Origin: a bacterium
GTDB taxonomy: Bacteria > Bacteroidota > Bacteroidia > B-17B0 > Aurantibacillaceae
Assembly (NCBI GenBank): GCA_029945625.1
Contig: JAQSCW010000021.1
Coordinates: forward strand, 1 to 33,143
Direction: 5' to 3'
Length of the DNA: 33,143 bases
Of this stretch, positions 1 to 33,143 are shown piece after piece. Below the pieces are notes generated by a model. That model did not search any database and had not been told where the DNA came from. It worked only from the letters and a program-made list of their open reading frames with translations. The position numbers and the translations under genes were made by a program. Every line of letters begins with the position of its first letter. Position 1 is the stretch's first letter.

Positions 1-140
1 TCAAGCCACTGGCTTGCTGCCCTGCTTCAGGGGGCAGGCCCAAATCAGAAAAACCAGAAATTGTTTTTGGTAGGTTTTTCGCTTCAGGGGACAGGCTCAA
101 AAACTTTCTCTCCGGCTATTCTGCTCGAGCCGGTACTTGC
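1..140. repeat. Hairpin-rich non-coding segment with an imperfect direct repeat
   Basis: No coding sequence is visible. An imperfect 19-base direct repeat (core GCTTCAGGGG) occurs at 24-42 and 81-99 with about two mismatches. Inverted repeats are packed around it: AAGCC/GGCTT at 3-15, GAAAAACC at 48-55 with GGTTTTTC at 73-80, and CCGGCT at 112-117 with AGCCGG at 128-133. A bulged GC hairpin also forms at about 18-36. The segment lies beyond the ftsH terminator, so it may belong to the neighbouring unit, be a degenerate extragenic repeat element, or encode a structured RNA. Function unknown. Confidence 0.5.
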
Positions 141-173
141 AAAAAAAAAAGACCGCTCATTTAGAACGGTCTT
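141..173 (-). terminator. Rho-independent terminator of ftsH
   Basis: Read on the minus strand, a 7-bp stem (AAGACCG / CGGTCTT) encloses an 11-base loop and is followed by a run of about ten T. It starts 24 bases past the ftsH stop codon and closes the rsfS-ftsH transcript. Confidence 0.9.
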
Positions 174-196
174 CCACACCTATTTCAGTTAATGGA

Positions 197-2317
197 TTAG
201 GCGATACTGGTTGGATTGATGACCGGGGGAACCTCTAGAGCCAATGGTTTCAGCAGTTCTTCAGGGGTATCGTACGGACGTTTTCCAAAAATATCTTCCA
301 AATCTTCTTTAAAAATAACTTCTTTCTCTAATAATTTTTCAGCAAGCAATTTTAGTTTGTCCTTATTGCTCAATAAAATCTGCTTGGTTTTTGCGTAAGC
401 AATGTCCGTCATTTTCTTCACCTCTTCATCAATGGTACGCGACGTGCTTTCACTGTATGGCTTACTGAAACTGTATTCGCTTTGTCCGGAACTGTCGTAA
501 TAACTGATGTTTCCAATCTTATCGTTGAGTCCGTAATACACAATACATGCATAGGCCTGTTTGGTAATCTTCTCCAAATCACTCAAGGCTCCTGTACTTA
601 CTTTTCCAAAAATAATCTCTTCGGCAGCTCTTCCGCCCAAAGCGGCACACATCTCATCCATAATCTGGTCGAGCGTAGTGATCTGTCTTTCTTCGGGTAA
701 ATACCAAGCTGCACCCAGCGATTTTCCGCGTGGTACAATAGTTACTTTTACAAGCGGACTGGCGTGTTCCAGCATCCAACTCACGGTAGCATGCCCTGCT
801 TCGTGAAAAGCGATCACGCGTTTCTCCTGAGGGGTGATGATTTTATTTTTCTTCTCTAAACCGGCAATAATTCGGTCAACGGCATCTAGGAAATCTTGTT
901 TCTGAACCACCTTTTTATTTGAACGTGCCGCAATAAGTGCTGCTTCGTTGCAAATATTGGCAATATCAGCGCCGCTGAATCCGGGGGTTTGTTTGGCAAG
1001 AAAATCAATCTCAACACTTTCGTCAATCTTGATCTTCTTCAAATGTACTTTGAAGATATCTTTCCGTTCATTTAAATCCGGCATGTCCACATAAATTTGG
1101 CGGTCAAAACGACCTGCACGCATTAGAGCGCGGTCGAGAATATCGGCACGATTGGTGGCGGCAAGAATGATCACACCACTGTTGGTGCCAAATCCGTCCA
1201 TTTCGGTGAGCAATTGGTTGAGCGTATTTTCGCGTTCATCATTGGCGCCGGCAGAGGCACTTTTTCCGCGGGCGCGACCAATGGCATCAATTTCATCAAT
1301 AAAAATAATGCAGGGTGCTTTTTCTTTGGCCTGACGAAATAAGTCACGCACACGTGAAGCCCCAACACCGACAAACATCTCTACAAAATCAGATCCACTC
1401 AACGAAAAGAAGGGAACTTTGGCTTCACCGGCCACCGCTTTGGCCAATAAGGTTTTTCCGGTACCCGGAGGGCCCACCAATAAGGCTCCTTTAGGAATTT
1501 TTGCGCCCAAGTCGGTGTACTTTTTCGGATTTTTCAAAAAGTCAACGATCTCCATCACTTCCATTTTAGCGCCATCTAAGCCGGCCACATCGTTGAAGGT
1601 AATATTTACATGCGTGTCTTTATCAAACAAGGTAGCTTTCGATTTACCAATATTAAATATCTGTCCGGGACCCCCACTGCCGCCCCCGCCCATACGGCGC
1701 ATCATCACGATCCAGATCACCACCATGATGAGAATAGGCAATAACCAAGGCAATTGATCACTCATCCAATTTGTTTCTTCAATACTTCTGGCCGAGATCT
1801 GACGCTGCTTAGGAATACCGGCTTCGTTCTGAACTTTTTCCATACTCGATAAAAAATAATCGATGGATGGAATGGTGACGAAAAACTGTGGCCCTTTAAA
1901 TTTCCGGTCGGGGAAATAAGAGATTCCTGTTTTTGGATCCTTATAACGATCGAGTGTAGCTGCACTATCCACATTAACTGTGATCCGCGCAATGGTCTTG
2001 TTCACTATGACTACATCGGTCACATCGCCACGCACCAGCATTTCCTGATAGAATTTGTTCAGGCTAACTTCTTTTAAGCGGGAATTAAAATCATTTCCAT
2101 AAAACACGATAAAAAGTAGCACTACTACTACCACGCCATAGATCCAATAAAAATTATTGCCGCTGCCGCCGCCTTTATTTCCCCCAAAGGGAGAGTTTTG
2201 TTTGCCGAATTTTTCTTTCATCCGTTCGAACTGTTTTCGGCGCTCCTCTTCCTGTGGTGAAGAGGGTTGTTGGTCAGGAGGATGTTGATCCGGTTCTTGT
2301 TTCTGTTCTTCGCTCAT
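197..2317 (-). CDS. ftsH: ATP-dependent zinc metalloprotease FtsH
   Basis: Membrane-anchored AAA+ protease that unfolds and degrades misassembled membrane proteins and selected cytosolic regulators, acting as a hexamer on the cytoplasmic side of the inner membrane. The 706 residues show a charged Gln/Pro/Glu-rich cytosolic N-terminus (1-55), first membrane helix about 57-73, an extracytoplasmic domain about 80-185, and a second helix about 190-206 followed by a Gly-rich linker. The AAA domain has Walker A GPPGTGKT at 282-289, Walker B IIFIDEID at 337-344 and the second region of homology around 381-404. The M41 protease domain has the zinc motif HEAGH at 505-509 and third ligand Asp580 in SDLEKIT. 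All catalytic residues are intact and the length is normal for Bacteroidota. It lies 26 bases downstream of rsfS and is followed by a strong terminator, so the two form an operon. Confidence 0.97.
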
Positions 2318-2343
2318 TTTTATCGTAAAATCGTGTATCGTTA

Positions 2344-2931
2344 TTAATCAGTAATCTGGGTTATTTCGGCATCGCCCCAAAGGCCTTCAATGTTATAGTG
2401 CTCGCGTGTCTCACGCAGAAACACGTGGGCCACAATATTAATATAATCGATCAGAATCCATTCTCCGTTCTGTCGGCCTTCGCTGTGATAAGCTCTTTCC
2501 CCGGTTAACTTTTCTGCAGTTTCTTCAACGCTTTCAGCAATGGAGTTGACGTGGGTATTGCTATCGGCATCGCAAATCACAAAATAATCGGTCACCCTGT
2601 TCTCTATTCCTCTGAGATCTAAAATCGAAATATTCTTTCCCTTTCGTTCCTGCATTCCTTCCACAATGGCATCCAGCAAACTTCCGGTTTCTTTTGCGGA
2701 AGCAATCTTCTTGGGCCTGCGTGTAGCGGGTTTTTTCTTTTTCTCGGTATTCTCTATCAGGTTAGCCTGACGGAATGCAAGCTCTTTATCGGTAAGTGGT
2801 TTTTTAACTGTTTTTTTGGTACCGGGCTTACCGGCCTTTTTCGCCGGCGATGATTTTCGAGTTACAGATTTTTTCCCAACAGATTTGATAACTTTTTTTG
2901 TTGCTGCTTTTTTTACCGGTTTCTTGGCCAT
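2344..2931 (-). CDS. rsfS: Ribosomal silencing factor RsfS with a lysine-rich N-terminal extension
   Basis: RsfS binds ribosomal protein uL14 and blocks subunit joining when nutrients are scarce. The conserved domain occupies about residues 83-190 of 195, with family signatures DYFVICD (115-121), EWILIDY (157-163) and the YNIEGLWGDA end (179-188). Residues 1-80 are unusual: about 25 lysines with Ala, Pro, Thr and Ser, of low complexity and resembling histone-H1-like tails; typical RsfS proteins are near 110-130 residues. The only other in-frame methionine (Met93) lies inside the domain, so an ATG start there would destroy it; the long form from the ATG at 2929-2931 is therefore most likely. 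First gene of the rsfS-ftsH operon, divergent from birA. The function of the extension is unknown; ribosomal RNA binding is an inference. Confidence 0.93.
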   Translation of the reverse strand: MAKKPVKKAATKKVIKSVGKKSVTRKSSPAKKAGKPGTKKTVKKPLTDKELAFRQANLIENTEKKKKPATRRPKKIASAKETGSLLDAIVEGMQERKGKNISILDLRGIENRVTDYFVICDADSNTHVNSIAESVEETAEKLTGERAYHSEGRQNGEWILIDYINIVAHVFLRETREHYNIEGLWGDAEITQITD

Positions 2932-2946
2932 GGAAGATTGATTGCG

Positions 2947-2974
2947 TTGCTTTTAATTTATTTTACTAGGTTTA
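2947..2974 (+). promoter_or_regulatory. Candidate promoter for birA
   Basis: TTG at 2947-2949, a 17-base spacer, and TAGGTTTA at 2967-2974, one base off the -7 consensus. It sits 32 bases before the preferred birA ATG, in the divergent rsfS/birA gap. Confidence 0.35.
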
Positions 2975-2984
2975 CACCAAACAG

Positions 2985-2992
2985 CAAATTTA
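2985..2992 (-). promoter_or_regulatory. Candidate -7 element for rsfS-ftsH
   Basis: Minus-strand TAAATTTG matches the Bacteroidota -7 consensus TAnnTTTG and leaves a leader of about 45 bases before the rsfS ATG. No good -33 TTTG is visible at the expected spacing. Confidence 0.35.
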
Positions 2993-3006
2993 AAGTATTT
3001 GGCCTA

Positions 3007-3762
3007 ATGGAAACATTATTTGTTGGTAAAAACATTATTTATTTGCCTGTGGTAGAAAGCACCAATTCTTATGCCATAGACCTGTTAAAGAACGTTAACC
3101 CGCTCGAGGGCACCGTTGTTCATGCGGCCCATCAAACGCAGGGCAAGGGGCAGCGCGGAAGTGTATGGAACAGTGAGCCATCAAGCAATCTAACCGTATC
3201 CATCATTTTAAAACCTTCGTTTTTAGCACTAAAAAATCAATTTTATTTATACATGATCGCCGCTTTGGCGTGTTATGACACAACGGCTGAATTATTAAGT
3301 ACTGGCCAATTTGACATTAAAATCAAATGGCCGAATGACATACTGGTAAATCGAAAAAAAGTGGCAGGCATTCTTATTGAAAACAAACTTTCTAATTCTA
3401 GCATAAGTCACTCCGTATTGGGCATCGGCATCAATCTCAATCAACTGATATTCCCCGATGCAAAAGCTGGATCCATCAAGAACTTTGCTAAAAGAGAAAT
3501 AAACATCGAACAGGTTTTGAAAAGACTTTGTTACCATACCGAGCATTATTACTTGTTATTGAAGAAGTCTAAACTGGAGGAGTTGAAATCCTTATATCTT
3601 ACGCACCTGTTAGGCCTCGGTAAAACTTTGAACTTTGTTTATCGTGATTCTAGTGTTCCGTTCAAGGTGCTGGGTATTGGTGATACAGGTTTGCTGCTGT
3701 TGCAGGATAGTGGCGGCTTGATAAAGGAAATGGATGTGAAGGAAGTTACCTGGCAACTCTGA
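3007..3762 (+). CDS. birA: Biotin--[acetyl-CoA-carboxylase] ligase (monofunctional BirA)
   Basis: Activates biotin to biotinyl-AMP and attaches it to the biotin carrier protein of acetyl-CoA carboxylase and other carboxylases in the cytoplasm. The 251-residue product shows the class II ligase signatures ESTNS (17-21), the biotinyl-AMP loop GKGQRGSVW (46-54), KWPND (107-111) and KVAGILIE with Lys118 in the biotin-contact position. A short C-terminal SH3-like cap follows from about 205. There is no N-terminal winged helix, so it is a ligase only and not the bifunctional repressor of E. coli. A longer frame begins at a TTG at 2938, but those 23 residues lack family similarity and overlap the predicted promoter, so the ATG at 3007 is preferred. 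Divergent from rsfS, a common Bacteroidota arrangement. Its stop lies 8 bases from the stop of the convergent epimerase gene. Confidence 0.93.
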   Translation: METLFVGKNIIYLPVVESTNSYAIDLLKNVNPLEGTVVHAAHQTQGKGQRGSVWNSEPSSNLTVSIILKPSFLALKNQFYLYMIAALACYDTTAELLSTGQFDIKIKWPNDILVNRKKVAGILIENKLSNSSISHSVLGIGINLNQLIFPDAKAGSIKNFAKREINIEQVLKRLCYHTEHYYLLLKKSKLEELKSLYLTHLLGLGKTLNFVYRDSSVPFKVLGIGDTGLLLLQDSGGLIKEMDVKEVTWQL

Positions 3763-3770
3763 TACGCGTC

Positions 3771-4679
3771 TCAGTTTTGTGCAAGATCTGCCAAACAGGT
3801 AGGCAGATTGTCAAATTTAAAGTGATACCCGGAACTGATTAGTTTCCCATTGTTTATTTTTAGTCCATGCGTCAGACTGATGGCCCTTTCACCAAGAACC
3901 AACCGCAAAACCCATGCGGGTATGCGTGGCAGAAGGACCTTCCGTTTAAAACTTGTTGCGAGTTGATGGGTGAATTCTCTATTACTCTGGCATTCTGAAC
4001 TCACGGCATTGTAGGTGCCGCTCAACGTCTCATCAAAAAGGAGCTTCACAAAAATGGCTGCCGCATCTTCTAAGTGCACCCAGGGCAAATACTGAGTGCC
4101 TTTGCCCAAAACGGTTCCCAATCCCAACTTGGCCATTCTTGCCAGTTTAGGGTAAGCTCCGCCATCCTTACCTAATACAATTCCTAACCGCACAATGGCA
4201 GTTTGAATACCGCTTTGAGCAAAAACTTTATAACTGCTTTCCCACTCTTTACAAACTGAAGCCAAAAAGTCAGTTCCGGCCTCATCATCTTCCGAGTAAC
4301 TATGTTCGCTTTCTGCCGATCCGTAATACCCCACGGCACTTGCTCCTACCAGCTTTTTAATAGAAATGCCTTGTTTTGTGATCGCTTCATAAAGTGTTTG
4401 CGAGCTGCGTACCCGTGAATTAACAATCTCTTGTCGGTAGCCCGGCGACCAAGCTTTGTCAACAATGCCGGCACCGGCCAAATGAATCACATATTCTACA
4501 CCTTGTAGGGCGGCAGGATCTATAAAATTTGTTTCAGGGTCCCAGCGAAATTTTAGAATCGCGCCACTTTGTCCTGCTTCTCTGCTCAGCCACATGGGTT
4601 GGTGGCCCAATTCAAGTAATGTCCTAGAAATTGCTCTTCCCAGTAAACCAGATCCGCCTGTAATTAATATCTTTGCCAT
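3771..4679 (-). CDS. TIGR01777-family NAD(P)-dependent epimerase-like protein (YfcH/SDR39U1 type)
   Basis: Extended/atypical short-chain dehydrogenase of 302 residues, cytosolic. The nucleotide loop GGSGLLG is at 8-14, HLAGA at 66-70, and the SAVGYYG stretch at 114-120 occupies the active-site region. The C-terminal part (about 250-297) fits the DUF1731 domain of this family (AWVLRLVLGERA near 256-267). The substrate of the family is not established; in other bacteria members have been tied to cell division or stress phenotypes, so no reaction is assigned. It converges on birA with 8 bases between stops and diverges from the ferredoxin gene, whose start is 35 bases away, so both starts must share a very compact promoter region. 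Confidence 0.88.
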   Translation of the reverse strand: MAKILITGGSGLLGRAISRTLLELGHQPMWLSREAGQSGAILKFRWDPETNFIDPAALQGVEYVIHLAGAGIVDKAWSPGYRQEIVNSRVRSSQTLYEAITKQGISIKKLVGASAVGYYGSAESEHSYSEDDEAGTDFLASVCKEWESSYKVFAQSGIQTAIVRLGIVLGKDGGAYPKLARMAKLGLGTVLGKGTQYLPWVHLEDAAAIFVKLLFDETLSGTYNAVSSECQSNREFTHQLATSFKRKVLLPRIPAWVLRLVLGERAISLTHGLKINNGKLISSGYHFKFDNLPTCLADLAQN

Positions 4680-4714
4680 ACCTTATAACTAACACACCAA
4701 ATTAAATAAAGTTT

Positions 4715-5026
4715 ATGATTTACGATCTTCATATTTTTGTTTGTACGAATCAACGCACCGGAGGCGAAAAATTAAGCTGTGGCGAAACCCACGGGCTGGA
4801 ATTAGTAGCAGAATTTAAGAAATTGATCAAAGACTTGAAAGTAGATCTTAAGGTCAGAGCAAACAGATCGGGTTGTATGGGTATTTGTGATTTTGGACCC
4901 ACTGTAGCTATATATCCCGAAGGAGTTTTTTATGTGGGTGTGCAAAAGAAAGATGTGGAGGAAATTGTGAATTCCCATCTTCTCAACCACAAGCCGGTTG
5001 AACGCTTACTCTTAAAGCAAAAATGA
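4715..5026 (+). CDS. Thioredoxin-like [2Fe-2S] ferredoxin
   Basis: A 103-residue protein with the four-cysteine pattern of thioredoxin-fold [2Fe-2S] ferredoxins: Cys10, Cys22 (x11), Cys54 and Cys58 (x3), in the contexts FVCTNQR, LSCGETHG and SGCMGIC. The family includes stand-alone ferredoxins and the NuoE-like subunits of NADH and hydrogenase complexes; at this length it is a stand-alone electron carrier of unknown partner, probably cytosolic. It heads a short operon: its TGA stop overlaps the next start in ATGA, and an acetyltransferase follows. Divergent from the epimerase gene. No partner redox enzyme is encoded nearby. Confidence 0.88.
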   Translation: MIYDLHIFVCTNQRTGGEKLSCGETHGLELVAEFKKLIKDLKVDLKVRANRSGCMGICDFGPTVAIYPEGVFYVGVQKKDVEEIVNSHLLNHKPVERLLLKQK

Positions 5027-5373
5027 AAGAACTCTCCATTAACGATCAATTAGTAAAAGAGGACCTGTTTGTTCCTTTTGCAGATCAGTTAAAAAAAGAT
5101 TTTGAAACTTGTGCGTTGAGTACGGAGTTTGTTCACACTCTCCCCAGAGAATTTTATCAGCTCAAAGATGTTCTTATCCGTGAATTGGCACCTCTCTTTA
5201 AGAGTAGTTCTTCGTCACTGTCTTCCTTATTATACAGAATAGATATCAGTGAAGGAACCTTACACAGCTATCAGAAAAAAAACGAGGAATTAAGTTTTGA
5301 AGAAGTCGTGGCCGAATTGATTATCAAACGCATTCTTCAAAAGGTAATTCTCAAAAAAACATTTTCAAAATAG
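5023..5373 (+). CDS. Conserved-looking small protein of unknown function
   Basis: A 116-residue soluble protein without signal peptide or membrane segment. It contains a serine run around residues 65-70 and a predicted helical C-terminal half (about 70-112) rich in Leu, Ile, Glu and Lys. I do not recognise a family. Its ATG overlaps the stop of the ferredoxin gene (ATGA), which indicates translational coupling, and the acetyltransferase gene begins 17 bases later. A role beside the ferredoxin is an inference from this coupling only. Confidence 0.75.
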   Translation: MKELSINDQLVKEDLFVPFADQLKKDFETCALSTEFVHTLPREFYQLKDVLIRELAPLFKSSSSSLSSLLYRIDISEGTLHSYQKKNEELSFEEVVAELIIKRILQKVILKKTFSK

Positions 5374-5390
5374 ATTAATTACTACTAAGC

Positions 5391-5864
5391 ATGTCTGTCA
5401 ACATTAGAATTGGAAAAAAGGAAGATCTGGCCGCTACATTAGCACTGGTGCGGGAACTTGCAGTCTTTGAACGCGCTCCCCGGGAAGTGGAAGTAAGTAT
5501 AGAAGAGATGATGGACTGGGGTTTTGGTGAGAACAAGCTGTTTGATTTTTTTGTGCTGGAGAAAGACAATGCAATTGTGGCTATGGCCCTCTACTATTAC
5601 AAGTATTCAACTTGGAAAGGTAAATGTTTGTTTTTAGAGGATATTATTGTGACCGAGAAAGAACGGGGGAAAGGTTTTGGGAAATTGCTTTTTAATGAAG
5701 TGGTGAGCGTAGCTAAAAAGGAAAAGGTGCGACGCATGGAATGGCAGGTATTGGAATGGAATGCCAGTGCCCTCCAATTTTATAAAAGATACAAGGCTCT
5801 GGAGGACGACGAGTGGATCAATTGCAAATTAACCTTTGAGCAACTTCAGAATTCAGCTTTATAG
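5391..5864 (+). CDS. GNAT acetyltransferase, spermidine/spermine acetyltransferase (SSAT)-like
   Basis: A 157-residue acetyl-CoA-dependent N-acetyltransferase with a single GNAT fold. The acetyl-CoA pyrophosphate loop RGKGFG is at 92-97, preceded by the strand FLEDIIV (81-87); NASALQFYKRY near 124-134 is the typical helix after the splayed strands. The segment YYYKYSTWKGK (68-78) resembles the animal SSAT/SAT1 and bacterial diamine acetyltransferase group rather than SpeG, so a polyamine or thialysine substrate is possible but not proven. Last gene of the ferredoxin operon. Its last 19 bases overlap the end of the convergent minus-strand gene. Confidence 0.85.
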   Translation: MSVNIRIGKKEDLAATLALVRELAVFERAPREVEVSIEEMMDWGFGENKLFDFFVLEKDNAIVAMALYYYKYSTWKGKCLFLEDIIVTEKERGKGFGKLLFNEVVSVAKKEKVRRMEWQVLEWNASALQFYKRYKALEDDEWINCKLTFEQLQNSAL

Positions 5865-6457
5865 TTGGAATAAACCAGACACTTCGGAATATTCCACGTC
5901 TTGTTGTATTTAGTGAGGTCAATTACTTCTCCTTCACAGCTGAGGTACTTACCGTTTCTATTTCGTTTCAGGATAAAAGCGTTGCCGGCTTTAATTTGTT
6001 CGATCACGGCTCTCCTTAATTCTAACAGCGATAAGTTTTTATATAAGCGCCCAATTTCAAATCCTACTTCATTGTTTTGCAGATCCATCACACTGCCAAT
6101 ACTGTCGGGTCTTTCGCCATATTCATCGGCATCTTTCAAGAATTGGTGATAATTATGTTTCTCATGAGCTTGTCCCAATTTTCGCAATTTACGTTCACCT
6201 ATTTTTTGCCGGTAGGCTGCCATGTAGAACACGTGCCGGAAAGCATCGGCTGCTCCGCCATTTGAAAAACTATCCAGCTCAAGTTGGATCCATTTAGGAA
6301 GGGCATCTTGATCACAGGCTTTTGTGATTTTGTTTACCACCAGAGCGGCAAAGGGATGGAGCAAGGCCCAGCGATACTCGTAAGCGGAAGGCTTGGGCGC
6401 TTGTGCTGCCGCCAACGCGCTGTAGGCTAAAAAAACACATGAAAAGAAGTACTTCAT
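5846..6457 (-). CDS. Secreted DUF6973-like protein
   Basis: A 203-residue protein with a signal peptide (residues 1 to about 18, AALAAAQ-like cleavage region), so exported to the periplasm or beyond. The mature part carries a conserved-looking set of polar residues: GGAADAFRH (67-75; Asp71, His75), GQAHE (95-99; His98, Glu99) and MDLQNNEVG (124-132). This combination matches what I know of the DUF6973 family, whose biochemical role is unknown; the His/Asp/Glu/Asn set suggests a metal or catalytic site, which is inference. It is monocistronic, convergent with the acetyltransferase gene (19 bases shared) and divergent from the next small gene, with a good -7 element 17 bases before its start. 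Confidence 0.72.
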   Translation of the reverse strand: MKYFFSCVFLAYSALAAAQAPKPSAYEYRWALLHPFAALVVNKITKACDQDALPKWIQLELDSFSNGGAADAFRHVFYMAAYRQKIGERKLRKLGQAHEKHNYHQFLKDADEYGERPDSIGSVMDLQNNEVGFEIGRLYKNLSLLELRRAVIEQIKAGNAFILKRNRNGKYLSCEGEVIDLTKYNKTWNIPKCLVYSNYKAEF

Positions 6458-6474
6458 AAGGCCTGAGTTGACTG

Positions 6475-6482
6475 CAAAGTTA
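6475..6482 (-). promoter_or_regulatory. -7 promoter element of the DUF6973-like gene
   Basis: Minus-strand TAACTTTG is an exact match to TAnnTTTG, ending 17 bases before the ATG at 6457. The -33 element is not clear. Confidence 0.45.
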
Positions 6483-6526
6483 TTACAATTAACATCAGCC
6501 TGTTAGTATTAAAAGGTCAAAAATTC

Positions 6527-6556
6527 TTTGATTACTGTGCTCAAAACTTATATTTA
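6527..6556 (+). promoter_or_regulatory. Candidate promoter of the 90-residue unknown gene
   Basis: TTTG at 6527-6530, an 18-base spacer, and TATATTTA at 6549-6556, one base off the -7 consensus. It ends only 4 bases before the preferred ATG at 6561, so the transcript would be leaderless or nearly so. Confidence 0.35.
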
Positions 6557-6560
6557 CATA

Positions 6561-6833
6561 ATGGAAGGCAAAACTGATTTCTTATCGAAATTGCTAAATA
6601 AGAAAACCTCTAATCTCGTCGTGAGCATCAATGATCTGCGCGACAAGGAATTTAGCGGCATAAAGTTGAACGCGGAGGAGCGTGCTGCTTTGGCTAATTT
6701 TGATAAGTACCGGCTCAAAGTCTTAAATTCACAAATTGACGACGAACAATTTCATCTTAAATACCGTCAGATTCAGGTTATAGCTAATCTTAGCGACTGG
6801 AAGGAGTTTTTGAAAGAGAATTTCACCAACTGA
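6561..6833 (+). CDS. Small conserved-looking protein of unknown function
   Basis: A 90-residue charged, largely helical soluble protein with no signal peptide or cysteine. I do not recognise the family. The frame can be extended to a TTG at 6528, but the 11 added residues overlap the predicted promoter and the ATG at 6561 begins a better sequence (MEGKTDF). It lies 67 bases upstream of fbp in the same direction. Fbp has its own promoter, so co-regulation is possible but not required. Confidence 0.7.
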
Positions 6834-6873
6834 TTTCTTTACAGTTTTTTCCCTGTTTTCCATTTTTAATTCT

Positions 6874-6881
6874 TACTTTCG
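6874..6881 (+). promoter_or_regulatory. Candidate -7 element of fbp
   Basis: TACTTTCG, a common Bacteroidota variant of TAnnTTTG, 19 bases before the fbp ATG. A T-rich stretch at the -33 distance contains TTTTCC but no exact TTTG. Confidence 0.45.
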
Positions 6882-6900
6882 CGTTACAAAAAACCGATCC

Positions 6901-7914
6901 ATGAACGTTACAACTTTAGGTCAATTTATAATTGAAAAACAGGCTGATTTCCCTTATGCAAAAGGCGAATTGTCGAGGCTATTACGCGATATCGCCATAG
7001 CTGCAAAGATTGTTAACCGCGAGGTGACCAAGGCAGGATTAGTTGACATATTAGGAGAAACAGGTGAAACCAATATTCAGGGTGAACTGGTGAAAAAACT
7101 AGACGTTTTTGCCAACGAACAATTTATTGCCGCCCTAAAAGCAGGTGGTGAAGTGTGTGGAATTGCCAGCGAAGAGAATGACGACTTTATACCAATCGAA
7201 TCCGAAATGTCGAAAGGTGCTAAATATGTGGTTGCGATGGACCCCCTTGACGGCTCGTCTAACATTGATGTAAATGTTTCGGTGGGAACCATTTTTTCCA
7301 TTTACCGTCGCTTGAGCTTAAAAGGTCCGGCTACTATAGAAGATTTCTTACAAAAAGGTACCGAACAGGTAGCCGCCGGTTACGTGATCTACGGCTCAAG
7401 TTGTATGTTGGTGTATACAACGGGCAAAGGCGCTAATGGTTTTACCCTTGATCCAAGCATTGGTGAGTTTTGTTTGTCACACCCAAACATTCAAACTCCA
7501 AAAAACGGAAAAACATATTCGATCAATGAAGGAAATTACCTTCATTTTCCGGATGGCGTGAAAAAATATTTAAAGTATTGTCAGGAAGAGGATGCCGCCA
7601 CCTCAAGACCCTATTCTTCCCGTTACATTGGTTCAGGAGTGGCGGATATTCACCGCAATTTGATCACCGGGGGTGTGTACATCTATCCCACCACCACAAA
7701 AAATCCCAGCGGTAAATTAAGATTATTGTACGAATGTAATCCCCTCGCCTTTGTCATTGAACAAGCCGGAGGCAAAGCCACTACAGGTGGTAAACGGATC
7801 ATGGAACTTCCTATCACCCAGTTGCATCAACGCACTCCTTTATTTATTGGGAGTTCTGAAATGGTTGACAAAACGATGGAATTCATGAAAAAGTATTCTC
7901 TTGAAAAGATCTGA
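6901..7914 (+). CDS. fbp: Class I fructose-1,6-bisphosphatase
   Basis: Hydrolyses fructose 1,6-bisphosphate to fructose 6-phosphate and phosphate, the irreversible step of gluconeogenesis; cytosolic, Mg2+-dependent. The 337 residues match the class I family in length. Metal-site residues are in place: Asp68 in KKLD, Glu91/Glu92 in ASEEND, and the signature DPLDGSSN at 114-121 (Asp114, Asp117). The sugar-phosphate segments [13 protein letters not shown] (240-252), GVYIYP (258-263) and [10 protein letters not shown] (272-281) follow. It is a single transcription unit, with its own promoter and a perfect hairpin terminator 16 bases past the stop. Confidence 0.96.
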
Positions 7915-7932
7915 TTAACTTTACACGTTCTT

Positions 7933-7961
7933 AAAAACGATCCCCGTGATCGTTTTTTTTT
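7933..7961 (+). terminator. Rho-independent terminator of fbp
   Basis: Perfect stem AAAAACGATC / GATCGTTTTT around a 5-base loop, followed by further T residues (T-run to 7961). Confidence 0.92.
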
Positions 7962-7990
7962 GCTTAAAAAGGCGATTCATTTCATTTGTT

Positions 7991-8028
7991 CGTCCATATC
8001 GTTTCACGATGTTCGAGGACGTTTTTTT
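7991..8028 (+). terminator. Second hairpin terminator downstream of fbp
   Basis: Outer stem CGTCC (7991-7995) / GGACG (8017-8021) around an inner stem-loop ATCGT-TTC-ACGAT (7998-8010), followed by seven T. It lies 29 bases after the first terminator and may act as a fail-safe. Confidence 0.75.
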
Positions 8029-8133
8029 GTCCGGTGCCAAAGGTACTTTTTGGTAATTAGTTCAAGTTGGCAACCAATTCACAACAAAATTGGCTGAGCT
8101 ATTTACCAAATTTGATAAAATTAACAAACTTGC

Positions 8134-8163
8134 TTTAGTAAGTTTAGTAAGTAAATACCTTCG
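8134..8163 (+). promoter_or_regulatory. Candidate promoter of the surE-lpxB operon with a tandem 9-mer
   Basis: TTTAG at 8134-8138, a 17-base spacer, and TACCTTCG at 8156-8163. The spacer region contains TTTAGTAAG twice in perfect tandem (8134-8142 and 8143-8151). The leader to the surE ATG is about 30 bases. Confidence 0.45.
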
Positions 8164-8199
8164 CCACCCTAACTTTCCTTAGCTTTAAATAAAATTAAA

Positions 8200-8973
8200 A
8201 TGTCTGAACTTCCACTTATACTCGTAACCAACGACGATGGAATCTTTTCACCCGGAATTTCATATCTGGCAAAGATTGCTTCAACATTCGGAAGGGTAGT
8301 TGTTGTGGCTCCCGATAAGCCGCAGAGTGGCATGGGACATGCAATCACCATTAATTCAACACTCAGAATTCAGAAAACAAGTCACCACAATGCCGAAAAA
8401 GAATTCGCTTGCAGTGGCACGCCGGTTGATTGCGTGAAAATGGCAGTGAACCACATTCTCAAAAAACGTCCCGATTTGGTATTGAGTGGCATTAATCACG
8501 GAAGCAACAGTTCCATTAACGTCATTTACAGTGGCACCATGAGCGCGGCTATTGAAGGTGCTCTTGAAGGAACACCAAGTATTGGATTCAGCCTGTGCGA
8601 CTATTCAATAGAGGCCGATTTTGCACAAGCAGGAAAGTTCATTGCCGGCATCATAGCGGAGAGTTTAAAAAATAAATTACCAAAAGGAGTTTGTCTTAAT
8701 GTGAATATTCCGAAATTGAAAGAAGAAGACATCAAGGGAATTAAAGTGGTGCGGCAAGCCAGAGCCAATTGGGTGGAACGTTTTGAAGAACGAAAAGATC
8801 CCTATGGTCGAGAATATTATTGGCTTACCGGTGAATTTGTGAATTTTGAACCCGAGTCGAATGATACCGACGAATGGGCCCTGGCAAATGGTTATATTTC
8901 TGTTGTTCCCACTCAGTCTGACCTTACAGCTCATCAAGTTCTAACAACTTTAAAACATTTTGAAACACTATGA
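8200..8973 (+). CDS. surE: 5'/3'-nucleotidase SurE
   Basis: Metal-dependent survival-protein family phosphatase that dephosphorylates nucleoside 5'- and 3'-monophosphates, and in some species short polyphosphate; cytosolic. The 257 residues carry the N-terminal metal site TNDDG (10-14; Asp12, Asp13), Ser43 in PQSGMGH and Asn99 in SGINHGSN, the four expected metal ligands. SGTPVDCVK (72-80) and the SGTMSAAIEGA helix (111-121) are also typical. It is first in an operon: its TGA overlaps the ATG of the next gene (ATGA). Confidence 0.95.
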   Translation: MSELPLILVTNDDGIFSPGISYLAKIASTFGRVVVVAPDKPQSGMGHAITINSTLRIQKTSHHNAEKEFACSGTPVDCVKMAVNHILKKRPDLVLSGINHGSNSSINVIYSGTMSAAIEGALEGTPSIGFSLCDYSIEADFAQAGKFIAGIIAESLKNKLPKGVCLNVNIPKLKEEDIKGIKVVRQARANWVERFEERKDPYGREYYWLTGEFVNFEPESNDTDEWALANGYISVVPTQSDLTAHQVLTTLKHFETL

Positions 8974-9287
8974 ATTGGATCAAACGCTTTGATAAGGCCT
9001 GGATCGGACTGCTGATAGGATTGCTATTTCCGGGCATCATGTTTACGTTATACTGGTTGTTCTTCCAGCATCAAATCAGTTTTCCGTACCGATTTGTGCG
9101 GTATCTGATGATGGGGAATCTCTTGAGCAACGTTATCAAACTCTGCGCTCTTGGTAATCTGTTATTATTTTACGCCGGTTTATCGTATAAGATCGATAAA
9201 TTCAGCAAAGGCATTGTGTTTAGTGTTTTATTCTACGTGGCCCTGGTGGCTTACATCACGTATTACTACGAACCTGAATACATCTAA
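8970..9287 (+). CDS. Small multi-pass membrane protein between surE and lpxB
   Basis: A 105-residue protein with three predicted transmembrane segments at about 11-33, 46-69 and 80-98 and a short aromatic C-terminus. I recognise no named family. It is translationally coupled to surE (ATGA overlap) and lies 3 bases before lpxB, so it is produced with the lipid A enzyme. A role at the inner membrane near lipid A synthesis is an inference from position only. Confidence 0.8.
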   Translation: MNWIKRFDKAWIGLLIGLLFPGIMFTLYWLFFQHQISFPYRFVRYLMMGNLLSNVIKLCALGNLLLFYAGLSYKIDKFSKGIVFSVLFYVALVAYITYYYEPEYI

Positions 9288-9290
9288 TCG

Positions 9291-10433
9291 ATGAAGTACT
9301 ATCTAATAGCAGGAGAAGCCAGTGGCGACCTACATGCCAGCAATGCCATGCGAGAGATTGTTAAGTTAGACCCACAGGCCGAGTTCGCATTTACCGGTGG
9401 CGATCTTATGGAGCAAGTGGCTGGCGTAAAAGCAGGAATTCATATCAAGAACATGGCCTTTATGGGTTTTGTAGATGTGCTGAAGAACATACGAACCATC
9501 AACAAAAATTTTAAGATCGTAAAAGAAGAGATCCTAAAATTTAAACCCGATTTGCTTATTCTTGTTGATTACCCCGGTTTTAATCTGCGTATGGCCAAGT
9601 GGGCAAGTGAACTTGGGATAAAAGTTGATTTTTACATTTCACCCACGGTTTGGGCATGGAAAGAGAGTAGGGTAGAGCAGATCAAACAGTACACCACTAA
9701 ATTATTCGTCATCTTGCCTTTTGAAGAAGCGTTCTATCAAAAACACGATCACAAAGTTTATTTTGTTGGCCATCCCCTTATAGACGCTATTGAACAACAA
9801 AGACCGGACTTCAAAACATACGAGAATTTTATCGCCTCTAATAAATTAACGGGGAAACCCATCATTGCTGTGCTGCCGGGCAGTAGAGTGCAGGAAATAG
9901 AGCGTATGCTGCACATCATGATGGAAGTAACGAACGATTTTAAAGAATATGAATTTGTGGTGGCCGGTTCTTCCAATTTGCCATCCTCACATTATACGTC
10001 ACTGCAAAAAAATAATATCAAAGTACTATTTAATCAAACTTACGAACTCATGACATACGCCAAAGCGGGGATCATTAAATCAGGAACCTCCACGCTCGAA
10101 AGTGCTTTGTTTAAATTACCGCAGGTGGTGTGCTATAAGGGAGGCGGCCTTTCGTTTGCCATCGGGAAACGTTTGGTAAATGTAAAATACATCAGTTTGG
10201 TGAATTTGATCATGAACAAACCCATTGTGAAAGAACTGATCCAAAGTGATTTTACAGCCCGAAATATTTCAGAGGAATTAATGAAATTACTGAATGATGC
10301 TGCTTACCGGTCTGAAATGATCGCCGAATACGCCGAATTGCAGAAACAATTGGGAGGAGTAGGCGCCTCATTGCGAATTGCCAAACACCTGGTAGAAGAT
10401 GCCGGTCCAAAAAATATGCATGCGTCGGTTTAA
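9291..10433 (+). CDS. lpxB: Lipid-A-disaccharide synthase
   Basis: Joins UDP-2,3-diacylglucosamine and 2,3-diacylglucosamine-1-phosphate to form the tetraacyl lipid A disaccharide, a peripheral enzyme at the inner membrane. The 380 residues match the family length. Visible signatures: GEASGD (8-13), VDYPGFNLR (92-100), SPTVWAWK (117-124), the LPGSRVQEI motif near 195-203 and SGTSTLESALF near 265-275 for nucleotide-sugar binding. Third gene of the surE operon. Its 3' end overlaps the start of the SpoIID-domain gene in another frame by 14 bases. Confidence 0.96.
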   Translation: MKYYLIAGEASGDLHASNAMREIVKLDPQAEFAFTGGDLMEQVAGVKAGIHIKNMAFMGFVDVLKNIRTINKNFKIVKEEILKFKPDLLILVDYPGFNLRMAKWASELGIKVDFYISPTVWAWKESRVEQIKQYTTKLFVILPFEEAFYQKHDHKVYFVGHPLIDAIEQQRPDFKTYENFIASNKLTGKPIIAVLPGSRVQEIERMLHIMMEVTNDFKEYEFVVAGSSNLPSSHYTSLQKNNIKVLFNQTYELMTYAKAGIIKSGTSTLESALFKLPQVVCYKGGGLSFAIGKRLVNVKYISLVNLIMNKPIVKELIQSDFTARNISEELMKLLNDAAYRSEMIAEYAELQKQLGGVGASLRIAKHLVEDAGPKNMHASV

Positions 10434-11601
10434 GAACGTCATAGTGTATATAGCGCTTCTGCTTTCATTTTTGGGATTCAGTTCTTTTTTCCTGCCCATG
10501 GAAACCATTCAGATCCGCATCTTTTCTCATTTAAAAGTAAGCGCGGTAAACGTGAGTATCTATACCGGTAGTTATAAATTAATGGCAGATGATTTCTTCA
10601 GTAGTTTGTATAAGCAGGGAATCGATTGCAGAATTGAAATGAAAGGTGATAGCATTGAAGTAAAACAAAATGAAAGGGTACTCGGTACATTTAAATACAT
10701 TAAGTTTTATGGGAATGAGGGCAGTGAACTTAAAGTGAAACTGATTAATCCCGATCGAAAACTAAGAAATTACCAGGAGAATTTAAGTTTCGCCATTGTA
10801 GAAGGGTCCATTCGTATCATCAATGAAATTGAACTTGATAATTACATTGCCGGAGTTACCGAAGCAGAAGCTGGTTCGCGCTCGGCGCTCGAGTTTTACA
10901 AAGTGCAGGCCATCTTAGCACGCACCTTTGCCCTTGCCCATATTAACAAACACGTGTCCGAAGGATTTAGTTTATGTGATCAGGTGCACTGTCAGGCTTA
11001 TTTTGGGCGACCACGAGATCTCAGCATTTACAAAGCTATTGCCGAAACAAAAGGACTGGTGGTGGTGGATGAAAATTTAAATCTCATAGTGGCCGCATTT
11101 CACAGCAACAGCGGAGGCGAAACATGCAATAGCGAAGATGTTTGGGGTTCCAAGACATCGTACCTTCGTAGTGTACCCGATAGTTTTAGTTTAAAAATGC
11201 CCAATGCCAGATGGGAACGGCGCATGCTGGCCGATGACTGGCTCAGTTATTTAAAATTAAAACACAATTATCCCAGTGATGAAAAGGAAGCGAAGGAAGC
11301 TGCCATGAACTTTACTCAGGATTCACGCAAAGTGTACCTCGAATGCAACACATCGAAAGTGCCTTTAAAGAACGTACGACTCGATCTGCAGTTAAAATCC
11401 ACTTTTTTTAATATCAGTCCCATCGGCTCCGACAGCATCATTTTTAGAGGAAAGGGATATGGCCATGGTTTGGGTATGTGCCAGGAAGGAGCCATGCGTA
11501 TGGTAAAGCTGGGATATAAGTACCCCGAAATTTTAAATTTCTATTATAAGGATATTCAATTGATCGATCTGCACAAACTTAATTTTTTTAAAGACGAGTA
11601 G
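10420..11601 (+). CDS. SpoIID/LytB-domain protein (probable peptidoglycan-acting)
   Basis: A 393-residue exported or membrane-anchored protein with an N-terminal hydrophobic segment at about 7-26. The SpoIID domain spans about 125-385: NYIAGVTEAEAG (141-152), where Glu150 aligns with the catalytic Glu of SpoIID lytic transglycosylases, then KVQAILARTFAL (161-172), HSNSGGETC (228-236) and near the end GKGYGHGLGMCQEGA. SpoIID cleaves peptidoglycan glycan strands; in Gram-negatives without sporulation the role is likely wall remodelling, which is inference. The ATG at 10420 is chosen over the in-frame ATG at 10399 because it places a basic N-terminus directly before the hydrophobic segment. It overlaps lpxB by 14 bases and precedes the next gene by one base. 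Confidence 0.85.
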   Translation: MRRFKNVIVYIALLLSFLGFSSFFLPMETIQIRIFSHLKVSAVNVSIYTGSYKLMADDFFSSLYKQGIDCRIEMKGDSIEVKQNERVLGTFKYIKFYGNEGSELKVKLINPDRKLRNYQENLSFAIVEGSIRIINEIELDNYIAGVTEAEAGSRSALEFYKVQAILARTFALAHINKHVSEGFSLCDQVHCQAYFGRPRDLSIYKAIAETKGLVVVDENLNLIVAAFHSNSGGETCNSEDVWGSKTSYLRSVPDSFSLKMPNARWERRMLADDWLSYLKLKHNYPSDEKEAKEAAMNFTQDSRKVYLECNTSKVPLKNVRLDLQLKSTFFNISPIGSDSIIFRGKGYGHGLGMCQEGAMRMVKLGYKYPEILNFYYKDIQLIDLHKLNFFKDE

Positions 11602-11602
11602 A

Positions 11603-12040
11603 ATGGTAGATCTTAGACTAGTGAGAAATCTGTTCTGTTACCTTTTTTTTGTAGGTACACTTGCTCCTTTACAATTGCTCCGTGCGCAGGAAACCGAAAC
11701 CATTAAGATTAGGAAAGAATCTAATTTGTCGAAAGTTGTATTAGATAATACGCGAGACTTGCTTTTGGTAATAGATCGATTTGGCAATCCAAAGGATAAC
11801 AAGATTGTTTCGTATAAACTTTTCGTCAAAACAAAAAAGGAAACCCGAGAGTTTCAGGGGTATAGTAACCGCCTCACGGGTGAGATGGTCACTTACCTGA
11901 ATAAACAAACAAAAGCAACTAAAATATTTTTTACTGAAATTACTGCAAAAGACGATGATGAACACCTGGTGAAACTACCTGATCTTATTGATACCTGGTT
12001 TCCCGACTGCAAGAATTGTGATCCGCTTAAGAAAAAGTAG
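11603..12040 (+). CDS. Small secreted protein, possibly with a GldM C-terminal-like beta domain
   Basis: A 145-residue protein with a predicted signal peptide (residues 1 to about 28, ending near RAQ). The mature part is beta-strand rich and ends with a Cys-x2-Cys pair (DCKNC, about 136-140). The pattern of a strand of charged residues (YKLFVKTKKET), then a GYSNRLTGEM turn and a KIFFTEITAK strand recalls the repeated beta domains at the C-terminus of the T9SS/gliding motor protein GldM; this is a pattern judgement and not a database match. Last gene of the surE operon, one base after the SpoIID gene. Function unknown. Confidence 0.65.
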   Translation: MVDLRLVRNLFCYLFFVGTLAPLQLLRAQETETIKIRKESNLSKVVLDNTRDLLLVIDRFGNPKDNKIVSYKLFVKTKKETREFQGYSNRLTGEMVTYLNKQTKATKIFFTEITAKDDDEHLVKLPDLIDTWFPDCKNCDPLKKK

Positions 12041-12121
12041 CTCAGCGAGGATGGCGCATCTGATTTGTGCTAAAGTAGCAGAGAAAGTGAGATTTGTCAC
12101 TGTTTCGCCGAAGATTAATTT

Positions 12122-12129
12122 TACTTTTG
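12122..12129 (+). promoter_or_regulatory. -7 promoter element of the barrel gene at 12151
   Basis: TACTTTTG is an exact TAnnTTTG match, 21 bases before the ATG. The -33 region holds TTTCG at a short spacing, so only the -7 element is firm. Confidence 0.5.
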
Positions 12130-12150
12130 TACTCTATAGATTTAGATGAT

Positions 12151-12975
12151 ATGAACTATATTCGAAAAAGTTTACTGACATTAATTTTCTCTAGTCTCAT
12201 TTTTATCGCTTCGGGGCAAAAAAATGCCGATTCTCTTTTCAAACCTCATGCATATTTGTATTTCAGCGGCTATGTTCCGGAAATAACTACCAGTATAAGG
12301 TTTGATTCTAAAACAGCGCACATCGGCACAGTGGTTTCTCTCGAAAACAGTCTGAATTTTGATGAAAATCCTAAATTGTGGCGGGCAGATGGTTATATAA
12401 GAGCCGGCAAACGATCTGCTTTCGCACTCACCTTTCTTTCCATAAACCGAAACCGTTCGTGGACATTGGAAAGGGACCTTAAATTTAGGGATACCACCTT
12501 TACAACCGGGGCGAACGCAAAAATGTATTTTAACACCAATTATTGGGGACTCTCGTACCGTTATTCTATCTTTTCAAAACCAACCTGGAGTGCAGGCCTA
12601 TCTTTCGGGTTACGCATACTTACCGTTAAAACCGGTATTACAGCTGAAAGCAAACTTTTTGGGTCGTACTCTTCAAATTCTCAATTAGTAGTGCCCGCTG
12701 CTCTCGTTGGGTTTCACGGTGCCGCCTATCTCTGGAAGAGACTGCAGTTTAGATATACCTGGGAATTCCTGAGACTCAACGTAGAAGGGATAAAAATTTA
12801 TGTATTTGATAATAACTTTGCTTTAGAATATTTTATTCTCAAAAATGTGGGCTTGGGTGCCAGTTATTCAGAAGTGTCGTACAGAATAAATGAAATCCCT
12901 TTTAGTGAAGAATTTTCGGGACAAATAGAATATACCGTGTCCGGCTTCTCTCTGTTTCTTGCAGCGCGATTCTAA
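12151..12975 (+). CDS. Predicted outer-membrane beta-barrel protein
   Basis: A 274-residue protein with a clean signal peptide (about 1-22, ending ASGQ). The rest alternates aromatic and polar residues in the manner of transmembrane beta strands (for example YWGLSYRYSIF, RLQFRYTWEFLRL, ASYSEVSYRI) and ends with a strand closing in Arg-Phe (LFLAARF), as expected for recognition by the Bam machinery. No named family is recognised. An in-frame TTG at 12094 would give a longer form, but the ATG at 12151 sits at the right distance from an exact -7 element. Monocistronic. Confidence 0.75.
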   Translation: MNYIRKSLLTLIFSSLIFIASGQKNADSLFKPHAYLYFSGYVPEITTSIRFDSKTAHIGTVVSLENSLNFDENPKLWRADGYIRAGKRSAFALTFLSINRNRSWTLERDLKFRDTTFTTGANAKMYFNTNYWGLSYRYSIFSKPTWSAGLSFGLRILTVKTGITAESKLFGSYSSNSQLVVPAALVGFHGAAYLWKRLQFRYTWEFLRLNVEGIKIYVFDNNFALEYFILKNVGLGASYSEVSYRINEIPFSEEFSGQIEYTVSGFSLFLAARF

Positions 12976-13333
12976 ATCTTTTTTAGAAAGAGATAAATTC
13001 GGATTTTTATTTAGCTCAAAGTATAGAGGCTTACCGTCACCGAAAAAATTGGATTGACGCTGTTTACATCTGCTAATCGATCGTCAACGTTAGAGAACAC
13101 AAATGAACCCTTTTTACACGCATAGTGAGTGGATGGCTTGCGGTAGGATAACGCGTTGTAATTGGTAAGGTAGAATGCTGTTTGCAGGACTTGTTTCATA
13201 GAGGTTCCGTTAAGCTGTATTTGAAAAAGAATTTGAGCAATAAACCTTTCGAAAAAAGAAGCCTTGATACAGGGAAATAGAAAAAGACAGACGATCCCAT
13301 CATCTGCCTTTTCTCTTAGTCAATAGGTGCCTA
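12976..13333. other. 358-base intergenic region with a doubtful 62-codon minus-strand frame
   Basis: Contains the terminator of the M49 peptidase gene at 13281-13312. A minus-strand frame of 62 codons (13011-13199) begins with ATG and contains no recognised motif or export signal; I see no promoter of the local type before it, so I do not call it a gene. Between 13200 and 13280 I see nothing else. Confidence 0.5.
13281..13312 (-). terminator. Terminator of the M49 peptidase gene
   Basis: Minus strand: a 10-bp stem (GGCAGATGAT / ATCGTCTGTC, two wobble pairs) with a 3-base loop, preceded by AAAA and followed by TTTTT. It begins about 20 bases past the stop codon. Confidence 0.8.
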
Positions 13334-15409
13334 TCAATTATAAGCCGGTAAAAGGCCGTAAGCCTTTCCATATTCAAGCATTTGCTGGGTAAAATCTTTC
13401 GGATACTCAATTTTCACATCCATCACATTTTCACCCTCCATCACGGGTACCAATTTTGGTTGAATAAATCCTGCGTAAGGGGCAATGTTCAACTTGCCGT
13501 AACGATCCAGCACTTCTTTATGCAAAACAGGGTCAATTTTTACTCCGTAATTTTCAATGAGAGCCATGCCCGCTTCATAATCGCCTTGCGATTTCACGCG
13601 CTGCAGTTCCTTAAGTAATTCACCAAAAAGTGTTCTCAATTTGGTATAATCGTTTACCAGAAAATAGGTCTTCCCATTTTCAACTTTTTTCTCAATCACA
13701 TTTTCTTTTTGTCCTTTTTCATAACACCAAGCGGCAATCATTTTGCGGTTGCGCATATGTGCTTCTTCAATTTCTTTGCCGGGTTTAACACGTGCCAATT
13801 GAATGATCAGTCCTCTTGTGATATACTCATCGTAAGCAGCTTTTCCGTAATCTAAACTTGGCATCACACCCAGTTCAATTAATTTTGGATCCATTAAATA
13901 GTACAATGCCACCAAATCAGCACGGCCTTCTTCAAGGGCACTGGCATAATTTTTAAGAGTTTCGTGGGGCTGACCCACACCTGATTCAATTTGTCCACTG
14001 GCGTGTCCTATCACTTCGTGCATGTCGGTATGCAACTTATCGGCCAATGGCGCAAAATTGATAATGCGGTGACGGATCTCATCGTTGTAATAAAATTCAT
14101 TAGAAACTGTTCCACCGGCAGCCTGATCGTATGCTTCCACAATATTTCCAAGGTTCACCGACTTGCTGCCGTGTGTTTCGCGAATCCATTCGTTGTTTGG
14201 TAAATTAATTCCAATTGGCGTACTTGGTGCAGCATCCCCGCTTTCCATCACCGCATTGATCACCTTCGCTGAAATCCCTTTTACGTTTTTCTTTTTGTGT
14301 TGCGGCAAAATGGGAGAGTTGTCTTCAAACCACTGGGCATGTGAACCAATGGTGGCGATGCGTTTGCTGGCTTCCATGTCCTTAATGGAAACAACCGATT
14401 CAAACGAACCTTTTTTTCCCAATGGATCTTCATATACTTCAATAAATCCGTTTACCACATCTACCGCGCTGGCTGTGTCTTTCACCCAGGCAATGTTGTA
14501 AAGGTCAAAATCCACCAGACTTCCGGATCTATAAAATTTAATTAAAGCATCCAGTGCTGCTTTTTGATTTTGGTTTTCAGCAAATCCGGCGGCTTTTTCT
14601 AACCAGTACACAATTTTTTCAATGGATTGTGTGTACATTCCGCCAACCATCCATACCTTTTCTACTAGTTTCCCATTTTCTTTCAGCAGTTTTGTGTTTA
14701 AACCATACATGGGTTGTTCCTTACTTTTTTTGTCAACCTGTGCAGAATAGAATGCAGAAGCTTCCTTCTGCGTTACCCCTTCATAGAAATTGACGGCAGA
14801 TGATTTCACCAAATCTGTCTTAGAATCCAAACTCACTTTTTTGGCCGCAATAGTTGGATCAAAAATGATGGGGAGAATGAATTTGATGAAATCTGCTTTA
14901 CTCTGACCGGCTTGCAAGGGCAAGGTTTTTTCATCTGTTTTTGCCAACAAGGACAAGAAATAATCCTGAGAGCAGTCAGGAATAATTTTATCGTTATTAT
15001 AATGGTGGTGAATTCCGTTGCTAAACCAAACGCGTTTGGCATACACCAAAAATTTAGCATAGTCTTCGTTTTGTTCAACCGTATTTCCGCCCACTATGGC
15101 CTCCAGCGTTTTACGAACGGCTAGATTGTATTTGTAATTTTGATCGTAATTAATGTCGCGGCCACATAGGGCAGCTTGTGAAAGATAATACAAGAGTGTC
15201 TTCGTTCTTAGGTCCAGTTTGTCAAAATCTGCAACCTGATAACGAAGCACCCGTAGATCGGCAAACTGCTCTGCAACATAAGTAAATGGTTCCATTTTTG
15301 AAGTGTCTTTAATGGTTACGGGTGTTTCCTTTTTTGCCAATTCATTGTCGCCCGATTTGCAGGACACTAAGATGGCGGTAAAGGCTAGGATCTTAAAATA
15401 GTTGGTCAT
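13334..15409 (-). CDS. Lipoprotein zinc peptidase, M49 (dipeptidyl peptidase III) family
   Basis: Removes dipeptides from the N-terminus of short peptides, as known for M49. The 691-residue product has a lipoprotein signal peptide with Cys17 in the LVSC box, so it is anchored to the cell envelope, unlike the cytosolic eukaryotic enzymes. The M49 zinc motif HEVIGH (464-469, HExxGH) and the second motif EEGRAD (493-498; third ligand Glu494) are present. The canonical second motif is EECRAE/D, so the usual Cys is replaced by Gly495; ligands are intact. Relatives of this protein have been mislabelled dihydrofolate reductase in some genomes, with no basis in the sequence here. It has its own promoter and terminator, 61 bases downstream of the HD gene stop. 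Confidence 0.9.
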   Translation of the reverse strand: MTNYFKILAFTAILVSCKSGDNELAKKETPVTIKDTSKMEPFTYVAEQFADLRVLRYQVADFDKLDLRTKTLLYYLSQAALCGRDINYDQNYKYNLAVRKTLEAIVGGNTVEQNEDYAKFLVYAKRVWFSNGIHHHYNNDKIIPDCSQDYFLSLLAKTDEKTLPLQAGQSKADFIKFILPIIFDPTIAAKKVSLDSKTDLVKSSAVNFYEGVTQKEASAFYSAQVDKKSKEQPMYGLNTKLLKENGKLVEKVWMVGGMYTQSIEKIVYWLEKAAGFAENQNQKAALDALIKFYRSGSLVDFDLYNIAWVKDTASAVDVVNGFIEVYEDPLGKKGSFESVVSIKDMEASKRIATIGSHAQWFEDNSPILPQHKKKNVKGISAKVINAVMESGDAAPSTPIGINLPNNEWIRETHGSKSVNLGNIVEAYDQAAGGTVSNEFYYNDEIRHRIINFAPLADKLHTDMHEVIGHASGQIESGVGQPHETLKNYASALEEGRADLVALYYLMDPKLIELGVMPSLDYGKAAYDEYITRGLIIQLARVKPGKEIEEAHMRNRKMIAAWCYEKGQKENVIEKKVENGKTYFLVNDYTKLRTLFGELLKELQRVKSQGDYEAGMALIENYGVKIDPVLHKEVLDRYGKLNIAPYAGFIQPKLVPVMEGENVMDVKIEYPKDFTQQMLEYGKAYGLLPAYN

Positions 15410-15430
15410 AGTTTCTGTTTATTGGTGGTG

Positions 15431-15461
15431 CAAGTTTATCACTTATTTCAGGCCTATGCAA
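15431..15461 (-). promoter_or_regulatory. Promoter of the M49 peptidase gene
   Basis: Minus strand: TTG (15459-15461), a 20-base spacer, TAAACTTG (15431-15438, one base off TAnnTTTG), with 21 bases to the ATG. Confidence 0.5.
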
Positions 15462-15470
15462 GCACAAAAA

Positions 15471-16706
15471 TCAGCCTTTTAATTCCTTGGGGTAACATAT
15501 AAAATGTTTGGTAACAGTAGTGCTTAAACTCTGGAGGTTGAGTTGGTCGCTGGCCTCGGCCACATCCTGCACCCTGCCATTGTTCATGAGCATGTTGATG
15601 TTGAATTGACTGGCATTATAAGCGCTGTTATTTACCTGGTCGGTAAAAACAAAATAGTGGGCGTCTTTCGGGTCGATGGGGTAAAGCGCACACACTTTTG
15701 CAATAAGCGTCTGTTTGTAGTTTTCATCAATTTCTTCGTTCTGCATTTCAATTCTAAAGAGTTTTCGTTCGAGCAGGTTCCGCGATAGCGTAGAAAGGAT
15801 CAGATCCTTATGATCGGTCCATACTTTTATGGAAGCACTCACGTCATGATCGTCCAATTTAGAGAAGAGCGCGAGCAATGAGGGATCTTTTTCAAAATCT
15901 TTCTTACTGAAATCATTTTTTAAAAAAACCTGCAGAGTAGGAGTGGCAAATAATTCAACACCCCTTGCTGCCAGTTCTTTGGCGCGGGTGAGAATGTTCA
16001 TCAGCATGGTTTCGGCACTCAATACTGTTTTATGAAGATACACTTGCCAGTACATGAGGCGCCGCGCGATCAGGAATTTTTCAATACTATAAATGGCTTT
16101 TTGCTCCACCACCAACTCATTGTTCACCACCTGTAACATCTTAATGATGCGTTCGCTGCTAATTACACCTTCAATAACGCCCGTAAAAAAACTATCTCGT
16201 TTTAAATAGTCAAGTCGGTCCATGTCGAGTTGCGAGCTCACCAATTGATGCAAAAAAAGTTTTGGATAATTGTTGTTGAAGATCTTAATGGCTAAACTCA
16301 GTTTTCCATCAAACTCAGTATTCAAACTATCCATAATGAGGCTGCTGATGTTTTCGTGGCTAATTCCTCTCACAATACTGTGTTCGAGGGCGTGCGAAAA
16401 GGGGCCGTGCCCTATATCGTGCAGCAAAATGGCAATGAGAACCGCCTGCTCTTCTTCGTCGGTGATGGCCACATCCTTTTGTTTGAGTGTTAAAACTGCC
16501 TCCTGCATAAGGTGCATGGCGCCAACAGCATGGTGAAAACGGGTGTGTAAGGCGCCGGGATACACCAAATTGGTGAGTCCCAATTGTTTGATGCGGCGCA
16601 AACGCTGAAAAATAGGATGTTCGATGAGGTCGAACACCAGTTCGCTGGGAATGGTCACAAATCCGTAAATAGGATCGTTTATTATTTTTCGTTTGTTAGT
16701 TGACAT
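15471..16706 (-). CDS. HD-domain phosphohydrolase (SAMHD1/YdhJ-like)
   Basis: Cytosolic metal-dependent phosphohydrolase of 411 residues in the COG1078 group related to dNTP triphosphohydrolases. Metal-binding residues are visible: His59 in TRFHHAVG, His96-Asp97 in LLHDIGHGPFSHALEH (94-109), and the later aspartate in DMDRLDYLKRD near 164-174. The N-terminal signature DPIYGFV (11-17) is typical of this subgroup. A dNTPase activity is likely from the family but the substrate is not proven. The ATG at 16706 is chosen; upstream codons back to a TTG at 16745 run into the -7 element. Divergent from porX across 297 bases. Confidence 0.88.
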   Translation of the reverse strand: MSTNKRKIINDPIYGFVTIPSELVFDLIEHPIFQRLRRIKQLGLTNLVYPGALHTRFHHAVGAMHLMQEAVLTLKQKDVAITDEEEQAVLIAILLHDIGHGPFSHALEHSIVRGISHENISSLIMDSLNTEFDGKLSLAIKIFNNNYPKLFLHQLVSSQLDMDRLDYLKRDSFFTGVIEGVISSERIIKMLQVVNNELVVEQKAIYSIEKFLIARRLMYWQVYLHKTVLSAETMLMNILTRAKELAARGVELFATPTLQVFLKNDFSKKDFEKDPSLLALFSKLDDHDVSASIKVWTDHKDLILSTLSRNLLERKLFRIEMQNEEIDENYKQTLIAKVCALYPIDPKDAHYFVFTDQVNNSAYNASQFNINMLMNNGRVQDVAEASDQLNLQSLSTTVTKHFICYPKELKG

Positions 16707-16742
16707 TAGTGGAGTTAAAATAATGGAGAGGCTCTTAGGCTG

Positions 16743-16750
16743 CAAATATA
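16743..16750 (-). promoter_or_regulatory. -7 element of the HD phosphohydrolase gene
   Basis: Minus-strand TATATTTG is an exact TAnnTTTG match, leaving a 36-base gap to the ATG at 16706. No clear -33 element. Confidence 0.45.
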
Positions 16751-16924
16751 GGGGAGAAAAATTTAATTTGTGATTTAATTGGATTCTGATTTGGTCTCCT
16801 TGGGCAAAAGACTAAAATACGTTAATATGTTCAGGCCTTCGCATAATAGAAATACTTTTAGGTCGTTGTACAGAGACAAGCTAATAATCTGAAAACGCAT
16901 TTAGGGAGAAACAAAAAAAGACTC

Positions 16925-16957
16925 CTCCGAATTTTCAAAACAGGTAAATTCGTGGAG
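16925..16957 (+). promoter_or_regulatory. Inverted repeat overlapping a candidate porX promoter
   Basis: CTCCGAATTT (16925-16934) is complementary to AAATTC..GGAG (16946-16957) with a 2-base bulge. The right arm contains TAAATTCG (16945-16952), which fits the -7 consensus and is about 50 bases before the porX ATG. It could be an operator or a leader hairpin. The rest of the 297-base divergent region (16707-17003) shows no other feature I can support. Confidence 0.35.
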
Positions 16958-17003
16958 ATTTGCCCGAAGGCCAATAGAAGTTAGGGACATTAAAACGATC
17001 AAA

Positions 17004-18560
17004 ATGGATAAAATAAAGATATTATGGGCCGACGATGAGATCGCCTTGCTCAAGCCGCACATTTTGTTTCTCGAAGGCAAAGGTTACGAGGTGGTGACCG
17101 CATTGAGCGGTGACGAAGCCATTGATTTTGTGCGGGAAGACCGGACCATTAATGTAGTACTGCTCGATGAAAATATGCCGGGTTTATCGGGACTTGAAAC
17201 CTTATTGAAGATCAAACAGTCCAATTCCGAATTGCCGGTAATCATGATCACTAAAAGCGAGGAAGAGCATATCATGGACGATGCCATTGGGGGGAAGATT
17301 GCCGATTACCTCATTAAGCCCGTAAATCCGAATCAGATCCTGCTCTCTTTAAAAAAAGCACTCGACAACAAACGATTGGTAAGCGAAAAAACAAATACCG
17401 ATTACCGCAAAGAGTTTGGCCGTATTGGCATGACCATTAATGACAATTTAACGTGGGAAGAATGGGCCGAGGTTTACAAACAGATCATTTATTGGGAATT
17501 GGAAATGGATAAATTGCAGGACAAAAGCATGCTCGAGGTGCTTAAAATGCAAAAAGCAGATGCCAATCACCAGTTCTTCAAATTCATTGAAAAAAATTAT
17601 GTGAAATGGCTGAGTGGCAAAGACCCCAATCCTCCCGTAATGAGTCATACACTGGTGAAGAACAAATTTATGAAGGAAATGGAGGGGAGCGAATCGGTGT
17701 TCTTTATCCTCATCGATAATCTGCGATTTGACCAATGGAAGATCATTCAGCCCCTCCTACAAGAGTATTACAAAGTGGATTCGGAAGAGTCGTATTTTAG
17801 TATTTTACCCACTGCCACACAGTACGCCCGAAATGCCATTTTCAGTGGTTTCATGCCAAGTGAGATCGAAAAACGTTTTCCCGATAAATGGCTGAACGAT
17901 GAAGAGGAGGGAGGCAAGAATTTACATGAAGAGGCCTTTATGCAGGCTCAGATAAAGCGGCTCGGAAAAGATGTGAAGATGAGCTACAACAAGATTACCA
18001 ATTTTGCCGCCGGAAAAAAACTGGCCGACAATGTGAACAACCTCCTTCAAAATAAACTCAATGTGATTGTGTATAATTTTGTAGATATGCTTAGTCATGC
18101 CCGTACCGAAATGGAAGTGATTCGCGAACTGGCCGAAAATGAGTCGGCATACCGCAGCATCACCTATAGCTGGTTTGAACATTCACCCTTGTTCGACATC
18201 ATTAAACAGCTGAGTGCAAAAAAAGTAAAGATCATCATCACCACCGATCACGGAACCGTTCACGTTAAGGAACCCACCAAGATCCTTGGCGATAAGAATG
18301 TAAATTCCAACCTTCGGTATAAACAAGGTAAGGCCTTGGATTATAATTCCAAAGAAGTGTTTGAGATTAAGAATCCCGCAGAAGCATTCCTGCCTATTCA
18401 ACATCCAAGCACCCGCTTTGTGTTTGCCCGCGAAGACCGTTTTTTCGCCTATCCCAACAATTTTAATTATTATGTCAATTATTATAAAAACACCTTTCAA
18501 CACGGGGGCGTGAGCCTCGAAGAAATAATTATTCCTTATATCGTTTTAAGCCCTAAATAA
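17004..18560 (+). CDS. porX: T9SS response regulator PorX (receiver plus PglZ phosphodiesterase)
   Basis: Two-component regulator of type IX secretion, partner of the kinase PorY; PorX is known to bind the sigma factor SigP and its C-terminal PglZ domain hydrolyses cyclic and linear oligonucleotides. The receiver domain (1-125) has acidic Asp10/Asp11, phosphoacceptor Asp55 in VLLDENMPG, Thr83 and Lys105 in YLIKPV. A helical linker (about 130-200) leads to an alkaline-phosphatase-like PglZ domain with candidate metal or nucleophile residues Asp238 (FILIDNLRFDQW), Thr270/Thr272 (LPTATQYAR), Asp361 and His365 (FVDMLSHAR), Asp415-His416 (TTDHGT) and His500. The 518 residues equal the Porphyromonas gingivalis protein in length. 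No porY is seen in the window. tsaE follows after 48 bases, in the same direction. Confidence 0.95.
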   Translation: MDKIKILWADDEIALLKPHILFLEGKGYEVVTALSGDEAIDFVREDRTINVVLLDENMPGLSGLETLLKIKQSNSELPVIMITKSEEEHIMDDAIGGKIADYLIKPVNPNQILLSLKKALDNKRLVSEKTNTDYRKEFGRIGMTINDNLTWEEWAEVYKQIIYWELEMDKLQDKSMLEVLKMQKADANHQFFKFIEKNYVKWLSGKDPNPPVMSHTLVKNKFMKEMEGSESVFFILIDNLRFDQWKIIQPLLQEYYKVDSEESYFSILPTATQYARNAIFSGFMPSEIEKRFPDKWLNDEEEGGKNLHEEAFMQAQIKRLGKDVKMSYNKITNFAAGKKLADNVNNLLQNKLNVIVYNFVDMLSHARTEMEVIRELAENESAYRSITYSWFEHSPLFDIIKQLSAKKVKIIITTDHGTVHVKEPTKILGDKNVNSNLRYKQGKALDYNSKEVFEIKNPAEAFLPIQHPSTRFVFAREDRFFAYPNNFNYYVNYYKNTFQHGGVSLEEIIIPYIVLSPK

Positions 18561-18608
18561 TTTTAATAATGGTGGTGCTTTGGGTTAAATTTTCGACCTT
18601 CGTACCGT

Positions 18609-19040
18609 ATGAATTCTGACTTACAGCTTGTCCTTCAATCGCCTGAAGAATTGCCCGAGGCCGCCGCATCTCTTCTCAATTTTGCGGGTTCAACACGTAC
18701 TCTGTTGTTTGAGGCACCCATGGGTGCGGGCAAGACTACTTTAATTAAAGCACTTTGTGTCGCATTGGGCAGCAACGATAACTTTAGTAGTCCAACCTAT
18801 TCCATTATCAACGAATACAAGTTTGCCAATGAAAAGATCTACCATATTGATCTATATCGCCTGAACTTGACGGAAGAACTGTTGGACCTCGGCGTAGAAG
18901 AGTACCTGAATTCGGGAAATTACTGTTTCGTTGAATGGCCATCTTTGATGCGAGAAGTTGTGGAAGGACCTTTTGTGGAAGTAAGCATTCGTGTGGAAGA
19001 AAATATTCGCTACATTCGTGCCACGAAAAAACGAAATTAG
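18609..19040 (+). CDS. tsaE: tRNA t6A biosynthesis ATPase TsaE
   Basis: Small ATPase that works with TsaB and TsaD to make threonylcarbamoyladenosine at position 37 of ANN-decoding tRNAs. The 143 residues show Walker A EAPMGAGKTT (35-44), the SPTYSIINEY switch region (58-67), HIDLYRL (73-79) and the FVEWPSL segment (near 101-107), all diagnostic. It lies between porX and a predicted outer-membrane protein gene that starts 2 bases past its stop. The porX-tsaE pairing is, to my knowledge, frequent in Bacteroidota and probably reflects an old operon and not a shared function. Confidence 0.95.
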   Translation: MNSDLQLVLQSPEELPEAAASLLNFAGSTRTLLFEAPMGAGKTTLIKALCVALGSNDNFSSPTYSIINEYKFANEKIYHIDLYRLNLTEELLDLGVEEYLNSGNYCFVEWPSLMREVVEGPFVEVSIRVEENIRYIRATKKRN

Positions 19041-19042
19041 GC

Positions 19043-19870
19043 ATGCGGCATCTTATTTTACTACTGGCATTTTCAGGTTGGATCATGTACGGTCACTCTC
19101 AGAATTTAGACAGTCTTAAATTCAAAAAGCACTTTTATGTAACCTGGGGGTATACGCACGCCGTGTACAGCAAAAGTTCAATCCATTTCGAAAATCACTC
19201 CAATAAATATAACCCCGCTACGGGAAGATACGATAATTATGATTTCACAATTTACGATGTAACGGCCCGCGACCGCCCTGATTTTAATAAAATTAGAGAT
19301 GTGGTGAATGTGACCATTCCGCAATTTGTTTTCAGAATCGGGTATTCCTTCAACAGCAAATGGGGATTTGAATTAAATTACGATCACACCAAATACGTGG
19401 TAGATGATTACCAAAAAGTGCGGGTGCAAGGCCAGTTCAACGACAATTGGGTAAACAACGATACTATTTTAGATCCGTTAACTTTCCTTCATTTTGAACA
19501 TACCGATGGTGCCAATTTTTGGATGTTCAACATGGTACGCCGTTGGTCACTTCTGCATCCCAATAAAAACCTCAATGTATCGTGGGTGCTTAAACCCGGA
19601 GCAGGTTTTGTGGTGCCGCGTACCGATTGTACCTTGTTTGGACAACGCTTAAATAATAATTGGAAATTGGCAGGATGGATTGTGGGTGTTGAAACCGGGA
19701 TGCGTGTGGAATTTCTACGCAACGGATTTTTTGAATTTGTAGGCAAGGCCTCCTACGCGGATTACGTAAACTGTTTTGTACTGGGCAGAGGGAACGGGGT
19801 TGCAAATCATCATTTTTCAACAGCGCAACTAACCGGGACTATTGGTTTGAAATTTAGTTCTAAGCGCTAA
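19043..19870 (+). CDS. Predicted outer-membrane beta-barrel protein downstream of tsaE
   Basis: A 275-residue protein with a signal peptide (about 1-20, ending GHSQ). Beta-strand alternation is strong (YVTWGYTHAVY, FRIGYSFNSKWGFELNYDH, GVETGMRVEFL), and it ends in a strand GTIGLKFSSKR. No family is recognised. The frame runs further upstream inside tsaE, but the ATG at 19043 gives the signal peptide and lies 2 bases after the tsaE stop, indicating co-translation in the porX operon. Confidence 0.78.
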   Translation: MRHLILLLAFSGWIMYGHSQNLDSLKFKKHFYVTWGYTHAVYSKSSIHFENHSNKYNPATGRYDNYDFTIYDVTARDRPDFNKIRDVVNVTIPQFVFRIGYSFNSKWGFELNYDHTKYVVDDYQKVRVQGQFNDNWVNNDTILDPLTFLHFEHTDGANFWMFNMVRRWSLLHPNKNLNVSWVLKPGAGFVVPRTDCTLFGQRLNNNWKLAGWIVGVETGMRVEFLRNGFFEFVGKASYADYVNCFVLGRGNGVANHHFSTAQLTGTIGLKFSSKR

Positions 19871-19909
19871 GTGCAGAGTTGAATCTGGTTGAAATTTGCA
19901 TTGACCCTT

Positions 19910-19939
19910 AAGGTAGGCGAGTCTGAAGCTTGCTACCTT
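19910..19939. other. Hairpin at the junction of two convergent genes
   Basis: AAGGTA-G-GCGAG pairs with CTTGC-TACCTT (one bulged G, one wobble) around a 7-base loop. The right arm overlaps the UbiA-family stop codon (19938-19940). No T-run follows on either strand, so it is not a classic intrinsic terminator; it may stabilise 3' ends or limit convergent read-through. Confidence 0.45.
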
Positions 19940-20804
19940 AGTGTAATAGAAAAATATCTCCACATACAAATACACAAAACACCACGCTGGCTACTCCATT
20001 GGTGGTGCCAAATGCAAGGGTCACCTTACTTAGGTCGTTGGGTTTCACCAAACGGTGCTGGTAAATTAAGAGAGCAGTAAAAAATACCGCACCCATGAGG
20101 TACATCCAACCAAAAGTTCCTGAAACATAAGCAAGGACGACCATACAGACAACTAAAACGTGAAAAACTTCCGACAGACGAAGCGCGTTCGTTCTTCCTA
20201 AATAAACAGGAATCGACTTTAATTCTTGACTTTTGTCAAACTCATCATCTTGTAAGGCATAAATAATATCAAATCCACTCACCCAAAAAAACACGAGAAC
20301 GCTGAAGAGAATAGGAAGAAGAGCGAATTCTTCAGTAACCGCTATATATGCCCCAATGGGGGCTAGTGCTAAACCAAGACCCAACACCAAATGACACAAA
20401 GCAGTGAAACGTTTTGTGAAACTGTACCCCAAAATAACTAGTAAGGCCACGGGCGACAAATAAAAACAAAGCGCGTTGAGGAAATATGCGCATAACACAA
20501 ATGCCAGCGACGACAGAATCACCAAGGTAAGAGCCGCATGGGCAGAAATAACACCCGCCGGAATTTCGCGTTGTTGGGTTCTTGGATTTTTGGCATCAAA
20601 ACGGCGATCGATGAGGCGGTTAAATGCCATGGCAGCACTGCGGGCAAAAACCATACACAAGGTCACAAAAATCAATTTTTCCCAGCTAAATCCTCCTTTC
20701 CCTGATTGCAAACCCAGCGAAAAACCTATTAAGGCAAAAGGCAGGGCAAACACGGTATGACTGAATTTGATGAGCGATAAAAAATTACGAATTGATCGAA
20801 TCAT
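19938..20804 (-). CDS. UbiA-family aromatic prenyltransferase (possible MqnP)
   Basis: Integral membrane enzyme of 288 residues with about eight or nine hydrophobic helices that attaches a polyprenyl chain to an aromatic acceptor. Both Asp-rich Mg-diphosphate motifs are intact: NRLIDRRFD (62-70) and DIIYALQDDEFD (179-190). The N-terminal pattern (IKFSHTVFALPFALIGF) resembles the group annotated as 4-hydroxybenzoate polyprenyltransferase that serves the futalosine menaquinone route (MqnP). Since Bacteroidota make menaquinone and not ubiquinone, a menaquinone role is more likely than UbiA proper, but no other quinone gene is present to decide. It lies 137 bases downstream of the sugar transferase with no terminator between, so read-through is possible. 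Confidence 0.85.
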   Translation of the reverse strand: MIRSIRNFLSLIKFSHTVFALPFALIGFSLGLQSGKGGFSWEKLIFVTLCMVFARSAAMAFNRLIDRRFDAKNPRTQQREIPAGVISAHAALTLVILSSLAFVLCAYFLNALCFYLSPVALLVILGYSFTKRFTALCHLVLGLGLALAPIGAYIAVTEEFALLPILFSVLVFFWVSGFDIIYALQDDEFDKSQELKSIPVYLGRTNALRLSEVFHVLVVCMVVLAYVSGTFGWMYLMGAVFFTALLIYQHRLVKPNDLSKVTLAFGTTNGVASVVFCVFVCGDIFLLH

Positions 20805-20941
20805 AGAATATAAATATAAGATTTTGCGATTAATTTGGCTTTTTTGTAAGGTGAATTTTAACCCAAATTCTTACTTTTTAATTCTTAATTTAAAATTCAT
20901 AATTTATAATTTCAGAGGATCACTCTATTGGCACCCGGTTT

Positions 20942-22363
20942 CTATTTCCCTCTTCCCTGCAGTACAATGAGGATGGTGTGTACCAATATTTTAAAATCCA
21001 GCAGCAAACTCATATTCTCCACATAAAGAATATCAAATTTTAAGCGGTCAATCATCTCTTCCACATTTTCGGCATAGCCGTATTTTACTTGCCCCCAACT
21101 GGTAATTCCGGGACGGATCTTATGAAGGTGTTTGTAGTGAGGTGCTTTTAAAACAATGCGGTCGATGTAGAATTTGCGTTCCGGTCGCGGTCCCACCAAA
21201 CTCATATCGCCTTTAATTACATTGTAAAATTGTGGCATTTCATCCAGACGAACTTTTCTTAAAATTCTGCCAAATGGCGTCACCCGCGGATCAGATACAC
21301 TTGAAAGCGAAGGCCCGTCTTTCTCGGCATCCACCGTCATGGTTCGGTATTTGTATATATTAAAAGGTTTACCGTGCACCCCAATCCGCTCCTGCTTGAA
21401 AAACATGGGTCCCCTCGAACCCAGTCGTACAATAAATCCAAGCAGCAGATACAGCCAGCTGAAGCAGATCAACACTACAATGGAAACACTCACATCAATA
21501 AAACGCTTCATCGATATTTGCCATTCGGGTATGATTTGATCTTTGATCTCAATAAGAGGTGTTCCCAATATACTGGTCATTTTAACATGACCGCTTAAAA
21601 TGTCATAGATATCGGGAATAATCTTGATGATGACACCTAGATCTCCCAGGTCATTTACAATATTTTTTATGTATTCATGTTCCCAACTTTCAAGCGCAAT
21701 AATCACTTCTTCAATCTCGTACTTTTCGATGATGGTTTTAATTTCGTGGTATTCACCCAGGTGTGGCAGCTCTTTTTTAAGTTCTTCCGAATACCCATTT
21801 TTCCCTTCAATGTGCACAAATCCCACAAAGTCATTTCCAATTCCGTATTTAAGCGCTTTTATTTCTCGAAACATTTTTAAGGCCCGCTCGTTACTGCCAA
21901 TGATAATTGTTTTAAAACCAAATTCCCTTCGGTGAATTTTACGGTTAGTGGTAGTAGAAAGAAGCAGTCGAAAAGTTGCGGTAAGTAAAAAATGCGAAGC
22001 AAACAATACAAAATACAGTTTGTAATACAGTCGGTAAGATACCACCGAATCATCAAGCAATAAAACAAAGAACAAAACTGTTACACCAATAACGGAGGTG
22101 GCGAGTACCTGAACAAATTCATTGATCCGCGATTTACGTAATACGTTGTTGTATGAACCCGACAAATAATACACCAGCACCCATACAACTGGCAATACGA
22201 TGATGCTCACAAAATATTGGTTGTCGAAAATAACACCCGGCACTTCACCTGTTCTTAACGCATCTACCTGCGTTTTCCGATAATAGTTGAATATCGTCCA
22301 AGCCAAGCCTGCAGAAAGAAAGTCTGCGAGAATATAATATAGGGTTCTTAAATTTCTACTCAC
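20942..22363 (-). CDS. Polyprenyl-phosphate sugar-1-phosphate transferase (WcaJ-like)
   Basis: Initiates polysaccharide or glycan assembly by moving a sugar-1-phosphate from a nucleotide sugar to undecaprenyl phosphate at the inner membrane. The 473 residues contain four N-terminal membrane helices (about 8-27, 51-69, 88-104, 115-135), a Rossmann-like CoA-binding-type region (about 150-250) and the Bac_transf catalytic domain from 286. Motifs: KRFID (286-290), QERIG (324-328), YKYRTM (337-342), LDEMPQ (373-378), GDMSLVGPRPE (385-395). The start is GTG at 22361-22363, and GTGA also holds the stop of the upstream lipoprotein gene, so the two are translationally coupled. No other glycosyltransferase lies nearby, so the pathway it feeds is encoded elsewhere. 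Confidence 0.93.
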   Translation of the reverse strand: MSRNLRTLYYILADFLSAGLAWTIFNYYRKTQVDALRTGEVPGVIFDNQYFVSIIVLPVVWVLVYYLSGSYNNVLRKSRINEFVQVLATSVIGVTVLFFVLLLDDSVVSYRLYYKLYFVLFASHFLLTATFRLLLSTTTNRKIHRREFGFKTIIIGSNERALKMFREIKALKYGIGNDFVGFVHIEGKNGYSEELKKELPHLGEYHEIKTIIEKYEIEEVIIALESWEHEYIKNIVNDLGDLGVIIKIIPDIYDILSGHVKMTSILGTPLIEIKDQIIPEWQISMKRFIDVSVSIVVLICFSWLYLLLGFIVRLGSRGPMFFKQERIGVHGKPFNIYKYRTMTVDAEKDGPSLSSVSDPRVTPFGRILRKVRLDEMPQFYNVIKGDMSLVGPRPERKFYIDRIVLKAPHYKHLHKIRPGITSWGQVKYGYAENVEEMIDRLKFDILYVENMSLLLDFKILVHTILIVLQGRGK

Positions 22364-23205
22364 GGCAGATACACTAATTTAATATTATCTAAAAACATGC
22401 GGGGTTCTGCAACATCTTTATTCAGCAACTTAAAAAAGATCTTGTATTTGTTGGATAGGGGCGGGGAATTTAACACCGTGGCAAGTTGTACATAGATTTT
22501 ATTCCACTCACTTTTAGGACCAATAAGAAGCGCAGTATTATCCCGCAAGTCATCGCCAATCACACCCACTTGAATTTCCGCGCTGCATTTATAGTTGAGC
22601 TCTAAATACACGTCGGACGTACCATGAGGTAGTGCATAAGCAATTGACGACTCTATTTTGCCAACCAAGCTCCTGCCCGAGAGTCCCATTTCAATACAAT
22701 TGCCCTCGTAAGAATCTTCCGGCGAAGCCACATGAAAAATAGTATCGGAGTTAGCGGCCACAAAATTAAATCCGTTGGCACCTCCCTCAAATCCTTCAAT
22801 TAGGGGGAAGATGGTGCTGGTTTTATATTGAAACGTGAAGGCGCGCTCTAAGGTAGTGCCACTTGCCACTGTTGTATCGAATTCCAGTTTGGTGTACATG
22901 GGGTAAAAGATCCGTGTATCGGAAATACCGTTGTTTTTGATGCCCGGAAGAATGTCGATGGTCACTTTTTCATTTTTGCTCACAATGGGCATCAGATTTC
23001 CAACCGGGTAACACCCCTGAAACTGCCCGTTAACATATAACCACAAGTCGGTGATTTTATGACTTCCTGAGCCTTGTTTGTCGGTAGGAGTTATGCTGAT
23101 CTTATTTGCCCTCATGAAAAATGCAGGATCGGCCGGCTGATATTTTTTGCACGAACCGAGCAGAAACAGGCTAAACCCAACACCAAAAAGTAGAAATAAT
23201 CTCAT
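22360..23205 (-). CDS. Unknown lipoprotein coupled to the sugar transferase
   Basis: A 281-residue protein with a lipoprotein signal peptide, Cys19 in LLGSC, followed by Lys-Lys. The mature part looks beta-rich and resembles a carbohydrate-binding-like sandwich in texture (EGFEGGANGFNF, YLELNYKCSAEIQVGV, MFLDNIKLVYL), but no family is recognised. The ATG at 23205 is chosen over an earlier frame start at 23268 because it opens the lipoprotein signal. The gene lies 74 bases after the oxidoreductase stop and shares GTGA with the sugar transferase start, suggesting a joint role in surface glycan assembly, which is inference. Confidence 0.75.
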   Translation of the reverse strand: MRLFLLFGVGFSLFLLGSCKKYQPADPAFFMRANKISITPTDKQGSGSHKITDLWLYVNGQFQGCYPVGNLMPIVSKNEKVTIDILPGIKNNGISDTRIFYPMYTKLEFDTTVASGTTLERAFTFQYKTSTIFPLIEGFEGGANGFNFVAANSDTIFHVASPEDSYEGNCIEMGLSGRSLVGKIESSIAYALPHGTSDVYLELNYKCSAEIQVGVIGDDLRDNTALLIGPKSEWNKIYVQLATVLNSPPLSNKYKIFFKLLNKDVAEPRMFLDNIKLVYLP

Positions 23206-23279
23206 ACGATCACCATAAATCTGTTTTGCGCGGGGCCAAAAATACTCAAATAAAACCGATTGATTCAACTTGCAGGAAC

Positions 23280-24245
23280 CTAATTCCTGAGTTTTTCTTC
23301 AATCTCAAAAGCGATTTCCAGTGTCCGGATGGCATCTTCAATGCCCACTCTGATGGCCTTATTCGAGTTTACGCTACTGTGGAACGTATTCAATTCATCG
23401 TTTATTGCATTTGTTGGTAAAATTATTGGGTGCTCGAAAATAATCTCTTTTTTTGCTTGTCCGTTGCCCGGATCTACCAGCATGTTTTTGCTGTTTAGGT
23501 CGGCAGTTTTTATGCGCACCACTTCGGTAGTTCGATCCAACAGGTTAATACTCACCAGATTGTTTTTTGTAAATACCCTGAATTTGCGACTATTTTTTAG
23601 GGCCATCCTGTTGGTGGTAATATTAGCTACACAGCCGTTCTCAAACTCAACCCGCGCGTTTACCAAGTCGGAAGTGGAGCTGATTAAGCAGGCTCCTGAA
23701 GCGTGGATTTTTTTCACATTCGATTTTACAATACTCAAAATCAGGTCAATGTCATGCATCATCAGGTCCAGCACCACCGATACATCAGTACCCCTCACAT
23801 TGTATTGGGCCAAACGGTGTACTTCTATAAATACCGGATTTGCCAAATAAGGTAGCGAGGCAATGAACGCGGGGTTGAACCGTTCCACATGCCCTACCTG
23901 GCAAACCACGCCGGCTTCCTTTATCAAATTTTCAAGTTGTTTGGCCTCCTTCAAATCAGAGGTTACCGGTTTTTCAATAAACACGTGTTTTCCTTTTATG
24001 ATGCATTCCCGTGCAATTCCATAATGGGTGCTGCTGGGAGTAGCTATGTCTACCGCTTCTGAACCATCAATGGCCTCTTGCAAACTGTTAAAGGCTTTCA
24101 CTGAATACTGCTCGGCCAAAGTATGAGTAAGTTCTTTATTTATATCGTACAAACCCACCAGTTTCCAGTTTGGGTTCTCCTTCAGAAGTTTAAGGTGTAT
24201 CTTTCCGATGTAGCCCAAACCTACCAGTGAAATCTCAGTAATCAT
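23280..24245 (-). CDS. Gfo/Idh/MocA-family oxidoreductase
   Basis: NAD(P)-dependent sugar dehydrogenase-type protein of 321 residues, cytosolic. The Rossmann motif GLGYIG is at 9-14, IATPSSTH at 67-74, and the family's EKP motif at 91-93 (GKHVFIEKP). The region RGTDVSVVLDLMMHDIDLI (about 157-175) provides the histidine typical of the active site. Family members oxidise, reduce or epimerise sugars, often nucleotide sugars; the substrate here is not known. It is the first gene of a minus-strand unit with a lipoprotein and the initiating sugar transferase, which suggests a nucleotide-sugar step. The ATG at 24245 is chosen over a further-upstream start at 24278 because it begins the Rossmann strand at the usual distance. 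Confidence 0.88.
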   Translation of the reverse strand: MITEISLVGLGYIGKIHLKLLKENPNWKLVGLYDINKELTHTLAEQYSVKAFNSLQEAIDGSEAVDIATPSSTHYGIARECIIKGKHVFIEKPVTSDLKEAKQLENLIKEAGVVCQVGHVERFNPAFIASLPYLANPVFIEVHRLAQYNVRGTDVSVVLDLMMHDIDLILSIVKSNVKKIHASGACLISSTSDLVNARVEFENGCVANITTNRMALKNSRKFRVFTKNNLVSINLLDRTTEVVRIKTADLNSKNMLVDPGNGQAKKEIIFEHPIILPTNAINDELNTFHSSVNSNKAIRVGIEDAIRTLEIAFEIEEKLRN

Positions 24246-24253
24246 AATTTCGG

Positions 24254-24261
24254 CAAAACTA
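24254..24261 (-). promoter_or_regulatory. Candidate -7 element of the oxidoreductase operon
   Basis: Minus-strand TAGTTTTG is an exact TAnnTTTG match, only 8 bases from the ATG at 24245, implying a leaderless or nearly leaderless transcript. Two GTTTAAA copies lie just upstream. The rest of 24262-24539 shows no gene I can support. Confidence 0.3.
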
Positions 24262-24539
24262 CGTGTTTTAAACCGCATTTAAACAGTGCGTATACATTTT
24301 TTGTCGAAGTTTTTAAGGTACCAATCAAGTCAATAGGGCGTAAATCGTAATTCTCATTAGCGTGCCTGATGGCAATGCCTGCATACTGAAATCTCAAACT
24401 TTCCGTTTTCTTTTGCCCGCTTCGGCCTTATTTCCTATCCTTTTTTACGCGATTAAAAGAAGAGTGTTCGTAATTATATTTTATTTTAAAGCTTCCTCTT
24501 TCATATCTAAATATCTTTATCCTTCAATACTTTTTTCCC

Positions 24540-25223
24540 GTGCTTCATAACGTTTCAAAAGAAGATGAATACCTGTTTCATGGCAAACGCAAACGTTTGG
24601 TGGAACAACTAAAATTAAAAGGGATAAAAAGCGACAAAGTGCTGGCTGCCATTGAAAAAATACCCCGCCATCTTTTTTTTGACGCCAGTACCGGTCGACC
24701 GGCATTGCTTGATCATGCGTATAGTGACAAGGCTTTACCCATTGGAGCCGGACAAACTATTTCCCAACCTTATACGGTGGCGTTTCAAACCGAGCAATTG
24801 AGCATAATTCCCGGTGAAAAGGTACTTGAAATAGGTACAGGTTGTGGTTACCAAACAGCGGTGCTCCTCGAAATGGGCGCCAAAGTATACAGCATCGAGC
24901 GTCAAAGAGAATTGTTTGACCTCACCAAATTATTCCTTCCTTCTATTGGGTACCGATCGGCCAAATTGATTTATGGCGACGGCTATAAGGGTCTTCCTCA
25001 GTTCGCACCTTTCGACAAGATCATTGTCACCGCTGCCGCTCCTTATATCCCAAACGATCTGTTGGTCCAACTCAAGGTGGGCGGAAATATCATAATTCCC
25101 CTCGGTGAAGGAGAAGTGCAGGAAATGGTGTGGTTAAAAAAAAGTTCCGCCAGTACATTCGATCGAAAAGTACTCGGGAATTTCAAATTCGTCCCCCTGC
25201 TTCAACATAAGGCCGGCAAATAA
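24540..25223 (+). CDS. pcm: Protein-L-isoaspartate O-methyltransferase
   Basis: Uses S-adenosylmethionine to methylate isoaspartyl residues in aged proteins so that they can revert to aspartate; cytosolic repair enzyme. The 227 residues show the family's IPRHLF (41-46), the GQTISQPY loop (71-78) and SAM motif I LEIGTGCGY (96-104), with motif FDKIIVTAAAP near 161-171. The start is GTG at 24540-24542; no ATG occurs in frame before the conserved core, so the GTG is the best choice. Monocistronic, divergent from the oxidoreductase operon, and followed by a weak terminator. Confidence 0.93.
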   Translation: MLHNVSKEDEYLFHGKRKRLVEQLKLKGIKSDKVLAAIEKIPRHLFFDASTGRPALLDHAYSDKALPIGAGQTISQPYTVAFQTEQLSIIPGEKVLEIGTGCGYQTAVLLEMGAKVYSIERQRELFDLTKLFLPSIGYRSAKLIYGDGYKGLPQFAPFDKIIVTAAAPYIPNDLLVQLKVGGNIIIPLGEGEVQEMVWLKKSSASTFDRKVLGNFKFVPLLQHKAGK

Positions 25224-25241
25224 ATCGGCACATTTTTTTTT
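25212..25241 (+). terminator. Weak terminator overlapping the pcm stop
   Basis: A 4-bp GC stem (GCCG / CGGC) enclosing the stop codon, followed by ACA and nine T. The stem is short, so efficiency is doubtful. Confidence 0.4.
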
Positions 25242-25340
25242 CTACATGCACTAAATTTCATATTCTTGCGTTAGCTACTTAAAGATATTTTTTTTCTACC
25301 AACGTTTTATTTTAATGCTAAACTTTTCACACATCATTCT

Positions 25341-26252
25341 ATGAAAAAACTAATTTCAGTTCTATTTTTGATTCACACAAGTGTGGTGTTCTCTCAGGAC
25401 CTTACCTCCAAAAATGGAGAACCTATTTTGCCTCAGGCTAAAAATTGGGCCATTGGCATTGATGCCACCAGACTCATAAAAGATGCCACTTTTAATTTTG
25501 TTTCCAGTTCGCAGGCCATCACCGGAAAGTATTTTAAAGACGCCACAACTGCTTATAGGGTGAGTGCACGCATTGGCATTAATAACTGGACCACCAACGA
25601 ACGCGTAATCGACCGTTTGGCGGCCACCAGTACCGTGGTGGCCTATCCTGCGGCGCAACCTACCAAACAAAATACTTGGAGCAGAAATGCCACCGCATTC
25701 GGACTCAGTTTTGGGGTCGAGAAACGTAGGGGTAACACCCGTTTGCAAGGGATTTATGGCGTAGAAGGCGGCGTTTACCTGTCCACCTTAAATGACAAGT
25801 TTACTTATGGTAATGCCTTAAATGCAAATCCTTCCAATCCGGTAACCATTACAGTGGATGACGCCATGTCAAGTAAACAATTTGGTTATGCAAATAATAT
25901 TGATACCCTTCCAAAAATACAGGGAGTTCAGGGGGCGGCCCGCGTCATAGAACGTAAAAACGGAGTTGGTCTTTCCATTGGTGCACGCGTGTTTATTGGT
26001 GCCGAATTTTTTGTGCTTCCAAAAATGAGTATCGGGGGCGAATTTGGCTGGGGAGCTGCAATCACCACGTCCGGAAAAACAACCACCACACTTGAGTCGA
26101 TTGGGGCCTCCAATATTCAGGGCAATACAGCACCCTCGGTAAAACGCACCACGCTTGATGGTGGAAACGAAAATGCCACACGTATTGACACCGACAATGC
26201 CAGTATCCTCGGCGGTGCTTCTGCTTCCTTACGACTAAATTTGTATTTCTAA
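25341..26252 (+). CDS. Predicted outer-membrane beta-barrel protein
   Basis: A 303-residue protein with a signal peptide (about 1-19, ending VFSQ). Strand-like segments (AFGLSFGVEKRRG, LQGIYGVEGGVYL, GVGLSIGARVFIGAEFFV, IGGEFGWGAAITT) and a final strand ending in Phe (ASLRLNLYF) point to a barrel inserted in the outer membrane. No family is recognised. The central part is Thr/Asn-rich and likely forms surface loops. It stands alone between pcm and the T9SS-cargo genes, with no strong promoter match. Confidence 0.75.
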   Translation: MKKLISVLFLIHTSVVFSQDLTSKNGEPILPQAKNWAIGIDATRLIKDATFNFVSSSQAITGKYFKDATTAYRVSARIGINNWTTNERVIDRLAATSTVVAYPAAQPTKQNTWSRNATAFGLSFGVEKRRGNTRLQGIYGVEGGVYLSTLNDKFTYGNALNANPSNPVTITVDDAMSSKQFGYANNIDTLPKIQGVQGAARVIERKNGVGLSIGARVFIGAEFFVLPKMSIGGEFGWGAAITTSGKTTTTLESIGASNIQGNTAPSVKRTTLDGGNENATRIDTDNASILGGASASLRLNLYF

Positions 26253-26360
26253 AAAAAAGATTTCCGCCCTTCAAGTTTCATTCTTTTCGGGAAATAGGAT
26301 GGCGAAAAAGGCCATGCAGTAACTGCAAAATCACTATTCTTTTTTCACCGCTATTTGAAT

Positions 26361-26392
26361 ACCTTACGCCTCTTTATCAAGGGTGTTTTTTT
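26361..26392 (+). terminator. Possible terminator downstream of the barrel gene
   Basis: ACCTT pairs with AAGGGT (one bulge) around a 13-base loop, followed by G and seven T, about 110 bases past the stop codon. Weak. Confidence 0.35.
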
Positions 26393-26472
26393 GTAAAAAA
26401 CCAAGCTAATCACCCGCTCAAGTTTTTATACACTGTTAAATCCCTGTTTTGATAACATGTAATTTGCTAAAT

Positions 26473-26505
26473 TTTGTTAGTTATATAAAAAATTTAATAC
26501 ATTTG
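26473..26505 (+). promoter_or_regulatory. Promoter of the GEVEDY T9SS cargo gene
   Basis: TTTG at 26473-26476, a 21-base spacer and TACATTTG at 26498-26505, both exact matches to the Bacteroidota consensus, 24 bases before the ATG. This is the best promoter in the window. Confidence 0.7.
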
Positions 26506-26529
26506 CTTATAACTTAAACAAATCAAAAC

Positions 26530-28830
26530 ATGAAAAAACTTTACAAGTCCCTAAAATTGGTGCTGTTGTTTTCTTGCTTATTGAGCATAAAAGCAATCGC
26601 TCAACCAACCTATTGTCCCCAACAAGCTACGTCCACAAATGATGACGAGATTTTTAACGTGTCTATTGGGACGTTAACCAATTCAAGTGTTTGTGGTGCT
26701 TTGGGCGGGCCCGGCTCCCTTGCATTTCTGTACCAAAATTATACAGGAATTACGGCACCTAATTTAATTGTAGGAAATGTATACACCATCTCGGTAACTG
26801 GTGGTCAATGCAGTGGATTCGCCTACAGCGGAACCATTTATGTGTGGATCGACTATAACCAAGATGGATTATTTACCGGTGTGGGTGAACAAATCTGGAC
26901 GGCAGCCGGCACATTCGCGGTTGCAGGAACCGTTTTCACCGGCACCATCACCGTTCCTTTTAGCGCTTCTTTTGGTACCACGCGTATGCGTGTTACACTG
27001 GTAGAAGGTTCCGTTGGTGGTCCATGTACTAACTTTACCTGGGGTGAAGTAGAAGACTATAATGTGAACATTATCTCTAATACGCCTTGTACCGGAACTC
27101 CGGGCACCAATACCATTCTCCCTACTTCGTATTCTACTTGCCCTGGTTTGGTAAATCCGAACTTAACCTTGGCAAATCAGTACACAGTAGGAGGTATCGC
27201 TTACCAATGGCAATCCTCTACCGTTTCGCCGGTGGGTCCTTTCACGCCAATTCCGGGTTCAACACTGTATGCAGCGCCATTACCAACATTGGGTGTTACC
27301 ACCTGGTTTCAGGTAGTTGCTACCTGTACTAATTCAGGGGGAACATTTACCTCTTCTTCTTCTCAATTTTATGTAGCAGGTACCACTACTAACTCTGTGC
27401 CTTATCTGGAAGATTTCGAAGGTATTCAAGGCCCGGATAGGCTTCCAAATTGTTCATGGTGGGCGAATAACCTGGGCAGTACCGTAAAAACTTACACGGC
27501 TGCCAATTCAAACAACAGAGTACCATATAGCGGCACTAGGTTTGGAGGTTTCTCTTTGCCTTCCGCCAATAATATTGTTTACTCAAACGGCATCCAATTG
27601 GATCCGGGAATTACCTATTCAGCATCAGTTATGTTTGCAACCGAGTATTTTGGATATAATAACTGGTCGAATCTGAGCATCATGTTAGGTACGAGCCAAA
27701 CGCCGGGCGGACTCGTGCAGATAGCTTCTGTTAGTCCTGCCATCAGCGGCCCTTATAAATTACTCGGAAATACGTTTACGGTTTCAAGTTCAGGGCTTTA
27801 TTACATTGCTCTAAAAGCAACAGCGGCAAGCGGAAGTGCTTTGTATCTGTCGTTCGATGATCTTTCTGTAACGATCCCTTGTACACCTGCATCCGGCAAT
27901 AGCCCAACAGTTACACTTAATGCAAGCACAAATACAATTTGTGCGAACGACCAGTTGAATTTAAATGCAACAGGCGCAGGCGCTTACCTTTGGAGTAACG
28001 GAGCTACTGCTGCCAACATCGTAGTGAGTCCGCTTGTTAATACAACGTATACCGTTGTGGGTACAAATTTGCTTACAGGGTGTTCACAAACTCTTAGTCA
28101 GTTAATTACCGTTAATCCGTCTCCAACTGTATTTATCGTTGCCAATACTCCTGCAATTTGTCCGGGCGAACTTGTTCACTTACAAGGCTACGGTGCTTTA
28201 AGTTATGCGTGGAGCAATGGTAGTGTTGGAAGTTTGTTGAGCATTTCTCCTTCAGCCAGCACCACGTATTCTGTAATTGGTACAAATGCATTTGGATGCA
28301 GTGCAACCAGCGCACAATTAGTAACTGTAAAAACGCCGCCGTCAATTACTGCCATCAGCAGCAATCTCAGCGATATTTGCAGTGGTGAGCCGGTAACGTT
28401 AACCGGTAACGGTGGTGTAAGTTACACATGGTATTCAAGTTCAAGTTCAGTGTTATACAGTGGAAGCCCTGCAGTGGTATATCCTAATACAAGTACGACC
28501 TTTACGGTTGTAGGTGTTGGTGCAAATGGCTGTACTAATAAAGCCACCGTTAACCAAGGAGTACAACCTTGTTTAGGTTTGGTAAAAAACACTTCCGGCG
28601 TATCCGGTATCAAATTATATCCAAATCCTGCTCAAGCAATGTTTACAGTTGAATCTGCAAGCACTGTTAATTCGGTAGAAGTATCAGATGTTACAGGTCG
28701 TGTGGTATTGGTTCTTACCGGCAGCAGCGATAAATTAGCAGTTGATATCACCTCATTGGCAAATGGCATTTATTATGCTAAGATCAATTCCGGTAACCTG
28801 GTTGAGATCGTTAAAGTGGTGAAACAATAA
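26530..28830 (+). CDS. T9SS type A cargo protein with GEVEDY head and Ig-like stalk
   Basis: Large secreted or surface-attached protein of 766 residues. In order: signal peptide (1-24, ending AIAQ); a head domain about 28-180 ending in the WGEVEDYNV motif (171-179) of the GEVEDY domain family, with an Asp/Asn loop IDYNQDGLF (107-115) suited to calcium; an Ig-like segment (about 187-285); a jelly-roll-like module opening PYLEDFEG (291-298) to about 450; three Ig/PKD-like repeats (about 457-530, 531-602, 603-680); and a type A sorting domain from about 691 with KLYPNP (695-700) and terminal VKVVKQ. The sorting domain is removed and the protein anchored or released after export by T9SS. From about residue 187 on it closely parallels the next gene. 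Strong promoter and terminator: single-gene unit. Ligand unknown. Confidence 0.9.
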   Translation: MKKLYKSLKLVLLFSCLLSIKAIAQPTYCPQQATSTNDDEIFNVSIGTLTNSSVCGALGGPGSLAFLYQNYTGITAPNLIVGNVYTISVTGGQCSGFAYSGTIYVWIDYNQDGLFTGVGEQIWTAAGTFAVAGTVFTGTITVPFSASFGTTRMRVTLVEGSVGGPCTNFTWGEVEDYNVNIISNTPCTGTPGTNTILPTSYSTCPGLVNPNLTLANQYTVGGIAYQWQSSTVSPVGPFTPIPGSTLYAAPLPTLGVTTWFQVVATCTNSGGTFTSSSSQFYVAGTTTNSVPYLEDFEGIQGPDRLPNCSWWANNLGSTVKTYTAANSNNRVPYSGTRFGGFSLPSANNIVYSNGIQLDPGITYSASVMFATEYFGYNNWSNLSIMLGTSQTPGGLVQIASVSPAISGPYKLLGNTFTVSSSGLYYIALKATAASGSALYLSFDDLSVTIPCTPASGNSPTVTLNASTNTICANDQLNLNATGAGAYLWSNGATAANIVVSPLVNTTYTVVGTNLLTGCSQTLSQLITVNPSPTVFIVANTPAICPGELVHLQGYGALSYAWSNGSVGSLLSISPSASTTYSVIGTNAFGCSATSAQLVTVKTPPSITAISSNLSDICSGEPVTLTGNGGVSYTWYSSSSSVLYSGSPAVVYPNTSTTFTVVGVGANGCTNKATVNQGVQPCLGLVKNTSGVSGIKLYPNPAQAMFTVESASTVNSVEVSDVTGRVVLVLTGSSDKLAVDITSLANGIYYAKINSGNLVEIVKVVKQ

Positions 28831-28847
28831 CCAAAAGACCAATTCAT

Positions 28848-28887
28848 AAAAAACCTCCATCCTTAAAAAAGGGTGGAGGTTTTTTTT
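28848..28887 (+). terminator. Terminator of the GEVEDY cargo gene
   Basis: A 9-bp GC-rich stem (CCTCCATCC / GGGTGGAGG, one wobble), flanked by A and T runs with eight T after the stem. Confidence 0.93.
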
Positions 28888-28972
28888 GTTCATGTCTATA
28901 ATTAGAGTAGAGGGCTAGACCAAAAAATTTCTTCTCAAATTTCCGCTTGATATCGAATTTTTAATCAAAATT

Positions 28973-29039
28973 AACCGGTTGTTAACAAGGGCTATGTTTC
29001 CACGCGTTTTTTTAACAGAAATCAAACAACTGTTAAAAA
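28973..29039 (+). promoter_or_regulatory. Operator-like palindrome cluster upstream of the CUB cargo gene
   Basis: Overlapping palindromes AACCGGTT (28973-28980) and TTGTTAACAA (28979-28988) precede a perfect 10-bp inverted repeat TTTTTAACAG / CTGTTAAAAA (29009-29018, 29030-29039, 11-base loop). The last arm ends 11 bases before the -33 TTG. The shared TGTTAA/TTAACA half-site suggests a regulator; inference only. Confidence 0.4.
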
Positions 29040-29050
29040 TGAAATAAATA

Positions 29051-29080
29051 TTGATACCAATTATAATTTTAATACATTCG
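29051..29080 (+). promoter_or_regulatory. Promoter of the CUB T9SS cargo gene
   Basis: TTG at 29051-29053, a 19-base spacer and TACATTCG at 29073-29080. The leader to the ATG is about 44 bases. Confidence 0.6.
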
Positions 29081-29124
29081 TCCAAGACTAAAATCACTAA
29101 TTTTAAAATTTAACACACAAAGAC

Positions 29125-31338
29125 ATGAAAAAATTTACGAAATTCATTAAAGCTCATTCGGGAAGAAAAATTGTATTCTTTTTCTTGGTGATGTTTTCTT
29201 TTGGGCTTTCTGTCCGTTCTCAAAATGTGCTGATTCCTTTTTCGGGCTCACTGTCTGTTCCTTGCGGATCGAACGTGAACGTGCAGGCACACAACGGCTC
29301 AACCGGGCAATACGCGAACAACGCCAACGGATTTGTGGTATTGGATGCGGGGTTTAATGCAGTCATTTCAATTGTGGGAACTTATTCCACAGAAGCAGGT
29401 TTTGATTATATCCGCATTTTTAACGGTGTTGGAACAGGGGGTGCATTGTTAGCTTCTTACAACGGACAAAATTTAGCAATGACTTTTACTGGCGCTCCGG
29501 GGCAAACGCTCACGATCCAGTTTACCTCCGATGGCTCGGTTGTTTACAATGGATTTAATTTAGGAGTGACGTATTCGGGTCCTTGTTTTTCTGCCCCATG
29601 TGCCGGTGTACCTCTTACCAATACGATTATTGCCGCGCCAATTTCACTTTGCCCGAGTAACAATGCAACACTTGGGCTTGCCTATTCTTATTCATTGGGT
29701 GGCCTTTCTTACCAATGGCAATCTTCTACGGTATCGCCGGTGGGGCCATTTAGTCCCGTTGCCAATGCTACCAATAATATTTTGTTTACACCAACTCTTG
29801 GTATCACCACTTGGTTTCAGGCCGTAGTAACTTGCTCTAACAGCAACCAGAGTTCGTCAACAGTTGGGCAGCAGATTTTGGTGCAAGGTTCAACAACCAG
29901 CAATGTGCCCTATTTTGAAGGATTTGAAGGGGTAACCGTAAATGACCGTTTACCGAATTGTTCATGGTACGCGGCCAATCAAGGGACTTCTGTAAAAACG
30001 TATACCTCTTCACAAAGTAATAACAGACTGCCGCGAACCGGAAATAATTACGCCACTTTCGGGCAACCATCTGCTAACAATTATGTATTTACCAACGGCA
30101 TCCAGATGGATCCGGGAATTACCTATTCTGCGGCCCTGTATTATGCTACCGAGTACTTCGGGTATAGCAATTGGACCAATTTGAGTATATTAATTGGCCC
30201 CAATCAATCAACCACAGGTTTGGTGCAAGTGGCCTCCACCGGTCCTGCCATTAGTGGTCCTTATAATTTGCTTTCAGGAACTTTTGTAGTGCCTAGTTCC
30301 GGCTTATACTACATGGTTATAAAAGCCACCAGTGCGAGCGGAAGTGCTTTGTATTTATCGTTTGATGATATTTCAGTTACCATCCCTTGTACGCCGGCAT
30401 CCGGAAACAGCCCCACTGTGACTTTAAACGCGAGTTCAACTACCATTTGTGCAAACGATCAAGTGAATCTTAATGCAACAGGAGCAAGCGCGTATCTATG
30501 GGACAATGGATCTACGAGCTCAAACATTGTGGTTTCTCCGCTGGTAACTACTGCTTACACGGTAGTTTGTACGAATACGGTAACCGGCTGTTCACAAACA
30601 CTTACACAACTTATTAATGTTAATCCTTCACCCACTGTATTTATCGTTGCTGATAATACCAGTATTTGTCCCGGCGAAGCGGTTCACCTGGTTGCGTATG
30701 GTGGTTTATCCTATGCCTGGAGTAATGGATCAGTGGGAGGCATGTTAACAGCGAGTCCATTAACCACTACTTCTTACTCTGTAATTGGAACCAACGCAAA
30801 CGGTTGTAGCAGCAGCAGTTCACAAGTGGTTACCTTAAAAACACTGCCATCTATTACTGCTGTGAGCAGTAATCTCAATGAGTCCTGCCCGGGTGAGCCT
30901 GTAACCTTAACAGGCGGTGGCGGCGTAACTTATACCTGGTTTTCGAGTTCATCGCCCATTTTACTATCGGGAACGTCGGTGATTGTTAATCCAACCACCA
31001 ACAGTACTTATACCGTTACTGGGGTGGGAACAAATGGTTGTTCAAACAAAGCTACAGTGAATCAAAATGTGGCCACGTGTACCGGACTCATCTCAAATTT
31101 GGGAGCCGTGGAGAACTTCAAATTATATCCGAATCCAACTACTTCCGCATTCACCGTTGAGTTTTCAAAACCAATTGTGTTGGTAGAAATATCAGATATA
31201 ACCGGACGAATCATATCCGCTGTAAGCGGCACTGGTACGCACATGGTGGTTGATCTCTCACATCTTGCAAGTGGTATTTATTATGCCAAAATAACTTCCG
31301 AATCGAGCAGTCAAACACTTAAAGTAGTGAAACAGTAA
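29125..31338 (+). CDS. T9SS type A cargo protein with CUB-like head and Ig-like stalk
   Basis: Secreted protein of 737 residues. A charged N-terminus and hydrophobic segment form the signal peptide (about 1-33, ending VRSQ). The head (about 34-153) fits a CUB domain: a YSTEAGFDYIRIFNG strand (87-101), then FTGAPGQTLTIQFTSDGS (121-138) and a short final strand before Cys154. An Ig-like segment follows (about 158-253), a jelly-roll module opening PYFEGFEG (262-269), three Ig/PKD-like repeats (about 428-501, 502-573, 574-651) and the sorting domain from about 660 with KLYPNP (666-671) and terminal LKVVKQ. The whole part after the head is paralogous to the preceding protein; the stretch TPASGNSPTVTLNAS (422-436) is identical in both. 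Single-gene unit with strong terminator. Function likely adhesion or glycan binding, which is inference. Confidence 0.9.
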   Translation: MKKFTKFIKAHSGRKIVFFFLVMFSFGLSVRSQNVLIPFSGSLSVPCGSNVNVQAHNGSTGQYANNANGFVVLDAGFNAVISIVGTYSTEAGFDYIRIFNGVGTGGALLASYNGQNLAMTFTGAPGQTLTIQFTSDGSVVYNGFNLGVTYSGPCFSAPCAGVPLTNTIIAAPISLCPSNNATLGLAYSYSLGGLSYQWQSSTVSPVGPFSPVANATNNILFTPTLGITTWFQAVVTCSNSNQSSSTVGQQILVQGSTTSNVPYFEGFEGVTVNDRLPNCSWYAANQGTSVKTYTSSQSNNRLPRTGNNYATFGQPSANNYVFTNGIQMDPGITYSAALYYATEYFGYSNWTNLSILIGPNQSTTGLVQVASTGPAISGPYNLLSGTFVVPSSGLYYMVIKATSASGSALYLSFDDISVTIPCTPASGNSPTVTLNASSTTICANDQVNLNATGASAYLWDNGSTSSNIVVSPLVTTAYTVVCTNTVTGCSQTLTQLINVNPSPTVFIVADNTSICPGEAVHLVAYGGLSYAWSNGSVGGMLTASPLTTTSYSVIGTNANGCSSSSSQVVTLKTLPSITAVSSNLNESCPGEPVTLTGGGGVTYTWFSSSSPILLSGTSVIVNPTTNSTYTVTGVGTNGCSNKATVNQNVATCTGLISNLGAVENFKLYPNPTTSAFTVEFSKPIVLVEISDITGRIISAVSGTGTHMVVDLSHLASGIYYAKITSESSSQTLKVVKQ

Positions 31339-31349
31339 TTCTAATTTTT

Positions 31350-31387
31350 AAAAAAAAAACCAGCCTGAATTTAGGCTGGTTTTTTTT
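31350..31387 (+). terminator. Terminator of the CUB cargo gene
   Basis: Stem CCAGCCT (31360-31366) / AGGCTGG (31373-31379) with a 6-base loop, extended by A/T pairs and followed by eight T. Confidence 0.93.
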
Positions 31388-31479
31388 ATTTATAACAATT
31401 CTTTTTAATAAAAAAATGACATTAGTGTTAAATTTCAATTTTTTTTGCATTTCGTGTTAATTAATTAAAATTTAATCTC

Positions 31480-31487
31480 TAAATTCG
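31480..31487 (+). promoter_or_regulatory. Candidate -7 element of the beta-helix cargo gene
   Basis: TAAATTCG at 31480-31487, 28 bases before the ATG, matching the variant used by its neighbours. TGTTAA occurs at 31426-31431 and 31455-31460. No exact -33 TTG at the right spacing. Confidence 0.45.
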
Positions 31488-31515
31488 CCTTATAACAATC
31501 TAATCATCAAAAACA

Positions 31516-33143
31516 ATGAAAAAAACTTACAAAAAAATCAGAATGTTTGCGGCGCTCTTCCTCATAGTGGCGATGCAAGTGGGGGCGCAGCCGCTGAGTG
31601 GTTTATATACCATAAACAGTGGTGCAGCTACAGCTGGAACTAATTTTCAAACCTTCACGGCACTGGCAACTGCCCTCAACACCAATGGTGTGTCGGGCCC
31701 GGTTACCGTGAATGTGATCACGCTGTCAGGCCCTTATGTTGAGCAGCCTGCTTTCAATGCCATCACAGGTACTTCCGGTACCAATAAGATCGTAATCAAT
31801 GGTAATGGAAACCTGTTGGTGTTTAATTCCACGAGTTCAGGAGCTCCTCATACCTTGTTGTTAAACGGTGCTGATTTTATGACCTTTAATAATTTGAACG
31901 TAGAGGGTCAGGGAACTACCTACGCCATGGTGGTTGTTTTAACAAATGGCGCAGACCGCAACACCTTCAACAATTGTGTGTTCACTGCTCCACTTAACGG
32001 AACCAGCAGCATTCAATGCCCTTGGCAATTAACCTCATCACCAACCAGTCCTACAAGTGGTGGTACAAACAGTGGTAACTTTAATACAGTTAACTCTTGT
32101 ACTATGGCAAACGGGTATTATGGTATTGTGATGTATGGTTTAACAGGTTCACCTTACCAAACTAACAACAGTATTCTTAATTGCCGTATCACTGACTTTT
32201 ATGTGTACGGTATGTATTATCCTTACCAAAATTTTATTACGGTTAGAAATAATACAATTGATCGTTTGACCAGAACTACCAGCACTACTTGTTATGGTAT
32301 TTTGGGATACTGGCTAAATGGGGCCTTGGTTGAGGGTAATGTCGTGTGGAAATTATTTAATACTCCGGCTCTTCAGGGTAATCCCAATGCTTGTTATGGT
32401 TTTTACACGTATTATACCAATACACCGGGTGGTGTTCGTGGGCAATACAGAAACAACATCCTTACGGATATTAAGAACAATGGTACCATTTATGGTTGGT
32501 ATAACTATTACTCTAACAGTGATTATTATAACAATACCATTGATCTTGACTGGGCAGGTTCTACAAGCGCCGGCACCATTTGGGGAATGTATTGTTACGG
32601 TGCTGCAAGTTATAACAACAGCGTAACCAACAACATCATTACCTGCCGCAGAGGTGGTTCAGGTAGCAACAGATATGGTTTATATATTGCCTTGACAGGA
32701 AATATTTTTGTAGACAGAAACGACATCATCATGGTTGCCGGTTCCGGTGTTAATAACATTGGTTATTATGGAACTCCCTATGCTACCCTTCCAGCTTGGA
32801 ACACAGCTCTAGGTGCAGGAACTGATATTTCCATCGATCCTATGTACGTTTCGGCAACTGATTTACATCCAACCAATGTGTTAATGGATAATTATGCAAG
32901 TCCATTGGGCTTAGTGTTTGACCAAATGGGAGCTGTAAGAAGTTCAAGCGCACCTGATATTGGAGCACTTGAGTTTTTATCACCCGGCTGCTCAGGAGCT
33001 ATGCCTTCCAATTCAATTGCCGGTCCAACCTGGTCATTGTGTCCGGGTGAAGATGCCGGAATGATTATTGGTGCACTTTCACCTTCATTGGGTATTACTT
33101 ACCAATGGCAGTATTCTTCCATTTCAAACGTTGGTCCTTTTGC
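31516..33143 (+). CDS. Beta-helix surface protein, probable T9SS cargo (3' end outside window)
   Basis: A frame of 542 codons plus two bases, open from the ATG at 31516 to the window edge, so the product is C-terminally incomplete here. Signal peptide about 1-25 (ending VGAQ). Residues about 28-490 look like a right-handed parallel beta-helix: Asn/Tyr/Thr-rich rungs with recurring YG-(I/M/F/L)-x-Y turns (YGIVMYG, YGMYYP, YGILGY, YGFYTYY, YGWYNYY, WGMYCYG, YGLYI) separated by strands such as VRNNTI and VTNNIITC, and closed by PDIGALEF, a common ending of such domains. From about codon 492 an Ig-like module begins (Cys, SLCPGED, ITYQWQYSS, VGPF) that matches the stalk start of the two preceding genes. 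A sorting domain is therefore expected beyond the edge but is not seen. Confidence 0.85.
   Translation, partial: MKKTYKKIRMFAALFLIVAMQVGAQPLSGLYTINSGAATAGTNFQTFTALATALNTNGVSGPVTVNVITLSGPYVEQPAFNAITGTSGTNKIVINGNGNLLVFNSTSSGAPHTLLLNGADFMTFNNLNVEGQGTTYAMVVVLTNGADRNTFNNCVFTAPLNGTSSIQCPWQLTSSPTSPTSGGTNSGNFNTVNSCTMANGYYGIVMYGLTGSPYQTNNSILNCRITDFYVYGMYYPYQNFITVRNNTIDRLTRTTSTTCYGILGYWLNGALVEGNVVWKLFNTPALQGNPNACYGFYTYYTNTPGGVRGQYRNNILTDIKNNGTIYGWYNYYSNSDYYNNTIDLDWAGSTSAGTIWGMYCYGAASYNNSVTNNIITCRRGGSGSNRYGLYIALTGNIFVDRNDIIMVAGSGVNNIGYYGTPYATLPAWNTALGAGTDISIDPMYVSATDLHPTNVLMDNYASPLGLVFDQMGAVRSSSAPDIGALEFLSPGCSGAMPSNSIAGPTWSLCPGEDAGMIIGALSPSLGITYQWQYSSISNVGPF

Follow-up and report, generated by a model that had tools for sequence, protein, structure and literature searches.

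The window examined here, a stretch of 33,143 bases, constitutes an entire contig (C21), which ends at position 33143. All of the features described below lie on the forward strand. The first is a gene that we take to be pcm (24540–25223), which has a match in 36 of the 40 genomes of the genus and forms the left anchor of the site; it is followed by omp (25341–26252), an outer-membrane-protein-like gene as judged by eye, with no Pfam or NCBIfam family above cut-off, which sits between pcm and a tandem array of three genes. Gene 1 (26530–28830; 766 aa) encodes a signal peptide (recognised by eye), a GEVED head (26605–27078), a common stalk that begins with a neck without a Pfam family, comprising a first Ig-like segment (Ig1) and a jelly-roll domain (27079–27882), and a type A sorting domain of the type IX secretion system (T9SS; 28615–28827). 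Gene 2 (29125–31338; 737 aa) has the same plan, again with a signal peptide seen by eye, with a CUB-like head (29218–29586), a neck at 29593–30390, and a T9SS sorting domain at 31123–31335. The two sorting domains score 47.0 and 47.4 bits with Pfam Por_Secre_tail and 45.4 and 45.1 bits with TIGR04183, all above cut-off. Gene 3 (31516–33143) is incomplete, reaching the contig end at residue 542, and includes a signal peptide (by eye), a beta-helix head (to about 32988), and the start of Ig1. PADLOC returned no result for genes 1–3 or omp.

A first-pass annotation of this DNA credited each gene with its own promoter element and the first two with strong terminators. The latter claim holds for gene 1, where a hairpin scan finds a strong intrinsic-terminator-like hairpin of 17 pairs at 28848–28885; the hairpin and T run after gene 2 (about 31352–31387) are terminator-like by eye and absent from the scan list. 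Separate promoters are weakly suggested: the pattern used for the scan, which we take to be of the Bacteroidetes type, occurs exactly only upstream of gene 1 (TTTG-N-TACATTTG, 26473–26505), where alone it is not significant; less exact forms of it can be picked out by eye before genes 2 and 3. There is no excess of this pattern in the window (3 against 1.8), and sigma-70-like sites number 15, with 17.3 in shuffles.

A common stalk with unrelated heads

Genes 1 and 2 align from the first Ig-like segment through to the sorting domain, as had been proposed by eye, with 62.8% identity over 583 columns (residues 184–766 and 156–737, respectively), and both contain the identical segment TPASGNSPTVTLNAS that had been pointed out, from residue 452 in gene 1 and residue 423 in gene 2. 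The neck starts with a conserved PC.G.P..N motif, whereas the heads differ entirely, and blastp gives no meaningful match between the GEVED head of the one and the CUB-like head of the other. Synonymous sites are saturated between these two genes, and they show no sign of recent exchange; a local conversion tract around TPASGNSPTVTLNAS was considered and rejected, as third-position identity at identical residues is ordinary along the whole stalk, and 614 of 1000 permutations are as high.

The gene 1 head matches PF20009 with 66.5 bits against a gathering cut-off of 24.4 (E 3.7e-18). The gene 2 head falls below the cut-offs of the Pfam CUB families (21.2 against 32, and 15.9 against 21.4 bits) and is modelled by AF2 at low confidence; its CUB-like assignment draws on a phmmer match to procollagen C-endopeptidase enhancer (a PDB chain with CUB domains; E 5.3e-5), and a relative of this head in another genome (G017) lies just under the cut-off, with 31.2 bits against 32 (E 2.2e-7). 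At E 0.001 the head matches only itself in its own genome. Gene 3 has no Pfam family match at E 1, and its head is modelled as a right-handed parallel beta-helix (AF2 pTM 0.76, pLDDT mostly above 80 over residues 31–430) that resembles beta-helix lyases, epimerases, and tailspikes with Z scores of 25–30. The second half of the gene 2 neck (residues about 260–428) is modelled as a jelly-roll and superimposes on the K1 and K2 cleaved adhesin domains of Kgp (Z 14.6, rmsd 2.5, over 145 and 147 residues), with MAM and CBM4/22 domains scoring equally well; none of 18 necks has a Cleaved_Adhesin Pfam match at E 0.1. No toxin or protease family scores above cut-off in genes 1–3 or in the ten relatives' heads scanned, and sub-cut-off Pfam and NCBIfam hits to unrelated viral, flagellar, or toxin families were taken as chance. 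These heads had been described as different binding tips; they certainly differ, and their predicted folds are what suggests binding.

The reading of gene 3 as a beta-helix head entering the same Ig-like module just before the window ends is borne out by the modelled fold and by the CPGED, YQWQ, and VGPF motifs, with residues 489–542 matching gene 2 at 45%. A paralogue of gene 3 on another contig, C27, is 81% identical and ends at the same base; the terminal 55 bases (33089–33143) are identical in the two. Because of this common end and stop base, we suppose that a repeat common to the two genes probably broke the assembly here. Among seven 3′ ends compared, including these two, the end is common to this pair only. 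Contigs C37 and C13 were considered as continuations of gene 3 and rejected; the two have a 55-base end in common with each other, but their tail resembles the wider family only in its generic sorting-domain part.

Head and stalk histories across the genus

The idea of a common scaffold with differing heads extends well beyond this locus. Among the matches listed for the 40 genomes of the genus there are at least 77 genes with a full neck, falling into nine head classes, assigned by hand from blastp (classes E and H being weakly alike), together with headless forms; the set is made up of ORFs with a near-full neck, and gene 3 and its C27 paralogue thus lie outside it. In nine genomes such genes lie at one site downstream of pcm, with differing sets of heads; for one of the nine the link to the site is indirect. 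At E 1e-10 or better, five of the matches listed for the neck fall in its own genome. A sample of the class, comprising 198 genomes with at most 13 candidates scored per genome, has among the matches listed few near-full necks outside the genus, and these are weaker (1.7e-44 in G034, 1.4e-24 in G087, and 1.0e-19 in G186); the other matches listed outside the genus are partial. The genome itself has one SprA_N match (505 bits), and its type IX sorting domains number at least 150. Open-licence literature on T9SS, GEVED, CHU_C, and gene conversion yielded no account of this family among the matches listed, which is no proof of absence.

Part of the family shows incongruent head and stalk histories. 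On the stalk tree, 8 changes are required for the nine GEVED stalks (8.7 on average in shuffles) and 5 for the five CUB stalks, and trees placing all stalks of a class in one clade are rejected for each of the three classes for which the test was completed (GEVED, p 1.1e-40; CUB, 1.9e-4; E, 1.0e-4). Across all head classes, 26 changes are needed against 44.7 in shuffles, a number as low in none of 200, and head classes are thus clustered far beyond chance. The 30 beta-helix and nine D heads lie mostly on stalk lineages of their own; by nearest neighbour, 3 of 30 and 1 of 8 are decoupled, in a count of 68 of the 77 genes that omits 'multi' (4), 'I' (1), and four partnerless genes and does not use the sister pair G004 and G005 as cross-species partners. 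When these restrictions are lifted, in a comparison of 62 of the 77 genes, the nearest relative of the neck among the 28 genes that are neither beta-helix nor D is as often a gene of the same genome with a different head as one of another genome with the same head (8 of 28 each); for the distal stalk the numbers are 14 and 6.

Incongruence is also seen within the beta-helix class. For 27 of its 30 genes the head tree is rejected by the stalk data (p 4.9e-5) and the stalk tree by the head data (p 7.7e-43), and for 23 of them the neck tracks the head (rho 0.55–0.59) better than the distal stalk (0.28), such that the head–stalk border is not the sole module border; decoupling increases toward the C-terminus and is not located at a single junction. 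In G009 and G010 the beta-helix heads, not the stalks, are alike within species; a cross-species pairing of these stalks, seen in a full-stalk tree without support values, was discarded, given identities of 60–64% both within and between species and a neck tree that groups the two G009 necks.

Comparison of synonymous divergence, for pairs chosen after the stalk tree was seen, reveals near-identity confined to the stalk in well-assembled genomes. In G001 (one contig) and G041 (two contigs), paralogue heads have dS of 0.3–1.5 and stalks 0–0.43 outside Ig1. For example, three tandem genes of G041 have head dS of 0.32–0.45 with dN/dS of 0.12–0.20, and stalk segments with dS of 0–0.07; one pair has an identical run of 1638 bases that starts 8 bases into the neck. 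Three G001 copies lying megabases apart have head dS of 1.41–1.48, with 0.40–0.96 in Ig1, 0.28–0.43 in the jelly-roll, and 0.23–0.39 in the distal stalk. Because dS differs several-fold or more between the heads and most of the stalk, and head dN/dS is 0.12–0.20, faster protein evolution of the heads is insufficient as an explanation, and for G041 and G001 it is ruled out as a full one. In G004, an F gene and a GEVED gene on different contigs have a distal-stalk dS of 0.14, lower than the 0.41 between orthologous F stalks of G004 and its sister species G005. No low-dS part is present in the G046 GEVED, G011 beta-helix, or gene 1 and gene 2 pairs. The breakpoints vary, lying 8 bases into the neck in the G041 pair, inside Ig1 in gene 3 and its C27 paralogue, and about 300 bases into the neck in G004. 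For several genes and head classes, these results support a decoupling of heads and stalks by recombination.

Probable exchange among paralogues and its alternatives

We think it probable that the array varies between species and encodes type IX-secreted surface proteins whose exchangeable heads sit on a common stalk and are reshuffled by homologous recombination. Each protein would consist of a signal peptide, an exchangeable head, a stalk (Ig1, jelly-roll neck, and CHU_C-type Ig repeats), and a sorting domain. Duplication would yield paralogues, in tandem beside pcm and omp as well as elsewhere, and homologous recombination among their similar stalks would reassort heads and stalks, with exchange beginning near the end of the head, in Ig1 or the neck, and running to or beyond the 3′ end; as a result, two different heads would acquire one stalk, or a stalk lineage a new head. 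The first-pass annotation had proposed duplication plus head replacement; duplication is retained, with recombination between head and stalk, and head replacement is only part of the process, stalks having been homogenised between paralogues too. From their sequences the proteins are predicted to be exported and attached to the surface by the type IX system, with the stalk presumably acting as a spacer and the modelled heads as putative tips that bind glycans or proteins and are perhaps enzymatic; selection may favour new heads. A bolder version, which we regard as conceivable but put forward only tentatively, makes the site downstream of pcm and omp a genus-wide loading dock for heads and the stalk a recombination handle, with imported or duplicated carriers trading head or stalk with residents to give species-specific sets of tips, as an N-terminal mirror of polymorphic toxins.

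The same data could describe an ordinary old gene family, in which each head–stalk architecture arose once and diverged vertically with heads evolving faster, and there is something to be said for this: head classes cluster on the stalk tree, beta-helix and D heads largely form stalk clades of their own, E, F, and beta-helix orthologues are retained in G004 and G005, and genes 1 and 2 lack recent exchange. It is nonetheless an unlikely account of the family as a whole, since it conflicts with the dS contrasts in G041 and G001 at low head dN/dS, with the rejection of one-clade stalks for three head classes, and with a common ancestry of the G004 GEVED and F distal stalks that is younger than the split from G005. 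Such a history is largely refuted for several genes and classes, and may yet be true of genes 1 and 2; full-length architectures that are each old, with unrelated stalks, were not observed, though beta-helix and D heads mostly keep to their own stalk lineages.

A site-specific system, whether shufflon-like or a recombinase-driven exchange of cassettes, moving heads to an expressed stalk might be thought of where entirely different heads precede a neck with a conserved start, and yet we consider it very improbable: the breakpoints vary among G041, gene 3 with C27, and G004, genes 1 and 2 are both complete, the array contains few inverted repeats of at least 24 bases, and these are just 70–76% complementary, and the assembly has no head-only CUB or beta-helix copy, its two further GEVED copies both lying within large ORFs. 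Least credible of all is that the stalk likeness is merely generic, reflecting CHU_C-type Ig repeats and sorting domains that are similar in all such bacteria. Gene 2 does have 201 matches in its own genome at E 1e-5 or better, most of those listed falling on the Ig repeats; against this stand the specificity of the neck, with its few matches in the same genome and its few and weaker counterparts outside the genus among the matches listed, and the 63% identity maintained across the aligned columns of genes 1 and 2.

To our knowledge, the ligands of proteins with type IX sorting domains are mostly unknown. A common stalk on which head exchange can be tracked offers a natural experiment, in which the heads present at a single site can be listed, assayed on the same scaffold, and related to habitat. 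The probable repeat-induced break at the end of this contig suggests that draft genomes may lose such stalks, and that the extent of the family is perhaps underestimated.

Comparison with known modular surface proteins

The closest precedent for the reassortment of heads and stalks is provided by the gingipains RgpA and Kgp and by HagA of Porphyromonas gingivalis. The adhesins of RgpA are common to Kgp and HagA. As excerpts of two reports describe them, these type IX cargo proteins carry differing N-terminal parts on common adhesin repeats and a sorting domain, HagA being without a protease; hagA and kgp lie near each other and have virtually identical 3′ ends, at which homologous recombination has been inferred, and draft assemblies show contig breaks (PMC5266723; PMC9328147). 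The array described here is a broader, new form of this arrangement, similar in that differing heads precede a single adhesin and tail region and, in the relatives' genes, in the recombination among paralogues. In relatives, this stalk is found with other tips at the same site, which suggests a reassortment of tips and stalks by recombination similar to that of the gingipains. Whereas the heads of the gingipains are proteases, those here fall into nine classes, and the heads scanned match no protease family above cut-off; unlike both gingipains and HagA, the necks have no Pfam cleaved-adhesin match, their similar fold being tied with MAM and CBM4/22, and the variation considered here is that among the species of one genus. 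The relation is one of working alike only, not of family membership.

In a Foldseek search the model of gene 2 is matched best by GhpA, the grappling-hook protein of Aureispira (PDB 9fls, 9flu–9flx, and 9g8b, known to us by their entry titles; E 5.3e-17 for 9flw), presumably through Ig-like repeats; TM-scores on the query are only 0.22–0.26, GhpA is far larger (fragment numbers extend to residue 4421), and a hook role for gene 2 is not implied. As far as an excerpt on polymorphic toxin systems describes them (PMC3482391), these resemble the array in combining a constant delivery part with an exchangeable end and recombination, but their variable end lies at the C-terminus and is toxic, whereas here it is N-terminal, with no toxin family above cut-off in the heads scanned.

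The array in the window and the missing stalk of gene 3

Three genes are arranged head to tail at 26530–33143, downstream of a gene that we take to be pcm-like and of one encoding an outer-membrane-protein-like product (omp). The stalks of genes 1 (26530–28830) and 2 (29125–31338) are 62.8% identical over 583 alignment columns, from residues 184 and 156 respectively to both ends, and their heads are unrelated by sequence comparison. The gene 1 head is over the Pfam cut-off for GEVED, and both proteins end in a type A sorting domain over the Pfam and NCBIfam cut-offs; the gene 2 head is CUB-like, scoring weakly in Pfam and matching, by phmmer, a chain of known structure that has CUB domains. 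The gene 3 (31516–33143) head is without annotation; its model (pTM 0.76) is a right-handed beta-helix resembling polysaccharide lyases, epimerases, tailspikes and the adhesin PfbA. The omp gene (25341–26252), which has no Pfam family over cut-off, shows 32–74% identity in relatives versus mostly 76–85% for the neighbouring pcm, and is kept at the site even in genomes that lack the array.

The start of the gene 3 stalk coincides with the end of its contig, C21, which the window spans in full. A paralogue, 81% identical to gene 3 across the 542 residues present in both, lies at the end of another contig, C27; the two ends have exactly 55 bases in common, and a 54-base part of these has no other occurrence in the assembly with up to two mismatches allowed, a configuration that fits a presumed k-mer 55 assembly running into one collapsed repeat. 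The missing stalk is absent from the assembly: a neck search of this genome gives five matches, namely genes 1 and 2, a headless gene on C55, a half-neck on C18 and, on C2, a partial neck. It is therefore probable that gene 3 and its paralogue, whose heads have diverged, share nearly the same stalk, at least where it begins. We note also a second pair of contig ends with exactly 55 common bases, the end of C13 and the start of C37 (loci L173 and L174), both within a further pair of CHU_C-like type IX genes that are 87% identical over their first 1.8 kb; this is a probable further paralogue pair broken by a repeat.

Heads and stalks across the family

The neck was taken to comprise Ig1 and the jelly-roll that comes after it (gene 2 residues 155–426, alignment A1), and no Pfam family is over cut-off in any of 18 necks. 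Matches at E 1e-10 or better occur in 36 of 40 genus genomes, many to Ig1 only, and in 50 of 198 genomes of a class-wide sample, four of them in this genus; outside the genus, among the matches listed, near-full necks are found in G034 (1.7e-44), G087 (1.4e-24) and G186 (1.0e-19), and the others are partial. Sixty fetched stretches, together with those of this genome, yielded 77 full-neck ORFs, whose head classes, given by hand from blastp to seeds, are beta-helix (30), GEVED (9), D (9), E (7), CUB-like (5), F (4), G (4), H (2), I (1), none (2) and multiple or other arrangements (4). Classes E and H are weakly alike (blastp E about 1e-3 to 6e-4), class F heads are only weakly alike among themselves by blastp, and a Pfam scan of ten heads from relatives placed the GEVED one alone over cut-off. 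One of the two headless genes lies in this genome (C55:158731–160635, locus L032); its signal peptide directly adjoins Ig1 and a single internal TAA breaks the frame. A headless relative in G017 has no internal stop. A half-stalk form, mostly about 440–600 aa, lacks head and Ig1 and opens with the jelly-roll and the Ig repeats; it occurs in this genome at C18:179621–181348 and in G001, G009, G011, G017, G041 and G046.

Different heads also occupy the same site in different relatives. A pcm match is present in 36 of 40 genus genomes, and full-neck genes lie downstream in nine: GEVED, CUB-like and, cut short within Ig1, the beta-helix gene 3 in the window; two beta-helix genes in G001; D, two beta-helix, GEVED and F, followed by an ORF part of which is GEVED-like, in G009; D and a cut beta-helix gene in G010; beta-helix, H and E in G013; beta-helix, followed by a cut ORF whose head is GEVED-like, in G017; beta-helix, H and three beta-helix genes in G041; beta-helix, two GEVED and E in G046; and beta-helix and E in G011, which is tied to the site only via an omp fragment at a contig end, with pcm on a different contig. 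No recognisable omp lies between pcm and the array in G013 and G046. In nine further genomes (G003, G006, G007, G018, G020, G021, G044, G051 and G053) the next gene has a sorting domain on another stalk, several having G, GEVED or D heads there or adjoining. Eleven have no adjoining sorting-domain gene or an unlabelled one, including G048, where a full-neck gene lies on the opposite strand some 5 kb beyond; in seven the contig or stretch stops too soon.

On the neck tree, the 9 GEVED genes require 8 changes (mean of shuffles 8.7), the 5 CUB-like genes 5, the 2 H genes 2, the 7 E genes 5, and the 4 F and the 4 G genes 3 each; by contrast, the 30 beta-helix genes require 5 (23.8 in shuffles) and the 9 D genes 3. 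Over all classes the total is 26 changes versus 44.7 in shuffles, and thus heads and stalks go together on the whole and are only partly decoupled. AU tests reject a single clade for GEVED (1.1e-40), CUB-like (1.9e-4) and E (1.0e-4). In a restricted comparison of 68 of the 77 genes (omitting 'multi' and I classes, partnerless genes and G004/G005 cross pairing), the neck is closer to a same-genome gene with a different head than to an other-genome gene with the same head in 26, and in 22 of 30 outside beta-helix and D. For 28 genes outside those two classes, compared without restriction, these two kinds of nearest neighbour number 8 and 8 for the neck, and 14 and 6 for the distal stalk. Among 27 beta-helix genes, stalk data reject the head tree (p 4.9e-5) and head data reject the stalk tree (7.7e-43).

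Probable exchange between paralogues and its borders

Segment-wise dS was obtained for pairs picked after the tree had been seen. Three tandem beta-helix genes of G041, a genome in two contigs, have head dS of 0.32–0.45 (dN/dS 0.12–0.20) and dS of 0–0.07 across stalk segments; one pair has a 1638-base identical run starting 8 bases past the neck start and a second run extending to the stop, and within 100 bases or so beyond it, two of the three pairs have dropped to identities around 60% and below. Three copies in G001, a genome in one contig, at 1.27, 2.52 and 3.94 Mb, give dS of 1.41–1.48 for the head (above about 1, dS is near saturation and means only 'old'), 0.40–0.96 for Ig1, 0.28–0.43 for the jelly-roll and 0.23–0.39 for the distal stalk, the likeness in one pair extending roughly 200 bases beyond the stop. 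In the draft genome G004, F and GEVED genes with unrelated heads on separate contigs have dS of 1.8 in Ig1 (again, old), 0.28 in the jelly-roll and 0.14 in the distal stalk, and their likeness continues beyond the stop throughout the flank compared. Values are higher between the F orthologues of G004 and G005 (jelly-roll 0.55, distal stalk 0.41), so the stalk sharing within G004 is younger than the split of the two genomes.

No low-dS part is seen segment-wise in the G046 GEVED, G011 beta-helix or gene 1/gene 2 pairs. Synonymous sites of genes 1 and 2 are saturated or nearly so along the full length, and no exchange tract between them stands out in a scan along the stalk; they appear to be an outcome of the exchange process from which neither date nor direction can be read. 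The reverse pattern is found in beta-helix pairs of G009 (C15:40369 and 43781; heads 87%, stalks 62% identical) and G010 (C237 and C59; heads 79%, stalks 64%), at loci L117, L119 and L120; between the two genomes, heads are 51–54% and stalks 60–63% identical. These identities suggest exchange in the opposite direction, or duplication.

Breakpoints vary, lying at the neck start (G041), inside Ig1 (gene 3 and its C27 paralogue) and about 300 bases into the neck (G004). For 23 beta-helix genes, the correlation of the neck is 0.55–0.59 with the two halves of the head, close to the 0.65 between those halves, and a lower 0.28 with the distal stalk. We read these borders and correlations as pointing to homology-driven exchange, with tracts reaching or passing the 3′ end, rather than to a site-specific cassette system.

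Likely function and comparison with gingipains

SprA is present in this genome by profile search, as are at least 150 type IX sorting domains in 4.1 Mb (150 of 254 candidates scored), which is a large cargo set. In the gene 2 model the stalk is a row of beta domains (pLDDT mostly 86–95 at residues 411–650) and the head is modelled poorly. Aureispira GhpA fragments are the top structural hits, and the jelly-roll matches meprin MAM, gingipain K1/K2 and CBM4/22 domains equally well. Proteins of this type are most likely surface-displayed; judged from their folds, the heads most likely bind polysaccharides or, for the beta-helix, perhaps cut them.

The closest known kind is the gingipains and HagA, in which differing N-terminal parts sit on a common adhesin and tail portion, and for which recombination and breaks in assemblies are described (PMC5266723, PMC9328147). 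The set described here is not a member of that group by sequence: no protease head is over cut-off in genes 1–3 or in the ten heads from relatives that were scanned, and none of 18 necks gives a cleaved-adhesin Pfam match. It works in a similar way, but its range of heads is broader.
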